Below are positions 1 through 64,000 of a DNA stretch of 64,000 nucleotides, in pieces (positions within the stretch are counted from its first letter, which is position 1; the number at the start of each line of letters is the position of its first letter). The DNA is from Betaproteobacteria bacterium HGW-Betaproteobacteria-3. Lineage in GTDB: Bacteria; Pseudomonadota; Gammaproteobacteria; Burkholderiales; Burkholderiaceae_C. Where the stretch lies: positions 310,001 through 374,000 of the forward strand of contig PHCI01000002.1 of NCBI GenBank assembly GCA_002842205.1, written 5' to 3'. The notes below the pieces were generated by a model that was not told the origin of the DNA, did not search any database, and saw nothing but the letters and a program-made list of their open reading frames with translations. The position numbers and the translations under genes were made by a program.

Positions 1-314
1 CCAGCCTGCAGGGCCCGCAACTTGTGGGTGGGCTGCGCGGTTGTGACCAGTACCGGGAGGTAATCGTCGATGATGTCATCCTGGAGGCCCGCCATCACCT
101 CGAATCCGTCCATGCCCGGCATCTGAAGGTCGAGCAGGATCAGATCGAACGGCTCTTTCCGCTGAAGCTCACAGACGGCCTTCGGGTCCATGGTGCTGGA
201 CACGTTGGTGTAACCGGCCCCGTGCAAAAGTTCTTCGAGCAAGGTGACGTTCGCAGGCTGGTCGTCCACGATGAGGATGCGGGCGTCCAGAATTTCTTGC
301 CGGGTGATCGTCAT
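1..314 (-). CDS. Response regulator, receiver domain (partial)
   Basis: The gene runs off the left edge, so only about 104 N-terminal residues are visible. They form a CheY-like receiver domain: an early acidic pair in ILIVDDQPAN, and a phosphoacceptor aspartate in LILLDLQMPGMDG. The start codon overlaps the stop of the upstream hybrid kinase in an ATGA, so the two are translationally coupled and probably work as one phosphorelay. What follows the receiver (HD-GYP, GGDEF or DNA-binding output) lies outside the window, so the output cannot be stated. Confidence 0.85.
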   Translation of the reverse strand, partial: MTITRQEILDARILIVDDQPANVTLLEELLHGAGYTNVSSTMDPKAVCELQRKEPFDLILLDLQMPGMDGFEVMAGLQDDIIDDYLPVLVTTAQPTHKLRALQA

Positions 315-2020
315 GCGGGTTCCTTTTGGGCGGTCGGGCCTCGCGCCGTTTTTGAAAACTCAAGCGCGGCGTCCAGCGCAGCCATCAACTGGTTGACCTT
401 GATGGGTTTGGTGATGTAGTTGAAAAACCCCGCGTCCAGCCCTTTCTGGATGTCGCGCGGCACGGCGTTGGCGCTCAAGGCGACGATGGGGATGTGCGCA
501 GTGGTTGGGTCAGCCCGCAGAATTTTCAGGGCTTCGATGCCGCTGATGCCAGGCAAGTTGATGTCCATCAGAATGACCTCGGGTTGGTAGACACGTGCAA
601 ACTCGATGCCCAGGCTGGCATCTGCTGCACCCAACAGCCGCATGTCGGTCCGGCGCGCAACGATCTGTTCCACCAGTTCCAGGTTGGCGGGGTTGTCTTC
701 GATGTACAGCAAGGTATGCACGGGCGTTCCCGCGTGCGCATCCGGCGGTGGCGCGTCATGGGTGTTCGCGTCCGGTTGGGCGAGTTTGGGCGTGTCGGTC
801 AGTTGCATGTCGACCCAGAACACGCTGCCAACGCCAGGGGTGCTTTGGACACCGATCTCGCCGCCCATCAATTTCACGAGGCGCTGCGTCACCACCAGGC
901 CAATGCCGGTGCCTTCCTCCGAGCCCGATTCCTGCCCGAGGCGGTTGAACGGCTGAAACAATTGGGCCACTTGCACCGGGGTCAGTCCGGGGCCGGTATC
1001 TCGCACGCTGACGCGGATGAACCGGGGCGAGTTCAGGGTGCATTCCACCGTCACATGGCCGCCTGGCTGGTTGTATTTGATGGCATTGAACAGCAGGTTG
1101 ATCAGCACCTGCTTGAGCCGCGTGCGGTCTGCCTTCACAAAGCGGGGCACGCCAAGCGTGGCGAAAACCATGCCAATACCGCGTTGCTGGGCTTGGGACT
1201 CGACCATGGCGCGGCACTCAAGCAACACTTCGGTGAGCGAGACGGATTCGTTGGACAGCGTCAGCTTGCCGGATTCGATGAGTGCGAGGTCGAGGATCTC
1301 ATTGATGAGTTCCAGCAGATACCACCCCGCCTTGAGGATCTGGTCAATGCTGCGCTGCTGCGTGGGCGTGGGCGCAGGCGTGCCGGTTTCCACCAGTTGC
1401 GCAAAGCCCAGAATCGCGTTCAGGGGCGTGCGCAGTTCGTGACTCATGCTGGAGATGAAATCGGTCTTGGCGCGGTTGGCCTTTTCTGCCGCGGCAACGG
1501 CGTCGTTGAGTTGCAGCTCGACCCGCTTGCGCACGGAGTTGTCGGTGCCGATCAGCAGGTAGCCGATGAGGTCACCGTAATCGTCGCGCAACGCGGTGAT
1601 CGAGACGATGGCCGGAAAGGAGCTGCCGTCCTTGCAGATGTAGGTCAGTTCGTAGATATCTTCGATGCCGCGCGAGGCCTTGAAGGCCAGGGCCTCGAAC
1701 CCCGGCGTGATCAGGGTGTCAAGTTCCACGCTGAGCGCCAGCGCACGGGCACGGACTTCTTCCGGGTCGTGCATGTCGCTCGGGCTGGTGCGGTTGACCA
1801 CCTCGTCGGCCCGAAAGCCCAGCATGCGTTCTGCTCCCACGTTGAAGAGCTGGATGATGCCGGTTTCGTCCGTGGCGATGATCGAGAAATTGGCGCTTGT
1901 GAGAATGGCGTTTTGCAGCGCGCCCGCCTTGAGCAGCGCATTGCGAAGGCCCGCTTCCGTGGTGTCATTGCCTGTCACCCTGAGGCTGGCAGGGGCGGGG
2001 CTCTTTTCTGATTCGGACAT
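311..2020 (-). CDS. Hybrid sensor histidine kinase (PAS-HisKA-HATPase-REC)
   Basis: A 569-residue cytoplasmic-looking hybrid kinase with no convincing membrane segment. A PAS domain (about residues 35-165, with a typical PAC tail) precedes a HisKA domain with the phospho-histidine in SMSHELRTPLN, an HATPase_c domain with an N-box (LLFNAIKYN) and G-box (GTGIGL), and a C-terminal receiver with the acceptor Asp in ILMDINLPG. The frame is open further upstream to 2176, but that stretch overlaps the small membrane protein gene ending at 2154 and has no kinase-like sequence, so the ATG at 2020 is preferred. It overlaps the next response regulator by four bases. The signal sensed is unknown. Confidence 0.9.
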   Translation of the reverse strand: MSESEKSPAPASLRVTGNDTTEAGLRNALLKAGALQNAILTSANFSIIATDETGIIQLFNVGAERMLGFRADEVVNRTSPSDMHDPEEVRARALALSVELDTLITPGFEALAFKASRGIEDIYELTYICKDGSSFPAIVSITALRDDYGDLIGYLLIGTDNSVRKRVELQLNDAVAAAEKANRAKTDFISSMSHELRTPLNAILGFAQLVETGTPAPTPTQQRSIDQILKAGWYLLELINEILDLALIESGKLTLSNESVSLTEVLLECRAMVESQAQQRGIGMVFATLGVPRFVKADRTRLKQVLINLLFNAIKYNQPGGHVTVECTLNSPRFIRVSVRDTGPGLTPVQVAQLFQPFNRLGQESGSEEGTGIGLVVTQRLVKLMGGEIGVQSTPGVGSVFWVDMQLTDTPKLAQPDANTHDAPPPDAHAGTPVHTLLYIEDNPANLELVEQIVARRTDMRLLGAADASLGIEFARVYQPEVILMDINLPGISGIEALKILRADPTTAHIPIVALSANAVPRDIQKGLDAGFFNYITKPIKVNQLMAALDAALEFSKTARGPTAQKEPA

Positions 2021-2153
2021 GGACGCTTTCGGCTTGCACTGCCAACAGATGCAGGCTCGGCCTACCGACGGTATCGGCAGGCAGCGGCGCCATCTGTACG
2101 GTGGCGCACATAACGCGGGACCACCGCGGGTTTCGCTTTTTAGTGTGAATGCG

Positions 2154-2303
2154 CTACAACGCGCTGCCGCCACCAATCACGCGCAGCAAGATGACGATGA
2201 TGGCAATGACGAGCAGGACATGGACGAAGCCACCCATCGTGGTTGACGTGACCAAGCCAAGCAGCCACAGGACGATGAGAATGACGGCGATGGTGTAGAG
2301 CAT
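2154..2303 (-). CDS. Small Lmo0937-type membrane protein
   Basis: A 49-residue ORF starting MLYTIAVILIVLWLLG and ending in RVIGGGSAL. It has two hydrophobic stretches (about residues 3-18 and 25-42) separated by a short turn containing Thr-Thr-Met-Gly-Gly, the pattern of the Lmo0937/DUF5670 family of tiny membrane proteins of unknown role. An AAGGAAAC Shine-Dalgarno sequence sits a few bases before the ATG. It lies between the BON lipoprotein and the hybrid kinase, all on the minus strand. Such proteins often sit near envelope-stress genes, but no function is assigned. Confidence 0.75.
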   Translation of the reverse strand: MLYTIAVILIVLWLLGLVTSTTMGGFVHVLLVIAIIVILLRVIGGGSAL

Positions 2304-2399
2304 GGTGTTTCCTTGATCAAAAAGGCGACGGGCATAGCGCCGGTGCGCTGGTTTATGCGTCCGCGGGGGGGGCGCTGAGGTGAATAAGTGCCTTGGGCG

Positions 2400-2714
2400 T
2401 CACTTCAGACGCATGTTGTTCTTGACGGATGTGACGCCGCCGACACCTTGCGTGACCGAAACTGCTTTCTGGATGTCCGATTCCGAGTTCACAAAGCCAC
2501 TCAGTTGCACGGCACCCTTGAACGTCTCGACGTTGATCTCGGCCGACTTCAAAGTGGACTCACCGAAGATCGCGGCCTTGACCTTGGTCGTGATGGCGGT
2601 GTCTTCAACATACTGACCGGTACTTTCCTGCGTGCGGGTGGCGGCGCAGCCACCGACCGTTGCGAGGGCTGCGACGGCCAGCGCAAGGATGGCGAAGCGT
2701 TGTTGGATTTTCAT
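2400..2714 (-). CDS. BON-domain lipoprotein (OsmY-like)
   Basis: A 104-residue exported protein. It starts MKIQQRFAILALAVAALATVGGC, a lipoprotein signal peptide whose lipobox ends at the Cys in VGGC. A single BON domain follows (about residues 33-103: TTKVKAAIF, INVETFKGAVQLSGFV, VGGVTSVKNNM). BON domains bind phospholipid and occur in periplasmic or outer-membrane stress proteins such as OsmY and DolP. The frame is open 20 codons further upstream, but the residue run before the lipobox marks 2714 as the start. It is likely a monocistron or the first gene of the short minus-strand group with the Lmo0937-type protein. Confidence 0.85.
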   Translation of the reverse strand: MKIQQRFAILALAVAALATVGGCAATRTQESTGQYVEDTAITTKVKAAIFGESTLKSAEINVETFKGAVQLSGFVNSESDIQKAVSVTQGVGGVTSVKNNMRLK

Positions 2715-3161
2715 GGTGATTTCCTGTGTTGTCGTTGGAGGGACGGAGCTGCCAGCAGCAGCGACGCTTGGCACGTCGGCGCAATGCGTGTGCGACGGCC
2801 AACGGACCCACTTTCGGGGTTGCCAGCGGGCACGTCTGTGCGCTTGCGCACCCAGTGGTTCTTTGCAAAGTCAGCGGTGACCGCGGTCGCTGGCGTCAAC
2901 CGTCATGCGGGATCACCGGTCTGGATTCAATCGACGGACAGCATGCGACTGCGGCGTATCTGTCACCGTCGAGGCCCCGTGACCCACGGCGCGCCACAAT
3001 TCACGGATCAACCGGGCGCTCACGCGTTGCATGAAACATGCATTGCAAAAGATTGCCGGAGGCGTGCGCCCATGAATTCTGGTAGTGGGGGCCCGGCAAA
3101 TCAACACCACACGATCGACGCATTTTCCGTAAACTGAAGGCATACCATCCACAAAAGTCCT
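2715..3161. other. Intergenic region, no gene seen
   Basis: A 447-bp divergent spacer between the BON lipoprotein and the aminotransferase. The reading frames here lack coding character and ribosome-binding sites. It must hold the promoters of both flanking genes, but I cannot identify a strong sigma-70 pair. No hairpin followed by a T run, and no copy of the dispersed repeat, was seen. Confidence 0.6.
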
Positions 3162-4496
3162 ATGAAATCGACACACGTCTTTCACCGTCATCTCCAGCAC
3201 ACGCCACCGGTTGCGGTGGGTGGTCGGGGAGCCTGGCTCACGGATGCAGAGGGCCGCAACTATCTTGACGCGTCCGGTGGGGCCGCGGTTTCCTGCCTGG
3301 GTCACAGCCACCCTGCGGTGCTTGCCGCGATGCATGCGCAGATTGACGGTTTGGCATATGCGCACACCAGCTTTTTCACGACCCGGGTGGCCGAGGAATT
3401 GGCGGACCAGCTGATTCGTACCGCCCCCGAGGGCATGAGCCATGCCTATTTTGTCAGCGGCGGTTCCGAAGCCATGGAGGCGGCGATGAAGATGGCGCGC
3501 CAGTATTTTGTCGAGATCGGGCAGCCACAACGCACGCATTTCATTGCGCGTCGGCAGAGCTATCACGGCAACACGCTGGGGGCGCTTGCCGTCGGCGGCA
3601 ACCAGTGGCGGCGCGAACCGTTCGCCCCGATCCTGATTCCTGTCACGCATGTGGCACCCTGCTATCCCTACCGGGAGCAACTCGAAAATGAAACGGCCGA
3701 ACGGTATGGGCAGCGTCTGGCGCGAGAGCTCGAACAGGAGATCCTGCGACTGGGCGCCGACCGGGTGATGGCCTTCGTGGCCGAAACCATTGGCGGTGCG
3801 ACCGCAGGTGTCCTGGTGCCGGTGCCAGGTTACTTCAAGGCTGTGCGAGAGGTGTGCGACCGCTACGGCGTGCTGCTGATTCTTGACGAGGTGATGTGCG
3901 GCATGGGTCGAACGGGAACGCTTCACGCTTGCGATTTTGAAGGCGTGGTGCCCGACATCATGGCCATTGCGAAAGGGCTTGGAGGGGGGTACCAACCCAT
4001 CGGCGCCGTATTGGCGCAACGGAAAATCGTGGAGGCGATGTCGTCCGGCAGTGGTTTCTTCCAGCACGGCCACACCTATCTTGGCCATGCTGTCGCCTGC
4101 GCCGCAGCACTGGCGGTGCAGCAGGTCATTGAGCGTGATGGGCTGCTGGCGCGCGTGCGTGAAGCGGGTACGTTTCTGGAAGGCCGTCTGCTTGACGCGT
4201 TTGAAGGCCATGCCCATGTGGGCGATATCCGGGGACGTGGACTGTTCTGGGGCGTCGAGCTGGTACGGGATCGCGCGACCAAAACCCCGTTCGATCCGGC
4301 CCTTAAACTCCACGCACGCATTAAAAAAGAGGCCTTCTTGCGTGGCTTGATGGTTTACCCGATGGGCGGTACCGTCGATGGCCGTTATGGTGACCATGTA
4401 TTGCTGGCCCCGCCTTTTATCGCCAGCGACGCCGAACTGACAATGGTCGTCGAGCGTCTTGGCTCGGCCATCGACGCGGCATTGCCCCAAGTCTGA
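3162..4496 (+). CDS. Class-III aspartate-family aminotransferase
   Basis: A 444-residue PLP enzyme of fold type I, class III (the ornithine/omega-amino acid aminotransferase group). Visible hallmarks are SGGSEAMEAAMKMAR for cofactor phosphate binding, YHGNTLGAL, the PLP-ring aspartate in LILDEVMCGMGRTG, and the Schiff-base lysine at residue 271 in IAKGLGGGYQPIGAV. The length is full for the family. Substrate cannot be read from sequence. It lies 43 bp upstream of a TAXI-TRAP binding protein in the same direction, so the transporter may import its amine or keto-acid substrate; that is inference. Confidence 0.88.
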   Translation: MKSTHVFHRHLQHTPPVAVGGRGAWLTDAEGRNYLDASGGAAVSCLGHSHPAVLAAMHAQIDGLAYAHTSFFTTRVAEELADQLIRTAPEGMSHAYFVSGGSEAMEAAMKMARQYFVEIGQPQRTHFIARRQSYHGNTLGALAVGGNQWRREPFAPILIPVTHVAPCYPYREQLENETAERYGQRLARELEQEILRLGADRVMAFVAETIGGATAGVLVPVPGYFKAVREVCDRYGVLLILDEVMCGMGRTGTLHACDFEGVVPDIMAIAKGLGGGYQPIGAVLAQRKIVEAMSSGSGFFQHGHTYLGHAVACAAALAVQQVIERDGLLARVREAGTFLEGRLLDAFEGHAHVGDIRGRGLFWGVELVRDRATKTPFDPALKLHARIKKEAFLRGLMVYPMGGTVDGRYGDHVLLAPPFIASDAELTMVVERLGSAIDAALPQV

Positions 4497-4539
4497 CGGG
4501 CACGCCAATCCCCCCATTTTTTCAAAGAGGAGTTGAGAG

Positions 4540-5520
4540 ATGTCCAGAAAAGTTTTCATCCAGACGTTGGCCGCCACCGCGGTCCTGGCAAGCACGCTGT
4601 TCAGCGCGCCTGCGGCCATGGCGCAGCAGAAGTTCACGACCATTGGCACTGGCGGTGTCACCGGTGTCTATTACGCCGCGGGCGGCGCTATTTGCCGCCT
4701 GATGAACAAGGACCGCGCCAAGCACGGTATCCGCTGTTCGGTCGAGTCCACGGGTGGTTCGGTGTTCAACATCAACACCATGCGCTCGGGTGAACTCGAC
4801 TTTGGGGTTGCGCAGTCCGACTGGCAGTACCACGCCGTCAAGGGCACCAAGGTGTTTGAAAAAGACGGTGCTTTCAAGGAGCTGCGCGCGGTGTTCTCGG
4901 TGCACCCGGAGCCGTTCACGGTGCTGGCGCGCAAGGAGGCCAACATCACGAAGTTCGAAGACTTCAAGGGCAAGCGTTTCAATATCGGCAATCCAGGTTC
5001 CGGCACACGTGCCTCAATGGAGGAACTTCTCAGCGCCATGGGCTGGACCACCGCCAGCTTCGGCCTGGCCTCGGAGCTCAAGGCGGATGAGCATGGCGCG
5101 GCCCTGTGCGACAACAAGATCGACGGCTTCTTTTACGGGGTTGGCCATCCGTCGGCCAACATCCAGGATCCGATCACAACCTGCGGCGCCAAACTGGTTC
5201 CGCTGACCGGCCCGGCGGTTGACAAGCTGGTGGCGTCCAGCCCGTTTTATGCCAAGGTTGATATTCCTGGCGGGTTGTATGCCGGCAACCCCAACCCGAC
5301 GGCTACCTACGGCGTGCTGGCAACCTTCGTCACCACGGCCAAGGTTCCCGACGAAACGGTGTATCAACTGGTCAAGGCCGTGTTCGACAATTTCGACGAG
5401 TTCAAGAAGTTGCATCCGGCCTTTGCGCACCTCGACCCTAAACGCATGATCAAGGACGGCCTGGCCGCTCCCTTGCATCCCGGCGCAGTCAGGTACTATA
5501 AAGAGAAGGGCTGGATGTAA
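4540..5520 (+). CDS. TAXI-family TRAP transporter substrate-binding protein
   Basis: A 326-residue periplasmic binding protein. A Sec signal peptide (about residues 1-28, ending APAAMAQ) is followed by the family opening [17 protein letters not shown] and the core [25 protein letters not shown] proteins feed solutes, often dicarboxylates or glutamate-like acids, to a fused TRAP membrane protein, and that partner is the next gene. A GAGGAGTTGAGAG stretch before the ATG serves as ribosome-binding site. A perfect palindrome lies between this gene and the permease and may set the usual excess of binding protein over permease. Confidence 0.92.
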
Positions 5521-5543
5521 AGGCGGCGCCGTCTGATCCTGCA

Positions 5544-5571
5544 CGAAGGGCTCCGCTAGCGGAGCCCTTCG
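5544..5571 (+). terminator. 28-bp perfect palindrome between TRAP genes
   Basis: A 28-base perfect inverted repeat with arms CGAAGGGCTCCG and CGGAGCCCTTCG around CTAG. The following sequence (TCGTTTGG) has only a short T run, so it may act as an attenuating terminator or as an RNA 3'-end stabiliser for the binding-protein message rather than a full stop. Confidence 0.6.
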
Positions 5572-5606
5572 TCGTTTGGCATTGTCTGCAGTGTGCTGGA
5601 GTGAGC

Positions 5607-8186
5607 ATGTTCAAGAAGAAGAAATTGACGGTCGACGCCGTGGATGTCAATCAACTGGTCGCCGAAACCGACGTCGGTGGCCGAAATCCCGGTCCGTGGG
5701 TGACGCGGCTGCTGTTTGGCGTGGCACTGGTCTGGTCGCTGTTTCAGTTGTGGATCGCGTCGCCATTGCCGTTTTCAACCGGCATCCTGGTTTTCAACGA
5801 TACCCAGTCACGCTCCATCCATCTGGCTTTCGCGGTGTTTCTGGCCTTTCTGGCGTATCCGGCATTCAGGAACTCCCGCACCGATCATGTACCGCTGACC
5901 GACTGGCTCTTCGCGGTGGCGGGCGCGTTCTGCGCGGCCTATCTGTTCCTGTTTTATCGCGATCTTTCCCAACGGCCAGGCCAGCCGATCACGCAGGATC
6001 TGGTGGTGGCGGTGCTTGGCATCGTGCTGTTGCTTGAAGCGACGCGACGCGCCCTTGGACTGCCGATGGTGATCGTCGCGTTGGTTTTTTTAGGCTATAC
6101 CTTTGGCGGCCGCTACATGCCCGATTTGATCGCCCACAAGGGCGCGTCGCTCGAGCGCGTGGCTTCGCACCAGTGGCTGACCACCGAGGGCGTGTTCGGC
6201 GTGGCGCTGGGCGTGTCCAATGGCTTCATCTTCTTGTTCGTGCTGTTCGGCTCGCTGCTTGACCGGGCGGGCGCCGGCAACTATTTCATCAAGTCGGCAT
6301 TTGCCCTGCTCGGTCACATGCGCGGCGGGCCGGCCAAGGCGGCGGTGGTGTCGTCGGCCGCCACCGGCATTATTTCGGGCTCGTCAATTGCCAACGTGGT
6401 GACCACCGGCACCTTCACCATTCCGCTGATGAAGCGCGTGGGCTACCGGCCCGACCAGGCCGCCGCGGTGGAGGTGTCAAGCTCGGTCAACGGCCAGCTG
6501 ATGCCGCCGGTGATGGGCGCGGCCGCGTTCCTGATGGTCGAGTACGTGGGCATCCCCTACACCGAGGTCATCAAGCACGCTTTCCTGCCGGCCATCATTT
6601 CCTACATTGCACTGTTCTACATCGTGCATCTGGAGGCGCTCAAGGCCAATTTGCAGGGCTTGCCCAGGCGCGGCGCAAGCACGGCCATGCAGCGGCTGCG
6701 CTCGCTCTTGATGACGCTGGCCGGTTTTGTCGTGCTGTCGGGCGCCGTTTATTACAGCATCGGCTGGGTCAAGACGCTGCTGCCCAATGTGGCCATTTAC
6801 CTGATTGGCGCGGGCCTGCTGGCCGCCTACCTGGGCCTGCTGTGGATCAGTTCGCGCCAGCCCGAATTGACGCTCGACGACCCGAACGCGCCGGTGTTCG
6901 AACTGCCAGAGACCGCGCCGACGCTCAAGGCTGGCCTGCACTATTTGCTGAGCGTGGTGGTGTTGATCTGGTGCCTGATGATCGAGCAGCTGTCGCCGGC
7001 GCTGTCGGCGTTCTGGGCCACGCTGTTCATGATGTTCGTGATGCTGACGCAACGGCCACTGATTGCCGCGCTACGCGGGCATGGTGGCTACGCGGTGGCC
7101 GTGCGACTTGGCTTCAACGATCTGCTGGGGGGGCTGGTGGCAGGCGCGCGCAACATGATCGGCATCGGCGTCGCCACGGCCGCGGCCGGCATCATCGTTG
7201 GCACCGTCTCGCTGACCGGCATTGGCCTGGTGATGACGGAAGTGGTCGAGCTGGTGTCGGGCGGCAACCTGATCATCATGCTGGTGCTGGTGGCCTTTGT
7301 CAGTCTGATACTGGGCATGGGACTGCCGACCACCGCCAACTACATTGTCGTCTCGACGCTGATGGCGCCGGTGGTGGTGGAACTCGGTGCGCAGAGCGGC
7401 CTGCTGGTGCCGCTGATCGCGGTGCACTTGTTCGTTTTCTACTTTGGCCTGATGGCCGACGTGACGCCGCCGGTGGGGCTGGCTTCTTTCGCCGCGGCGG
7501 CGATTGCGCGTACTGACCCGATCAAGACCGGCGTCACCGCGTTTTTCTACAGCCTGCGCACGGCGATCTTGCCATTCCTGTTCATCTTCAACACCCAGTT
7601 GCTGATGATCGGAATCGACAGCGTCTGGCACCTTTTCCTGACCGTCGTCAGCGCCACTGTGGCCATGCTGGTGTTCGCCGCCGCCACGCAGGGCCACTTC
7701 CTCGTCAAGTCGCGGCTGTGGGAAACGGCGGCGCTGCTGCTGGTGACCTTCACGCTGTTTCGCCCCGGCTATTGGTGGGACATGGCTTACCCGCCATTCC
7801 AGGCGGTGCCGGCTGCCCGGCTCATGGAACTGGTTAACCAGGCCGATGCGGGCGAGCGCAAGCGGCTCTGGGTGGAAGGCACCAACCTCAATGGCAAGGA
7901 CATCCGCAAGGGCGTGCTGCTGCCCTTGGGCGACAAGGCCCCCGCCGCAGAGCGGCTGGCCAAGGCGGGTCTGCGTGTCATGCCGCAGGGCGAAGCGATG
8001 CAAGTCCTGACAGTGAAGTTTGGCTCGACGGCCGACAAGCTCGGCCTCGAATCCGGATTCCGCATCACCTCGATCGAAGTCCACGCCGAGCGGCCAGACA
8101 AGGAGTGGATGTTTCTGCCGGCCCTGGGGCTTTTGTTACTGGTGATTGGCGTCCAGCGGCGTCGGCGTCCTGCACCGACGTCCTGA
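5607..8186 (+). CDS. TRAP transporter fused permease (4TM-12TM, DUF3394-like tail)
   Basis: An 859-residue inner-membrane protein. The small DctQ-like part (about residues 25-150) is fused to the large DctM-like part (about 150-660) with repeated hydrophobic helices and motifs such as SGSSIANVVTTGTFTIPLMK and LGMGLPTTANYIVVST, typical of TAXI-type permeases. The C-terminus adds about 150 residues with a PDZ-like stretch (STADKLGLESGFRI) and a last membrane helix, as in the DUF3394 subgroup. A GTG six bases upstream could also start the frame, but GGAG is well spaced from the ATG at 5607. It works with the upstream TAXI binding protein. Confidence 0.9.
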   Translation: MFKKKKLTVDAVDVNQLVAETDVGGRNPGPWVTRLLFGVALVWSLFQLWIASPLPFSTGILVFNDTQSRSIHLAFAVFLAFLAYPAFRNSRTDHVPLTDWLFAVAGAFCAAYLFLFYRDLSQRPGQPITQDLVVAVLGIVLLLEATRRALGLPMVIVALVFLGYTFGGRYMPDLIAHKGASLERVASHQWLTTEGVFGVALGVSNGFIFLFVLFGSLLDRAGAGNYFIKSAFALLGHMRGGPAKAAVVSSAATGIISGSSIANVVTTGTFTIPLMKRVGYRPDQAAAVEVSSSVNGQLMPPVMGAAAFLMVEYVGIPYTEVIKHAFLPAIISYIALFYIVHLEALKANLQGLPRRGASTAMQRLRSLLMTLAGFVVLSGAVYYSIGWVKTLLPNVAIYLIGAGLLAAYLGLLWISSRQPELTLDDPNAPVFELPETAPTLKAGLHYLLSVVVLIWCLMIEQLSPALSAFWATLFMMFVMLTQRPLIAALRGHGGYAVAVRLGFNDLLGGLVAGARNMIGIGVATAAAGIIVGTVSLTGIGLVMTEVVELVSGGNLIIMLVLVAFVSLILGMGLPTTANYIVVSTLMAPVVVELGAQSGLLVPLIAVHLFVFYFGLMADVTPPVGLASFAAAAIARTDPIKTGVTAFFYSLRTAILPFLFIFNTQLLMIGIDSVWHLFLTVVSATVAMLVFAAATQGHFLVKSRLWETAALLLVTFTLFRPGYWWDMAYPPFQAVPAARLMELVNQADAGERKRLWVEGTNLNGKDIRKGVLLPLGDKAPAAERLAKAGLRVMPQGEAMQVLTVKFGSTADKLGLESGFRITSIEVHAERPDKEWMFLPALGLLLLVIGVQRRRRPAPTS

Positions 8187-8234
8187 GCCTGAAAAACGCG
8201 CCGTCTCTGGCGCGTTGTATCGCCGCCCGCTGAA

Positions 8235-8654
8235 TCAGCGGTCGCCGGTGTTGTCGTCCAGCGCGGCGCTCCAGCGCGTGCCCCAGGCCTGTTGCAGATC
8301 TCGCCGGTCGCGCTTGGTGGGGCGGCCATGCACCAGCGTTTGAGCCGGCTCGGGCGCAAGGCGGCGCTGCTCGGCCGCCTGTTCGCGCGTCAGCAGGCTT
8401 TCGGCGGTTTCCGCATACAGCATCTGTGCCACCGGCGCGGGTCCGCGCTGCAGGCTCAGGCCACGCACCTGCACCACCCGCGTGACCAGGCCCTGGCGCA
8501 CCGTGATCTCATCGCCCACGCGCACTTCGCGCGCGGGTTTGACGTCCTGACCGTTGATCTGCACCCGGCCCTTGCCGATTTCGTCCGTGGCCAGCGAGCG
8601 CGTCTTGTAAAAGCGCGCCGCCCACAGCCATTTGTCGATGCGAAGGGAGTTCAT
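8235..8654 (-). CDS. hslR: Hsp15-like S4-domain RNA-binding protein
   Basis: A 139-residue protein whose first 60 residues are an S4 RNA-binding domain (RIDKWLWAARFYKTRSLA, GRVQINGQDVKPAREVRVGDEI). Hsp15 binds stalled 50S subunits carrying nascent chains after heat stress and helps recycle them. The C-terminal half is basic and low in complexity, as in the family. Its ATG overlaps the stop of the upstream histidine kinase by four bases, so it appears to be carried at the end of the tctD-tctE transcript. Its function has no clear link with tricarboxylate sensing. Confidence 0.85.
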   Translation of the reverse strand: MNSLRIDKWLWAARFYKTRSLATDEIGKGRVQINGQDVKPAREVRVGDEITVRQGLVTRVVQVRGLSLQRGPAPVAQMLYAETAESLLTREQAAEQRRLAPEPAQTLVHGRPTKRDRRDLQQAWGTRWSAALDDNTGDR

Positions 8655-10231
8655 TCCACCGGATTCTGCACCAGCGCCAGGGGCAGGCGGACCGTGGCGT
8701 CCAGCCCGGTCACCCGGCCGTGCTCCTCGCGGTTTTCCAGCTCGATGCTGCCACCCAGGGCCTGCGCGATTTCATGGCAGATGGCCAGACCCAGACCCGA
8801 GCCGCTGAGCACGTCGCCCGCTGAAAACGGCTGGAACAGCCGCTCGGCCAGCGTGGCCGAAACGCCCGGCCCGCCGTCGGCCACCACCAGCGCGGCGTGG
8901 GTGGCGTCGGCAACAACCCGGACCGACAGCGTGGCCCCCGCCGGACTGTGCCGAATGGCGTTGTGCAGCAGGTTGCGCGCGAGTTCGCGCAGCATCCAGG
9001 CGTGCGCGCGCACGGCAGCCGGTGCGGTGCTGATGTCGAAATCCAGGTCCTTGTCGGCGATCAGGGGCGACACGTCCAAGGCGACCGATCGCACCACGTC
9101 GGACAGGTCGATCACTTCGGTTCCGACCTGCTGACGCAACTGCTCGACCTTGGCCAGCGCCAGCATCTGGTTGGCCAGACCCGTGGCGCGGTCCACCGTG
9201 TCGTTGATTTCGGCAAGTGCCTGGCGCGGCTCCACGTCGCCGCGCAGTGCCGATTGCACCTGGGTTTTGAGCACGGCCAACGGGGTGCGAAGTTGATGCG
9301 ACGCGTCACGCACAAAGCGCTTCTGGTGGTCCAGCAGGCGTTGCAGTCGCAGCATCACGCCATTGGTGGCCTCGACCAGGGGCAACAGTTCACGTGGGGC
9401 GCCCGGGGCCTCAATGGCGGTCAGGTCGCCTTCGGGGCGGGCCTGCAGCCGCGCACTCAGGCGGCGGACCGGCCGGATCGTGCGCTGCACCACCAGCACC
9501 ACCACCAGGGCGATCAACCCCACCAGCACGGCTTGCCGCCATAGCGTGTCCTGGAGAATCTTGCGCGCCAGCGTGTGGCGCAGCTCCAGCGTCTCGGCGA
9601 CCTGGATCACCGCCATGCTGCGGCCACGCTCGCCGGCCACCGGCTGCAGCAAGACGGCCACGCGCACGTCTTCACTGCGGTAGCGGTCGTCATAGAAATC
9701 CACCAACGCCGCGTAAGGCGGGCGGCTGGGCAACTGCCCGCGCCAGAAGGGCAGTTCGGCAAAGCCGGACACCATCTCGCCGGCCGGGCTGGAGACGCGG
9801 TAGAACATCCGGCTCTGGTTGTCGGCTTCGAACGCCTCCAGTGCGGCATAGGGGACGGCCGCGCGAAGCTGGGCCTGATCGTCGTAGCCTTCCACTTCCA
9901 GCAGCTCGCCAATGGCCTTGGCCGACGCCAGCAAGGTGCGGTCGTACGCCGTGTTCACCGCTCCCAGGGCCTGCCGGTACAGGATGAAGGTATTGACCGC
10001 CATGAACAATGCCACCGGCAGCAGGATGCCCAGCAGCAACTGGCGGCGAAGGGAGGAGGATGAGACCCCCACGCTTGTCACTTCGTGTACGGCGCTGCCC
10101 CCCGGGGGGGTTGGCCTTGCTTGGGGCGGCCCGGCGCGGCGGCCGGTGGCCCCCACGCTCCCCACTTCGTGTGGTTCACTGCCCCTCGAGGGGGCGGAGC
10201 TGTCTTGGGCACGGCCCGGCGTGGCGCTCAT
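8651..10231 (-). CDS. tctE: TctE-like sensor histidine kinase with repeat-derived N-terminus
   Basis: A 526-residue membrane kinase. After an odd first 60 residues, a transmembrane helix (about 65-85) leads into a periplasmic TctE-type sensor region, a second helix (about 235-252), HAMP, HisKA (FVRDASHQLRTPLAVL), and HATPase_c with the N-box LARNLLHNAIRHS and G-box GSGLGLAI. TctE kinases sense external tri- or dicarboxylates and phosphorylate TctD. The ATG at 10231 overlaps the TctD stop in ATGA, which supports translation from here, yet residues 1-60 are built from two copies of an intergenic-type repeat. The adjacent tctCBA operon supports the name. Confidence 0.86.
   Translation of the reverse strand: MSATPGRAQDSSAPSRGSEPHEVGSVGATGRRAGPPQARPTPPGGSAVHEVTSVGVSSSSLRRQLLLGILLPVALFMAVNTFILYRQALGAVNTAYDRTLLASAKAIGELLEVEGYDDQAQLRAAVPYAALEAFEADNQSRMFYRVSSPAGEMVSGFAELPFWRGQLPSRPPYAALVDFYDDRYRSEDVRVAVLLQPVAGERGRSMAVIQVAETLELRHTLARKILQDTLWRQAVLVGLIALVVVLVVQRTIRPVRRLSARLQARPEGDLTAIEAPGAPRELLPLVEATNGVMLRLQRLLDHQKRFVRDASHQLRTPLAVLKTQVQSALRGDVEPRQALAEINDTVDRATGLANQMLALAKVEQLRQQVGTEVIDLSDVVRSVALDVSPLIADKDLDFDISTAPAAVRAHAWMLRELARNLLHNAIRHSPAGATLSVRVVADATHAALVVADGGPGVSATLAERLFQPFSAGDVLSGSGLGLAICHEIAQALGGSIELENREEHGRVTGLDATVRLPLALVQNPVE
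10066..10222 (-). repeat. Two tandem copies of a ~75-bp GC-rich REP-like element inside tctE
   Basis: Read in the gene direction, two degenerate copies begin with GCCGGGCCG, pass a C-rich then G-rich palindromic core (CCCCCTCGAGGGG in one, CCCCCCCGGGGGG in the other), continue with ACACGAAGTG, and end AGCGTGGGGG. They encode the N-terminal residues SEPHEVGSVGA and SAVHEVTSVGV of the kinase. The C-run/G-run core gives a strong hairpin. The composition is that of an intergenic repeat rather than a protein domain. Confidence 0.75.
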
Positions 10232-10908
10232 GCCGTGGCCTTCAGCAGGTAGCCCAGGCCGCGCAGGGTCATCAGGGTCACGCCGGCGTGGGCGATTTTC
10301 TTGCGCAGGCGGTACACCACCACCTCGATGGCTTCGTATTGCACGTTGTCCTCCCCCGGGAAAACGAGTTCGAACAGACGTTCCTTGGTGACGGCATGGC
10401 CGGGCTTGGTCATCAGGGCCTGCAGCAGGGCCAGTTCGCGCGGGGTGAGCTCCAGAATCTGGTCTCTCAGGTAGATCGCACCGCTTTCATTGTCATAGCG
10501 AAGTTCGCCCATTTGACGGGGGGTAGAGGCTGATTTGTCTTCAAATCCCGGGCGGCGGCGATGCAGTGCACGCAGGCGCGCTTCCAGTTCGTCCAGATCA
10601 AATGGCTTGGCCAGATAGTCGTCGGCACCGGTGTTCAGACCGATCACGCGGTCGCCCACGGTGCCGCGGGCGGTGAGGATCAGCACCGGTGTGCTCAGGC
10701 CGTCGCGCCGCGCGTGTGTCAACACCTGCAAACCGTCCAGCCCCGGCAAGGTGAGATCGAGCAGCACGACGTCGGGCGCGTTGGCGCGCCACTGGGCCAG
10801 TGCGTCATGGCCGTCGCCGCTCAGGCGCACCGTGATGCCGCGACGGCTCAGGGAGCGCTGCAGCGCCGTGCGCATGGCGGGGTCATCTTCAACGACGAGC
10901 AGATTCAT
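10228..10908 (-). CDS. tctD: TctD-like OmpR-family response regulator
   Basis: A 226-residue regulator. The receiver domain (MNLLVVEDD at the start, phosphoacceptor Asp in VVLLDLTLPGLDGL, conserved Lys in DDYLAKPFDLDELEARL) is followed by an OmpR/PhoB winged-helix domain (ELTPRELALLQALM, YEAIEVVVYRLRKKI, LRGLGYLL). Open frame continues far upstream but is not regulator-like, so 10908 is the start. It is divergent from tctC with a 144-bp spacer between them, the usual arrangement in which TctD activates the tripartite tricarboxylate transporter operon. Confidence 0.88.
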   Translation of the reverse strand: MNLLVVEDDPAMRTALQRSLSRRGITVRLSGDGHDALAQWRANAPDVVLLDLTLPGLDGLQVLTHARRDGLSTPVLILTARGTVGDRVIGLNTGADDYLAKPFDLDELEARLRALHRRRPGFEDKSASTPRQMGELRYDNESGAIYLRDQILELTPRELALLQALMTKPGHAVTKERLFELVFPGEDNVQYEAIEVVVYRLRKKIAHAGVTLMTLRGLGYLLKATA

Positions 10909-11052
10909 GAGGGCAAAGCGGTCTTGCGGCAGCGCGCGAGGGTGATTGGGGCAGCGGGACTTTAATGGTTTTCCCTTGGTCGGCGGACAGCCAAATGACA
11001 GTTGGCACGCGCATGATCGCAGGGTTTTCAACCATCGCACAAGGAGACACCC

Positions 11053-12012
11053 ATGCGTCGCGATACCTTCCTCAAGTCCCTGGCCGCACTGGCGGCTGTC
11101 GGCAGCCTGCCACTGACCGCACAAGCTGCAGCCAACATCAAGATGATGATCCCCGCCAACCCCGGAGGCGGCTGGGACACCACGGGCCGCGCGCTGGGCA
11201 AGGCGCTGATCGAGGCCAAAGGGGCCGACACCGTGAGCTTCGAGAACAAGGGTGGCGCCGCAGGCGCGCTGGGCCTGGCGCAGTTCATCAACGGCAGCAA
11301 GGGCGACCCGAACGCGCTGATGGTCATGGGCGCCGTCATGCTGGGCGGCATCATCACCGGCAAGCCGCCGGTCAACCTTTCGCAAGTCACGCCGATCGCC
11401 CGCCTGACCAGCGAATACAACGTGTTCGTGCTGCCGGCCAACTCGCCCTTCAAGACCATGGCCGACGTGGTGGCCCAGCTCAAGAAAGACCCTGGCAGCG
11501 TCAAGTGGGGCGGCGGCTCACGCGGCTCCACCGAACACATCGCTGCCGCCATGATTGCGCGCGAAGTCGGTGTGGACGCCTCCAAGATCAATTACGTGGC
11601 CTTCCGGGGCGGCGGCGAAGCCACCGCGGCCATCCTGGGCGGCAACGTCACGGTGGGCGGCAGTGGCTACAGCGAATTTTCTGAGTACATCGCCACCGGA
11701 AAGATGAAGCCGATCGGCGTGACGTCGGGCGCGCGGCTCAAGGGGGTTCCGGTGCCCACGCTGAAAGAGCAGGGCATCAACGTCGAAATTGGCAACTGGC
11801 GCGGCGTGTATGGCGCACCCGGGATCACGGCCGAGCAACGCAAGGCATTGACCGATCTCGTGCTCAAGGCGGTCAAAAGCAAGGCCTGGGCCGAAGCGCT
11901 CGAAAAGAACAGCTGGACGCCGGCGGTGCTGGCCGGTGCCGAGTTCGATGCCTTCGTGGACGACTCCTTCGCCAGCCTGCGCGCGACGATGGTCAAGTCG
12001 GGAATGATCTGA
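11053..12012 (+). CDS. tctC: Tripartite tricarboxylate transporter binding protein (Bug family)
   Basis: A 319-residue periplasmic binding protein of the Bug/TctC family, here in an operon with its two membrane subunits. The signal peptide (about residues 1-27, ending LTAQAAA) is followed by the family motif MMIPANPGGGWDTTGRALGKAL and a later VKWGGGSRGSTEH segment. TctC proteins bind citrate, tricarballylate or related carboxylates. AAGGAG lies seven bases before the ATG. The tctDE two-component genes run divergently just upstream and probably control this operon. The exact ligand cannot be read from the sequence. Confidence 0.93.
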   Translation: MRRDTFLKSLAALAAVGSLPLTAQAAANIKMMIPANPGGGWDTTGRALGKALIEAKGADTVSFENKGGAAGALGLAQFINGSKGDPNALMVMGAVMLGGIITGKPPVNLSQVTPIARLTSEYNVFVLPANSPFKTMADVVAQLKKDPGSVKWGGGSRGSTEHIAAAMIAREVGVDASKINYVAFRGGGEATAAILGGNVTVGGSGYSEFSEYIATGKMKPIGVTSGARLKGVPVPTLKEQGINVEIGNWRGVYGAPGITAEQRKALTDLVLKAVKSKAWAEALEKNSWTPAVLAGAEFDAFVDDSFASLRATMVKSGMI

Positions 12013-12016
12013 CGCC

Positions 12017-12529
12017 ATGACCACCTCCCACGACGCCGCGCGGGTGCAAACCGCGGTCGGCGCCGGGGTCACGCTGGTGGGTGTGGCCTTGGCAGCCGGT
12101 GCTGTGACGATTCCTTCGGCCGCCGGTTACGGCGGCGTGGGCCCCAATTTCCTGCCGTGGCTGGTGGCCACCGTGCTGGTGGTGTGCGGCGTGCTGATGG
12201 TGCGCGAGGCGCGCACCGGCGGCTTTCGCGTGCTGGACGAAGCGCCGGGTTCGGCAAACGGTCATTGGTCGTCTTTCGTCTGGGTGTCGGCCGGCATGCT
12301 CGCCAATGCCGCACTCATCACGACCATCGGTTTTATCCTGAGCTGCACGCTGTGCTACGTGCTGGCGGTGCAGGGCCTGCGCCGCGCCAACGGACAGGAC
12401 GCCGGGCACCCGCGCACCATGGCGGTCGACCTGGTCACGGGTGCCGTCATTGCAGCGCCGGTGTTCTGGACTTTCACCAAGTTCCTGGCCATCAGCCTGC
12501 CGGGCCTGACCAATACCGGGTGGATCTGA
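12017..12529 (+). CDS. tctB: Tripartite tricarboxylate transporter small membrane subunit
   Basis: A 170-residue inner-membrane protein with four hydrophobic segments, the size and pattern of TctB. Helices lie at about residues 12-30, 42-60, 85-118 and 135-160, with VGPNFLPWLVATVLVVCGVL in the first half. It begins four bases after the tctC stop, and its own stop is one base from the tctA start, so the three genes are tightly linked. TctB pairs with TctA to form the membrane channel. Sequence similarity in this subunit is always low; the call leans on position. Confidence 0.88.
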   Translation: MTTSHDAARVQTAVGAGVTLVGVALAAGAVTIPSAAGYGGVGPNFLPWLVATVLVVCGVLMVREARTGGFRVLDEAPGSANGHWSSFVWVSAGMLANAALITTIGFILSCTLCYVLAVQGLRRANGQDAGHPRTMAVDLVTGAVIAAPVFWTFTKFLAISLPGLTNTGWI

Positions 12530-12530
12530 C

Positions 12531-14042
12531 ATGGACGTCTTGAACGCACTTTTGCAGGGCTTTGCTTCGGCCCTGAGCGTCAGCAACCTGCTGTGGTGCC
12601 TGGCGGGTTGCGCCCTTGGTACCGCCGTGGGGGTGCTGCCCGGCATCGGCCCGGCCGTGGCCGTGGCCATGCTGCTGCCCATCACCGCCAAGGTGGAGAT
12701 CACCGCATCGATGATCTTCTTTGCCGGCATCTACTACGGCGCCATGTACGGCGGTTCGACGACTTCGATCCTGCTGAACACGCCGGGTGAGACGGCCAGC
12801 ATGATCACCGCGATGGAAGGCAACAAGATGGCCAAGAGCGGTCGCGCGGGCGCTGCGTTGGCCACGTCGGCCATTGGCTCGTTTGTGGCGGGCACCATCG
12901 CCACGGTGCTGGTGACCTTGTTTGCGCCGGTTGTGGCTGATTTTGCGGTCAAGCTGGGCCCGCCCGAATATTTCATGCTGATGGTGCTGGCCTTCACCAC
13001 GGTGAGCGCGGTGCTGGGCAAGAGCACGCTGCGCGGCATGACCGCATTGTTCGCCGGGCTGGGGTTGGGGCTCGTCGGTCTGGACCAGATTTCCGGGCAG
13101 GCGCGCTACACCCTTGGCGTGCCCGAGTTGCTGGACGGCATCGAGATCGTGCTGGTGGCAGTGGGCCTGTTTGCGGTGGCCGAGGTGCTTTATTACGCGC
13201 TGTACGAGGGGCGCGAAGCCGAGACCCGAAACCACATGAGCCGCGTGCACATGTCGGCGCGCGACTGGAAGCGCTCGGTGCCGGCCTGGTTGCGCGGCAC
13301 CGCGATTGGCGCGCCGTTTGGCTGCATCCCGGCCGGGGGCACCGAAATCCCCACCTTCTTGAGCTATGCCGCCGAGAAAAAACTGGCCAGAGGCGAGAAT
13401 CAGGCCGAATTCGGCAAACAGGGCGCGATTGAAGGGGTGGCCGGGCCCGAGGCCGCCAACAACGCCACGGTGACGATGGCCCTGATCCCGTTGCTCACGC
13501 TGGGCATCCCCACGTCCAACACCACAGCCATCCTGCTGGGCGCGTTCCAGAACTACGGCATCCAGCCCGGGCCGCAGCTGTTCACCACCTCGGCCGCCCT
13601 GGTGTGGGCATTGATTGCGTCGCTGTACATCGGCAATGTGATGCTGCTGATCCTGAACCTGCCCATGGTCGGCATGTGGGTCAAGCTGCTGAAGATCCCC
13701 AAGCCGCAGCTGTACGCCGGCATCCTGATCTTCGCCACCGTGGGCGCCTACGGCATGCGGCAGAGCGCGTTCGATCTGGTGCTGCTGTGGGGCATCGGGC
13801 TGCTGGGCGTGCTGATGCGCCGCTTTGACTTCCCCACCGCACCGGTGGTGGTGGGCATGATCCTCGGGCCGCTGGCCGAGGCGCAGTTGCGCAACGCGGT
13901 GTCGATTGGCGAGGGCAGCGCCATGGTGTTCCTGCAGCGTCCGATGTCGCTGACCCTGATCATCGTGGTGCTCTGTGTGCTGGTGTTGCCGCGCGTCATG
14001 CGAGCCATGGCGTTGCGCAAGGCGGCGGCCAGCGCAGGGTGA
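12531..14042 (+). CDS. tctA: Tripartite tricarboxylate transporter large membrane subunit
   Basis: A 503-residue polytopic protein with about 11-12 hydrophobic helices and the two TctA hallmark regions: [19 protein letters not shown] near residue 35, and the inverted-repeat counterpart around [20 protein letters not shown] near residue 265. [20 protein letters not shown] is also diagnostic. TctA is the solute-translocating subunit and uses the proton or sodium gradient. It completes tctCBA. The next gene, a flavin monooxygenase, starts just eight bases after the stop and may share the transcript. Confidence 0.95.
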
Positions 14043-14049
14043 TGCTGGC

Positions 14050-15108
14050 GTGACCGCATCGTTGTCACGGCTGCTGGGTGTTGAATACCCCATCGTGCAG
14101 GCGCCGATGGCGGGCGTGCAGGGCAGCGCGCTGGCCATCGCCGTGAGCAATGCCGGGGGCCTGGGCTCATTGCCCTGCGCCATGCTCACGCCCACGGCGC
14201 TGCGCGACGAGCTGCAAGCGCTGCGCGCCGGTACCCGGCAGCCGTACAACGTCAATTTCTTCTGCCACACCCCGCCCGTGCCCGACGCCGCGCGCGAAGC
14301 GGCCTGGCGGTCGGCACTGGCGCCGTATTACCGCGAACTGGGACAGGACGCTTCGGCGATTCCGACCGGCCCGGGGCGCACGCCTTTCAATGACGAGGCG
14401 GCCGCCGTGCTGGCCGAATTTGAGCCGCCAGTGGTGAGTTTCCATTTCGGCCTGCCTGCACCGCAGCTGCTGGCGTGCGTCAAACGCTGGGGCGCCAGGG
14501 TGCTGGCATCGGCCACCACCGTGGACGAGGCGCGCTGGCTCGAAGCCCAGGGCGCTGACGCCGTGATCGCACAAGGTCTGGAAGCCGGCGGCCATCGCGG
14601 CCACTTCCTGTCAGACGACCTGACGGTCCAGATGGGCACTTTGGCCCTGGTGCCGCACATCGTGCGCGCCGTGTCGGTCCCGGTGATCGCCGCCGGTGGC
14701 ATCGCCGACGCACAGGGCGTGGCGGCCGCCATCGCCCTGGGGGCGGCGGGCGTGCAGGTGGGCACCGCCTACCTCCTGTGTCCCGAGGCCACCACCAGCG
14801 CGGTGCACCGCGCCGCACTGCAAAGTGACGCCGTCCGCCACACCGCGTTGACCAACCTGTTCAGCGGGCGCCCCGCGCGTGGCATCGTCAACCGCGTGAT
14901 GCGCGAGCTCGGCCCCATCAGCCCGCTCGCACCCGCGTTCCCGTTGGCCACGGCAGCCATCGCGCCGTTGCGCGCCAAGGCGGAGGCCCATGCCCGTGGG
15001 GATTTTTCTCCTTTGTGGGCTGGGCAGAACACCACGCATTGCAGGACGATCCCGGCCGCGCAGGTGACGCGCGATCTGGTTGCCGGGTGGGGGCGCCTTG
15101 CTGATTGA
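14050..15108 (+). CDS. NAD(P)H-dependent flavin oxidoreductase / nitronate monooxygenase
   Basis: A 352-residue TIM-barrel flavoprotein of the 2-nitropropane dioxygenase family. Signs are LLGVEYPIVQAPMAGVQG at the N-terminus, AQGLEAGGHRGHF with the catalytic-region His, PVIAAGGIADAQGVAAAIALGAAGVQVGTAYL for FMN phosphate binding. The GTG at 14050 fits the expected N-terminus; the open frame upstream overlaps tctA in another frame and is not family-like. These enzymes oxidise alkyl nitronates such as propionate 3-nitronate. Its position behind tctA suggests shared transcription, but a functional link is not evident. Confidence 0.88.
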   Translation: MTASLSRLLGVEYPIVQAPMAGVQGSALAIAVSNAGGLGSLPCAMLTPTALRDELQALRAGTRQPYNVNFFCHTPPVPDAAREAAWRSALAPYYRELGQDASAIPTGPGRTPFNDEAAAVLAEFEPPVVSFHFGLPAPQLLACVKRWGARVLASATTVDEARWLEAQGADAVIAQGLEAGGHRGHFLSDDLTVQMGTLALVPHIVRAVSVPVIAAGGIADAQGVAAAIALGAAGVQVGTAYLLCPEATTSAVHRAALQSDAVRHTALTNLFSGRPARGIVNRVMRELGPISPLAPAFPLATAAIAPLRAKAEAHARGDFSPLWAGQNTTHCRTIPAAQVTRDLVAGWGRLAD

Positions 15109-15120
15109 ATTGATCCATCA

Positions 15121-15177
15121 ATAGGTGCCTTAGCCCCCTGGAAAAGATCATTTGGCGCTCCGTAATACATAGCACCT
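15121..15177 (+). repeat. Dispersed repeat, copy G (degenerate, intergenic)
   Basis: It shares GCCTTAGCCCCCT (13 of 13 bases) with the minus-strand reading of copy I at 53089, then diverges. Its ends AGGTGC and GCACCT form an inverted repeat, so the transcript after the monooxygenase gene could fold. The 243-bp spacer 15109-15351 holds nothing else recognised. Confidence 0.5.
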
Positions 15178-15351
15178 GGCGCGATTTCCGGTGCCCTAAC
15201 CATCGCGCAACCCACATTTGCGACAAGGCCAATGGCGCCGGCCGGCGTGCCGCTCGCCCTGAGTGCGCGGTACCGAACAGACGCCTGGCGCGGATCCGTG
15301 GACAGTGAGTCATGCAGCTTTTCGGCTGCGTGAAACCTCAAAGGATTCCCC

Positions 15352-15483
15352 ATGAACTACTCCATTCCCTCGCTTGTGCTTGTTTCAGTGTTCGCACTTT
15401 CCGCCTGTACCGGCCCGATGGGGTCACAGGGTGATGCCGGCACCGGCACGGGCACCATCGTGGTGGTTCCGGCCGTACGCTGA
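15352..15483 (+). CDS. Tiny lipoprotein
   Basis: A 43-residue ORF starting MNYSIPSLVLVSVFALSAC. The hydrophobic stretch ends in a good lipobox (LSAC), after which only 24 residues remain, rich in Gly and Thr (GSQGDAGTGTGTIVVV). AAAGGA precedes the ATG at good spacing. It would be a small inner- or outer-membrane-anchored lipoprotein. It sits 154 bp upstream of another exported protein in the same direction. I do not recognise a family; the call rests on the signal sequence and ribosome-binding site. Confidence 0.65.
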   Translation: MNYSIPSLVLVSVFALSACTGPMGSQGDAGTGTGTIVVVPAVR

Positions 15484-15637
15484 CGCGACAACACGCAAAG
15501 GCTGAGCGCGGCTGTGGGCCTGACGGCTTGCTCTTGCCGATCCGGGTGTCGCAACGCTCGGGTCGCATCGCCCATCACCTGACGCGCGTCGCTGTCGATG
15601 CCAACTGCCAGCCCCCATCTTTCTCCAGGAGACATTC

Positions 15638-16444
15638 ATGAACCCAATGTTGAGAGTCGCCTTCAGCGTCTCCGCGTTGATCGTTGCCACACAGGTGACC
15701 GCCCAGGTGACGTTCTATGAGGCCGAAGGCTTTCGTGGACGCACTTTCTCGACCAACAAGCCGGTCAATAATTTTGCCCGATTCGGGTTTAACGACCGTG
15801 CTTCCTCCGTCGTCGTGGAGGGTGGCCGCTGGGAGGTTTGTGAAGACCGACGTTTCCAGGGTCGATGCACCGTGTTGCAACGCGGAAGCTATGACAGCCT
15901 GCGTGGCATGGGACTGGAGAACCGCGTCTCGTCCGCGCGGCAGGTCAATGCACGCCAGCGCTTTTACAGCGAGGCCCCACCGCCGATGGCCACCCCGGCC
16001 TACGCCTACCGGCGCCGCCCGAATGAGCGAATCTTCGAAGCGCCGGTGACCCTGGTGCGCGCCGTCATGGGGCCGCCGGAACAGCGCTGCTGGATGGAGC
16101 GCGAGCAAGTGGCCCGACAGGGGCGTGGCGACGCCAATCCCGGGGCGGTGATCGCCGGTGCGCTGCTGGGGGGCATCCTCGGACACCAGATTGGCGGTGG
16201 TCGGGGCCAGGACATTGCCACGGTCGGCGGCGCCGTGGCCGGCGCGGCGATTGGGTCCAATGTCGGGCGCAACAGCGGCGGAGGAGTGGACCGTGACGTG
16301 CGCCGCTGCGAGACCCTTGCCAGCGGCCCTCCCGACCATTGGGATGTGACCTACAACTTCCGTGGCGTGGACCATCAGTTGCAGATGAACGTGGCGCCCG
16401 GGCCGACCATTTCGGTCAACCGCAATGGCGAGCCGCGGCAGTAG
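15638..16444 (+). CDS. Exported beta/gamma-crystallin plus glycine-zipper protein
   Basis: A 268-residue secreted protein. After a signal peptide (residues 1-22, ending VTAQ) comes a beta/gamma-crystallin-like motif region (about 23-105: VTFYEAEGFRGRTFS, SSVVVEGGRWEVCED, RRFQGRCTVLQRGSY, ENRVSSARQV). A linker then leads to a Gly-zipper 2TM-type segment (about 165-210: GAVIAGALLGGILGHQIGGG, GGAVAGAAIGSNVG). Glycine zippers insert in outer membranes; crystallin domains often bind calcium. A CAGGAGA sequence precedes the ATG. Function is unknown; a surface or envelope-stress role is plausible. Confidence 0.8.
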   Translation: MNPMLRVAFSVSALIVATQVTAQVTFYEAEGFRGRTFSTNKPVNNFARFGFNDRASSVVVEGGRWEVCEDRRFQGRCTVLQRGSYDSLRGMGLENRVSSARQVNARQRFYSEAPPPMATPAYAYRRRPNERIFEAPVTLVRAVMGPPEQRCWMEREQVARQGRGDANPGAVIAGALLGGILGHQIGGGRGQDIATVGGAVAGAAIGSNVGRNSGGGVDRDVRRCETLASGPPDHWDVTYNFRGVDHQLQMNVAPGPTISVNRNGEPRQ

Positions 16445-16497
16445 GGCGCCAACGCCTCGGCCCAGGCTCGGGCGGGTGCCCTGTGTGGTCGTGGCGG

Positions 16498-17604
16498 CTA
16501 TTGGCTGGCGCCCTGCGCCAGCGCGCGGGCACGCGAAGCCGCCAGCGCCGCGTCGTCCACCGGCGTCTGTGTGGGCCAGCCCTGCAGGTGCTGAATGGCG
16601 ACCTCGGCCAGCGCCGTGATCCAGGGCGCGCTGTCGTTCAGGCAGGGGATGTAGCTGAATTCCGTGCCGCCGGATTCGATGAACGCGTGCTGGCATTCCA
16701 TGGCGATTTCTTCGAGCGTCTCCAGGCAGTCGCTGGTGAAGCCCGGGCAGAGCACATCAACCCGCTTGACGCCGGCAGCACCGAGCGCGCGCAGCGTGGG
16801 TTCGGTGTAGGGCTCGAGCCATTTGGCCTTGCCAAAGCGCGACTGGAAAGTCAGCTTGTACCGGTCTTTGGCCAGACCCAGCCGATCGGCCAGCAGCCGC
16901 GCCGTCTTGTGGCATTCGCAGTGGTACATGTCGCCCAGTTGCAGGGTGCGCTCGGGCACGCCGTGAAAGCTCATGACCAGCTGGTCGGGGCGGCCGTGGT
17001 CCTGCCAGTGCTTGCGAACCCGCTGCACCAGTGCCTCGATGTAGCCGGGGTGATCGTGATAGCGGTTGACGAAGCGCAGTTCGGGCACGGCGCGCGTGTG
17101 CGCCGCCCATTCGTACACCGCGTCAAACGCGCTGGCGGTGGTGGTGGCCGAATATTGCGGGTAGGCGGGAAGGATCAGAACGCGGGTGGCGCCTTCGGCC
17201 TTGAGCGCGTCCAGCTGCGAAGCAATGGACGGGTTGCCATAGCGCATGGCGTAGCGCACCAGCACCGGGTGGCCGCGCTCGCCCAGCCAGCCGCGCAACA
17301 TGGCGGCCTGCTTTTCGGTCCACACCTTGAGTGGCGAACCCTCGGGCGTCCAGATGCTGGCGTATTTGGCGGCCGATTTTTTGGGGCGTACCCGCAGGAT
17401 GATGCCGTGCAGGATGATCTTCCAGATGAACTTCGGGATCTCCACCACGCGCTCGTCGCTCAGAAACTGCGCGAGGTAGGTTCGCAGCGCGGCCGGCGTG
17501 GGCGCATCCGGTGTGCCCAGGTTGCACAGCAGAATGCCGGTGCGGCCCGGCTGGCCGTGGGTGTAGGGCGGTTCGGGGGTGAAAGGCGAAGAAAAAAGAG
17601 CCAT
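16498..17604 (-). CDS. hemH: Ferrochelatase
   Basis: A 368-residue enzyme that inserts Fe(II) into protoporphyrin IX, the last step of protoheme synthesis. Family signatures run in order: [15 protein letters not shown] near the start, [14 protein letters not shown], the active-site His in [49 protein letters not shown], and [22 protein letters not shown] six codons upstream is possible, but the ATG at 17604 gives the usual N-terminus. It is divergent from a HAD hydrolase, with only 20 bp between start codons, so the two promoters must overlap the opposite coding regions. Confidence 0.96.
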
Positions 17605-17624
17605 TGCAGTATTCTCTCCCACCT

Positions 17625-18332
17625 ATGCTGAACGTTGCGCGCATCCGGGCCATTTCGATCGATCTGGACGACACCCTGTGGCCGATCTGGCCCACCATCG
17701 AGCGGGCCGAACGGGTGTTGCACGCCTGGCTGCAGGCGCATGCGCCCCAGACGGCCGCCCTGAGCGCCGTGCCGGGTACCCTGCGCGAGGTGCGCGACCA
17801 CATGAACATCCACCGCGCCGACCTGGCGCACGACCTGAGCGCGCTGCGGCGCGAATCGATCCGCACGCTGCTGGTGCGCGCCGGGGACGACCCGGCCCTG
17901 GCCGAGCCCGCGTTCGAGGCCTTTTTTGCCGAGCGCCAGCGTGTGGAGTTTTTCGACGACGCACTGCCGGCGCTGGCGTTTCTGGCCAGCCGCTTCCCCG
18001 TGGTGGCGCTGTCCAATGGCAACGCCGACGTGCACCGCGTGGGCATCGGGCAGCATTTCACAGCCGCGCTCAGTGCCCGCGAGCTGGGCCTGGCCAAGCC
18101 CGACCCGCGCATGTTCCACGCCGGCGCAAAGGCGCTGGGGGTGCCGCCGCAGGACGTGTTGCACGTGGGCGACGATGCGCAGCTGGACGTGGCGGGCGGG
18201 CTATCGGCGGGCATGCAGGTGGCGTGGATCAATCGCCCGGGCCATGCCTGGCACCCCGAACTGCACCGGCATGGCCAGCCCCAGCTGGATTGCCGCAGCC
18301 TGGCTGAGCTGTGCGACCGGCTGCGGGGTTGA
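17625..18332 (+). CDS. HAD-superfamily hydrolase (subfamily IA)
   Basis: A 235-residue phosphatase-like protein. Motif I is DLDDTLW near residue 11, with the nucleophile and acid Asp. Motif II is the Ser in ALSNGN. The motif III Lys lies in LAKPDPRMFH, and motif IV is HVGDDAQLDVAGG. The helical cap between motifs I and II marks subfamily IA. Substrate is unknown; relatives dephosphorylate phosphoglycolate, pyridoxal phosphate or flavin intermediates. The ATG at 17625 is chosen over a TTG seven codons upstream. It is divergent from hemH and convergent with the SH3 protein, whose stop is two bases away. Confidence 0.88.
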   Translation: MLNVARIRAISIDLDDTLWPIWPTIERAERVLHAWLQAHAPQTAALSAVPGTLREVRDHMNIHRADLAHDLSALRRESIRTLLVRAGDDPALAEPAFEAFFAERQRVEFFDDALPALAFLASRFPVVALSNGNADVHRVGIGQHFTAALSARELGLAKPDPRMFHAGAKALGVPPQDVLHVGDDAQLDVAGGLSAGMQVAWINRPGHAWHPELHRHGQPQLDCRSLAELCDRLRG

Positions 18333-18334
18333 GT

Positions 18335-18802
18335 TCACCAACCCCAAAGCAGAGGGCGTGAGATCCAGCCCGATTGGCCACTGCCGCGCCGCACCTTGAC
18401 CCATTTGGCGCGGGTCTGCTCGGTGCGCAACACCTCGCCCTGGACCGCTTTGCCCACAACGCGGTGTTGCATGCCCGGGCCGCTTCGCACGTTGGCCACC
18501 CGGGATTTCACGACGTGATGCGGCGTGTGTCCGGTCAGCCGGCGGGCGACCCAGCCGCGATCATTTTCGTAATCACGCACCTGCAACCAGGCGCCCCGGC
18601 GCTTGAGCACCTGCAAGGGGTAGCCCCGGTCCAGTTCCCACAGCACCATGCTGTGGGTGCCGGGGCCGGCGCGCATGTTCACGGTGCTGCCGCGGATGCT
18701 CACCATGTCTTTGGCCAGTGCGGAGGCCCAGGCTGGTGCGAGGGCGGCCAGGCACAGGCTGGTGGTGCAGACGATTCGGCGCAAGGGCGTGGTCCAGGTC
18801 AT
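18335..18802 (-). CDS. Exported protein with two bacterial SH3 domains
   Basis: A 155-residue secreted protein. The signal peptide (about residues 1-28, ending WASALA) is followed by two SH3_3 repeats: STVNMRAGPGTHSMVLWEL...RGWVARRL, and SRVANVRSGPGMQHRVVGKA...SGWISRPLLWGW. Bacterial SH3 domains bind cell-wall peptides or other proteins, so a periplasmic role is expected. AAAGGAG lies 11 bases before the ATG. Open frame upstream of 18802 has no signal-peptide character and was not used. The specific partner is unknown. Confidence 0.87.
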   Translation of the reverse strand: MTWTTPLRRIVCTTSLCLAALAPAWASALAKDMVSIRGSTVNMRAGPGTHSMVLWELDRGYPLQVLKRRGAWLQVRDYENDRGWVARRLTGHTPHHVVKSRVANVRSGPGMQHRVVGKAVQGEVLRTEQTRAKWVKVRRGSGQSGWISRPLLWGW

Positions 18803-18964
18803 GCGATGAAGCTCCTTTCTTTGCAAGGGTTGAAAAACACGAGGATGGGATGCGCCTCGGCGGGAGGCTTCCCTGAAACTGGCCGCGATGGCGCCAGGCC
18901 ATTCGCCACAGGCCGCGGGCATGCGCGCCAACTCAGCCCCGGGGGTGGTCCCGGCGCGTGAGGG

Positions 18965-19744
18965 TCATTCGCCGAGATAGCTTTTGCGAATGCGCGCCAC
19001 CGTGCCGTCAGCTTCCAGTCGGGCCAGGCTGGCCTGCCAGCGTGCGAGATCAATGGCCGGTGCATTCTTGCCGGCGGCAAACCACGGTTTGCCGACCACC
19101 GCCACGTGGCCAAAGGCGAACCGGGTGCTCAGGCCCTGTTCCTGGGCCACACGGCGCAAGATCAGGAAGCCACTGAAGTAGCCGTCGATTTCGCCGCGAA
19201 CCAGCATGCGAACGAGGTCGTTGGCGTTGCCACGCACAATGTTGTCGAATCCGCGGCTCTCGATGTAGCGCAACGCGCTGGAGCCTTCAATCGCCCCCAG
19301 CCGCCGGAGCTTGCGGCCGTCGTCCAGCGATGACACGGGCCCCTTGTCTGCCAGGGTCACGAACCCCAGCTCCTGGTCCATGACGCTGCCCAGCCACTGG
19401 TACTGGTCTTCGCGGGCAGCGTTGCGTGCCAGGGGAAAGAACACGACGTTGGCCTGCTCACGGGCGATTTGCTGGCCCTCGGCGTTACCGACAAATTCAA
19501 CCTCACCGGTCAGCCCGAGCTCCTTGAGCAGGGCCTGCATGATTTCGACGTAAATCCCGGGCTGGCCAACGGCAACGCCCGATTTCGAGGCGAAGGGTGG
19601 CGCGTCAAATGTCAGAAGCCGCACGGGTTGTGCCGCGGCCTGGGTGGCGATGGCCAGCATCGCCAGCAGCGCCGGCATGCAAAGCCTGCGCAGCAGGGCA
19701 TGGAAAGCGACCACGGGCAACGGAGCGGGTCTGCACAATGTCAT
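18965..19744 (-). CDS. Periplasmic solute-binding protein, family 3-like
   Basis: A 259-residue exported protein of the SBP_bac_3 fold (polar amino-acid-type). The signal peptide ends about residue 38 (ATQAAAQ), followed by PVRLLTFDAPPFASKSG, the domain-one motif GIYVEIMQALLKELGL, and the later GAIEGSSALRYIESRGF and GEIDGYFSGFLILRRVA. No permease or ATPase of an amino-acid ABC system is adjacent, so it may be an orphan binding protein or a sensor-like receptor. The longer open frame upstream of 19744 carries no signal peptide. Ligand unknown. Confidence 0.82.
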   Translation of the reverse strand: MTLCRPAPLPVVAFHALLRRLCMPALLAMLAIATQAAAQPVRLLTFDAPPFASKSGVAVGQPGIYVEIMQALLKELGLTGEVEFVGNAEGQQIAREQANVVFFPLARNAAREDQYQWLGSVMDQELGFVTLADKGPVSSLDDGRKLRRLGAIEGSSALRYIESRGFDNIVRGNANDLVRMLVRGEIDGYFSGFLILRRVAQEQGLSTRFAFGHVAVVGKPWFAAGKNAPAIDLARWQASLARLEADGTVARIRKSYLGE

Positions 19745-19889
19745 GGGGCATGCCTTGTGAGCGGATCGGTGGAGGGGATTGACGAAAACCTTAACACGAT
19801 CACGTCGGCAATGCAGCCATATCCCTGCACGACGGCGCGTCAAGCCGTGACAGGGAGATCTGACCGGTCAGGGGCAAATTTATAATAAA

Positions 19890-19940
19890 ATAGGCCAATA
19901 GCCCCCGTCAAATGGTAATAGTTTGCTATTGTTAATGCAA
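19890..19940 (+). repeat. Dispersed repeat, copy A (intergenic)
   Basis: A near-consensus copy: TAGGCCAATAGCCCCCGTCA, then AATGGTAATAGTTTGCTATT. It lies in the 231-bp gap between pstB and the solute-binding protein gene. It aligns end to end with copies D (60885) and J (57484), and with the reverse complements of H and I. Confidence 0.75.
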
Positions 19941-19975
19941 CGTTGATGCCGTGCGAAGGGGCAGCAACGCCGGGC

Positions 19976-20818
19976 TCAACCGGCTGCGCCCGACACATAC
20001 GCCTGCGTCAGTGCGTCCTGGGGCGTGTCAAAGAGGCTGCGACACTGACCGAATTCAACCAGTTTCCCAACCCGCTCCTTCATCCAGAAAAAGGCGGCGT
20101 AGTTGGCAATGCGCCGGGCCTGCGCCAGGTTATGGGTGACGATGACCACGGTCAGCCGGCCCCGCAGGCGTTGAATCAGCTCCTCGACCACGCGCGATGA
20201 AATCGGGTCGAGCGCGCTGCAGGGCTCGTCCATCAGCAGCACTTCGGGTTCCAGCACCAGTGCGCGCGCGATGCAAAGGCGCTGCTGCTGCCCGCCCGAG
20301 AGCGCCAGCGCGGGGCGGTCCAGGCGGTCGCTGACCTCGTCCCACAGGCCGACGTCACGCAAGGCCCGTTCGATCTTTTCGTCGAGCACGGCGCGCTTTT
20401 TGAATCCATGCTCTTTCAGGGGCAACTCCAGATTGCGCCGGATGGACAGCGGAAACGGGTTGGGTTTCTGGAAGATCATGCCCACGCGGCGGCGCAGCGC
20501 CAGCAGGTCTGTGGCGGGGTGGCGCACGTCCAGGCCGTCGAGTTCGATCCGGCCTTGCACCATGGCACCGGGGATCAGGTCGGTCAGGCGGTTGAGGGCG
20601 GACAGAAAACTGGTCTTGCCACAGCCCGACGGCCCGATCAAGGCAGTGATGCAGCCCTTGTAGATGTCGAGGGACACGTCTTCGAGCACGGGGTTGCCCG
20701 CATAGCCGACCGACAGATTGGCAATGCGCAGGTGGGGCGAAGGCTCACAGCATGCCGGGCCGCACGCGATGTCGCCCAGGGTGTAGGGGGTCAATGAGGC
20801 GGGCGTCTGTGCGGTCAT
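19976..20818 (-). CDS. pstB: Phosphate-type ABC transporter ATP-binding protein
   Basis: A 280-residue ATPase. Walker A is GPSGCGKTS, the ABC signature LSGGQQQRL, Walker B LLMDEPCSALDP, and the switch His lies in VVIVTHN; the CSALDPIS wording is typical of PstB. The first 30 residues are extra and carry a cysteine cluster (CGPACC, residues 19-24) not expected in PstB. It ends an arsM-pstS-pstC-pstA-pstB run with overlapping genes, so it energises uptake of phosphate or its analogue arsenate. No phoU follows, unlike the usual Pho operon. The start at 20818 overlaps the pstA stop. Confidence 0.92.
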   Translation of the reverse strand: MTAQTPASLTPYTLGDIACGPACCEPSPHLRIANLSVGYAGNPVLEDVSLDIYKGCITALIGPSGCGKTSFLSALNRLTDLIPGAMVQGRIELDGLDVRHPATDLLALRRRVGMIFQKPNPFPLSIRRNLELPLKEHGFKKRAVLDEKIERALRDVGLWDEVSDRLDRPALALSGGQQQRLCIARALVLEPEVLLMDEPCSALDPISSRVVEELIQRLRGRLTVVIVTHNLAQARRIANYAAFFWMKERVGKLVEFGQCRSLFDTPQDALTQAYVSGAAG

Positions 20819-21648
20819 GCGGAAGTCACTTTCCTGGCCAGCCAGCGGTCGGACAAGGTCAACGCGCCGGTGTTGATGAAGACAATGAGAACGATCAGGA
20901 CCAGGGCCGAGGCGTAGGCCGCCTGGTCGCCGCCGGTCACGTTCATGGAGAGGTCGTAGATGTGAACCGCCAGCGCGCGGCCGGAATCCATCAGCGAGTC
21001 GGGCATGCGGTCCACGTAGCCGCTGGTGAAGATCAGTGCCGCGGTCTCGGCGGTCGCGCGGCCGATGCCCAGCATGATGCCGGCCGCGATCGATGGCGCA
21101 GCGGCGGGCAGCAGCACATGCCACAAGACACTGGCGCGCGTCAGTCCCAGCGCGGCGGCGTTGCGGCGCCAGTCATCGGACACGGCGGACAGCCCCGCCT
21201 CGCTGGTGCGGATGAAGATGGGCAGGATCATGCAGGCCAGCGTCAGCCCGCCCGACAGGATCGAGAACCCCAGCCCCAGGTACACACTGAAAAACGCGTT
21301 GCCGAACAGGCCGAACACGATGGAAGGCACGCCCGCCAGCACGTCCAGACTCAGCCGCACCCCGTTGCCCAGCCGGCTGTCGCGCCGGGTGTATTCGGTC
21401 AGCCACACCGCGGCCAGCAAGCCCAGGGGGATCGCGGACCCCAGGGCCACGGCGAGGATGAGCAGGGTGGAGACCAGAATCGGGAGGATGCCGCCGGAGC
21501 GCCCCGAATCCACCGGCGCCGACGCCAGGAACGACCAGGACAGGTGCGAGGCGCCCCGCCACAGCACATCGCCCAGCAGCCAGAGGAACAGCGCGGTGAC
21601 GAGCGCGGCACCCAGCCAGATCAGGCCGGAAAAAAGCCGCTCAGACAT
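20815..21648 (-). CDS. pstA: Phosphate-type ABC transporter permease PstA
   Basis: A 277-residue inner-membrane protein with six hydrophobic segments and the ABC permease EAA loop region (RNAAALGLTRASVLWHVLLPAAAPSIAAG). SVNMP-like PstA features include GVPSIVFGLFGNAFF and TAALIFTSGYVD. An in-frame ATG seven codons upstream also exists. The start at 21648 is favoured because it gives a short N-terminal tail before the first helix; either start overlaps the end of pstC. It forms the channel with PstC. Confidence 0.9.
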   Translation of the reverse strand: MSERLFSGLIWLGAALVTALFLWLLGDVLWRGASHLSWSFLASAPVDSGRSGGILPILVSTLLILAVALGSAIPLGLLAAVWLTEYTRRDSRLGNGVRLSLDVLAGVPSIVFGLFGNAFFSVYLGLGFSILSGGLTLACMILPIFIRTSEAGLSAVSDDWRRNAAALGLTRASVLWHVLLPAAAPSIAAGIMLGIGRATAETAALIFTSGYVDRMPDSLMDSGRALAVHIYDLSMNVTGGDQAAYASALVLIVLIVFINTGALTLSDRWLARKVTSA

Positions 21649-22519
21649 GGCCACGCCCCCGGTTGGCATGAATCGCCAGCCACGCCAGCAGCATGACCAG
21701 CAGGGTCAACAGCAGTCCGGCCGCGAACAGGCCCGCGCGATGTGCGCCTGTGGCATAGGCCATTTCAAGGGCGATGTTGGCGGTGAGCACGCGCACCGGC
21801 TCGAACAGCCCGGTGGGGTACTGCACCACATTGCCGGCCACCATGAGGACGGCCATGGTTTCGCCCAATGCGCGTGCGCAGGCCAGCAGCATCCCGTTGA
21901 CGATGCCGCCCCGGGCCGCCGGCACGGCCACCTGCAGAATCGTGCCCTGCGGCCGGATGCCCAGCGCGCTTGCGCCTTGCAGCAGGCTTTGGGGGACGGC
22001 CGCCAGCGCCGACGCGCTGGTCAGGGCCACGGTGGGCAAAACCATCAGCGCCAGGATCAGGATGGCCGCCAGCAGGCTGGCCCCGGGCGGCTGCCAGCGC
22101 GCGATCAAGGGCACCAGAACGGTCAGGCCCCACAGGCCGAACACGACCGACGGAATGCCCGCAAGCAGCGCGACGATCATGCGGTACACGCGTGCGATAC
22201 CCGGCGGTGCATAAAACCGGAGAAAAATCGCGCTGACCACGCCCAGCGGGCCGGCCAGCAGCACTGCACCCAGGGCCGCGGCCAGCGATGCCACGACCAT
22301 GGGCAGCATGCCAAACTGACCCTCCAGCGGATACCAGCCAGGGTCGGTCAAAAAGCCGATGACATGCCCGCTGCCCAGCACGGGGGCCGCTTCGCGCAGC
22401 AAAAATGCCAGCACCAGGCCCAGAATCAGCGCCGCGCCTGCTGCCGTGAGCCCCAGCGACGGGGCCAGCCAGCGGTCAGCGTGCCAGCGGGACGAAGAAC
22501 TGTGCTTCAACCAGGTCAT
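21641..22519 (-). CDS. pstC: Phosphate-type ABC transporter permease PstC
   Basis: A 292-residue inner-membrane protein with six helices, GIPSVVFGLWGLTVLVPLI, and the EAA loop (SLLQGASALGIRPQGTILQVAVPAARGG) that contacts PstB. Its ATG at 22519 lies 44 bases inside pstS in another frame. A TTG three codons later is the only near alternative, so the overlap appears real. It pairs with PstA. Late residues (ETMAVLMVAGNVVQYPTGLF) match PstC rather than other permeases. Confidence 0.9.
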   Translation of the reverse strand: MTWLKHSSSSRWHADRWLAPSLGLTAAGAALILGLVLAFLLREAAPVLGSGHVIGFLTDPGWYPLEGQFGMLPMVVASLAAALGAVLLAGPLGVVSAIFLRFYAPPGIARVYRMIVALLAGIPSVVFGLWGLTVLVPLIARWQPPGASLLAAILILALMVLPTVALTSASALAAVPQSLLQGASALGIRPQGTILQVAVPAARGGIVNGMLLACARALGETMAVLMVAGNVVQYPTGLFEPVRVLTANIALEMAYATGAHRAGLFAAGLLLTLLVMLLAWLAIHANRGRGHV

Positions 22520-23309
22520 TCACGGCACCCGAGGTGGCAAATTCAATGAAGCGTTTGGCCAACCCCGTGGGCGCCCCCTTGGTGACCAGGTTGAGCGGCC
22601 GGGCCAGCGGAAATTTGCCGTCGCGCACGTTGGCCACCGTGGCCGCCACGCCGCGCAGCGGGATCAGGCGGATCGGTGTTTGGTGGTTTTCCTCGTATTC
22701 GGCGGTGCCGATCGACACGTAACCGATGGCGCCGGGATTGGCCGCCACGCTCTTGATGCCCTGCTGGTTGTCGCCAATGACCACTTGCGCCTTGATCTCG
22801 CTGTTCTTCAGGCCGGTGTAATGCAGGAACAACTCCAGTGTGGAGCGGCCCTCGGCCTTGTTGACCACGGTGATGGTCTGGTCTTTGCCGCCCACCTCTT
22901 TCCAGTTTCTGATCTGGCCGCGGTAGATGGCCTTGATTTGATCGTCGGTCAGGGCCCGCAGCGGGTTGCTGCTGTGCAGGATGACGCCCACGCCGTCCAT
23001 GGCCAGGGTGTGCGGGGTCAAGTCTTTTTCGTCGTCCTTGAGGCTGCGCGACGCCATGCCGATGTCGGCCAGGCCACTGCGCGCGTCGGCCACGCCGCGC
23101 GAGGAGCCGCCGGTTTGCACGTCAACGCGCACGCCGGGGTTTTGCTGCTCGAAACGCTTGGCGATTTCGGCCGCCAATGGCGCAACGGTGCTCGCGCCAG
23201 TGAGCGTGAGCCGGTTGTCGGCGGCCTGCGCGGACAAGGCCAAAGCCAGTGCGGCCGAGGTGATGGCCAGACGGCCGGTCAATTGCCGCAGGGTTTTGAA
23301 GATGGGCAT
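22476..23309 (-). CDS. pstS: Phosphate-type periplasmic binding protein
   Basis: A 277-residue binding protein. The signal peptide (residues 1-29, ending ALSAQAAD) is followed by the PstS-type anion-binding sequences LTGASTVAPLAAEIAKRFEQ, TGGSSRGVADARSGLADIGM and KAEGRSTLELFLHYTGL. The latter two hold the Ser/Gly/Arg residues that grip the oxyanion. AGGAAT precedes the ATG. It follows arsM by 76 bp in the same direction. Whether it prefers phosphate or arsenate cannot be told from sequence; the arsM neighbour makes an arsenic-related role possible. Confidence 0.88.
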   Translation of the reverse strand: MPIFKTLRQLTGRLAITSAALALALSAQAADNRLTLTGASTVAPLAAEIAKRFEQQNPGVRVDVQTGGSSRGVADARSGLADIGMASRSLKDDEKDLTPHTLAMDGVGVILHSSNPLRALTDDQIKAIYRGQIRNWKEVGGKDQTITVVNKAEGRSTLELFLHYTGLKNSEIKAQVVIGDNQQGIKSVAANPGAIGYVSIGTAEYEENHQTPIRLIPLRGVAATVANVRDGKFPLARPLNLVTKGAPTGLAKRFIEFATSGAVNDLVEAQFFVPLAR

Positions 23310-23385
23310 GGGGATTCCTGAGAAAGACTCGTTGCAGGTAAAAAACTGTCCGGCACCGGTGGTACCGGGCCGGGGCGGGGGCGGA

Positions 23386-24426
23386 TCAGCAGCAGGCGGC
23401 GGTGCTGGCGTCACCCGGGTTCGTGTCGAAAGGCAGGTCGGAACCGCAGCCTTTGAAAATGCCGTAGTGGGTGTTGAAGTTGCCGATGGCTTCGAAGTGC
23501 GGCGCCAGGCGGGTGCTCTGCAGCATGTGCCAGGTGTTGCCGCACACCGGGAACACGCGCCCGGTTTCGAGGTCGTGGTGTTTGTCCAGCACAAAGCGGT
23601 CGGGCTGGTTGGGAATGCTGCCGCGGTAAATCACGGCCTGGCCGTAGTCCTCGCAGGCGGTTTCCAGGGCGGCGAGCTTGAACAGGCGGTAGGTGGCCGA
23701 ATAAAAGCGCAGATTGCCGACGCGGCGGGCCAGCTCGGGGTCGGTCACTTCAAGCGGGCGGTCGGTCACGAGGCGCGGGTCGGCAAAACCGTGGCGGTGT
23801 GCCAGGCGCGCAAAGTCGTTCCAGTACAGCGCGCCACCCAGGCATTCGCCGTACAGAACCGGGTCATTGCGCACGGCATCGGGCACGCGGCGGTCGGCGT
23901 AAACGTCGGAAAAATAGAATTCGCCGCCTTCCTTGAGCAGGCGCTGCACGCCGCTGAGCACGGCGTCCTTGTCGGGTGACAGGTTGACCACGCAGTTGGA
24001 GACGATCACGTCAAACGAGCCGGGCGCCAGGTCCAGGTCGGCCAGATGCTCGATGTAGCCGTGAAGAAACTTCACGTTGCTGTAGCCAAAGGCTTCGGCA
24101 TGATGGGCCTGGTGCGCGCGTGCCACGGCCAGTTGCTCGTCGGTCATGTCCACGCCCACCACCTCGCCGGTGGGGCCCACCAGTTGGGCCAGGGCATAGA
24201 CATCGCGGCCCGAGCCACAGCCCAGGTCGAGCACACGGCAGCCTTCCAGCAGCGGCGGGCAGACCAGGCCGCAGCCGTAATACCGGGACAGGACTTCAGG
24301 GTGGATGCGGGCCAGCAGCGGCTTGAGCCACGCGGGGATCTGGTCGATGTCGCAGCAGGCGCTGGTTTTGAGATCGGCGGTGCTCTGGAGCTGGCGGCCG
24401 TAATAGTCTTGAACGATGTCGTGCAT
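23386..24426 (-). CDS. arsM: Arsenite S-adenosylmethionine methyltransferase
   Basis: A 346-residue class-I methyltransferase. The SAM motif is VLDLGCGSGRDVYALAQLVG, followed by VVGVDMTDEQLAVA and NCVVNLSPDK. The cysteines expected to bind As(III) are present: Cys52 (GCGLVCPP), Cys145 (SNCVVNL) and Cys195 (YGECLGG). Extra pairs occur at Cys24-Cys25 and at the very C-terminus (TAACC). ArsM turns arsenite into methylated arsenicals. It heads an apparent operon with pstSCAB; no arsR, arsB or arsC is in the window. I am confident of the family from the three cysteines. Confidence 0.9.
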   Translation of the reverse strand: MHDIVQDYYGRQLQSTADLKTSACCDIDQIPAWLKPLLARIHPEVLSRYYGCGLVCPPLLEGCRVLDLGCGSGRDVYALAQLVGPTGEVVGVDMTDEQLAVARAHQAHHAEAFGYSNVKFLHGYIEHLADLDLAPGSFDVIVSNCVVNLSPDKDAVLSGVQRLLKEGGEFYFSDVYADRRVPDAVRNDPVLYGECLGGALYWNDFARLAHRHGFADPRLVTDRPLEVTDPELARRVGNLRFYSATYRLFKLAALETACEDYGQAVIYRGSIPNQPDRFVLDKHHDLETGRVFPVCGNTWHMLQSTRLAPHFEAIGNFNTHYGIFKGCGSDLPFDTNPGDASTAACC

Positions 24427-24582
24427 GGTGAAGGAGGTCTCGGTACAAATGTGCGCAACACCATCAGACGGACGGGCGGCAAATTCCTTACAGAGGTTGG
24501 GTGCGGCGGGCTCTGATACGGCTTCGCCTTCAAACGCATCACCGCGTTGGCTCGCCCTGCCGTACGACAGCCCTGCCTGAAA

Positions 24583-25887
24583 TCAGGCCATCGCGGCCCA
24601 GCCGCTGCGCACCGCGCCTTCGAGCGTGGCGGGGTAGGGGCCTTCGCAGTGGTCGCCGCAGGCCCACAGGCCCGGGACGATGGCGTGCGGTGGGCGCTGC
24701 AGCCCTGGGGTGCAGGCAAAGGTGGCGCGCTTTTCCACCACGGTCTGCACCGGCTGCAGGTTCGTCAGGCCCAGTTGCGCCGCGCCCTGGGCCAGCACGG
24801 CGGTTTGCAGCGCCTCGCGCTCGCCCTGGCTCGCGCTCACCACCCACGCCAGCAGGCCGACAGGCCCGCCGAGCTGACCGCGGTCGAACACAAACTGCGC
24901 CGGGGCCGAGGGCGTGCTGCGCAGCGCCAGCATGGGGCGCGAAAGGCGGGCGCCGGGTTGCCAGGTATAGACGGTGGTGATGGCCTCGAACCCCAGGGCC
25001 TGCGCCGAAGCCGCCCAGCCCAGCATGTGGCCTGATTCAATTTCAGTAGCAAACTTCGACGATTCGACGAGGGCTTGAGCCGAATTTGTCGCTGAAATTG
25101 CCAGAATCACCCGGTCAAACACCGGTGGCGCATCTTCGGGCAGTGCGTCGCCCACCAGTCGCCAACCCGCGGCCTCGCGCTGCACATGCCGGATGCGGCA
25201 GCCGGTGCGAACGCGGCCGCCATGCTGCGCCAGCCAGCACGCGGCGGGTTCGGGAAACAGCGTGCCCAGATCGGTGCGAGGCAGCAGCAGGTTGGAGCCG
25301 CCACGCGGGCCGAACAGGGCGTCTTGCAGCACCCGCAAAAACACCTGTCCGCTGGCCCGCACGGCCGGGGTGTTGAGCGCGGAGACGCACAGGGGTTCGA
25401 TGAACTCGTCGCGCAGGCGCGGGGTGAGTGGGCCGCACAGGTCCGCCACCGTGGTGTGCGCTGCGCAGGCAAAGCCATCGCGCTGCCAGCGGTGGGCGGT
25501 GCGCAGCAGCGCCAGCTTGTCGCGCCACTGCCAGCCGCGGGCGCCAAGAATGCCCGCCAGGGCGTCCAGTGGCGTGGGCAGGTCGGGCAGGGCCAGGCCG
25601 GTGCCGTCGGGGAAGCCGAGCGCGAGCGGCAGGCGCAGCAGCGCCGTGTCAGGGTCCACGCCCACGGTGCGCATCAGGCGCAAGGTGTCGGTGTAGGCGC
25701 CGATCAGGATGTGCTGGCCGTTGTCCAGCGTCACCGGGGTGCCGTCGGGCAGCGTGGCCGCCAGTGCCCGGGCCCGCCCGCCCAGGGTGCGTGCGGCCTC
25801 GAACACGGTGACCGCATGGCCGTCCAGCGCGGCCCGCACCGCCGCCGCCATGCCCGCCCAGCCGCCACCGACGATGGCGACGTTCAT
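24583..25887 (-). CDS. hpnE: Hydroxysqualene dehydroxylase
   Basis: A 434-residue FAD enzyme of the amine oxidase/phytoene desaturase fold. The N-terminus MNVAIVGGGWAGMAAAVRAA is the dinucleotide-binding motif, followed by VFEAARTLGGRARAL; the C-terminal FAD motif is GLWACGDHCEGPYPATLEGAV. HpnE reduces hydroxysqualene to squalene after HpnC and HpnD. The start at 25887 matches the motif; thirteen upstream codons are not conserved-looking. Around residues 265-285 a copy of the dispersed repeat is read in frame (QALVESSKFATEIES), an insertion not expected in the family. Confidence 0.9.
   Translation of the reverse strand: MNVAIVGGGWAGMAAAVRAALDGHAVTVFEAARTLGGRARALAATLPDGTPVTLDNGQHILIGAYTDTLRLMRTVGVDPDTALLRLPLALGFPDGTGLALPDLPTPLDALAGILGARGWQWRDKLALLRTAHRWQRDGFACAAHTTVADLCGPLTPRLRDEFIEPLCVSALNTPAVRASGQVFLRVLQDALFGPRGGSNLLLPRTDLGTLFPEPAACWLAQHGGRVRTGCRIRHVQREAAGWRLVGDALPEDAPPVFDRVILAISATNSAQALVESSKFATEIESGHMLGWAASAQALGFEAITTVYTWQPGARLSRPMLALRSTPSAPAQFVFDRGQLGGPVGLLAWVVSASQGEREALQTAVLAQGAAQLGLTNLQPVQTVVEKRATFACTPGLQRPPHAIVPGLWACGDHCEGPYPATLEGAVRSGWAAMA
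25036..25090 (-). repeat. Dispersed repeat, copy E (inside hpnE, sense)
   Basis: Read on the minus strand: GGCTCAAGCCCTCGTCGAAT, then CGTCGAAGTTTGCTACTGAA. It aligns with copy B of the RND adaptor gene and is read in the same frame there, giving QALVESSKFATEIE beside QAIAPVKPSSSATE. It therefore contributes residues to HpnE. Confidence 0.65.
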
Positions 25888-25941
25888 TGCGCGGCCCGCG
25901 TGGGGGTCACCGGCAGCTCCGGGCAAGTGTGCGAGCCATGC

Positions 25942-26781
25942 CTACAGCTTCCCTAACGCTTGCACCTTCCAAGCCAGCCACAGTTTGCGCAGCGGCGTGA
26001 GCGCCACGCGCTGGTGCAGCACGCGAAAGCCGTCGCGCTCGATTTCGCGCAACAGCGTGCGGTAGATGCTGGCCATCATCAGGCCAGGCTTCTGGGCGCG
26101 GCGGTCGGCTTCGGGCAGCAGCGCCAGCGCCTGGTCGTACAGGGCATGGGCACGCCCGGCCTGGAACTCCATCAGCCGCGTGAAATTGTCGGAGTAGCGG
26201 CGTTGCAGCAATTCGTGGGCCTTCACGTCGAACTGCTGCAGCTCGCTCACGGGCAGGTAGATGCGCCCGCGCAGGGCGTCTTCGCCCACGTCGCGGATGA
26301 TGTTGGTGAGCTGGAACGCCTGCCCCAGCGTGTGCGCGTAGGCCGTGGTGCGCGCGTCGGTCTGGCCGAAGATGTGCGCCGACACCTCGCCCACGATGCC
26401 GGCCACCAGATGGCAGTAGCGCTGCAGGCCGGGGTAGTCGAGGTAGCGGGTCTGCTCCAAGTCCATCTCGCAGCCCTGGATCACGGCCTGCAAGTGGCGC
26501 TGCTCGATGGCGTGGTCGGCGGCCAGTGGCATCAGCGCCTTCATCACGGGGTGGGTGGCTTCGCCGTTGAACGACTTGGCCACTTCGGCCTGCCACCAGG
26601 CGAGTTTGGTGCGCGCGACACCCGGGTCTTCGACCTCGTCCACCACATCGTCCACTTCGCGGCAAAACGCATAAAACGCCGTGATGGCCGCGCGGCGCGG
26701 CTTGGGCAGGAACAAAAAAGCGTAATAAAAGCTGCTGCCCGACGCGGCGGCCTTTTGCTGGACGTATTGCTCGGGGGTCAT
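25942..26781 (-). CDS. hpnD: Presqualene diphosphate synthase
   Basis: A 279-residue trans-isoprenyl diphosphate synthase that joins two farnesyl diphosphates. The two Asp-rich Mg-binding motifs are FCREVDDVVDEVED near residue 40 and LTNIIRDVGEDALRG near residue 165; GSSFYYAFLFLPKPRRAA is the typical N-terminal start. It sits between hpnC and hpnE on the same strand, 11 bp after hpnC, which gives the three-gene squalene route used for hopanoids. Confidence 0.95.
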   Translation of the reverse strand: MTPEQYVQQKAAASGSSFYYAFLFLPKPRRAAITAFYAFCREVDDVVDEVEDPGVARTKLAWWQAEVAKSFNGEATHPVMKALMPLAADHAIEQRHLQAVIQGCEMDLEQTRYLDYPGLQRYCHLVAGIVGEVSAHIFGQTDARTTAYAHTLGQAFQLTNIIRDVGEDALRGRIYLPVSELQQFDVKAHELLQRRYSDNFTRLMEFQAGRAHALYDQALALLPEADRRAQKPGLMMASIYRTLLREIERDGFRVLHQRVALTPLRKLWLAWKVQALGKL

Positions 26782-26791
26782 GGGGCGATTG

Positions 26792-27661
26792 TTACATCGC
26801 CTGCCGTGGCGACATCCACAGGCAGCGCCACGCCATCACCGGCATGTCCCAGTGGGTGATGCGGGGGCGCTGGGCCAGGGTGGCGTGGTGCAGCGCCTCG
26901 ATGCGGTCCGCGATGCGCAGGCCGCCTTGCACCACGGCCCGCAGCTCCCAGCCCGCGCGGCCCGGCACACGGTGCACGAGTTTGGAGCCTTTTAGCATCA
27001 TGGCCACCGCCAATTGGACTTCTTCTGCTATTAATGCAGTAGTTTTCGGGTTGACTTCCAGCGCGCGCAGGTGGGCTTGCGTGACGCCGTGCGCGGCGCA
27101 GCGGTCGTGTGGCAGGTAATGGCGGCCACGCGGAATGTCCAGGCTCAGGTCCTGCCAGAAGTTGATGAGCTGCAGCGCGGTGCAGATGGCGTCGCTTTGC
27201 GCCAGCGCCGTGGCATCGTTCACGCCGTACAGGTGCAGCAGCAGGCGGCCCACCGGGTTGGCCGAGCGGCTGCAGTAGTCCAGCAGTTCGGTGCGCGTGG
27301 CGTAACCGGCGCCGTCGCGGGTTTTTTCCACGTCTTGCACAAAGGCGCTGAGCAGCGCGGCCAGCAGTGGCACGGGCAGTTGAAATTGCGCGATGGCGGC
27401 GGCCAGCGGCCCAAACACCCGGGGCCAGCGGGCAGAAGGCGCCCGGCCGCTGGCGACGGCGTCCAGATCGGCGCCCAACGCTGCCAGTGCCTCCAGGCGC
27501 AACTCGGCCGGCGCGTCGCCCTCGTCGGCAATGTCATCGGCCGTGCGCGCAAAGTGGTAGATCGCCGCAATCGGGGGCCGCAGGCGGGGCGGGCACAGCA
27601 CCGACGCAACGGGAAAGTTCTCGTAATGGTCGATCGCGGCGGGGGCGGTGGTGAAGGGCAT
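26792..27661 (-). CDS. hpnC: Hydroxysqualene synthase
   Basis: A 289-residue squalene/phytoene-synthase-like enzyme that converts presqualene diphosphate to hydroxysqualene. N-terminal DHYENFPVASVLCPPRLRPP identifies HpnC. Asp-rich motifs are FARTADDIADEGD (near residue 40) and LINFWQDLSLDIPRGRHYLP (near 165). Near residues 210-225 the coding sequence overlaps an antisense, degenerate copy of the dispersed repeat. It starts the hpnCDE series; squalene-hopene cyclase is not in the window. Confidence 0.93.
   Translation of the reverse strand: MPFTTAPAAIDHYENFPVASVLCPPRLRPPIAAIYHFARTADDIADEGDAPAELRLEALAALGADLDAVASGRAPSARWPRVFGPLAAAIAQFQLPVPLLAALLSAFVQDVEKTRDGAGYATRTELLDYCSRSANPVGRLLLHLYGVNDATALAQSDAICTALQLINFWQDLSLDIPRGRHYLPHDRCAAHGVTQAHLRALEVNPKTTALIAEEVQLAVAMMLKGSKLVHRVPGRAGWELRAVVQGGLRIADRIEALHHATLAQRPRITHWDMPVMAWRCLWMSPRQAM
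26999..27045 (+). repeat. Dispersed repeat, copy F (degenerate, inside hpnC, antisense)
   Basis: On the plus strand GGCCACCGCC is followed by CTTCTTCTGCTATTAATGCA, which matches the GGCCATAGCC...CTTCTTCAGCTACTGA order of copy B, with a short deletion. It runs against the direction of hpnC. Confidence 0.4.
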
Positions 27662-27778
27662 GTGGGGTGGGGCGATGGTGAGGCACGCCTGGCATGACGA
27701 TCGCGCCGCGCCACCGTCGCGCCAAAACCCCGGATGTTAGCGCCGACCGGGCGAGCCCCCTGCGGCGCGCCCTCCGGC

Positions 27779-27821
27779 TTGACGGCCGACAGGTTTTCTT
27801 ATAGATTACTAACCAGTCAGT
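27779..27821 (+). promoter_or_regulatory. Candidate RND promoter with TetR-type operator
   Basis: TTGACG at 27779 and TAGATT 17 bp on form a possible sigma-70 promoter. It is followed by the 14-bp imperfect palindrome ACTAACCAGTCAGT at 27808-27821 (10 of 14 positions symmetric), the kind of sequence bound by TetR/AcrR repressors of efflux operons. No tetR gene is in the neighbourhood. Confidence 0.45.
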
Positions 27822-27846
27822 CATTAATAATTCACGCCGAACTTTC

Positions 27847-29058
27847 ATGAATCATCCCCGTCGCGCCATCTCGCTGACCCTTTTGCTGGCCGTGGTGGGC
27901 AGTGCCGCCATGCTGGGCGCGTGCTCCAGGCCCGCGCCGCAGGACGAGCCCATCCGCGCCGTCAAGGTGCTGACGGTGGGCACGGACGCCATGCAGACGC
28001 GGTACGAATTCGCCGGGGAAGTCCGGGCGCGGGTGGAGTCGCGCATCGGTTTTCGCGTGGCCGGCAAGATCATCCAGCGTCAGGCGGAGCTGGGGCAGCA
28101 CGTCAAGGCGGGCCAGTTGCTGGCGCAAATTGATCCGCAGGACTACCGCCTGGCCGCCGATGCTGCACGCGCCCAGCTGGCCGCGGCCCAGACCAATCTC
28201 GACCTGGCCGCCGCCGACTACCAGCGCTTTGCCACGTTGAAAGACCAGAACTTCATCAGCGGCGCTGAACTGGAGCGCCGCCAGACCACCTTGAAGGCCG
28301 CGCAGGCCCAGCTGGAGCAGGCGCAGGCGCAGTTGCGCACCCAGGGCAACCAGGCGGGCTATGCCAATCTGGTGGCCGAGGTGGCCGGCGTGGTCACCGC
28401 GGTGGAGGCCGAGCCGGGTCAGGTGGTGCAGGCCGGGACGCCGGTGGTGCGCATCGCGCAGGACGGCCCGCGCGACGCGGTGTTTTCGGTGCCCGAAGAC
28501 CGGGTGGCGGCGGTCAAGTTGGGGTCGGGCGTGCGCGTGCGCGCCTGGGCGCTGGACCGCACCGTGCAAGGCACCGTGCGCGAGGTCGCGGCCAGCGCCG
28601 ACCCGGTGACCCGCACCTACGCGGTCAAGGTGGCGCTGCCCGCGCAGGCCGCGTTGCCGCTGGGCGCCACGATTTACGCCGTGCCCGACGCACTGAGCGT
28701 GGCGGGCGCACCAGTGCTCAAGCTGCCCACCAGCGCGTTGTGGCAGGACGGCCAGGCCACCGCCGTGTGGGTGCTGGAGCCCGCCACCCTGACCGTGCGC
28801 GCCCAGCGGGTGGAGGTGGCCACCGCCGACGGCAACGAGGCCGTGATCGCGGCCGGGCTGCAACCCGGCATGCAGGTGGTGGCGGCCGGCGTGCATGTAC
28901 TGTCGCCCGGGCAGAAAGTCACGATTTATGAGTCAAAACAGGCCATAGCCCCCGTCAAACCGTCTTCTTCAGCTACTGAATCAGTAGCTAACAAGGGGCG
29001 AGCCGCCAGCGACGCCAGCGCCCCCGTTCCCGCCGCATCGGCCTCATCGGCAAAGTGA
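27847..29058 (+). CDS. RND efflux periplasmic adaptor (HlyD/MFP family)
   Basis: A 403-residue adaptor. The signal peptide ends in a lipobox (MLGAC, Cys near residue 26), so it is probably a lipoprotein in the inner membrane facing the periplasm. A biotinyl-lipoyl-type motif appears as IGFRVAGKIIQRQAELGQHV, with its second half in GVVTAVEAEPGQVVQAGTPV. Between them is an alpha-hairpin rich in Ala, Gln and Leu; beta-barrel and membrane-proximal domains follow. The final 40 residues are low-complexity and include a translated copy of the dispersed repeat. The partner pump gene starts eight bases after the stop. Drug or substrate is unknown. Confidence 0.9.
   Translation: MNHPRRAISLTLLLAVVGSAAMLGACSRPAPQDEPIRAVKVLTVGTDAMQTRYEFAGEVRARVESRIGFRVAGKIIQRQAELGQHVKAGQLLAQIDPQDYRLAADAARAQLAAAQTNLDLAAADYQRFATLKDQNFISGAELERRQTTLKAAQAQLEQAQAQLRTQGNQAGYANLVAEVAGVVTAVEAEPGQVVQAGTPVVRIAQDGPRDAVFSVPEDRVAAVKLGSGVRVRAWALDRTVQGTVREVAASADPVTRTYAVKVALPAQAALPLGATIYAVPDALSVAGAPVLKLPTSALWQDGQATAVWVLEPATLTVRAQRVEVATADGNEAVIAAGLQPGMQVVAAGVHVLSPGQKVTIYESKQAIAPVKPSSSATESVANKGRAASDASAPVPAASASSAK
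28940..28990 (+). repeat. Dispersed repeat, copy B (inside RND adaptor gene, sense)
   Basis: AGCCCCCGTCAAA at 28947, then CGTCTTCTTCAGC up to 28973, matches copy C (58625-58651) at 26 of 27 positions. It ends in a 9-bp inverted repeat, AGCTACTGA and TCAGTAGCT around a single A. It is read in frame as QAIAPVKPSSSATES near the adaptor C-terminus. Confidence 0.85.
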
Positions 29059-29065
29059 GGCGGCC

Positions 29066-32000
29066 ATGACACGCGACGAGCCCAAGTCCGGCTTCAACCT
29101 GTCCCGTTGGGCGCTGGAGCACCCGGCGCTCACGCGCTACCTCATGGTGGTGCTGATGCTGCTGGGCTTTGCGGCCTATTTCCAGCTCGGGCAGGACGAA
29201 GACCCGCCGTTCACCTTCCGCGCCATGGTGGTGCGCAGCTTCTGGCCCGGCGCCACCGCCCAGCAGGTGGCCGAGCAGGTGACCGACAAGCTCGAGCGCA
29301 CCCTGCAGGAGGTGCCGTTCGCCGACAAGATCCGCAGCTACTCCAAGCCAGGCGAGTCACAGATCATTTTCCAGATCAAGGATTACGCCCGTGGCAGCGA
29401 CGTGCCCAACGTCTGGTACCAGGTGCGCAAGAAGATCGGCGACATGCGCGGCACCCTGCCGCCGGGCGTGGCGGGGCCGTTTTTCAACGACGAATTCGGC
29501 GACGTGTTTGGCGTGATCTACGCGCTGGAAGGCGACGGGTTCAGCAACGCCGAGCTCAAGACCTTTGCCGATGACGTGCGCCAGCAGCTGCTGCGCGTAC
29601 CCGACGTGAACAAGGTTGAACTGTTCGGGGTGCAGGACGAGAAGGTCTTTGTCGAGATCTCGCAGAAACGGCTGGCGCAGCTCGGGCTTGACCTCAACCA
29701 GGTGCTGGCGCAGCTGGGCCAGCAGAACGCGGTGGAAAGTGCGGGCGCGGTACAGACGCCGCTGGACGTGGTGCAGGTGCGCGTGGCGGGCCAGTTCAAC
29801 GCGATCGAGGATCTGCGGGCCATGCCGATCCGCGGCAGCTCGGGCCGCCAGCTGCGGTTGTCCGATATCGCCGACATCCACCGCGGCTATGTGGACCCGC
29901 CGACGGTCAAGGTCCGGCATCAGGGCAAGGCCGTGATTGCACTGGGTGTTTCGATGGCCAAGGGCGGCGACATCATCGCGCTGGGCAAGGCGCTCAAGTC
30001 GGCCACGGCGCGCATCTCCGCGACGCTGCCCGCAGGCGTGAACCTGGTGCAGGTGCAGGACCAGCCCCACGCGGTGGCCACTTCGATCAATGAATTTGTG
30101 AAGGTTTTGATCGAGGCCGTGGTGATCGTGCTGGCGGTGAGCTTCATCGCCCTCGGGTTTCACCGGCGGCCGGGCGAGCAGCCGTTGTGGCGGCGCTGGT
30201 ACATCGATGTGCGGCCGGGGCTGGTGGTGGGCATCACCATTCCGCTGGTGCTGGCCGTGACGTTTCTGGCCATGCAGTACTGGGGGATCGGGCTGCACAA
30301 GATCTCGCTGGGCTCGCTGATCATTGCGCTGGGCCTGCTGGTGGACGACGCCATCATTGCTGTGGAAATGATGGTGCGCAAGATGGAGGAGGGCTACGAC
30401 AAGGTGCGCGCCGCGACCTTTGCCTATGAGATCACGGCCATGCCCATGCTGACGGGGACGCTGATCACCGCGACGGGCTTTCTCCCCATCGGGCTGGCCC
30501 GGTCTTCGGTGGGTGAATACACCTTTGCCATTTTTGCCGTGACTGTCATCGCGCTGGTGCTGAGCTGGATTGTCTCGGTGTATTTTGTGCCGTACCTGGG
30601 CGTTGTGCTGCTCAAGGAAAAGCCGCGCAACCTGAACGCGGCCGACCACCATGAACACTTCGACACGCCGTTCTATCGCGTCTTTCGCCGCATGGTCAAT
30701 GGCTGCCTGCAGCACCGGTGGCTCACCATTGGCGCGACGCTGCTGATCTTTGCACTGGGCATCCTGGGCATGGGCAAGGTGCAGCAGCAGTTTTTCCCGG
30801 ATTCGAGCCGTCCTGAAATCATGGTGGACATCTGGTTTGCCGAAGGCACCTCGATAGCCGAAAACGAGCGTGTCACCCAGCGGCTGGAAGCCCGGCTGCG
30901 CGCCGAAGACGGCGTGACCTCGGTCAGCACCTGGGTAGGTTCGGGCGTACCGCGTTTTTACCTGCCGCTGGACCAGGTGTTCCCGCAGACCAACGTGTCG
31001 CAGTTCATTGTGCTGCCCAAGGACCTGAAGGTGCGCGAGACCCTGCGTCTGAAGCTGCCGCGGTTGCTGGCTCAGGAATTCCCCGAGGCGCGCGGGCGCG
31101 TCAAGCTGCTGGCCAACGGGCCACCCGTGCCGTACCCGGTGCAGTTCCGCGTGGTGGGCACCGACCCGCAGGTGCTGCGCGCACGGGCCGACGAGGTCAA
31201 GGCGATCATGCGTGCCAGCCCCAACACGCGGGGCGTCAACGACAACTGGAACGAATCGGTCAAGGTGATCCGGCTGGAGGTGGACCAGGCCAAGGCCCGC
31301 GCGCTGGGGGTGACCAGCCAGGCGATTGCGCAGGCCAGCAAGACCATCCTTGCGGGCACCAACGTCGGGCAGTACCGCGAGGGCGACAAGCTCATCGACA
31401 TCGTGCTGCGCCAGCCGCTGGACGAACGCAACGCCATGACCGATCTCGGCAACGCCTATCTGCACACCGCCACAGGGCAATCGATCCCGCTCATGCAGAT
31501 CGCCAAACCGGTGTTTTCCTGGGAACCCGGGGTGATGTGGCGCGAAAACCGAGACTACGCCATCACCGTGCAAGGCGACATCGTGGAAGGCCTGCAGGGC
31601 GCGACCGTGACCAACCAGCTGCTGCCCCAGCTCCGCAAGCTCGAGGCGCAATGGCGCAGCGCCGGGCTGCTGGGCTATCGCATTGACGTGGCCGGCGCGG
31701 TGGAAGAGAGCGCCAAGGGTTCGTCATCGATTGCCGTGGGCCTGCCCATCATGCTGTTCATCACCTTCACGCTGCTGATGCTGCAACTGCACAGCTTCAG
31801 CCGCGCGATGCTGGTGTTCCTCACCGGGCCGTTGGGCATCGCCGGTGTGGCGGCGGCATTGCTGGCTTTGGGGCGCCCTTTTGGCTTTGTGGCGCTGCTG
31901 GGGGTGATTGCGCTCATGGGCATGATCCAGCGCAATTCGGTGATCCTGATCGACCAGATCGAGCAGGACCGCGCCCGAGGCGTTCCGGCCTGGGACGCCA

Positions 32001-32218
32001 TCGTGGAGTCGGCCGTGCGGCGTCTGCGCCCCATCGTGTTGACGGCGGCCGCGGCGGTGCTGGCGATGATCCCGCTGTCGCGCAGCGTCTTCTGGGGCCC
32101 GATGGCCGTGGCCATCATGGGCGGCCTGATCGTGGCCACCGTGCTCACGCTGCTGGCCCTGCCCGCCATGTACGCCGCATGGTTTCGCGTGAAACGCGAA
32201 GCACCGGCGTTCCTGTGA
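29066..32218 (+). CDS. RND-family efflux pump, inner-membrane permease
   Basis: A 1050-residue proton-driven pump with the classic RND layout: a first helix near residue 25, a large periplasmic loop, a helix cluster around 340-540, a second large loop, and a final cluster from about 880. The sequence GLLVDDAIIAVEMMVRKMEEG has the conserved transmembrane-4 Asp pair. FDEDP-type ligands are seen in QLGQDEDPPFTFRAM near the N-terminus, a mark of the MMPL-free multidrug subgroup. It works with the upstream adaptor. No outer-membrane channel gene follows, so it probably uses a TolC made elsewhere. Confidence 0.93.
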   Translation: MTRDEPKSGFNLSRWALEHPALTRYLMVVLMLLGFAAYFQLGQDEDPPFTFRAMVVRSFWPGATAQQVAEQVTDKLERTLQEVPFADKIRSYSKPGESQIIFQIKDYARGSDVPNVWYQVRKKIGDMRGTLPPGVAGPFFNDEFGDVFGVIYALEGDGFSNAELKTFADDVRQQLLRVPDVNKVELFGVQDEKVFVEISQKRLAQLGLDLNQVLAQLGQQNAVESAGAVQTPLDVVQVRVAGQFNAIEDLRAMPIRGSSGRQLRLSDIADIHRGYVDPPTVKVRHQGKAVIALGVSMAKGGDIIALGKALKSATARISATLPAGVNLVQVQDQPHAVATSINEFVKVLIEAVVIVLAVSFIALGFHRRPGEQPLWRRWYIDVRPGLVVGITIPLVLAVTFLAMQYWGIGLHKISLGSLIIALGLLVDDAIIAVEMMVRKMEEGYDKVRAATFAYEITAMPMLTGTLITATGFLPIGLARSSVGEYTFAIFAVTVIALVLSWIVSVYFVPYLGVVLLKEKPRNLNAADHHEHFDTPFYRVFRRMVNGCLQHRWLTIGATLLIFALGILGMGKVQQQFFPDSSRPEIMVDIWFAEGTSIAENERVTQRLEARLRAEDGVTSVSTWVGSGVPRFYLPLDQVFPQTNVSQFIVLPKDLKVRETLRLKLPRLLAQEFPEARGRVKLLANGPPVPYPVQFRVVGTDPQVLRARADEVKAIMRASPNTRGVNDNWNESVKVIRLEVDQAKARALGVTSQAIAQASKTILAGTNVGQYREGDKLIDIVLRQPLDERNAMTDLGNAYLHTATGQSIPLMQIAKPVFSWEPGVMWRENRDYAITVQGDIVEGLQGATVTNQLLPQLRKLEAQWRSAGLLGYRIDVAGAVEESAKGSSSIAVGLPIMLFITFTLLMLQLHSFSRAMLVFLTGPLGIAGVAAALLALGRPFGFVALLGVIALMGMIQRNSVILIDQIEQDRARGVPAWDAIVESAVRRLRPIVLTAAAAVLAMIPLSRSVFWGPMAVAIMGGLIVATVLTLLALPAMYAAWFRVKREAPAFL

Positions 32219-32311
32219 ATCCGCCCGCGGGGCCAGCGCGCAGCGCCAGACCCGCATGGTTTCGCGTGAAACGCGCGCAGCGCCAGACCCGCATGGTTTC
32301 GCGTGAAACGC
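32177..32311 (+). repeat. Three parS-like 14-mers in repeat units
   Basis: GTTTCGCGTGAAAC occurs at 32182-32195 (inside the end of the RND gene), 32259-32272 and 32296-32309. Each sits in the longer unit GCATGGTTTCGCGTGAAACG. The two downstream copies are in direct 37-bp tandem. The 14-mer differs by one base from the classical parS core GTTTCACGTGAAAC. Confidence 0.6.
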
Positions 32312-32404
32312 GAGCCGGTCGCGGTGTGACGCTAAAATAGAGGGTTGACCGATTCGCAGCGGGTGGTCCGGCAGGGCCGCCCGTTTTACTAGAACTGTCC
32401 CGTT

Positions 32405-32491
32405 GCGCGGGTGGCGAAATTGGTAGACGCACCAGGTTTAGGTCCTGACGGTGGCAACACTGTGGGGGTTCGAGTCCCCCCCCGCGCACCA
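32405..32491 (+). tRNA. tRNA-Leu (UAG)
   Basis: An 87-nt tRNA that includes encoded CCA. The acceptor arms GCGCGGG and CCCGCGC pair perfectly. The anticodon loop TTTAGGT gives anticodon UAG. There is a long variable arm as expected for class-II leucine tRNA, and a GGTTCGA T-loop. The tig gene starts 31 bp downstream. Confidence 0.95.
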
Positions 32492-32522
32492 GAGACGCCG
32501 ATTACTTGTTTGGAAGACCATC

Positions 32523-33833
32523 ATGGCCGTGAACGTTGAAACCCTTGAAAAGCTGGAACGCAAGATCACCCTGACGCTCCCCGTCAACGTGATCCAGTCC
32601 GAAGTGGACACGCGCCTCAAGCGCCTGGCCCGTACCGTCAAGATGGACGGCTTCCGTCCTGGCAAGGTGCCCATGAACGTGGTGGCGCAGCGTTACGGCT
32701 ACTCGGTGCATTACGAAGTCATGAACGACAAGGTCGGCGAGGCCTTTGCCACCGCCGCCAACGAAGCCAAGCTGCGCGTGGCCGGCCAGCCGCGCATCAG
32801 CGAAAAAGAAGGCGCCCCGGAAGGCGAGCTGACGTTTGACGCGATTTTCGAGGTCTATCCCGACGTCAAGATTGCCGACCTGGCCACTGCCGAGGTCGAA
32901 AAGGTGTCAAGCGAAGTCACGGATGCCGCCATCGACCGCACCATTGAGATCCTGCGCAAGCAGCGCCGCACCTTTGCCCAGCGTGCACACGATGCGCCCG
33001 CGCAGGACGGCGACCGCGCCACCATCGATTTTGAAGGCAAGATCGACGGTGAGCCCTTTGCAGGCGGCAAGGCCGATGACTTCCAGTTCCTCGTGGGCGA
33101 AGGCCAGATGCTCAAGGAATTTGAAGACGCGGTGCGCGGCATGAAGTCGGGCGAAAGCAAGACCTTCCCGCTGGCTTTCCCCGAGGACTACCACGGCAAG
33201 GACGTGGCTGGCAAATCGGCGGACTTCATGGTCACGGTCAAGAAGATCGAAGCGGCCCACCTGCCCGAAGTCAACGAGGCGCTGGCCAAGTCGCTCGGCA
33301 TTGCCGAAGGCACCGTGGAAGGGTTGCGTGCCGACATCAAAAAGAATCTGGAGCGTGAAGTCAAATTCCGCCTGCTGGCCCGCAACAAGAACGCCGTCAT
33401 GGACGCCCTGGTGGCCAAGGCCGAACTGGATTTGCCCAACTCCAGCGTGCAGGCCGAAGTCGACCGCATGATCGAAGGCGCCCGCGCCGACCTGAAGCAG
33501 CGCGGCATCAAGGACGCCGACAAGGCCCCGATCCCGGACGACGTGTTCCGTCCCCAGGCCGAGCGCCGTGTCCGCTTGGGACTGGTGGTGGCCGAGCTGG
33601 TGCGCGGCAACGGTTTGCAGGCCAGGCCGGAACAGATCCAGGCACACATCGAGGAACTGGCCGCCAGCTATGAAAAGCCCGCCGATGTGGTGCGCTGGTA
33701 TCAAAGTGACAACCGCCGTCTGGCCGAAGTTGAGGCCATCGTGATTGAAAACAACGTCACGGAGTTCGTGTTGTCCAAAGCCAAGGTGACCGAGAAAGCC
33801 ATCGACTTCGACGAGTTGATGGCCCAGAACTGA
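32523..33833 (+). CDS. tig: Trigger factor
   Basis: A 436-residue ribosome-bound chaperone and peptidyl-prolyl isomerase. The N-terminal ribosome-binding domain holds the signature GFRPGKVPMNVV (near residue 45). The FKBP-like PPIase domain covers about 150-245 (DGDRATIDFEGKIDGEPFAGGKADDF, FPEDYHGKDVAGKSADF). The helical C-terminal cradle completes it. The length is standard. The start is the ATG at 32523; upstream in-frame codons run into the tRNA. It opens the conserved tig-clpP-clpX block. Confidence 0.97.
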   Translation: MAVNVETLEKLERKITLTLPVNVIQSEVDTRLKRLARTVKMDGFRPGKVPMNVVAQRYGYSVHYEVMNDKVGEAFATAANEAKLRVAGQPRISEKEGAPEGELTFDAIFEVYPDVKIADLATAEVEKVSSEVTDAAIDRTIEILRKQRRTFAQRAHDAPAQDGDRATIDFEGKIDGEPFAGGKADDFQFLVGEGQMLKEFEDAVRGMKSGESKTFPLAFPEDYHGKDVAGKSADFMVTVKKIEAAHLPEVNEALAKSLGIAEGTVEGLRADIKKNLEREVKFRLLARNKNAVMDALVAKAELDLPNSSVQAEVDRMIEGARADLKQRGIKDADKAPIPDDVFRPQAERRVRLGLVVAELVRGNGLQARPEQIQAHIEELAASYEKPADVVRWYQSDNRRLAEVEAIVIENNVTEFVLSKAKVTEKAIDFDELMAQN

Positions 33834-33935
33834 TCAGCCGACCGGTCTGGCTGGGGCTTGTCGCGGGGCTTGCAGTTCCTGGGGCAGGCCCCAAGTCACT
33901 TTTTGGGTACAGTACCTTTTATCTCTGGAGCCAAT

Positions 33936-34556
33936 ATGAACTTCCAATACAGTGCGATGGAACCGCAGGGTCTGGGCATGATCCCGATGGTGATCGAGCA
34001 GTCGGGCCGTGGCGAGCGGTCGTATGACATCTATTCGCGCCTGTTGAAAGAGCGCGTGATTTTCCTGGTCGGGCCGGTCAATGACCAGACCGCCAATCTG
34101 GTGGTGGCGCAACTGCTGTTTCTGGAAAGCGAAAATCCGGACAAGGACATTTCGTTCTACATCAATTCACCGGGCGGTTCGGTGTCGGCCGGCATGGCGA
34201 TTTTCGACACGATGAACTTCATCAAGCCGGATGTTTCCACGCTGTGCACCGGCTTTGCTGCCAGCATGGGGGCGTTCCTGCTGGCCGCTGGCGCCAAGGG
34301 CAAGCGTTTTTCGCTGCCCAATTCCAAGATCATGATTCACCAGCCCTCGGGCGGCGCACAGGGCCAGGCCACGGAAATCGAGATTTCGGCGCGTGAAATC
34401 ATCAAGACCCGCGAGCAGCTCAACAAGATTCTGGCCGAACGTACCGGACAGTCCCTGGAAAAAATCGCGCGCGATACCGAGCGCGATTACTACATGGACG
34501 CCCTGGAAGCCAAAGAGTACGGATTGGTCGACCAGGTGATCGCCAAGCGGCCCTGA
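33936..34556 (+). CDS. clpP: ATP-dependent Clp protease proteolytic subunit
   Basis: A 206-residue serine protease. The catalytic Ser is at residue 110 (GFAASMGAF) and the His at residue 135 (MIHQPSGG); the Asp lies further on in the [10 protein letters not shown] region. [19 protein letters not shown] is the typical N-terminus. ATCTCTGGAGCC provides a GGAG ribosome site before the ATG. The open frame upstream (from 33858) is spacer sequence and not protease-like. A GGGGC-AG-GCCCC hairpin lies in that spacer. ClpP forms a tetradecamer with ClpX, the next gene. Confidence 0.98.
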
Positions 34557-34666
34557 AAGCCCGATCCGTCGGTAGTTGCTTCGCAGCAACGGCGTTTTCC
34601 AGGACGGAGAGCGCCGTTCCTATTTGGTTATCATCCAGACACTTCCCGTAACAAGGCATCCAGCAC

Positions 34667-35932
34667 ATGGCCGACAAGAAGGGTTCCTCCAGCGAAAAGA
34701 CGCTTTACTGCTCGTTCTGCGGCAAGAGCCAGCACGAGGTGAAGAAACTGATCGCCGGGCCGTCGGTGTTCATCTGCGACGAATGCATTGATCTGTGCAA
34801 CGAGATCATCCGCGACGAGTTGCCGGCATCCACCGAAGGCCGGGAGTCGCGTGGCGATCTGCCCACGCCCGCCGAAATCAAAGGCAATCTCGACAATTAC
34901 GTCATTGGCCAGGAGGCGGCCAAACGGACTTTGGCCGTGGCGGTGTACAACCACTACAAGCGCCTTCGGCACAAGGAGAAGTCCAAGAAGGACGACGTGG
35001 AGCTGGCCAAGAGCAACATCCTGCTGATTGGCCCCACGGGCTCCGGCAAGACGCTGCTGGCGCAAACGCTGGCGCGCATGCTCGACGTGCCGTTTGTGAT
35101 GGCCGACGCCACCACCCTGACCGAAGCCGGTTATGTGGGCGAAGACGTCGAGAACATCATCCAGAAGCTGCTGCAAAGCTGCAATTACGAAGTCGACCGG
35201 GCCCAGCGCGGCATCGTCTACATTGATGAAATCGACAAGATTTCACGTAAATCCGACAACCCCTCGATCACGCGTGACGTGTCCGGCGAAGGGGTGCAGC
35301 AGGCGCTGTTGAAGCTGATCGAAGGCACCATGGCCAGCGTCCCACCGCAAGGCGGGCGCAAACACCCGAACCAGGACTTCCTGCAAATCGACACGACCAA
35401 CATCCTGTTCATTTGCGGTGGCGCCTTTGCCGGCATCGAAAAGGTCATCGAAAACCGCACCGAGGCCTCCGGCATCGGTTTTGGCGCCGCAGTGCGCAGC
35501 AAGAAGCAGCGCTCGCTGACCGAAATGTTTGGTGAGGTCGAGCCGGAAGACCTGATCAAGTTCGGCTTGATTCCCGAACTGGTCGGTCGCATGCCGGTGG
35601 TGGCAACCCTGACCGAGCTGTCTGAGGACGCTCTGGTACAAATTCTTACCGAGCCCAAGAACGCGCTGGTCAAGCAGTACGGAAAACTGTTCTCCATGGA
35701 AGGCGTGGACCTGGAAATCAGGCCCGCGGCGCTCAAGGCGATTGCCCGCAAGGCGCTGGCACGCAAAACCGGCGCGCGCGGCCTGCGCTCGATCCTGGAG
35801 CAGTCCCTGCTGGGGACCATGTTCGAGTTGCCCAACGCGGCCAATGTGGACAAGGTGGTCGTGGACGAATCGACCATTGACGAAAACAAGCCGCCACTGC
35901 TGGTGTACCGAGAGGCCGCGAAAAAGGCCTGA
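34667..35932 (+). CDS. clpX: Clp protease ATP-binding subunit ClpX
   Basis: A 421-residue AAA+ unfoldase. The N-terminal zinc-binding domain has paired cysteines in [13 protein letters not shown] and [12 protein letters not shown]. Walker A is [14 protein letters not shown] near residue 120. Walker B is [13 protein letters not shown]; the GYVGEDVE pore-1 loop is present. [17 protein letters not shown] holds sensor-2 residues. It unfolds tagged substrates and feeds them to ClpP. It begins 110 bp after clpP; a small hairpin with arms around GCGTTTTC lies in that gap. Confidence 0.98.
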
Positions 35933-36012
35933 TTCCGCGCCTGATTTGTGTGCCTCGCCCCAGTGATTTGTCAGGCACGATCAACCCTTCTTTCGGCAGC
36001 ACCTTGCGGTCG

Positions 36013-36044
36013 GGTTGAAAATACACTCCCATGCACCATATTTA
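36013..36044 (+). promoter_or_regulatory. Candidate sigma-32 (heat-shock) promoter of lon
   Basis: GGTTGAAAA at 36013-36021 resembles the heat-shock -35 CTTGAAAA. After 14 bases CCATATTTA at 36036-36044 resembles the -10 CCCCATNTA. It lies 22 bp before the lon ATG, in the 134-bp gap after clpX. Confidence 0.55.
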
Positions 36045-36066
36045 ATGGGCTCTCATAAGGATTTCC

Positions 36067-38493
36067 ATGTCTGGACATACCCCTTTGCCCTCGACTCCCC
36101 TTGAATTGCCGCTGTTGCCCTTGCGTGACGTGGTGGTTTTTCCGCACATGGTGATTCCACTGTTTGTGGGCCGCCCGAAAAGCATCAAGGCGCTGGAGCA
36201 TGCCATGGAGGCGGAGCGGCGCATCATGCTGGTGGCCCAAAAGGCGGCGGCGAAGGATGAGCCGTCCGCCAGCGACATGTTCGATGTCGGCTGCGTTTCG
36301 ACCATATTGCAGATGCTCAAACTCCCGGACGGCACCGTTAAGGTGCTGGTGGAAGGGCAGCAACGCGCGCGCGTGAACCAGATCATTGACGGGGAAACCC
36401 ACTTTTCTGCCAACGTGAGCCCGGTGGAGCCGCAAGAGGCGGCGCAAAAGACCAGCGAGGTCGAAGCACTGCGGCGCGCCGTGATGCAGCAGTTTGACCA
36501 GTACGTCAAACTGAACAAGAAGATCCCGCCAGAGATCCTGACCTCCATCGCCAGCATCGACGATCCGGGGCGTCTGGCCGACACCATCGCCGCGCATCTG
36601 CCACTCAAGCTCGACAACAAGCAGGTCGTGCTGGAGCTGGCCGACGTCAAGGCTCGCCTCGAAAACCTGTATGAGCAGCTGGAACGCGAAGTCGACATCC
36701 TGAATGTGGACAAGAAAATCCGTGGCCGGGTCAAGCGCCAGATGGAGAAGAACCAGCGCGACTTCTACCTGAACGAGCAGGTCAAGGCGATCCAGAAGGA
36801 GCTGGGTGAAGGCGAAGAGGGCGCCGACATCGAGGAGATCGAGAAAAAAATCAAGGCCGCAAAGATGCCCAAAGAGGCCTTGAAGAAGGCCGAGGGTGAG
36901 CTCAAAAAGCTCAAGCTGATGTCCCCCATGTCGGCCGAAGCCACGGTGGTGCGCAACTACATTGACGTGCTGGTCGGCTTGCCCTGGGCCAAAAAGACCA
37001 AAATCAAGCACAACCTGGGTCATGCCGAGGGCGTGCTCAATGAAGACCATTTTGGCCTTGAAAAGGTCAAGGACCGCATTCTCGAATACCTCGCGGTGCA
37101 ACAGCGCGTGGACAAGGTCAAGGCGCCGATCCTGTGCCTGGTGGGGCCGCCGGGCGTGGGCAAGACCTCGCTGGGCCAGTCGATCGCCAAGGCCACGGGG
37201 CGCAAGTACGTGCGCATGGCGCTGGGCGGCATGCGCGACGAGGCCGAAATTCGCGGTCACCGCCGCACCTACATCGGCGCCATGCCCGGCAAGGTCTTGC
37301 AGAGCCTGAACAAGGCCGGCACGCGCAACCCGCTGTTCCTGCTCGACGAGATCGACAAGCTGGGCACCGACTTCCGGGGCGACCCGTCAAGCGCGCTGCT
37401 GGAGGTGCTCGACCCCGAGCAGAACCACAAGTTTGGTGACCACTACGTCGAGGTCGATTTCGACCTTTCGGACGTGATGTTCGTCGCCACCTCGAACTCG
37501 ATGAACATCCCGCCCGCGCTGCTGGACCGGATGGAAGTGATCCGCCTGTCGGGGTACACCGAGGACGAGAAGGTCAGCATTGCGCTGAAGTACCTGTTGC
37601 CCAAGCAACTGACCAACAATGGGGTCAAGGAAGAAGAGCTTCAGGTGCGCGAGGACGCGGTGCGCGACATCGTGCGCTACTACACCCGCGAAGCGGGCGT
37701 TCGGTCGCTCGAGCGCGAGCTGTCCAAGATCTGCCGCAAGGTGGTCAAGGCCCTGCAGCTCAAGCAGATGAAGCCGCAGGTGCTGGTGACGGCGGACAAC
37801 CTGAATGATTTCCTGGGTGTCCGCAAGTTCAGCTACGGCCGCGCCGAGAACCAGAACCAGGTGGGGCAGGTGGTCGGTCTGGCGTGGACCGAGGTGGGCG
37901 GTGATTTGCTGACCATCGAGGCGGCGCTGATGCCTGGCAAAGGCGTCATCACGCGCACCGGCTCGCTGGGCGACGTGATGAAGGAATCGGTCGAGGCCGC
38001 CCGCACCGTGGTGCGCAGCCGCGCCCGCATGCTGGGCATCAAGGACGAGGTGTTCGAGAAGAAGGACATTCACATCCACGTGCCCGATGGCGCCACGCCC
38101 AAGGACGGGCCGAGCGCCGGCGCGGCCATGACGACCGCCTTCGTCTCGGCACTGACCGGCATTCCGGTGCGCGGTGATGTGGCCATGACGGGCGAGATCA
38201 CCCTGCGTGGCGAGGTCACGGCCATTGGCGGTTTGAAGGAAAAGCTGCTGGCGGCGTTGCGGGGTGGCATCAAGACCGTGCTGATCCCGGAGGAAAACGT
38301 CAAGGATCTGCAGGAGATTCCGGACAACGTCAAAAGTGGCCTGGAGATCGTGCCGGTGAAGTGGATCGACAAGGTGCTGGAGGTGGCTTTGGAGCGAGTG
38401 CCGACCCCGTTGCTGGACGAAGAACCGGTGGCACCTGCTGCGGCGACCGAACCTGCCGCGACGGTGGCGCCGGGTGTTTCCATCAAACATTGA
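36067..38493 (+). CDS. lon: ATP-dependent protease Lon
   Basis: An 808-residue LonA protease. The N-terminal LON substrate-binding domain opens with [19 protein letters not shown] and is followed by a long helical region (about 200-310). The AAA+ core has Walker [12 protein letters not shown] near residue 360, Walker [12 protein letters not shown], and the following sensor regions. The protease domain has the catalytic Ser in [10 protein letters not shown] near residue 682 and the Lys in AIGGLKEKL near 725. Length and order match the family. Its own promoter upstream looks sigma-32-like. The last 25 residues are Ala/Pro-rich. Confidence 0.98.
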
Positions 38494-38500
38494 GCATCGC

Positions 38501-38530
38501 TTGCAAAAGATCCAAAATATTGGCTATAAT
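38501..38530 (+). promoter_or_regulatory. Promoter of tRNA-Gly
   Basis: TTGCAA at 38501 and a perfect TATAAT at 38525, with an 18-bp spacer. The mature tRNA begins 14 bases after the -10 hexamer. A GC-rich run GAGGCTCG follows, as in stringently controlled stable RNA promoters. Confidence 0.75.
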
Positions 38531-38544
38531 TCGAGGCTCGAAAT

Positions 38545-38620
38545 GCGGGAATAGCTCAGTTGGTAGAGCGCAACCTTGCCAAGGTTGAGGTCGAGAGTTC
38601 GAGACTCTTTTCCCGCTCCA
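38545..38620 (+). tRNA. tRNA-Gly (GCC)
   Basis: A 76-nt tRNA. Acceptor arms GCGGGAA and TTCCCGC pair, the D-arm AGCTCAGTTGGTAGAGC is typical, the anticodon loop TTGCCAA gives GCC, and TTCGA is in the T-loop. The CCA end is encoded. Its own sigma-70 promoter is directly upstream. Confidence 0.95.
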
Positions 38621-38650
38621 GATTCTTCAGGAAAGCGTTTGCTTTCCACA

Positions 38651-38676
38651 AAAAGGGAAGCGAATGCTTCCCTTTT
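38651..38676 (+). terminator. Rho-independent terminator after tRNA-Gly
   Basis: The stem GGGAAGC/GCTTCCC with loop GAAT, extended by A/T pairs, is followed by TTTTTTG. A second short hairpin (GGAAAGC/GCTTTCC) lies just before it at 38630-38647. Confidence 0.75.
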
Positions 38677-38699
38677 TTGTCAAGCGACTTGGATTTTCT

Positions 38700-38773
38700 G
38701 GCGCGATAGCAAATCGGTTATGCAACGGATTGCAAATCCGTCTAGCCCAGTTCGACTCTGGGTCGCGCCTCCA
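38700..38773 (+). tRNA. tRNA-Cys (GCA)
   Basis: A 74-nt tRNA. The acceptor GGCGCGA pairs with TCGCGCC. The anticodon loop in GGATTGCAAATCC gives GCA, and the T-loop has GTTCGAC. CCA is encoded. Confidence 0.95.
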
Positions 38774-38828
38774 GACACCCGGCTGTCATGGGCCTGCCAG
38801 TGCGGCCCTTCGTGAACGAAAACCCATG

Positions 38829-38856
38829 AAAACGCCCCGGCATACCGGGGCGTTTT
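38829..38856. terminator. Bidirectional rho-independent terminator
   Basis: A perfect 12-bp stem, AAAACGCCCCGG and CCGGGGCGTTTT, around CATA. It has an A run on one side and a T run on the other, so it can end both the plus-strand tRNA-Cys transcript and the minus-strand hydrolase transcript, whose stop is at 38877. Confidence 0.85.
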
Positions 38857-38876
38857 CGTTTCGGCGTGAGTCAATC

Positions 38877-39935
38877 TCAGCCGCGATAGACGGGGGCGGG
38901 TTGGCTGAAAAACGCGTGCATCGCGTGATTGACGAGCAGGTGGTTTTTCTCGTGCAGGCTGGAATGCGCGATGCCGGCCATCACCACGAGCTGTTTGTCG
39001 GAATTGGGCAACTTGATGAAGAAACTGGTGATGTCTTCAAATGCTGCAATGCCGTCGTACTGCCCACGCAGGATGAGCGTGGGCGCCGCAATCCGCAGCG
39101 GGTCGACGATGGGCAGGTTTTTGGACATGTCGACGTAGGTTCCCGTGGGCACCGAATCGTCCAGTGCCAGTACCGCGTCGGCAAACACGTCCACGACGGC
39201 CATGTCGGCAGTGTCCGCATGATCGCGTGTGAAGATACTTCGAACCGTATTGCGGTCGATCTTGCGGCGGTTGGAGGCTTCGTATTCGGCCAGGCGCTTG
39301 CGCCGCTGCTCGAGGGTGCGGCTGCCTTCGCCGGTCCACACGAACGCGTCCAGTACGATGCGCTCGACCAGCTCGGGCTGGCGTTGGGCAAACAGCGCGA
39401 CGCGAAGCGAACCCGAAGAAATGCCGTACAGCAGGAACTTGCCGGCACCCGTCAGTCCCTTGATGTAACGGGCGGCGGCGGCAATGTCGTCTGCGCCCGT
39501 GGAAATGTCGGAATTGATGGCGCGCTTCTTGTCGGATTTCCCGTAACCCTCCATGTCCACGCACCAGGTGTCATAACCCCGTGCCGCGAACCAGTCCATG
39601 ACGGAGTATTCGGGTTGCCCGGGGACTTGCAGGTCAAATGACGGCGTCGAAGCCATCGACGAGCCGTGCACAAAGATGATGGTTCCCTTGACTGCGCTGC
39701 CAGAGGCGGTCACGGCAGGCTTGCGCCACAAATACAGCCGAACCCGGTCCGCACCGGTTTCCTTGACCGCCCAGTGTTCAGTACCTTTGGACGAGCCTGC
39801 GGCGGTCGGCCCGGCTGTCTGTGCCAGGGCCGAAAGGGGGACCAGGCTGGCGGCGGCGCCTGCGGCGCCGGTGCGCAGCAGGGAGCGCCGCGACAGCGCA
39901 GCGGGATCTTGTGGTTTTGGAATCTTCGATGGCAC
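38877..39935 (-). CDS. Tat-exported alpha/beta hydrolase
   Basis: A 352-residue protein. A twin-arginine signal is clear: SRRSLLRTGAAGAAASLVPLS (near residue 15), so it is exported folded. The alpha/beta hydrolase core shows IIFVHGSSM for the oxyanion region, the nucleophile Ser in LLYGISSGSLR, the acid in LRGQYDGIAA, and a His in GIAHSSL. Substrate is unknown; an esterase or lipase is likely. The GTG at 39935 is the start: AGGAGACCC precedes it, and the twin-arginine signal follows at the right distance. Confidence 0.84.
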   Translation of the reverse strand: MPSKIPKPQDPAALSRRSLLRTGAAGAAASLVPLSALAQTAGPTAAGSSKGTEHWAVKETGADRVRLYLWRKPAVTASGSAVKGTIIFVHGSSMASTPSFDLQVPGQPEYSVMDWFAARGYDTWCVDMEGYGKSDKKRAINSDISTGADDIAAAARYIKGLTGAGKFLLYGISSGSLRVALFAQRQPELVERIVLDAFVWTGEGSRTLEQRRKRLAEYEASNRRKIDRNTVRSIFTRDHADTADMAVVDVFADAVLALDDSVPTGTYVDMSKNLPIVDPLRIAAPTLILRGQYDGIAAFEDITSFFIKLPNSDKQLVVMAGIAHSSLHEKNHLLVNHAMHAFFSQPAPVYRG

Positions 39936-40100
39936 GGTGGGTCTCCTGTTTTGGGTTGTGGCGGGCAGCGGGTGCCGAGGCTCGGGCAAAAGTTCTTTGC
40001 ACCGCCGCACAACGACCCAATACCTGCCCGGTGCATGTTACATTGGCCGTCGAAAACAGGTATGCCCCTGCGAACGATACGTCAGAAAAAAGCGGCATGC

Positions 40101-40193
40101 GCCCGGATGGTGAAATGGGTAGACACAGCGGACTTAAAATCCGCCGCTTTCCCGAAAGGGGGCGTACCGGTTCGAGCCCGGTTCCGGGCACCA
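40101..40193 (+). tRNA. tRNA-Leu (UAA)
   Basis: A 93-nt class-II tRNA. The acceptor GCCCGGA pairs with TCCGGGC. The anticodon stem GCGGA/TCCGC encloses CTTAAAA, giving UAA. The long variable arm GCTTTCCCGAAAGGGGGC is clear. CCA is encoded. Confidence 0.95.
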
Positions 40194-40273
40194 CGTTGGG
40201 CCTGACGCCTTCGGTCTGATGGCCGGGCGGGCATTTCCTGCCCATGGCATCCAGATGCAGCTAATATTGAACC

Positions 40274-40903
40274 ATGGCCCGTTACAACGCCCCTTTTGAA
40301 ATTCATGTCCACGGCGAGGTACCACTTCGCGCCGAAGTCACCTTCGAGCAGTTGCAAGAGGCCCTCAAGCCCCTGTGGAAGTACGCCGGTGCGCGGTCGC
40401 TGGCCGATGGCGCGACCAGCGCCTACGAAGAAGAACCCGGCATCCGGCTGGACGCCCAATCGCATGTGCTCAACATGTGCTGGACCGTCGCGGGCGACGA
40501 GGACTTCCGCCAGGCGCTGGACGAAATGTGCATGGCGCTGAACGAACTGTCGTCCCAGGGCGCGGCCATCGAAGTCACCTTCTACGACGCCGAGTTTGAC
40601 GACGAGGAAGACGGCGCACCCGACGCCGAATCACGCGATGATTTTGTGATGCTGTTTGTCGGGCCGGACCCGGCGGCCATCATGCAGGCGCAGCGCGATC
40701 TGCTGGTCCAGGATGTGGTGGCGCTCATGGAACGCCACTTTGATGGAGCCGAGCTCGGTGGGGTGGTTTCCGAGATCGACAAGCTGTTCAGTCAGCGCTT
40801 CGATGCGCTGGTGAGTTCGCTGGAGTTGGGCCGACCCCCGCGCGGCACCGGCGGCTCAGGTGGGGGCCATGGCGGCGGCCGTCGGCCGCGTCACCTGCAC
40901 TGA
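40274..40903 (+). CDS. Conserved hypothetical protein, acidic middle
   Basis: A 209-residue soluble protein without signal peptide or membrane helix. The first 65 residues (PFEIHVHGEVPLRAEVTFEQ, ALKPLWKYAGARS) form an alpha/beta-looking domain. An acidic stretch (FDDEEDGAPDAESRDD) follows, then a helical part, and a Gly/His/Arg-rich tail (GGSGGGHGGGRRPRHLH) that could bind metal or nucleic acid. I do not recognise the family with certainty. It stands alone between tRNA-Leu and fumA, which runs toward it. Confidence 0.75.
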   Translation: MARYNAPFEIHVHGEVPLRAEVTFEQLQEALKPLWKYAGARSLADGATSAYEEEPGIRLDAQSHVLNMCWTVAGDEDFRQALDEMCMALNELSSQGAAIEVTFYDAEFDDEEDGAPDAESRDDFVMLFVGPDPAAIMQAQRDLLVQDVVALMERHFDGAELGGVVSEIDKLFSQRFDALVSSLELGRPPRGTGGSGGGHGGGRRPRHLH

Positions 40904-40978
40904 GCACGGCCCGTCGCTGCGCGCCGGAAGTGCCGCAGCCTGGCAAGGCAAGGTCACTCTGCCCCCCCCGCCTCACCA

Positions 40979-41036
40979 TGCTATTTTTTGAGTAGCAAAG
41001 TATGACCATTCAGCGGGGGAATGGCGGTTATTTTCT
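40979..41036 (-). repeat. Dispersed repeat, copy H (intergenic, next to fumA stop)
   Basis: On the minus strand, CCATTCCCCCGCTGAATGGTC then ATACTTTGCTACT aligns with copy A. The copy ends eight bases before the fumA stop codon and has AGTAGC/GCTACT-type ends. It lies in the 140-bp gap where the hypothetical gene and fumA converge. Confidence 0.65.
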
Positions 41037-41043
41037 ATAAAAA

Positions 41044-42603
41044 TCAAGCTGCAGCAACCGGAATGGTCTTGTACTGGCCGCTGGCAATTTTCTTCTGCCA
41101 TTCGGCCGGCCCGGTGAGGTGGACGCTGGTGCCGCCCGAGTCCACCGCCACGGTGACGGGCATGTCGACCACGTCAAATTCATAAATGGCTTCCATGCCC
41201 AGGTCGGCGAAGCCCACGACCCTGGCCGTCTTGATGGCCTTGGACACCAGGTAGGCCGCACCGCCCACCGCCATCAGGTAGGCGCTCTGGTGTTTCTGGA
41301 TGGCGGCAATGGCCTCCGGCCCGCGCTCGGCCTTGCCAACCATGGCGATCAGCCCGGTTTGTGCGAGCATCATCTCCGTGAACTTGTCCATGCGCGTCGA
41401 GGTGGTCGGACCGGCCGGGCCCACGGCCTCGCCCTTGACCGGATCCACCGGGCCCACGTAATAGATGACGCGGTTGGTGAAATCGACCGGCAGCTTCTCG
41501 CCCTTGGCCAGCATGTCCTGGATGCGCTTGTGCGCGGCGTCGCGACCGGTGAGCATCTTGCCATTGAGCAGCAAGGTGTCACCGGGCTTCCAGCTGGCCA
41601 CTTCGGCCTTGGTCAGCGTGTCGAGATTGACTTTACGGCTCTGGTTGTAGTCGGGCGCCCAGTTGACGTTGGGCCACAGGTCCAGGCTCGGCGGGTCCAG
41701 GTACACCGGCCCGCTGCCGTCCAGCACGAAATGCGCATGGCGGGTGGCGGCGCAATTGGGGATCATCGCGATCGGCTTGCTGGCCGCGTGCGTGGGGTAC
41801 ATCTTGATCTTGACGTCGAGCACGGTGGTCAGGCCGCCCAGGCCCTGCGCGCCAATGCCCAGGGCGTTGACTTTCTCAAACAGTTCGAGGCGCAGCGATT
41901 CGACCTTGCTGAGGTGGTCGCCACGGGCCGCCCTGGCCTGCAGTTCGTACATGTCTAGATCGTCCATCAGGCTTTCCTTGGCCATCAGCACCGCTTTTTC
42001 GGCCGTGCCGCCGATGCCAATGCCCAGCATGCCTGGCGGGCACCAGCCGGCGCCCATGGTGGGCACGGTCTTGAGCACCCAGTCGACCACGCTGTCGCTC
42101 GGGTTGAGCATGGTCATCTTGCTCTTGTTTTCAGAGCCCCCACCCTTGGCGGCCACGGTGACGTCGATGGTGTTGCCTGGCACGATCTCGGTGAAGATCA
42201 CGGCGGGCGTGTTGTCCCTGGTGTTCTTGCGGTCGAATTGCGGGTCGGCCACCACGCTGGCGCGCAGGGTGTTGTCGGGGTGGTTGTAGCCGCGGCGCAC
42301 GCCTTCGTTGATGGCGTCGTCCAGGCTGCCGGTGAAGTTGCCCCAGCGCACGTCCATGCCGACCTTGAGGAACACATTGACGATGCCCGTGTCCTGGCAG
42401 ATCGGCCGGTGGCCAGTGGCGCTCATTTTGCTGTTGGTCAGGATCTGCGCGATGGCGTCCTTGGCGGCGGGGCCTTGTTCCCTCTCGTAAGCCCGGGCCA
42501 GGTGGGCGATGTAGTCGGCAGGGTGGTAGTACGAAATGTATTGGAGGGCTGCAGCAATGGATTCGATCAGGTCGGCCTGCTGGATGGTCGTGGTCATGGT
42601 CAT
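41044..42603 (-). CDS. fumA: Class I (iron-sulfur) fumarate hydratase
   Basis: A 519-residue [4Fe-4S] hydro-lyase for the TCA cycle, interconverting fumarate and malate. N-terminal ATGHRPICQDTGIVNVFLKVG holds the first cluster cysteine; GAGWCPPGMLGIGIGGTAEKA the second, and AMIPNCAATRHAHF a third. The C-terminal beta region (GEAVGPAGPTTSTRMDKFTEMML, ADLGMEAIYEFDV) is the FumA/B-type tartrate dehydratase-like half fused in one chain. It is divergent from fumC across 121 bp. The iron-sulfur form is oxygen-sensitive; the class II form is not. Confidence 0.95.
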   Translation of the reverse strand: MTMTTTIQQADLIESIAAALQYISYYHPADYIAHLARAYEREQGPAAKDAIAQILTNSKMSATGHRPICQDTGIVNVFLKVGMDVRWGNFTGSLDDAINEGVRRGYNHPDNTLRASVVADPQFDRKNTRDNTPAVIFTEIVPGNTIDVTVAAKGGGSENKSKMTMLNPSDSVVDWVLKTVPTMGAGWCPPGMLGIGIGGTAEKAVLMAKESLMDDLDMYELQARAARGDHLSKVESLRLELFEKVNALGIGAQGLGGLTTVLDVKIKMYPTHAASKPIAMIPNCAATRHAHFVLDGSGPVYLDPPSLDLWPNVNWAPDYNQSRKVNLDTLTKAEVASWKPGDTLLLNGKMLTGRDAAHKRIQDMLAKGEKLPVDFTNRVIYYVGPVDPVKGEAVGPAGPTTSTRMDKFTEMMLAQTGLIAMVGKAERGPEAIAAIQKHQSAYLMAVGGAAYLVSKAIKTARVVGFADLGMEAIYEFDVVDMPVTVAVDSGGTSVHLTGPAEWQKKIASGQYKTIPVAAA

Positions 42604-42724
42604 GGCGATGGGCGGGTTAAGGGGTCGGTGACTGAAGGGGTTCGGTTAGCGGGTGGCGGGCAAGTCTGTTACGGTATCTGAAGCCGCCATTTTGACAGGC
42701 CACCGACCCGACCCGGAGAATGCC

Positions 42725-44119
42725 ATGGACACACGCACCGAGCACGACACCCTGGGCCCGATCCAGGTACCCGCCGCACGGTTGTGGGGCGCGCAGACAC
42801 AGCGTTCCCTGCTGAATTTCGATATCTCGGGCGAGCGGCAACCGCTTGAGCTGATCCGGGCAATGGCACAGGTCAAGCGGGCGTCGGCGGTGGTCAACCA
42901 TGCGCTGGGCCTGCTCGACAGGAAAAAAATGGACGCCATCGTCGCTGCCGCCGATGAGGTGATGGCCGGGAGGCACGACATGGAATTTCCGCTGGTGGTC
43001 TGGCAGACCGGCTCGGGCACGCAGACCCACATGAACCTCAACGAGGTGCTGGCCAATAGGGCCAGCGAACTGCTTGGTGGCCCGCGTGGTGAAGGCCGTG
43101 TCGTTCACCCGAACGACGACGTGAACCGCAGCCAGTCGTCCAACGACGTGTTTCCCACGGCGATGCATGTGGCGGCGGTGGGCGGCGTCACGCACCGCCT
43201 GTTGCCGGCGCTGGCGTCCCTGCGCAACGCGTTGGCGCAAAAATCGGCGGCATTCGATGGCATCGTGAAAATTGGCCGAACCCATCTGCAGGACGCCACG
43301 CCGCTCACGCTGGGGCAGGAGTTCTCGGGCTATGTGGCGCAGCTTGACCATGGCGCAACCCACGTGCGTGCGGCCTTGCCGCACCTGTGCGAGCTGGCCC
43401 TGGGCGGCACCGCGGTGGGCACCGGGCTCAACGCGCCACCCGGCTACGCGGTGGCGGTGGCGGGTGAACTTGCCCGCCACACCGGCTTGCCATTGGTCAC
43501 CGCGCCCAACAAGTTTGAGGCGCTGGCGTCGTGCGATGCACTGGTGCACGCTCACGGCGCACTCAAAACCCTGGCGGCCAGCCTCATGAAGATCGCCAAC
43601 GACGTGCGCTGGCTGGCCAGCGGCCCGCGCAGCGGCCTGGGGGAACTTTCGATCCCCGAGAACGAGCCCGGCTCATCGATCATGCCGGGCAAGGTCAACC
43701 CGACGCAGTGCGAGGCGCTCACGATGCTGTGCTGCCAGGTGTTCGGCAACGATGTGGCCATCAACCTCGGGGGGGCGTCGGGCAATTTCGAGCTCAACGT
43801 GTTCCGGCCGATGATCGCCCACAATTTCCTGCAGAGCGTGCGGCTGCTGGCCGATGGCATGGACAGCTTTAACCGCCATTGCGTCGCAGGAATCGAGCCC
43901 AACCGCGAACGCATTGCGGAACTCGTGGAGCGCTCGCTGATGCTCGTCACCGCGCTCAATCCGCACATTGGCTACGACAAGGCCGCGCAGATTGCCAAGG
44001 CGGCGCACAGCAAGGGCACCAGTCTGCGTGACGCCGCCATTGCGTCCGGCCACTTGACGGCGGAGCAGTTTGACGCCTGGGTGAAGCCCGACGCCATGGT
44101 GGGCAGGTCGTTGTCCTGA
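42725..44119 (+). CDS. fumC: Class II fumarate hydratase
   Basis: A 464-residue fumarase/aspartase-fold enzyme without metal. Active-site sequences are [52 protein letters not shown], and the signature loop [17 protein letters not shown]. The ATG at 42725 opens the family-like [11 protein letters not shown]; earlier in-frame codons overlap the fumA promoter side. It duplicates fumA function, and could act under oxidative or iron-limited conditions, as soxRS/Fur control does in enterobacteria; local operators were not recognised. Confidence 0.96.
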
Positions 44120-44135
44120 CGGCGCGGCGCCGGGT

Positions 44136-44489
44136 TCAGGACTCGGACGGGCGCCGCTCTGGCACCGCGTCGTCGGGTGGTGGCACTCTGGCCGACACGC
44201 CCAGGTGCAACGCGGCTTGCGCCATCAGGTTGGCCGAGACCGGCGCCGTCACAAAGACAAACAGGGTGATCAGCAGTTCGGCGAAGCCAGCGCGCCCCTG
44301 GGTGGCCGCCACCACCATGCTGGCCAGCAGCACACCGCCCACGCCCAGCGTGGACGCCTTGGTGGGGGCGTGCAGTCGCATGAAGAAGTCCGGCAGGCGG
44401 GCCAGACCGATCGCACCCACCAGCAAAAACGCGGCGCCCACCAGCACCAGCGAAGCTGCCAGCCATTCGATCACAGGATGAATCGTCAT
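44136..44489 (-). CDS. mnhG: Monovalent cation/proton antiporter subunit G
   Basis: A 117-residue protein with three hydrophobic helices and the MnhG/PhaG sequence LLVGAIGLARLPDFFMRLHAPTKASTLG. It is the last gene of the antiporter operon, 17 bp after mnhF. Its C-terminal tail (PPPDDAVPERRPSES) is charged and cytoplasmic. MnhG is required for assembly of the multi-subunit Na+(K+)/H+ antiporter in the inner membrane. Confidence 0.92.
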   Translation of the reverse strand: MTIHPVIEWLAASLVLVGAAFLLVGAIGLARLPDFFMRLHAPTKASTLGVGGVLLASMVVAATQGRAGFAELLITLFVFVTAPVSANLMAQAALHLGVSARVPPPDDAVPERRPSES

Positions 44490-44506
44490 GGTGTTGCCTT
44501 TGCGTG

Positions 44507-44791
44507 TTATTCGACCACATCGCCACGGGTCAGGTAGCGCGACAGGGCCACTGTCGAGGCGAATCCCAGCATGGCAATCACCAGCGCTGCCTCGAACAGC
44601 AGCGCTGTGTTCAGGCGGATACCCAACAGCACCACCAGAGCCACGACGTTGATGTACAGCGTATCAACGGCGAGGATGCGGTCGGTCGGGTGCGGTCCCC
44701 GCACCAGCCGCCAGGTGCACAGGATGATGGCCAGTGCGATCGCGCCGGCGGCGATGTCCAGTGCCCAGAGAAGGATCGGCGTTGTGGTCAT
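44507..44791 (-). CDS. mnhF: Monovalent cation/proton antiporter subunit F
   Basis: A 94-residue protein with three helices and the MnhF motif VRGPHPTDRILAVDTLYINVVALVV. The start overlaps the mnhE stop by four bases (ATGA). It is a small accessory subunit of the antiporter. Confidence 0.92.
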   Translation of the reverse strand: MTTTPILLWALDIAAGAIALAIILCTWRLVRGPHPTDRILAVDTLYINVVALVVLLGIRLNTALLFEAALVIAMLGFASTVALSRYLTRGDVVE

Positions 44792-45306
44792 GGGCGGTCT
44801 CCGTTCCCGGGGGGCGCGCTTTCAAAGATCGTCAGCAGCGGCAGCTCGTAGCGTGTCTTGATGTCGGTCGCCATCTGCGCCGGATCACTGCAGTCGAGCG
44901 CATGCACCAGGATGTGGCGACGCGCCTCGTCCACCGTGCACGAGACCGTTCCCGGTGTGGTGGTAATGATGCTGGCCAGCAGCGAGATGCCGGTCGGGTG
45001 GGTGAGCGCGAGCGGAACCGTCACCCACGCCGGCTTTGGCCGCGACAGGGGGCCCAGAACCAGCCTGGCCACTACGATGTTCGACACCACGATGTCCCAC
45101 AACACCACGCCCATCAGTCGCAGCGCCGGGGCCATGCGAATGCTGGCGTGTGCTGGCAGAAACCCGTGCAGCAGACGCGGCACCACCAGTCCGATGGCCA
45201 CCGCCGACAGCACGTGCACCGGTGCCAGCGTGTGCTGCAATAGCAGCCAGCTCGTGCCCAGCAGCAGCGAAAGCCACGGGTGACCCAACCATTGCGCCTT
45301 TTTCAT
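44788..45306 (-). CDS. mnhE: Monovalent cation/proton antiporter subunit E
   Basis: A 172-residue protein. Two or three N-terminal helices precede the MnhE core LTHPTGISLLASIITTTPGTVSCTVDEARRHILVHALD, whose TPGT motif is diagnostic, and a soluble C-terminal domain. The start codon at 45306 overlaps the mnhD stop by four bases. Open frame upstream in this register lies across mnhD and is not used. Confidence 0.93.
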   Translation of the reverse strand: MKKAQWLGHPWLSLLLGTSWLLLQHTLAPVHVLSAVAIGLVVPRLLHGFLPAHASIRMAPALRLMGVVLWDIVVSNIVVARLVLGPLSRPKPAWVTVPLALTHPTGISLLASIITTTPGTVSCTVDEARRHILVHALDCSDPAQMATDIKTRYELPLLTIFESAPPGNGDRP

Positions 45307-46949
45307 GGCTTGCCTCCAGGGGTCGGCAGGATCACCTCGCCCGCACCGGCGCGGTAGGGTCGCGTGGTCACAGCGGCCGCACCGCCGACCGGTCCGAGCA
45401 CGGCCTGGGCGTAACCTGCGCGGTCCGCCAGCTGGGCTGCCGCGGCGTCCGTGTAGCGCTTCATGGGCGATGCGGCCACCGCCAGCAGCAGGCTCAGCGC
45501 CAGCAGTCCCAGTGTGGCCGCCGTGAGGCGCCAGCTGCCACCGGCGTGCGCGGGCTTGCCATTGGCGGGCAGCACGTTCCAGAACAGGATGGCGCCCGCC
45601 CGGGCCAGGCCTATCAGCGTCAGGAATCCGGCGAGGAGTACCACGGTCCACACCCACGCCTGGGCGGGCGAGGGCGCCGAACTCTCCAGAATCATCAGCT
45701 TGCCCAGAAAGCCCGGCAGTGGCGGCAGTCCCGCAGCCGAGGCGGCGCCCAGCAGCGTCATCAGGCCCAGCATCACCGGCTGACCCACGGGGGCGGCCGG
45801 TTGCAACCGGTCGCCCGTGTCGCCGCGTTGCGAGGCCACCAGTTCCACCAGCAGAAACAGTGCCGCCACCACCAGCGTGCTGTGGACCATGTAGTACAGC
45901 GCCGCCGACATGGCTGCCGGTGTGAACAGGCCCACGCCGGCGAGGATGGTTCCGACCGATGCCACAGTGAGGTAGGCCACCAGCCGCGCCAGGCTATGGG
46001 CGGCGAGAGCGCCCATGACGCCCAGAGCCGTGGTCATGAGCGCCAACGGCAGCAGCCACGGTTGCGCAGCCAATGCCGCATGCCCGGCGCCGTCGCCCAG
46101 CATCACCGCGTGCACCCGGATGATGCTGTAGACACCCACCTTGGTCATGATGGCAAACAGCGCCGCCACCGGTGCGCTTGCGGCGGCGTAGGTGGCTGGC
46201 AGCCACAGATAGAGCGGCACGATGGCGGCTTTCAGCCCAAACACCACCAGCAGCACCATGGCCCCGGCTTTGAACAAGGCCGCTTCCTGCGGGCCGAGAT
46301 GCGCCACGCGCAGCGCGAGATCGGCCATGTTCAGGGTGCCTGTCAGCCCGTAAATGATGGCCAGACCGACGAGGAACAGCGCCGATGCAACCAGATTGAG
46401 AACCACATAGTGCAGGCCAGCCTTGAACCGGCCCTTGCCCTGGCCATGGAGCAGGAGCACGTAGGACGCAATCAGCAGCACCTCGAAGAACACAAACAGG
46501 TTGAACAGGTCGCCGGTGACAAACGCGCCAGACAGTCCCATCAGCTGGAAATGAAAAAGCGCGTGGAAGTGGCGTCCGTGCGCATCCCAGCCACAGGTCG
46601 CGTACCACAGCACGGGCAGGGCGATCGTCCACGTCAGCGCGAGCATCATCGCGCTCAGCCGGTCAACCACCAGCACGATGCCGAACGGCGCCGACCAGCC
46701 CCCCAGCGGGTAGACCGTCAACGCGCCAGCTGCGGCCTCGGTCATCAGCCGCCAGGCCAGCAGGGCGCCGAACGCCACCGACGCCAGGCTGACCCAACGC
46801 TGGCGCCGGATCTCGCGTCCGCCGTGGCTGGCCTGGCCGCCACCGTCGCCCATGAGCAGCAGCGCCACGGCCGTGAACAGCGGCAGCAGCACCGGCAGCA
46901 CCGGAAGATGCCGCGCAAACAGCGCGTCGAGCAGGTCGGCGACGTTCAT
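45303..46949 (-). CDS. mnhD: Monovalent cation/proton antiporter subunit D
   Basis: A 548-residue polytopic protein related to NuoM/NuoN, with about 14 hydrophobic segments. Key regions are HFHALFHFQLMGLSGAFVTGDLFNLFVFFE, with the conserved acidic residue, and KAAIVPLYLWLPATYAAASAPVAALFA, with the conserved Lys. It is one of the two proton-channel-like core subunits. It overlaps mnhC and mnhE by four bases each. Confidence 0.94.
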   Translation of the reverse strand: MNVADLLDALFARHLPVLPVLLPLFTAVALLLMGDGGGQASHGGREIRRQRWVSLASVAFGALLAWRLMTEAAAGALTVYPLGGWSAPFGIVLVVDRLSAMMLALTWTIALPVLWYATCGWDAHGRHFHALFHFQLMGLSGAFVTGDLFNLFVFFEVLLIASYVLLLHGQGKGRFKAGLHYVVLNLVASALFLVGLAIIYGLTGTLNMADLALRVAHLGPQEAALFKAGAMVLLVVFGLKAAIVPLYLWLPATYAAASAPVAALFAIMTKVGVYSIIRVHAVMLGDGAGHAALAAQPWLLPLALMTTALGVMGALAAHSLARLVAYLTVASVGTILAGVGLFTPAAMSAALYYMVHSTLVVAALFLLVELVASQRGDTGDRLQPAAPVGQPVMLGLMTLLGAASAAGLPPLPGFLGKLMILESSAPSPAQAWVWTVVLLAGFLTLIGLARAGAILFWNVLPANGKPAHAGGSWRLTAATLGLLALSLLLAVAASPMKRYTDAAAAQLADRAGYAQAVLGPVGGAAAVTTRPYRAGAGEVILPTPGGKP

Positions 46950-47311
46950 GGGGCGTCGTCCCTGGGGCGTGCCGGGCCGTGGCCGGGCTCGTGGCCGTCC
47001 ACATGGTCACTGCCCGTCTCATGGCGCGCGCGTAGCGCGAGTTCGATCACGAAACCGGTGGTGGCAAACCCGATCACGATCGCGGTGAGAACGAGCGCCT
47101 GCGGCAGCGGGTCGGCCACGCGCCCGGTGGACGACAGGATGGGTGCCGCGTCCTGCCACAGGCGGCCCATCGCGAAGATGAACACATTGACCGCATAGCC
47201 CAGCAGCGACAGGCCCAGCACGACCGGCCAGGTGCGTCCACGCAACACGAGGTAGATGCCGGTGGCGGTCACGGTGCCAATGCCCGTGGCGACGAGAAAT
47301 TCCATGCTCAT
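46946..47311 (-). CDS. mnhC: Monovalent cation/proton antiporter subunit C
   Basis: A 121-residue NuoK-like protein with three helices (GTVTATGIYLVLRG, LSLLGYAVNVFIFAMG, ALVLTAIVIGFATTGFVIEL). The last helix holds the conserved TAIVIG segment. The C-terminus adds a His/Asp-rich tail (DHVDGHEPGHG). It starts in a four-base ATGA overlap with the mnhA stop; a second in-frame Met at residue 3 could also be used. Confidence 0.93.
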   Translation of the reverse strand: MSMEFLVATGIGTVTATGIYLVLRGRTWPVVLGLSLLGYAVNVFIFAMGRLWQDAAPILSSTGRVADPLPQALVLTAIVIGFATTGFVIELALRARHETGSDHVDGHEPGHGPARPRDDAP

Positions 47312-50157
47312 ACGGGGTCCCCGCTCTTGCGTGGCGTCGGGCCGGTTTCCCGGGTTACCGCGCCCAGCGTGGACAGCGTGAGCAGCGTGGCCCCCACGAC
47401 GGTGATGTACACGCCCAGGTCAAACAGCGCCGCGGTGGCCAGTGGCAGCTCGCCCAGGACCGGCAGCACGGGATGGCCGTGGGTACTGGTGAGAAAGGGC
47501 TGGCCGAACACGAAGGCTCCGACGCCGGTCAGCCCGGCAATGCCCAGGCCGATCGCGATCCAGCGCGCGAAGCGGGCGCCGCCTCCGGCGCGCAAGAGTG
47601 CCTCGGTGCGTGTCTGCCCCATGGCCATGTACTGCAGCACCAGTGCGACTGCGGTGATCAGTCCGGCGATGAAGCCACCGCCTGGCATGTTGTGGCCGCG
47701 CATGAAGATGTAGACCGTGACGACCAGCGCCAAGGGCAGCACCACCCGTGCCGCGACCCGCAACATCAAAGGCTGCGTCGCGAAGGTCCAGGCCAGCCCC
47801 TGCGCGTCGGCGGTGGGCCGGCGCGTCCGCATGCCGTCCATCAGCGCCAGCACGCCGATGGCGGCAATGCCCAACACCGTGATTTCACCAAACGTGTCAT
47901 AGCCCCGGAAGTCCACCAGGATCACATTGACCACGTTGGTGCCGCCGCCCGCCACCGCCGAGTTGTTCAGGAAGTACCACGCAATCGAGTCGTGGTCGCG
48001 CGTGAGCATCACCCAGGCCAGCCAGGCCATTCCCGCGCCGCCCCCGGCGGCCAGCAACCCGTCGCGCAGCTTTCGTGGCCAGGTCGACTCGCGCGGCGAC
48101 TGTTGCGGCAGCAGTGCCAGGCCCATCAGCAGCAGCACGGTCGAGACGACCTCGACCGTGAGCTGCGTGAGGGCCAGATCCGGCGCTGAAAAACTGACAA
48201 ATGCAAATGCTGTCACCAGGCCGACCACGCCGATCACCACCACCGACTGGAAGCGGTCATGGTGGTGCAACGCCAGCCGCGCACAGGCCACGAGCAGCAG
48301 GAGCCACACCACCAGCGCCGACACGGTGACAGGCAGCTGCGCGCGGGAACCCGTGCCCAGCGCGCCACCCGCAATCACCGGGACGGCCGAGGCGGCGACT
48401 GTGGCCATCAGCATCCAGGCCGTGTAGCGCTGCAGGGACGCGTTCTCGAGCGCGTACGTGAGGCGACCGGCGCCGAAGAAAAGCCGGTCCATGCTGCGCG
48501 TGAAGAGATTCAGGCCCGTGGCCCAGCCAAACCAGCGCTCGGACTCGATACGGTGCAGTCGGCCGCCCCGCGCCAGCGTGAAATACAGCGCCACACCAGC
48601 CGCCAGCGCCAGTGCGCTGAGCAAGAGCGGCAAGTTGAAGCCGTGCCAGATCGCAAGGTGGAACTCTGGCGGCGCGTGGCCCAGCATTGCGGTGGAGGCG
48701 ACCAGAACCATCGGCCCGAGGATGAGCGCAGGCAACACGCCAACCGCCACGCACACGGCTGCCAGCAGGGCCACCGGCGCCTTCATGCCCAACGGTGGCT
48801 CGTGGGGATGGGCGTTGGGCATGTCGCGTGGCGCGCCGTTGAAGAACACGTCATGCACCAGCCGCGCCGAGTAGGCCACGCTGCACAGCGCCGCCAGCGT
48901 GGCCAGCGCGGGCACCAGCCAGCGCCAGCCGCCGGTCTGCACGAAGGCGACCGCTTCGGTCAGGAACATCTCCTTGGAAATGAAGCCGTTGAACAGCGGC
49001 ACGCCCGCCATCGCGGCCGCCGCCACCATGGCCAGCGTGGCCGTCCAGGGCATGAGCTGCCACAGGCCGCCCAGCTGGCGCATGTCGCGCGTGCCGGTTT
49101 CGTGGTCCACGATGCCGGCCAGCATGAACAGGGCTGCCTTGAAGCTGGCGTGGTTCAGGATGTGGAAGATTGCCGCCACCGCCGCCAGCGGGGAGCCCAG
49201 GCCGATCAGGAACGTGACCAACCCGAGGTGGCTGATGGTTGAGTAGGCCAGCAGCGCTTTCAGGTCGTGCTTGAAGATCGCAATGAAGGCCGCGAAGGCG
49301 ACGGTGACCAGCCCGGTGGTCGTCACGATGCCGATGAACAGGTCGGTGCCGCCGATCACCGGCGTCAGCCGCGCCAGCAGGAACAGGCCGGCCTTGACCA
49401 TGGTGGCCGAATGCAGGTAGGCCGAGACCGGCGTGGGTGCCGCCATAGCCTGGGGCAGCCAGAAGTGGAACGGGAACTGCGCGCTTTTGGTGAAGCAGCC
49501 AATCAGGATCAGGACCAGTGCGGCGGGGTAGCGCGGGTCGGCCTGGATGCGGGCACCCTGGTCGAGCATCTGCGTCAGCTCGTAGGTGCCCGCGATCTGG
49601 CCCAACAGCACAAAACCACCCAGCAGCGCCAGTCCACCGCCGCCGGTGATGGCCAGCGCCATGCGCGCACCGGCACGCGCATCGGCGCGGTGCTTCCAGA
49701 AACCCACCAGCAGGAACGACGAGATGCTGGTCAGCTCCCAGAACACCACGAGCAGGAGCAGATTGTCTGACAGCACGATGCCCAGCATCGCCGCCATGAA
49801 CAGCATCAGCGTGCTGTAGAACTTTCCGGGCGGGTCATCCTGGCCGAGATAGAAATGCGCGTACACGACGATCAGCAGGCCGATGCCCGTGATCAGCAAC
49901 GCGAACATCAGCGACAGCCCATCCAGCCGAAAGCCCAGGTTCAGTCCGACCTCCGGCACCCATGCCGTGAAGGTGCGGACCACGTCCCCGCCCATGACCG
50001 CAGGCGCATGCATGAGCAGCAGACCCAGGCTTGCAGACGTGATCAGGCCGGCGATCCACGCGGTTCGGCCGCGGTACGCGTTCGACGGCCGCGCACCGGA
50101 CCAGCCGGTGAGTGCCGTGCCCGCCAGAAGCGGCAAAAGGATGATCAGGAACAGCAA
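47308..50157 (-). CDS. mnhA: Monovalent cation/proton antiporter subunits A and B, fused
   Basis: A 949-residue protein, first gene of mnhACDEFG. The N-terminal two-thirds are NuoL-like (LGQDDPPGKFYSTLMLFMAAMLGIVLSDNLL, with SAQFPFHFWLPQAMAAPTPVSAYLHSATMVKAG as the proton-antiporter signature near residue 230). The DUF4040-type region follows near 600-670. A final MnhB-like domain (YIFMRGHNMPGGGFIAGLITA near residue 820) makes it the fused A/B form of group-2 Mrp systems. It drives Na+ or K+ export against protons for pH and salt control. Confidence 0.95.
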   Translation of the reverse strand: MLFLIILLPLLAGTALTGWSGARPSNAYRGRTAWIAGLITSASLGLLLMHAPAVMGGDVVRTFTAWVPEVGLNLGFRLDGLSLMFALLITGIGLLIVVYAHFYLGQDDPPGKFYSTLMLFMAAMLGIVLSDNLLLLVVFWELTSISSFLLVGFWKHRADARAGARMALAITGGGGLALLGGFVLLGQIAGTYELTQMLDQGARIQADPRYPAALVLILIGCFTKSAQFPFHFWLPQAMAAPTPVSAYLHSATMVKAGLFLLARLTPVIGGTDLFIGIVTTTGLVTVAFAAFIAIFKHDLKALLAYSTISHLGLVTFLIGLGSPLAAVAAIFHILNHASFKAALFMLAGIVDHETGTRDMRQLGGLWQLMPWTATLAMVAAAAMAGVPLFNGFISKEMFLTEAVAFVQTGGWRWLVPALATLAALCSVAYSARLVHDVFFNGAPRDMPNAHPHEPPLGMKAPVALLAAVCVAVGVLPALILGPMVLVASTAMLGHAPPEFHLAIWHGFNLPLLLSALALAAGVALYFTLARGGRLHRIESERWFGWATGLNLFTRSMDRLFFGAGRLTYALENASLQRYTAWMLMATVAASAVPVIAGGALGTGSRAQLPVTVSALVVWLLLLVACARLALHHHDRFQSVVVIGVVGLVTAFAFVSFSAPDLALTQLTVEVVSTVLLLMGLALLPQQSPRESTWPRKLRDGLLAAGGGAGMAWLAWVMLTRDHDSIAWYFLNNSAVAGGGTNVVNVILVDFRGYDTFGEITVLGIAAIGVLALMDGMRTRRPTADAQGLAWTFATQPLMLRVAARVVLPLALVVTVYIFMRGHNMPGGGFIAGLITAVALVLQYMAMGQTRTEALLRAGGGARFARWIAIGLGIAGLTGVGAFVFGQPFLTSTHGHPVLPVLGELPLATAALFDLGVYITVVGATLLTLSTLGAVTRETGPTPRKSGDPV

Positions 50158-50281
50158 GGGGATTTGGAGCGCAAAAAACCGAACATTCTAGGCAGCCGTG
50201 ACACCCCGACCTTACGTGTGGATTTTCCTTCGCGCTGCTCGCCCGCCCGCGTATCTCCGATGCGCGGCCGTGTCGCACGCA

Positions 50282-50887
50282 TCAATGCACACCGTCGCCA
50301 GGCCCGTGCGACATCAGTTTGTCGGTGTAGGCAATCGCCATCGCCGACAGCAGGAAAGTGATGTGGATGACGGTTTGTGCGATCAGCACCCGGTCGGTGT
50401 AGTTGTCCGCGTTGATGAAGGTCTTGAGCAGGTGGATCGAGCTGATGCCGATGATGGCGGTGGCCAGCTTGACCTTGAGCACCGAGGCGTTCACGTGGCT
50501 CAGCCATTCGGGCTGGTCGCGGTGGCCCTCCAGGTCCATGCGGCTCACAAAGGTTTCGAACCCGCCCACGATCACCATGATCAGCAGGTTGGAGATCATC
50601 ACCACGTCGATCAGGGCCAGCACCACCAGCATGATCACCGTCTCGTTCAGCGACGTGATGGGGGCGGTGGTCTTGTAGCCGATGCTGCTGATCAGCGCCT
50701 GCAGGGCGGTCTGGCTCCCAAAAGCCGCCTCGATCAGGTGCAGCAATTCCACCAGGAAATGCACCACGTACACGCCCTGTGCCAGGATCAGCCCCAGGTA
50801 CAGTGGCAACTGCAGCCAGCGGCTGGCGAAAATCAGCCGCGGCAGTGGGCGCAAAGGGGATGTTTTACTGGGGAGCGGGTCGGACAT
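50282..50887 (-). CDS. UPF0114 (TIGR00645, YqhA-like) membrane protein
   Basis: A 201-residue inner-membrane protein of unknown function. It has four hydrophobic segments: [66 protein letters not shown], and [20 protein letters not shown]. The phrases [23 protein letters not shown] and [10 protein letters not shown] are the family's recognition sequences. The start at 50887 gives MSDPLPSK; twenty earlier codons lack conservation. It sits alone behind the mnhA promoter region, in the same direction as mnh. Confidence 0.88.
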
Positions 50888-51062
50888 GGCTGGAAGGTGC
50901 GGTTGCGAGGAGTATCGCCGCGAATTGTAGGGGGAACCCCGGCGCAACCTGAATGGGTCATCTGGTTAAACTTGGGCGCAGTCAGTGGCCTGTAAGAGCC
51001 AGGCCCGACATTTCAGCACTGTCAAGACCCGCTTTCGGAATCAACCCTGAGGAGACAAGTCC

Positions 51063-53048
51063 ATGAGTGCCATCGAGTCTGTATTGGTCGAGAACCGTGT
51101 TTTCCCGCCGAGCGACGCCACGGTCAAGGCGGCGCGAATTTCCGGCATGGACGGCTACAACGCCCTGTGCGCCGCCGCCGAAAAGGACTTTGAAGGCTTC
51201 TGGGCCCAATTGGCCCGCGACCACGTGGTCTGGAACAAGCCCTTCACCCGCACACTGGACGAGTCCAACGCGCCGTTCTACCAATGGTTTGGCGACGGCG
51301 AACTCAACGCCAGCGCCAACTGCCTGGACAAGCACATCGGCACCCCGGTCGAGAACAAGACCGCCATCATTTTCGAAGCCGACGGCGGCGAAGTCACCAA
51401 GGTCAGCTACAAGGAACTGCTGGCGCGCGTGAGCCAGTTCGCCAACGCACTCAAGGCCCACGGCGTCCAGAAAGGCGACCGTGTGCTGGTCTACATGCCC
51501 ATGACGGTGGAGGGCGTGATTGCCATGCAGGCCTGCGCCCGCATTGGCGCCACCCACAGCGTGGTGTTCGGCGGCTTCAGTGCCAAGGCCCTGCAAGAGC
51601 GCATCCAGGACGCGGGCGCGGTCGCTGTGATCACCGCCAACTACCAGATGCGCGGCGGCAAGGAACTCCCGCTCAAGGCCATCGTGGACGAAGGCATCGC
51701 CATGGGCGGCTGCGAATCCATCAAGAACGTGTTCGTCTACCAGCGCACGCCCACCGCCTGCAACATGGTGGCGGGCCGCGACAAGACCTTTGCCGAAGCC
51801 ATGGCGGGCCAGAGCACCGACTGCCCGGCGGTGCCGGTGGGCGCCGAACACCCGCTGTTCATCCTCTACACCTCCGGCTCCACCGGCAAGCCCAAGGGCG
51901 TGCAGCATTCCACCGGCGGCTATCTGCTGTGGGCCAAGCTCACGATGGACTGGACGTTTGACCTGCAGCCCACAGACATCTTCTGGTGCACGGCCGACAT
52001 CGGCTGGATCACCGGGCACACCTACGTGGCCTACGGCCCGCTGGCGGCCGGTGCCACGCAGATCATCTTCGAGGGCGTGCCGACCTACCCCAACGCCGGG
52101 CGCTTCTGGCAGATGATCGAGCGCCACAAGTGCACCGTGTTCTACACCGCGCCCACGGCCATCCGTTCGCTGATCAAGGCGGCCGAGGCCGACGACAAGG
52201 TGCACCCGAAAAGCTCGGATCTGTCCAGCCTGCGCATCCTGGGTTCGGTGGGCGAGCCGATCAACCCCGAAGCCTGGATGTGGTACTACAAGCACGTGGG
52301 CGGTGAGCGCTGCCCGATCGTGGACACCTTCTGGCAGACCGAAACCGGTGGCCACATGATCACCCCGCTGCCGGGCGCCACGCCGCTGGTGCCGGGCTCG
52401 TGCACGCTGCCGCTGCCGGGCATCATGGCCGCCATTGTGGACGAGGTGGGCAACGACGTGCCCAACGGCTCGGGTGGCATGCTGGTCGTCAAGCGCCCCT
52501 GGCCATCAATGATTCGCACCATCTGGAACGACCCCGAACGGTTCAAGAAGAGCTATTTCCCCGAGGAAATGGGCGGCAGGCTCTATCTGGCCGGCGACGG
52601 TGCCGTGCGCAGTGCTGACCGCGGCTACTTCCGTATCACCGGCCGCATTGACGACGTGCTCAACGTCTCTGGCCACCGCATGGGCACGATGGAAATCGAG
52701 TCCGCGCTGGTGTCCAAGACCGACCTGGTGGCCGAAGCCGCCGTGGTGGGCCGTCCGGACGATCTGACGGGCGAGGCGATCTGCGCCTTTGTGGTGCTCA
52801 AGCGTCCGCTGCCCGCGGGCGACGAGGGCAAGCGGATCGCCAAGGAACTGCGTGACTGGGTGGCCAAGGAAATCGGCCCCATCGCCAAGCCCAAGGACAT
52901 CCGCTTCGGTGAGAATTTGCCCAAGACCCGCTCGGGCAAGATCATGCGCCGCCTGCTGCGATCAATTGCCAAGGGCGAGACGATTACCCAAGACATCAGC
53001 ACGCTGGAAAACCCGGCGATTCTGGGGCAGTTGGGTCAGGCGTACTGA
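51063..53048 (+). CDS. acs: Acetyl-CoA synthetase
   Basis: A 661-residue AMP-forming ligase that activates acetate. The ATP motif [50 protein letters not shown] (acetate pocket Trp region), and [22 protein letters not shown] are all present. The C-terminal Lys in [12 protein letters not shown] is the usual acetylation switch. GAGGAGACAAG precedes the ATG. The length is that of full Acs. It follows the UPF0114 gene divergently. Confidence 0.97.
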
Positions 53049-53088
53049 TCGGGGGAAGAGGCCAGAAGGGGGTGTGTATCGCGGCCCA

Positions 53089-53145
53089 GATTGCTACTGT
53101 ATAAGCAGCAAACTATGGCCATCTGGAGGGGGCTAAGGCCCTAAA
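53089..53145 (-). repeat. Dispersed repeat, copy I (intergenic, after acs)
   Basis: On the minus strand: TTTTAGGGCCTTAGCCCCCT, then CCAGATGGCCATAGTTTGCT, ending in ACAGTAGCAAT. It sits between the acs stop and the cytochrome terminator. Confidence 0.75.
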
Positions 53146-53162
53146 ACATTCAGAAACCACGA

Positions 53163-53196
53163 AAAAAATCCCGCTTCGGTGAAGCGGGCTTTTTTG
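53163..53196. terminator. Bidirectional rho-independent terminator
   Basis: An A run, then the 8-bp stem CCCGCTTC/GAAGCGGG with loop GGT, then CTTTTTTG. It separates convergent acs and the cytochrome gene, whose stop lies at 53214. Confidence 0.85.
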
Positions 53197-53213
53197 TGGC
53201 TGAAGCCAGGCGG

Positions 53214-53519
53214 TTACTTGACGCTCAGTACCCAGGCCGCGAGCTTCTTGGCTTCGGCTTCATTGACCTGCGCGTTGGCCGGCATGGGCACGGGACCCCA
53301 GACGCCGGCACCGCCCTTGAGGATCTTGGCGGCCAGTTTGTCCACGGCAGCGGCATCGCCCTTGTACTTGGCGGCCACGTCCTTGTAGGACGGGCCGACC
53401 AGCTTTTTGTCGGTGGCGTGGCAGGCCATGCAGTTCTTGGCGGTGGCCAGGGCCTGGTCGGCCATGGCGGGGGTGGCGAGTGCGGCGGTGGCGGCCAGGG
53501 CCAACAGGATGCGTTTCAT
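53214..53519 (-). CDS. Class I c-type cytochrome (c-551/c5-like)
   Basis: A 101-residue periplasmic electron carrier. The signal peptide (1-20, ending ATPAMA) is followed by DQALATAKNCMACHATDKKLVGPS, with the haem-binding CMACH, and the axial Met probably in WGPVPMPANAQ. It ends AAWVLSVK as usual for small cytochromes. It passes electrons between membrane complexes. It is alone; divergent from the Trp-rich small protein. Confidence 0.94.
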   Translation of the reverse strand: MKRILLALAATAALATPAMADQALATAKNCMACHATDKKLVGPSYKDVAAKYKGDAAAVDKLAAKILKGGAGVWGPVPMPANAQVNEAEAKKLAAWVLSVK

Positions 53520-53644
53520 GGTGTCCTCATCAAAAAGTCTTCCCGGCGGGCCGGGGGGTTGCGGTACAGTCTCTCAACGCCATTGTAGGGAATTGCGTTG
53601 ACCGCCATCGTGGCAGGGTTGCAGCGCAAGTCCGGGAGATCGTG

Positions 53645-53893
53645 ATGTATTTGCTGGGAATCGGAATCTTGCTCATGCTGCTCAAGTACCTGGAAATCGG
53701 GGCGGTGGCAACGTGGGACTGGATGTGGGTCCTGTCCCCGTTTGCGCTGGCCGCGATCTGGTGGGTCTGGGCCGATGCCAGTGGCTACACCAAGCGCAAG
53801 GCCATGCAGCGCATGGACAAGAAGCGGCTGGCGCGCATCAACCGCCAGAAAGAGGCCCTGGGCTTGGGTATCGTCAACAAAAAACGCCGCTGA
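53645..53893 (+). CDS. TIGR04438-type small Trp-rich protein
   Basis: An 82-residue protein. The N-terminus MYLLGIGILLMLLKYLEIG is hydrophobic and is followed by VATWDWMWVLSPFALAAIWWVWADASG, rich in Trp; the C-terminal half is basic (KRKAMQRMDKKRLARINRQKEALG). It matches the family named for high Trp content, found in Burkholderiales, with unknown function. Start 53645 is chosen because the signal-like segment begins there. Confidence 0.8.
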   Translation: MYLLGIGILLMLLKYLEIGAVATWDWMWVLSPFALAAIWWVWADASGYTKRKAMQRMDKKRLARINRQKEALGLGIVNKKRR

Positions 53894-53903
53894 GCGATGG
53901 CGT

Positions 53904-55601
53904 TCAGTAGTCGTCCAGCACGGCGCCCTTGCTGGCACTGGCGGCGTTGAACGCAAACTTGGCCTGCACGCCGCGGGTGTAACGCGGTGCCGGGGCGGTC
54001 CAGCCGGCGCGGCGTTGGGCGATTTCAGAGTCGGGCACGTGGAGTTCCAGCACCAGTTTGCGCGCATCGATGGTGATTGAATCGCCTTCGTTCACGAACG
54101 CGATCGTGCCACCGGCCGCGGCTTCCGGCGCCACGTGGCCCACCACCATGCCCCAGGTGCCGCCGGAAAAACGCCCGTCGGTGATCAGGCCCACGCTTTC
54201 GCCCAGGCCGGCGCCGATCAGTGCGCCTGTGGGCGCCAGCATTTCGGGCATGCCGGGACCCCCCTTGGGCCCGAGGTAACGCAGCACCATCACATCGCCC
54301 GCCTTGATCTTGCCGTCCAGAATGGCCTGCAGGGCAGATTGCTCGTCGTCGAACACGCGGGCCGGGCCGGAGATCACCGGGTTTTTCAGACCGGTGATCT
54401 TGGCGACGGCGCCCTCGGGGCTCAGGTTGCCCTTGAGGATGGCCAGGTGGCCTTGCGCGTACATGGGTTTGGCGATGGGGCGGATCACGTCCTGGTCGGC
54501 ACGGGGCGCATCGGGCACGTCCTTCAACACTTCGGCAATCGTCTGGCCCGTGATGGTGAGGCAGTCGCCATGCAGCAGTCCGGCATTGAGCAGCACCTTC
54601 ATCACCTGCGGAATGCCGCCCGCCTTGTGCAGGTCCACGGCCAGATACTTGCCGCTGGGCTTCAAGTCGCACAGCACGGGCGTTTTCTGGCGCACGCGCT
54701 CAAAATCGTCAATCGTCCAGTCCACCCCGGCCGCATGGGCGATGGCCAGGAAGTGCAGCACCGCATTGGTCGAGCCGCCCGTGGCCATGATCACGGCCAC
54801 GGCGTTCTCGATGGCCTTTTTGGTGACGATGTCACGCGGCTTGATGCCTTTCTTGATGGCCTCGACCAGCACCTTGGCCGACTCCCGGGCCGAGTTCATT
54901 TTCTCGTCGTGCGGGTTGGCCATGGTGGACGAATAGGGCAGGCTGATGCCCAGCGCCTCGAACGCGCTCGACATGGTGTTGGCCGTGTACATGCCGCCGC
55001 ACGAGCCGGTGCCGGGCACCGCGCGCATTTCGATCTCGCGCAGGTCGGCGTCACTGAGGTTGCCGGCAGCATTCTGGCCGACGGCCTCGAACACGCTGAC
55101 GATGTTGAGATCCTGCCCCTTGTAGTGGCCCGGCAGGATGGTGCCGCCGTACACATAGATGGCGGGCACGTTGGCGCGCAGCATGCCCATCAGGCCACCG
55201 GGCATGTTCTTGTCGCAACCGCCCACGACCAGCACGCCGTCCATCCACTGGCCCTGCACGCAGGTCTCGATGCAGTCGCTGATGACCTCGCGGCTCACCA
55301 GGCTGTATTTCATGCCTTCGGTGCCCATGGCCATGCCGTCGGAAATCGTGGGGGTGCCAAACACCTGCGCATTGCCGCCCGCTTCTTCAATACCGGCAAT
55401 GGCCGCATCCGCCAGTTTTTGCAGGCCACTGTTGCAGGGCGTGATGGTGCTGTGGCCGTTGGCCACACCCACCATGGGCTTCTTGAAGTCACTCTCGACG
55501 TAGCCCATGGCGTAGTACATGGAGCGGTTGGGCGCGCGTGACTTGCCCTCCACGATGGTGGCGGAGCGGGCGTTGATCTTGATGACTTTGGTGTCGGCCA
55601 T
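53904..55601 (-). CDS. ilvD: Dihydroxy-acid dehydratase
   Basis: A 565-residue iron-sulfur dehydratase in valine, isoleucine and pantothenate synthesis. Cluster cysteines lie in [31 protein letters not shown], and [45 protein letters not shown] is the C-terminal active-site signature. It is divergent from a LysR regulator, with two matching dyads in the 105-bp gap, so LysR control is likely. The last residues KGAVLDDY are typical. Confidence 0.96.
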
Positions 55602-55644
55602 GGGGGTCTCTTGGAGGAAGTTGGCGGGGGGTTGTGGCGAGAAG

Positions 55645-55707
55645 TATGCGCTGCATCAAAGAGCGAGTCCAATCTATTTTTCAGACCGTATTAATATGCA
55701 CAGCATA
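55645..55707. promoter_or_regulatory. Two LysR-type dyads between ilvD and its divergent regulator
   Basis: TATGCACAGCATA at 55695-55707 is a perfect dyad with T-N11-A spacing and touches the regulator's start codon. TATGCGCTGCATC at 55645-55657 is a second copy with one end mismatch. Their centres are 50 bp apart, five helical turns. Confidence 0.65.
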
Positions 55708-56636
55708 TGAATGAACCCCCAACGGACCCTCTCATTGAGTTGCGGCTGTGGCGCCAGTTTGCGGCCGTGGCGGAGACGCTGCACTTTGGCCACGCGGCGC
55801 GTCGCCTGCACATGACGCAGCCGCCGCTGACGCAGGCCATCGCCCAGCTGGAGCAGCGGCTGGGCGTGCGCCTGTTCGACCGCACCAAGCGCAGCGTGGC
55901 ACTCACCCCTGCGGGCGCGGCACTGCTGCCCGAGGCCCGCGAGCTGCTGGCCCGTGCCCTGGCGCTGCCCGCGCAGGCGCGTGCCGCCGCCGGGGGCGAG
56001 GCCGGACGCCTGCGCCTGGGGTTTGTGTCGACCGTGGGGTTTGCGCAATTGCCGCAATGGGTGCGCGCGTTTCGCCAGCAATACCCGAACGTGCAACTGG
56101 AGTTGATCGAGGCCACGGGCGACGTGCAGCTGACGCTGCTGGCGCGCGGCGAGATCGACGCCGGTTTCATGCTGCATTCGCCGGGTTTTGCGCCGGCCGG
56201 ACTGGCGCGCGTGCTGATCGCGGGTGAGCCGCTGGTGGTGGCGCTGCCCGAGCACCACGCACTGGCCACGGCAGCCGTGCTCACGCTGCCGATGGTGCTG
56301 GCCGAGCCACTGGTGATTTTTCCCAGGCGCATCGTGCCCTCGCTGTTTGATGCCATTTTTGCCATGTACCACGCGGCGGGCCGCTCGCCGCAGGTGGCGC
56401 AGGAGGCGATCCAGATGCAGACCATCGTCAACCTTGTCTCGGCCGGGCTGGGCCTGGCCTGGGTGCCCGAGAGCGTTCGGCAGTTCCAGCGGCCCGGCGT
56501 GGTGTACCGCGCGGTGCAAGCGGTCCGTGGCCGGGCCATGCCCGGGTGCGAGACCAGCCTGGTGTGGGCGGCGCCGTCGGCAAGCCCGGTTTTGGAGCGG
56601 TTTGCCGCCTTCATTGCCAGCGGGGCGATGGGGTGA
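55707..56636 (+). CDS. LysR-family transcriptional regulator
   Basis: A 309-residue regulator. The winged helix-turn-helix is near the N-terminus: [43 protein letters not shown]. The co-inducer domain follows from about residue 95 ([15 protein letters not shown]). It is divergent from ilvD, and the dyads in the shared gap make it a probable regulator of ilvD and of itself. Ligand unknown. The start at 55707 overlaps one of the dyads. Confidence 0.93.
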
Positions 56637-56664
56637 TGGCGCGTTCCGTGCACAATCCCATCCC

Positions 56665-57474
56665 ATGCTGATCCACCCCCAAATCAATCCCGTTGCCCTG
56701 CAGCTTGGCCCGGTGGCCATTCACTGGTATGGACTGACCTACCTGGCCGCGTTTGCGCTGTTCATGTTTCTGGGGATGCGGCGGCTGCGGCACGAGCCGT
56801 TTGCGTCGATCACCGGGCCCGGCGCCTGGAGCCGGCGCGATGTGGAAGACATTCTTTTTCTGGGCGTGATGGGCGTGGTGGCCGGCGGGCGCCTGGGCTA
56901 CTGCCTGTTCTACAAGCCCGGGTATTACCTGTCGCACCCGCTGGAGATTTTGGCGGTCTGGCAAGGCGGCATGAGCTTTCATGGCGGCTTGCTGGGCGTG
57001 ATCGTGGCCATGCTGTGGTTTGCGCGCTCGCGCCAGCGGCCGTTCCTGCAGGTCATGGATTTCATCGCCCCCTGCATCCCGACGGGGCTGGCGGCCGGAC
57101 GTGTGGGCAATTTCATCAACGGCGAACTGTGGGGCCGCCTGGCCGACCCCTCACTGCCCTGGGGCATGGTGTTTCGGGGGGCCGGTTCGGCGCCGCGCCA
57201 TCCGTCGCAGATCTATCAGTTCCTGATGGAAGGTCTGCTGCTGTTTGTGCTGCTGTGGCTTTACGCCCGGCATGGCCGCAAGACAGGGCAGGTGGCCGCC
57301 GCGTTTCTAGTGGGCTACGGCGTGTTCCGCTTCATTGCCGAATTTTTCCGCCAGCCGGATGATTTTCTGGGCCTGCTGTCGCTGGGCATGAGCATGGGGC
57401 AGTGGCTGTGCGTGCCCATGATCCTCGGTGGTGCCTGGCTCTGGTGGTGGGCGGGGAAGCAGCCGAAGCGCTGA
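56665..57474 (+). CDS. lgt: Prolipoprotein diacylglyceryl transferase
   Basis: A 269-residue inner-membrane enzyme, first step of lipoprotein maturation. Signatures are [18 protein letters not shown] at the N-terminus, [31 protein letters not shown], and the catalytic loop [15 protein letters not shown] near residue 150. [16 protein letters not shown] and a final helix complete it. The ATG lies 28 bp after the LysR stop, so they may be co-transcribed. Confidence 0.97.
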
Positions 57475-57483
57475 TTTTCAAGC

Positions 57484-57540
57484 ATTTTTGGCCTTGATCC
57501 CCCGTCGAAAGGTCGTTGTTTGCTATATAAAAGATAACTT
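57484..57540 (+). repeat. Dispersed repeat, copy J (intergenic, after lgt)
   Basis: TTTTTGGCCTTGATCCCCCG, then TCGAAAGGTCGTTGTTTGCT, follows the consensus order. It starts ten bases after the lgt stop codon. Confidence 0.7.
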
Positions 57541-57701
57541 CCGAAGGCCCGCTGACGCGGGCTTTCGCGCAAAAGGTGAGGGGGCACGGCCCGTTGGCAG
57601 GCGACCTGTGGCTTCGCTGCTGAAGGGGCTGCTGAAGGGGTTGTTGAATGAACAGCTTGCGAGCCGGTTTCGAACTCTTCATAATTATGCGTAATTATTA
57701 A

Positions 57702-57753
57702 CAGCAATCCACCACAGCAATCCACCACAGCAATCCGCCACAGCAATCCGCCA
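57702..57753 (+). repeat. Four tandem 13-bp units upstream of the GntR gene
   Basis: CAGCAATCCACCA twice, then CAGCAATCCGCCA twice, without gaps. The block ends 63 bp before the regulator ATG, where it could affect promoter spacing or be prone to copy-number change. Confidence 0.85.
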
Positions 57754-57816
57754 GCGTTCCCCCTTGCTCCGGGGTCGCACCTTCCCATCGCAACGCCACC
57801 CCACCGCTCCGCTGCC

Positions 57817-58494
57817 ATGCGCCTGGTTCACAACTCCCTCCACGACGAAGTCGCCGCCAAACTGCGCGACCGGATCTTTGACGGCCAGCTCGCCCCCGGC
57901 GCGTTCATTGACGAAGCGGCACTGTGCGCGGTGCTGGAGATCTCGCGCACGCCGCTGCGCGAGGCGCTCAAGGTGCTGACGGCCGAAGGGCTGGTGCGCC
58001 ATGAGCCACGGCGTGGCTGCTTTGTCAACCAGGTCACCGAGCAGGACCTGGACGACATCTTCCCCGTCATCGCGCTGCTCGAAGGGCGCTGCGCCTTCGA
58101 GGCCACGCGCAACGCCACCGATGCCGATCGGGCGGCGCTGGAGACCTTGCACGACAAACTGGCCCGGCACGCCCGGGCCCGGCGCATCACCGACTATTAC
58201 GAGACCAACTTTGCCATCCACGAGGCGATCATCACCCTGGCCAGCAACCGCTGGCTGGCGCAGGTGATTGGCGACCTGCGCAAGATCCTCAAGCTCGCGC
58301 GTCTGCAGCAGCTGCATGCGCCCGGGCGGCTGGAGCAAAGCCTGGCAGAGCATCTGGCGGTGTTCGCGGCGCTCAAGGCGCGTGACCCGGACGGCGCTGA
58401 AGTGGCCATGCGAACCCACCTGACGCGCCAGCGTGAGGCCTTGCGCGAGCTGGCCCGCACCCGCAAGATGCAGACCAGCCGTGTGCTGGCCTGA
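57817..58494 (+). CDS. GntR-family (FCD) regulator, probable malonate regulator
   Basis: A 225-residue repressor-type regulator. The winged HTH (residues 8-70: DEVAAKLRDRIFDGQLAPG, LEISRTPLREALKVLTAEGLV) precedes an FCD ligand domain (about 85-205) with metal/ligand residues in NFAIHEAIITLA and LAEHLAVFAAL. It precedes malonyl-CoA decarboxylase by 53 bp in the same direction, as MatR does before matA in rhizobial mat operons, so it probably senses malonate or malonyl-CoA. Confidence 0.88.
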   Translation: MRLVHNSLHDEVAAKLRDRIFDGQLAPGAFIDEAALCAVLEISRTPLREALKVLTAEGLVRHEPRRGCFVNQVTEQDLDDIFPVIALLEGRCAFEATRNATDADRAALETLHDKLARHARARRITDYYETNFAIHEAIITLASNRWLAQVIGDLRKILKLARLQQLHAPGRLEQSLAEHLAVFAALKARDPDGAEVAMRTHLTRQREALRELARTRKMQTSRVLA

Positions 58495-58547
58495 GCGAGT
58501 TTGAGCGTCCTGAAACCGCGCCGACAACACCGACGAAGGGCCCCACC

Positions 58548-60056
58548 GTGAACACCCCCAACTGGATCGGCCGCAGCGTCTCGAAGCTGCTTCCGGCGTC
58601 GAAAATTCAGTCTAGTCGGCCGTCAGCCCCCGTCAAATCGTCTTCTTCAGCGATTCAGAATGAAGTGGATGGTGCCCCCCGCAAGGCGCCACCCACGCGC
58701 GCCGCCGATCGTGGAGGCCGCACCACCGGCCAACGACTGGCCGCCACCCTGCGCCAGGAAGGTGAGGCCCTGTCGCCGCGCAGGTTGCGCCGCATATTGC
58801 AGGATTTGCAGGCCATCATCGACGCCAAGGTCAGCGAGGTGGAGGGCGGGCGGCGCGCCCAGGCCCTGGCGCAGTGGTACCGCAAGGCCAGCCCGGCCGA
58901 GCGGCAAGACTGCTGGCGGTTGATGAGCGAGCAGTTCGTCCTCGACCCGCAAAAAGCCCGCGCGGCGCAGGCGCAGTACGCCGCGGCGGTGGGCACCCCG
59001 GCTGCGGCGGCCGCCGAGGTGCGGCTGCGCCGCGCCACCGTGTCGCCCCGGCGGCGCCTGCTCCAGCGGTTTTCGGCCATGCCCGACGGCATCCGCTTCC
59101 TGGTGAACCTGCGGGCCGAACTGCTGCCCCACCTCAAGGCCACGCAGGCGCTGGACGCGCTCGATGTCGAGATGGAGTACATGTTCTCCACCTGGTTTGA
59201 TGTGGGCTTTCTGGCGCTGCGCCGCATCAGTTGGGATTCGCCGGCCTCGCTGCTGGAAAAGCTCATCCAGTACGAGGCTGTGCACGCCATCCGCAGCTGG
59301 GCCGACCTGAAGAACCGGCTGGACAGTGACCGCCGTTGCTACGGGTTTTTTCATCCCCAACTGCCCGATGAGCCGCTGATCTTTGTCGAGGTGGCCCTGC
59401 TGCACGAGATGGCTGGCGGCATCACGCCGCTGCTGGACGAATCGGCCGACGCCGACGACCCTCAAAAAGCCACCACCGCAATTTTTTATTCCATCAGCAA
59501 CACGCAGGCCGGTTTGCGCGGCGTGAGCTTTGGCGACTCGCTGATCAAGCGGGTGGTGGACGCGCTCAAGGAAGAATTCCCCCGGCTGCGGACCTTTGCC
59601 ACGCTGTCGCCGATACCCGGCTTGCGGGCCTGGCTCAGCAAGAACCTGGCGCGTCGCCTGGCGCTGCTCGATGACAAGCGGCGCGCGGCGCTGGCGGTGG
59701 AGTTGGGCTGCGACGCGCCCACGCCCGAACAGGTGTTTTCGCGGGCTGATCAACCGCTGACGCTGGCGCCGGACTCCGCGGTCCGTCTGCTGCTGATGCA
59801 GGGCACCGCGGCCTACCTCGGGCAAGCCATGCAGGAGGGCACGCCGCTGGATCCGGTGGCGCGTTTTCATCTGGGCAACGGCGCCCGCGTGGAGCGGCTC
59901 AACTGGGCAGGCGACCCGTCGCCCAAGGGCCTGAAGCAGTCGTACGGCATCATGGTGAACTATCTTTACGATCTCAAACGACTGGACCGGCACCGCGCGC
60001 TGCTGACACAGGGCAAGGTGGCCATGTCCGGGGCGGTGGAGGCCCTGCTGTCGTAA
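58548..60056 (+). CDS. Malonyl-CoA decarboxylase
   Basis: A 502-residue enzyme that turns malonyl-CoA into acetyl-CoA. The helical N-terminal domain precedes a GNAT-like C-terminal domain. HPQLPDEPLIFVEVALLHEM is the catalytic-core sequence; YSISNTQAGLRGVSFGDSLIK and FHLGNGARVERLNWAGD are family marks. It starts with GTG after GAAGGG. Near residues 19-40 a dispersed repeat copy is translated in frame (APVKSSSSAIQNEV), upstream of the conserved domains. It works with malonyl-CoA synthetase to degrade malonate. Confidence 0.93.
   Translation: MNTPNWIGRSVSKLLPASKIQSSRPSAPVKSSSSAIQNEVDGAPRKAPPTRAADRGGRTTGQRLAATLRQEGEALSPRRLRRILQDLQAIIDAKVSEVEGGRRAQALAQWYRKASPAERQDCWRLMSEQFVLDPQKARAAQAQYAAAVGTPAAAAAEVRLRRATVSPRRRLLQRFSAMPDGIRFLVNLRAELLPHLKATQALDALDVEMEYMFSTWFDVGFLALRRISWDSPASLLEKLIQYEAVHAIRSWADLKNRLDSDRRCYGFFHPQLPDEPLIFVEVALLHEMAGGITPLLDESADADDPQKATTAIFYSISNTQAGLRGVSFGDSLIKRVVDALKEEFPRLRTFATLSPIPGLRAWLSKNLARRLALLDDKRRAALAVELGCDAPTPEQVFSRADQPLTLAPDSAVRLLLMQGTAAYLGQAMQEGTPLDPVARFHLGNGARVERLNWAGDPSPKGLKQSYGIMVNYLYDLKRLDRHRALLTQGKVAMSGAVEALLS
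58601..58662 (+). repeat. Dispersed repeat, copy C (inside malonyl-CoA decarboxylase gene, sense)
   Basis: AGCCCCCGTCAAA at 58625, then CGTCTTCTTCAGC to 58651, is 26 of 27 identical to copy B. It is read as APVKSSSSAIQ in the decarboxylase's N-terminal tail. Confidence 0.85.
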
Positions 60057-60224
60057 CATGGTCTCGATGCCGACCGTCGCATTGACACCCTCAAGAAAGC
60101 TGGACCTTCATGCCCATGCCGCCCCGTTCCCGGATTGAGCCGCCGCTCTCGATGTCTGGTGTCGCCGCCCGTGGTGCGCGGCGCCAGGGCCTTGCACGGG
60201 CTTGCCCATGGGTCAGGCGCTGAC

Positions 60225-61016
60225 ATGACGGGGCAGGTCCTGTGCACGCGCGACGGGCCACTGGCGCGCGTGACCCTGTCGCATCCGGGCAAGCTCAACG
60301 CCATGTCGCGGGCCATGTGGCGCGAGTTGCAGACGCTGTTCGTCGCCCTCCAGCATGACGCGACGGTGCGCTGCGTGGTGCTGTGCGGCGAGGGCGGGCA
60401 TTTCTGCGCCGGGGGCGACATCTCGGAATACCCCGCCTTTCGCTTCCATGAGGCCGATCTGCGCGAGTTTCACGAACGCGACGTCTGGGGCGGACTGCAG
60501 GCCGTGCTCGATTGCGATGTGCCGGTGCTGGCGCAGATCGACGGCAACTGCATGGGGGCGGGCGTGGAGATCGCCAGCTGCTGCGACCTGCGCCTGGCCG
60601 GCGCATCGGCGCGCTTTGGTGCACCGATCGCGCGGCTGGGGTTCCCGATGGCGCCGCGCGAGGCCGCCGTGGTGATGCGGGCCGCAGGGGCCGCCACCGC
60701 GGCCGAAATGCTGCTCGCCGCGGCCGTGCTCGACGCCCCCACGATGCTGCAGCGCGGCTTTGTGCAGCATGTGCTGCCCGACGCCGCGCTGGCCGAAGAG
60801 ACGCTACGCCTGGCGCGGCAGGTGGCCACCCTGGCGCCCCAGGCGGCGCGCCTGAACAAGCAGACGATTCGGGCATTGAATCCGCCTTTAGTCCCTGTAA
60901 AATGGCCATTGTCTGCTATTGAATCAATACCTTCCGATGCCTATCGCTACGCCGACAGTGCCGAGCACCGCGAAGGGATCACGGCGTTTCTTGAAAAACG
61001 CCCGCCGGTGTTTTGA
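60225..61016 (+). CDS. Enoyl-CoA hydratase/isomerase-like protein
   Basis: A 263-residue crotonase-fold protein. The oxyanion-hole regions are GKLNAMSRAMWRELQ and VLCGEGGHFCAGGDISEYP, and the second is AQIDGNCMGAGVEIASCCDLRLA. The position usual for one catalytic Glu is filled in NCMGAGVEIA. The tail residues 222-235 (PLVPVKWPLSAIES) are encoded by repeat copy D. It lies between the malonyl-CoA decarboxylase and synthetase genes. Substrate unknown; a malonate-linked acyl-CoA is possible. Confidence 0.82.
   Translation: MTGQVLCTRDGPLARVTLSHPGKLNAMSRAMWRELQTLFVALQHDATVRCVVLCGEGGHFCAGGDISEYPAFRFHEADLREFHERDVWGGLQAVLDCDVPVLAQIDGNCMGAGVEIASCCDLRLAGASARFGAPIARLGFPMAPREAAVVMRAAGAATAAEMLLAAAVLDAPTMLQRGFVQHVLPDAALAEETLRLARQVATLAPQAARLNKQTIRALNPPLVPVKWPLSAIESIPSDAYRYADSAEHREGITAFLEKRPPVF
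60885..60930 (+). repeat. Dispersed repeat, copy D (inside enoyl-CoA hydratase gene, sense)
   Basis: TTTAGTCCCTGTAAAATGGC, then CATTGTCTGCTATTGAATCA, aligns with copy A throughout. It is read in the same frame as copies B, C and E (PLVPVKWPLSAIES). Confidence 0.7.
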
Positions 61017-61071
61017 GTTCTTTGCACGTTCTGCTTCCACCCGGTTTTCCGACACATCTTTGCCACCGCTC

Positions 61072-62721
61072 ATGCCAAGTCCTTCCAAATCCTCCAACGG
61101 CTCCAACGGCTCCAACGGCTCCAACGGCTCCAACGGCTCCAACGCCGCCAATGCCTCCAATTTGTTCGTGGCCCTGCGCGACGCGTTCCCCGCTGACCTC
61201 GACGGCATTGCAATCGAAACCGTCGAAGACGACGGCAGCAGCCTGCGGTATTCGTGGCGCGACCTCGACCGCGCCACCGCCATGATCGCCAACCTGTTCG
61301 AAGGGCTTGCGCTGCCGCCGGCCTCGCGCATCGCGGTGCAGGTGGAGAAATCGGTCGAGGCCGCGATGCTCTACCTGGCCACCCTGCGCGCCGGGCACGT
61401 GTTTTTGCCGCTGAACACCGCGTACCAGAGCGCCGAGATCGAATATTTCATCGGCAACGCCGAACCGGCGGTGGTGGTGTGCAGCGCCAGGAACTTCGGC
61501 TGGGTCAGCAAGATTGCCTTCAAGGCCGGTACGCAAGCCGTGTTCACCCTGAACGACAACCGCACCGGCAGCCTGCTCGAGCGCGCCGCCCATTGCAGCG
61601 ACCGCCACACGCCCGCGCCCCGACAGGCCGACGATCTGGCCGCCATCCTCTACACCAGCGGCACCACCGGGCGCAGCAAGGGCGCGATGCTCACGCACGG
61701 CAACCTGCTGTCCAATGCCGTGGTGCTCAAGGACTACTGGGGTTGGACGGCGACCGGAGGGCCTGGCGGTCGGGGCGATGTGCTGATCCACGCGCTGCCG
61801 ATCTTTCACGTGCATGGTTTGTTTGTGGCGCTGCATGGGGCGCTGCTCAACGGCAGCAAGATGATCTGGCTGTCAAAGTTTGACCCGAAGACCGTGGTGC
61901 GCAAACTGCCCGAGGCCACCGTGTTCATGGGTGTGCCCACGCTGTACGTGCGCCTGCTGGCCGAGCCCGGGTTGACGCGCGACGCCGTGCGCAGCATGCG
62001 GCTGTTCATCGCCGGGTCGGCGCCGCTGCTGCTGGAAACCTTCAACCATTGGCGCGAGCGCACCGGCCACACCATCCTGGAGCGCTACGGCATGAGTGAG
62101 ACGGCCATGCTGACCTCCAACCCCTACGGGCCCGATGCCCGCTACGGCCACCAGGCCGAGCGGCGCGGCGGCACGGTGGGCTTTGCGCTGCCGGGCGTGC
62201 GTCTGCGCGTGCAGGACGACGGCGGGCGTGACCTGCCCGTGGGCGAGATCGGCGGCATCCAGGTCCAGGGGCCGAACGTCTTCAAGGGGTACTGGCGCAT
62301 GCCCGAAAAGACCGCCGAGGAGTTCACCGCCGACGGCTGGTTCAAGACCGGCGACGTGGGCCAGATCGACGCGCGCGGCTACGTGACCATCGTGGGCCGC
62401 AGCAAGGACCTCATCATCAGCGGCGGCTACAACGTGTACCCGGCCGAGATCGAGGGCTACATCAACGAACTGCCCGGCGTGGCCGAAAGCGCTGTGGTGG
62501 GCGTGCCGCACCCCGATTTCGGCGAAGTGGGGGTGGCCGTGGTGATCGCCAAACCGGGGGCGATGCTGCAACCCGAGCAGATCGTGGCCGCGCTCAAGTC
62601 GAAGCTGGCCAACTTCAAGATTCCGAAAAAATGCTTTGTGGTGCCCGAGTTGCCGCGCAACACCATGGGCAAGGTGCAGAAAAACCTGCTGCGCGAGCAG
62701 CACCAGGCCTTGTTCGTTTGA
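61072..62721 (+). CDS. matB: Malonyl-CoA synthetase (MatB-type)
   Basis: A 549-residue AMP-forming acyl-CoA ligase. The P-loop-like motif is AAILYTSGTTGRSKGAMLTHGN; YGMSETAMLTSNPY and GWFKTGDVGQIDARGYVTIVGRSKDLIISGG follow, with the catalytic Lys in NTMGKVQKNLL. Similarity to MatB and its place beside malonyl-CoA decarboxylase suggest malonate as substrate. The first 25 residues are a Ser-Asn-Gly repeat and are unusual. The ATG at 61072 is the best start; a longer in-frame stretch upstream overlaps the hydratase gene. Confidence 0.9.
   Translation: MPSPSKSSNGSNGSNGSNGSNGSNAANASNLFVALRDAFPADLDGIAIETVEDDGSSLRYSWRDLDRATAMIANLFEGLALPPASRIAVQVEKSVEAAMLYLATLRAGHVFLPLNTAYQSAEIEYFIGNAEPAVVVCSARNFGWVSKIAFKAGTQAVFTLNDNRTGSLLERAAHCSDRHTPAPRQADDLAAILYTSGTTGRSKGAMLTHGNLLSNAVVLKDYWGWTATGGPGGRGDVLIHALPIFHVHGLFVALHGALLNGSKMIWLSKFDPKTVVRKLPEATVFMGVPTLYVRLLAEPGLTRDAVRSMRLFIAGSAPLLLETFNHWRERTGHTILERYGMSETAMLTSNPYGPDARYGHQAERRGGTVGFALPGVRLRVQDDGGRDLPVGEIGGIQVQGPNVFKGYWRMPEKTAEEFTADGWFKTGDVGQIDARGYVTIVGRSKDLIISGGYNVYPAEIEGYINELPGVAESAVVGVPHPDFGEVGVAVVIAKPGAMLQPEQIVAALKSKLANFKIPKKCFVVPELPRNTMGKVQKNLLREQHQALFV
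61093..61146 (+). repeat. 9-bp tandem repeat encoding (Ser-Asn-Gly)5
   Basis: Five perfect TCCAACGGC units (61093-61137) plus a degenerate sixth, TCCAACGCC. Unit length is a multiple of three, so copy-number change would alter the MatB N-terminus without breaking the frame. Confidence 0.9.
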
Positions 62722-62836
62722 CGGTGCCGGCCGAAGGGGCATCCCTGGCCGCACAAACGGTTCAACGGGCGCACAATGCCGGGATCTGAAAACGCAGGCG
62801 TCCATGAAGACGCCGCACCGGACGAGGAGGGGAACC

Positions 62837-64000
62837 ATGCAACTCACGCGCCCATTGCCGGCAGCCGGCAGACCCAGCGCATTCGCGGGGCCCCGCAGCG
62901 GGCTGGCTGCGGAGTTTGACGCTGTCCGCCACCGCACCCGACAACTGGCCGAACCCCTGAGCGCCGAGGACTGCCAGGTGCAATCCATGCCGGACGCGAG
63001 CCCCGTCAAGTGGCATCTGGCGCACGTGACCTGGTTTTTCGAAACCTTGGTGCTCGAACGCTTCGAGCCGGGGTTCCGTCCGTTTCATCCGGCTTACCGT
63101 GTGCTGTTCAACAGCTATTACAACGCCGTTGGCGCGAAGCATCCGCGACCGCAGCGCGGCCAGATCACGCGACCCTCGCTTGCGGAGGTGCTGGCCTGGC
63201 GCGCCCAGGTCGACGAGCGCATGGGCGCACTGCTGGCGGGCAAGGTGACGCCCGAGATGGCCTCGCTGGTGCTGCTGGGCCTGCAGCATGAACAACAGCA
63301 CCAGGAGCTGCTGCTCACCGACGTGAAGCACCTGCTGTCGTGCAATCCCTTGCACCCTGTGTACCGCGCAACCTGGCCGCTGGCGGCCGTGGCCCCCGCG
63401 CCGGCAAGCTGGTTGCCCTACCCCGGTGGCGAGGTGGCCATCGGCCATGCGGGCGACGGCTTTGCGTTTGACAACGAATTGCCGCAGCACGCGCAGCTCC
63501 TGGCGCCGTATGCGCTGGGCAACCGGCTGGTCACCCATGGCGAATGGGCCGACTTCATGGCCGATGGCGGCTACCGTGATCCACGCTGGTGGCTGGCCGC
63601 GGGTTGGGACTGGCGGTGCGCGCAAGCCGTGGAAGCGCCGTTGTATTGGCAGCGCAGTGGCGACGGCGCGTCGGGCGACGACTGGCACAGCTTCACGCTG
63701 CACGGTCTGGTGCCGATCGACCGGCACACGCCCATCACCCACGTCAGCTACTACGAGGCCGACGCCTTTGCCCGCTGGAAGTCAGCCGCAGACCCGGCAT
63801 TCGCCGGCGCGCGCCTGCCGACCGAGGCCGAATGGGAGGCTGCCGTAGCGCCGCAGGCGGCCGCATTGGCGGCCTGCGGCAATTTTGTGGAGTCGGGCGC
63901 GCTGCACCCCATGCCGGTGGCCCGCTCCGATGGTGGGCTGGTGCAGGCGCTGGGCGATGTGTGGGAATGGACGGCGTCGAGCTACAGCCCTTATCCCGGC
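62837..64000 (+). CDS. egtB: Ergothioneine biosynthesis protein EgtB-like (partial)
   Basis: 388 residues are visible; the gene runs off the right edge. The DinB-like N-terminal domain carries iron ligands in WHLAHVTWFFE (near residues 59-69) and HEQQHQELLLTDVKH (151-165). The formylglycine-generating-enzyme-like domain begins near 200 (YPGGEVAIGHAGDGFAFDNE) and shows RLPTEAEWEAAV and GDVWEWTASSYSP. EgtB links hercynine with gamma-glutamylcysteine or cysteine. The selenoneine enzyme SenA is a close relative and cannot be excluded without the rest of the locus. GAGGAGGGGAACC precedes the ATG. Confidence 0.87.
   Translation, partial: MQLTRPLPAAGRPSAFAGPRSGLAAEFDAVRHRTRQLAEPLSAEDCQVQSMPDASPVKWHLAHVTWFFETLVLERFEPGFRPFHPAYRVLFNSYYNAVGAKHPRPQRGQITRPSLAEVLAWRAQVDERMGALLAGKVTPEMASLVLLGLQHEQQHQELLLTDVKHLLSCNPLHPVYRATWPLAAVAPAPASWLPYPGGEVAIGHAGDGFAFDNELPQHAQLLAPYALGNRLVTHGEWADFMADGGYRDPRWWLAAGWDWRCAQAVEAPLYWQRSGDGASGDDWHSFTLHGLVPIDRHTPITHVSYYEADAFARWKSAADPAFAGARLPTEAEWEAAVAPQAAALAACGNFVESGALHPMPVARSDGGLVQALGDVWEWTASSYSPYPG

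Follow-up and report, generated by a model that had tools for sequence, protein, structure and literature searches.

A tctE-like sensor kinase gene begins with two tandem copies of a short repeat, and its translation very probably starts at position 10231, ahead of both copies, so that, judging from sequence comparison, the kinase would carry a disordered, repeat-encoded tail of about 56 residues. The repeat forms a family whose members are inserted in frame in conserved genes, with a bias toward particular reading frames, a preference for certain target sites, and insertions at the same sites in several species. The gene lies in the 64,000-nt stretch of DNA analysed here (the window). The kinase ORF (8651–10231, minus strand; 526 aa, ATG at 10231) contains the Pfam domains 2CSK_N, HisKA, and HATPase_c and adjoins the upstream gene of a response regulator with Response_reg and Trans_reg_C domains (10228–10908, minus strand), an arrangement that identifies the pair as TctE-like and TctD-like. 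The tctE start codon overlaps the tctD stop codon in an ATGA (10228–10231, minus strand), and a Shine-Dalgarno-like GAAGG, read by eye, is found 7 nt before the ATG (10239–10243, minus strand).

Both repeat units lie on the minus strand. Unit 1 spans 10145–10231 (core 10150–10209; read as ...GSEPHEVGSVGA) and unit 2 spans 10057–10147 (core 10066–10125; read as ...GGSAVHEVTSVGV), with limits set by a family profile whose ends are soft. Together they occupy the beginning of the gene, from the ATG within the ATGA to approximately codon 56, followed by SSSSLRRQ (residue 57 on) and the first membrane helix. Directly 3' of unit 2 lies CTCATC (10059–10064, minus strand), which fits the AT-rich target preference of the family. 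The sequence-only reading had described two tandem GC-rich units of about 75 bp with the translations HEVGSVGA and HEVTSVGV. The translations are correct, the G+C content of the units is 74.7% and 72.4% compared with 65.1% for the window, and the tandem arrangement was borne out as direct repeats of 60 nt (10066–10125 and 10150–10209) that are 73% identical, but the length was underestimated, the start-to-start spacing being 84 nt. A 22-nt core pattern allowing up to 3 mismatches matched exactly twice in the window, both times on the minus strand and at the tctE units, against a mean of 0.06 matches in 100 shuffles. In an AlphaFold2 model of the kinase built with 35 sequences (mean pLDDT of 79.2 and pTM of 0.49), residues 1–60 had a pLDDT of approximately 34–45 and no secondary structure, followed by a helix at residues 61–109; with few aligned rows covering the tail, its low pLDDT is in part to be expected.

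A different repeat, approximately AGCCCCCGTCAAATGG, occurs in the linker between the two domains of TctD (10509–10524, minus strand) and perhaps also encodes an in-frame peptide. It matched eight times in the window with up to 3 mismatches against 0.91 expected, the other matches being at 19900, 25060, 28947, 53119, 57497, 58625, and 60890.

The family to which the tctE units belong was followed with the core pattern CACGAAGTGNNNAGCGTGGGGG, allowing up to 2 mismatches. This pattern had 100 matches in the source genome, where the reversed control pattern had none, and a profile built from 98 seeds recovered at least 144 distinct copies in 58 stretches around these matches, full profile matches being approximately 80–100 nt long. 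In a sample of 399 genomes of the host's taxonomic family, 179 had at least one match; the source genome had the most, followed by G199 (76), G043 (68), G300 (65), and G069 (60). The reversed control had a single match in about 23 of the 399 genomes, as counted from the table, so genomes with one match may represent chance. The pattern was found in 25 of the 29 locus-addressed genomes, including those of Caenimonas koreensis (11), Ramlibacter sp. WS9 (23), and Variovorax paradoxus (20) as well as metagenome-assembled genomes of Polaromonas (19) and Hydrogenophaga (37). Weaker matches were seen on five plasmid records, two from Variovorax and one each from Paraburkholderia, Burkholderia, and Acidovorax. 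By a crude codon-score gene caller, 108 of the 144 copies in the source genome lie between genes, 30 inside genes, and 6 partly inside; the earlier impression that the units look intergenic thus holds for the majority and fails for the 30 copies called inside genes. Several genes contain a longer variant of the unit, read as approximately GLRAAAPGLPAQGRTARRDADSGSVSSSAVHEVTSVGA (L124, L126, L130, L147, and L174). Four contigs of the source genome, C3, C4, C19, and C32 (L127, L129, L157, and L176), end or begin within about 100 nt of repeat copies, as if the assembly broke there.

Within genes, the units are read in a preferred frame. This was first seen in the source genome, where anchoring on the GTG codon placed 16 of 17 same-strand and all 5 opposite-strand copies in the same respective frames. 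A mixed count obtained from profile positions (12/9/7 for same-strand and 1/3/4 for opposite-strand copies) turned out to be an artefact of indels in the profile alignment, which the GTG anchoring resolves. The wider set comprised 153 clusters, with 68 from the source genome, 58 from G199 (63 of its 76 pattern matches), and 27 from G420 (29 of 37). Clusters were taken as mid-gene when the frame was open and each flank spanned 40 codons or more with an average codon score above 0.12, using a codon table trained on the source genome; 25 clusters qualified (16 from the source genome, 3 from G199, and 6 from G420). Sixteen of them read ...HEVGSVGA in the sense orientation, seven read APTLPASRGSLPPEGA in the antisense orientation, and two used another sense frame, so that 23 of 25 lie in one fixed frame per orientation. 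When the frame of each cluster was drawn from those open in it (on average 4.16), this count was reached by 0 of 100,000 simulations. Taken separately, the sense strand (16/18) was matched by 60 and the antisense strand (7/7) by 1,389 of the simulations, and outside the source genome 8 of 9 clusters followed the rule (reached by 1,072 of 100,000). Putative terminal tails were less clean, with 9 of 15 N-terminal tails in the sense frame and 3 of 4 at the C-terminus; further probable unit tails were seen in AroE-like, LivG-like, and HPPD proteins, only HPPD being named by search. The tctE units use the sense frame. As far as can be judged by reading, sense and antisense inserts seem to set their junctions at different codon phases, which would make selection on the encoded peptide a simpler cause of the frame bias than a phase effect at the target.

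The genes that host units in the source genome, named by best-matching family, include FtsY, TrpE, PurL, GcvP, cyclopropane fatty acid synthase, PgmG, MetX, and CysN, the matches of TrpE, cyclopropane fatty acid synthase, and PgmG scoring under the curated cut-offs; a UvrD helicase, a 3-hydroxyacyl-CoA dehydrogenase, a regulator with Response_reg and GerE domains, a methylmalonyl-CoA mutase, a CoA transferase, and others are also affected. Alignment to solved structures located several inserts. The FtsY insert comprises 28 residues (262–289) between positions 409 and 410 of E. coli FtsY, with homology on both sides. In TrpE, residues 299–447, 149 residues with no counterpart, fall between positions 326 and 327 of 7bvd, and the GcvP insert lies at approximately residues 746–800. 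The TrpE gene of the source genome (L174:5977–7923) has five tandem profile matches of the repeat in the middle of the enzyme. A structural model of FtsY was poor (mean pLDDT of 49.9 with 12 sequences) and indicated only that the insert, itself unstructured, is located between a helix and a strand.

Orthologs of the host genes were sought in 12 chosen genomes. None of the 11 FtsY orthologs found and none of the 12 3-hydroxyacyl-CoA dehydrogenase orthologs has a unit at the site. The TrpE site is empty in 11 of 12 orthologs, and G098 carries a unit of its own there. Among the 11 MetX orthologs found, four have antisense units at the very loop where MetX of the source genome has sense units, three of them in frame (G043, G133, and G336), and the opposite orientations at one loop in different species indicate separate insertions. 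In the fourth (L224 of G049, seemingly the metagenome-assembled Hydrogenophaga of L066), the unit breaks the frame, which may reflect real damage or an assembly error.

Base composition next to the units points to a target preference at one end. Among 143 clean 3' ends, the bases at +1 to +5 after GTGGGGGC match CATAT in at least 4 positions in 36 cases, compared with 1 case ten bases further, and the A+T content is 57.6% at +1 to +10 compared with 40.8% at +13 to +22. Because this consensus was drawn from the same 143 ends, the test was repeated with a consensus from the 60 ends of the source genome. This consensus was CATAT once more, and the 83 ends from the other two genomes gave counts of 22 and 1. 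On the 5' side, where anchoring was possible for 34 of the 153 clusters, no comparable motif was found. The putative target is thus AT-rich and about CATAT[CT]. A preference of this kind, confined to one end and lying next to hairpins, is reminiscent of single-strand (Y1-type) transposition. At tctE the flank is CTCATC, and several unit-free relatives have GCCATCTCGCT or a near match at that place; the fit of these sequences to the motif may explain repeated insertion at the tctE start.

The sequence-only reading had also ascribed strong hairpin cores to the units. Single-sequence folding gave z-scores of 1.43, -0.84, 0.03, and -1.30, no better than shuffles and with no structure signal, but compensated base pairs across 143 aligned units support the claim. 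Their consensus fold has an outer stem enclosing two hairpins, and double changes (G-C/C-G, U-A/C-G, and A-U/G-C) preserve the pairing in and beside the CAC-GAA-GTG hairpin. In comparison with 1000 shuffles of the 3' letters, in which relatedness among the units remains and by which 7 of the 20 predicted pairs were tested, three pairs in this hairpin region were paired in 97.2% vs 54.7%, 98.6% vs 71.9%, and 99.3% vs 81.8% of the units. Two pairs of the C-run hairpin were also above the shuffles (97.2% vs 80.5% and 94.4% vs 82.1%), and the two outer-stem pairs tested were not (84.5% vs 84.7% and 88.0% vs 88.0%). Covariation is what makes the case for a structured unit.

To place the tctE units among relatives, we compared 89 kinase loci (30 including that of the source genome and 59 more), some of which share a genome; in two (L113 and L114) the match covers residue 198 onward only. 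Four of the 89 loci carry sense units at the tctE start (the source genome, G098, G199, and G336), at the same place and in the same frame, and all four ORFs are open from an ATGA or GTGA start at the tctD/tctE overlap. An [AGT]TGA start is used at 68 of the 87 loci whose start could be set. The comparison with unit-free TctE proposed by the sequence-only reading showed that the 82 loci without units have 0–30 residues (median 9) before the conserved core, compared with 40, 49, 56, and 66 in the four sense-unit kinases, whose tails differ widely in length and sequence and align too poorly to measure selection. A scan of the 89 loci for sense units alone gave these four, and a two-strand profile scan added a fifth, L056 (G003). 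There, two antisense units lie between tctD and tctE, the units contain a stop in the kinase frame, and a fresh ATGA immediately beyond them provides the kinase start, MKWHRQLSLRRY. Each antisense unit of L056 is followed by a copy of GGCGATGAAAT, which places the fresh ATGA just before the kinase core. By this sequence, units can act as a plain spacer at the tctD/tctE junction, and L056 is unlike the four sense cases.

On a kinase tree of 80 distinct sequences with tails trimmed, 4 changes of the sense-unit trait are required, 3 or more of them forced, and its clustering does not exceed that of shuffled labels. G098, G199, and G336 group with the unit-free G394 and a metagenome-assembled Polaromonas whose kinase begins MKNVGAISLRR, which may be a unit remnant. 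That the source genome and the Polaromonas-like group gained units separately is a tentative reading that depends on weak branches; the genus of the source genome contains this genome only.

The sequence-only reading had left two alternatives, a kinase that truly starts at 10231 with a repeat-derived tail and a kinase that starts later, with the repeat separating the two genes. The former is well supported by a start position common to most relatives, a unit frame and orientation that are the same in four species, and the frame rule inside other genes. For the latter to apply here, translation would begin within the units or beyond them. The candidates are the GTG of codon 54 in unit 2 (at 10072; 10070–10072, minus strand), which is the last one inside a unit and the main rival start, and the TTG of codon 65; either would leave the units as an untranslated tctD/tctE spacer. 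The resulting N-terminus, MGVSSSSLRRQ..., would match the usual length in relatives, GAAG occurs 8 nt before the codon-54 GTG, and the codon-score caller set the tctE start of the source genome after the units and called them intergenic. Furthermore, the antisense units of L056 do serve as a spacer, a case that lowered our confidence in the tailed kinase and raised that in the spacer, and the Polaromonas start (L065) resembles the last codons of a unit, possibly put to use as a start after deletion. Against this, no ATG or GTG lies between the units and the predicted helix at residue 61. The only in-frame ATG, GTG, or TTG codons between codons 1 and 70 are GTGs at 23, 26, 51, and 54, all within units, and the TTG at 65, which falls within the predicted helix, so any later start codon would have to come from the repeat or lie inside the helix. 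All four sense-unit genes also begin with ATGA or GTGA at the tctD stop and stay open across tails of 40–66 codons; a spacer requires neither feature, and L056, with in-frame stops and a fresh ATG beside the core, has neither. The tctE units moreover use the frame that most units use inside genes, and a later start would lose the coupling to tctD. We therefore regard an untranslated spacer at this locus as quite unlikely and retain the start at 10231.

Two other explanations concern what the units do. They might act at the RNA level in the tctD-tctE operon, as a terminator, an RNase site, or an attenuator, their coding being incidental. The conserved, compensated hairpins agree with this, as does the Bordetella BRE region that gives rise to the small RNAs bprJ1 and bprJ2 (in the portion of PMC3110155 cited here). 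However, units occur inside the genes of FtsY, TrpE, PurL, and GcvP, whose expression would suffer from termination or cleavage, and both orientations are found in genes. An Rfam search of 9900–10400 gave nothing above the gathering score, its one weak match being to ilvH (22.9 bits vs 55.1; 9983–10061, plus strand), almost wholly outside the units. On balance, we consider an RNA-level role unlikely. It is highly improbable that the tail has been put to use in altering kinase signalling or membrane insertion. Sense units at the tctE start in four species would suit such a use, but their tails vary in length and sequence, the close relatives L038 and L065 have no tail, the trait is scattered on the tree as under shuffled labels, and the target preference, to which the site conforms, can account for the recurrence without function.

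The explanation we favour is that the units are copies of a structured short repeat of approximately 70–90 nt, often in tandem at steps of about 84 nt, which is probably mobile and would insert 5' of AT-rich sites both in genes and between them. Inside genes the repeat would be tolerated because it is mostly stop-free and encodes, in a single preferred frame for each orientation, a Pro/Ser/Gly/Ala-rich peptide that is probably disordered. At tctE it would have inserted downstream of the start codon and upstream of the first membrane helix, so that translation from 10231 yields an unstructured tail of about 56 residues, presumably cytoplasmic and neutral. More broadly, and tentatively, the family could be a betaproteobacterial mobile palindrome adapted to translation, with one open, disorder-coding frame per strand, that inserts 5' of AT-rich sites and, through a mobilising enzyme yet to be found, repeatedly and independently remodels the same loops and tails (TctE, MetX, and TrpE) across species. 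Protein-coding palindromes are best known from Rickettsia, and the same behaviour is now seen in relatives of Ramlibacter, Hydrogenophaga, and Polaromonas. The filled and empty sites in many genomes, the frame rule, and the target preference make the tolerance of proteins for inserted mobile DNA and the search for the mobilising enzyme directly testable. Automated gene calls at unit sites, both starts and linkers, should be checked against the repeat family.

The nearest named family is BRE, likened here by description and not by sequence. BRE, described from Bordetella and other Betaproteobacteria, is a repeat of about 90 bp that occurs in tandem; it is mostly intergenic, with some copies wholly in coding sequences and no function assigned, and a Bordetella region with a BRE is transcribed as the small RNAs named above (Hot et al. 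2011, PMC3110155, as far as the cited parts go). The parts of this paper cited here give a full length of 75–91 bp, a high G+C content, and Comamonadaceae among the hosts, much as for our unit. The 84-nt spacing and profile matches of approximately 80–100 nt agree in size, the copies are likewise tandem with few or no nucleotides between them, and they likewise spread in Comamonadaceae, mostly between genes and some in coding sequence. The copy numbers given for BRE are lower (at most 29, in Polaromonas JS666, by another method), and the frame rule, the target preference, and the in-frame inserts in named enzymes seen here are absent from those parts of the BRE description (PMC3110155).

In its mode of action the repeat appears to work like RPE, the small palindromic elements fused in frame in conserved protein genes of Rickettsia; according to the portions of the sources drawn on, an RPE-bearing guanylate kinase is translated and active with a changed substrate affinity (PMC2229807, PMC10969869). 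The likeness consists of in-frame insertion in unrelated conserved proteins with homology on both flanks and of a conserved peptide in a preferred frame (23 of 25; 8 of 9 outside the source genome). RPE belong to a different organism and are given as 105–146 bp, whereas the unit here is about 84 nt and often tandem. REP/RAYT systems share the high copy number of short palindromes in bacterial genomes. The REP unit is 20–40 bp with a GTAG or CGTC tag in the part of the source used (PMC3733652), compared with about 84 nt and the end GTGGGGGC here, the tag being judged by eye. A RAYT/Y1 transposase (PF01797) was also tried as a partner and rejected: none of 14 Y1 loci from 11 genomes (2 from the source genome and 12 from 10 of 12 repeat-rich genomes) had a unit in the flanks, mostly 1.5 kb on each side, and no Y1 transposase was detected in two genomes with 65 and 38 pattern matches. 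ERIC, Correia/NEMIS, and other bacterial MITEs are likewise small and non-autonomous, and some of them contribute ORFs that are joined in frame to genes (PMC2229807, in the part cited); for our unit, neither terminal inverted repeats nor target duplications were established. Among the matches listed for the open-access literature, no paper described an in-frame palindrome of Betaproteobacteria that follows a frame rule or shows a target preference. What is new here relative to these systems is the frame rule, the one-ended preference for AT-rich targets, and the recurrent insertion at the same sites.
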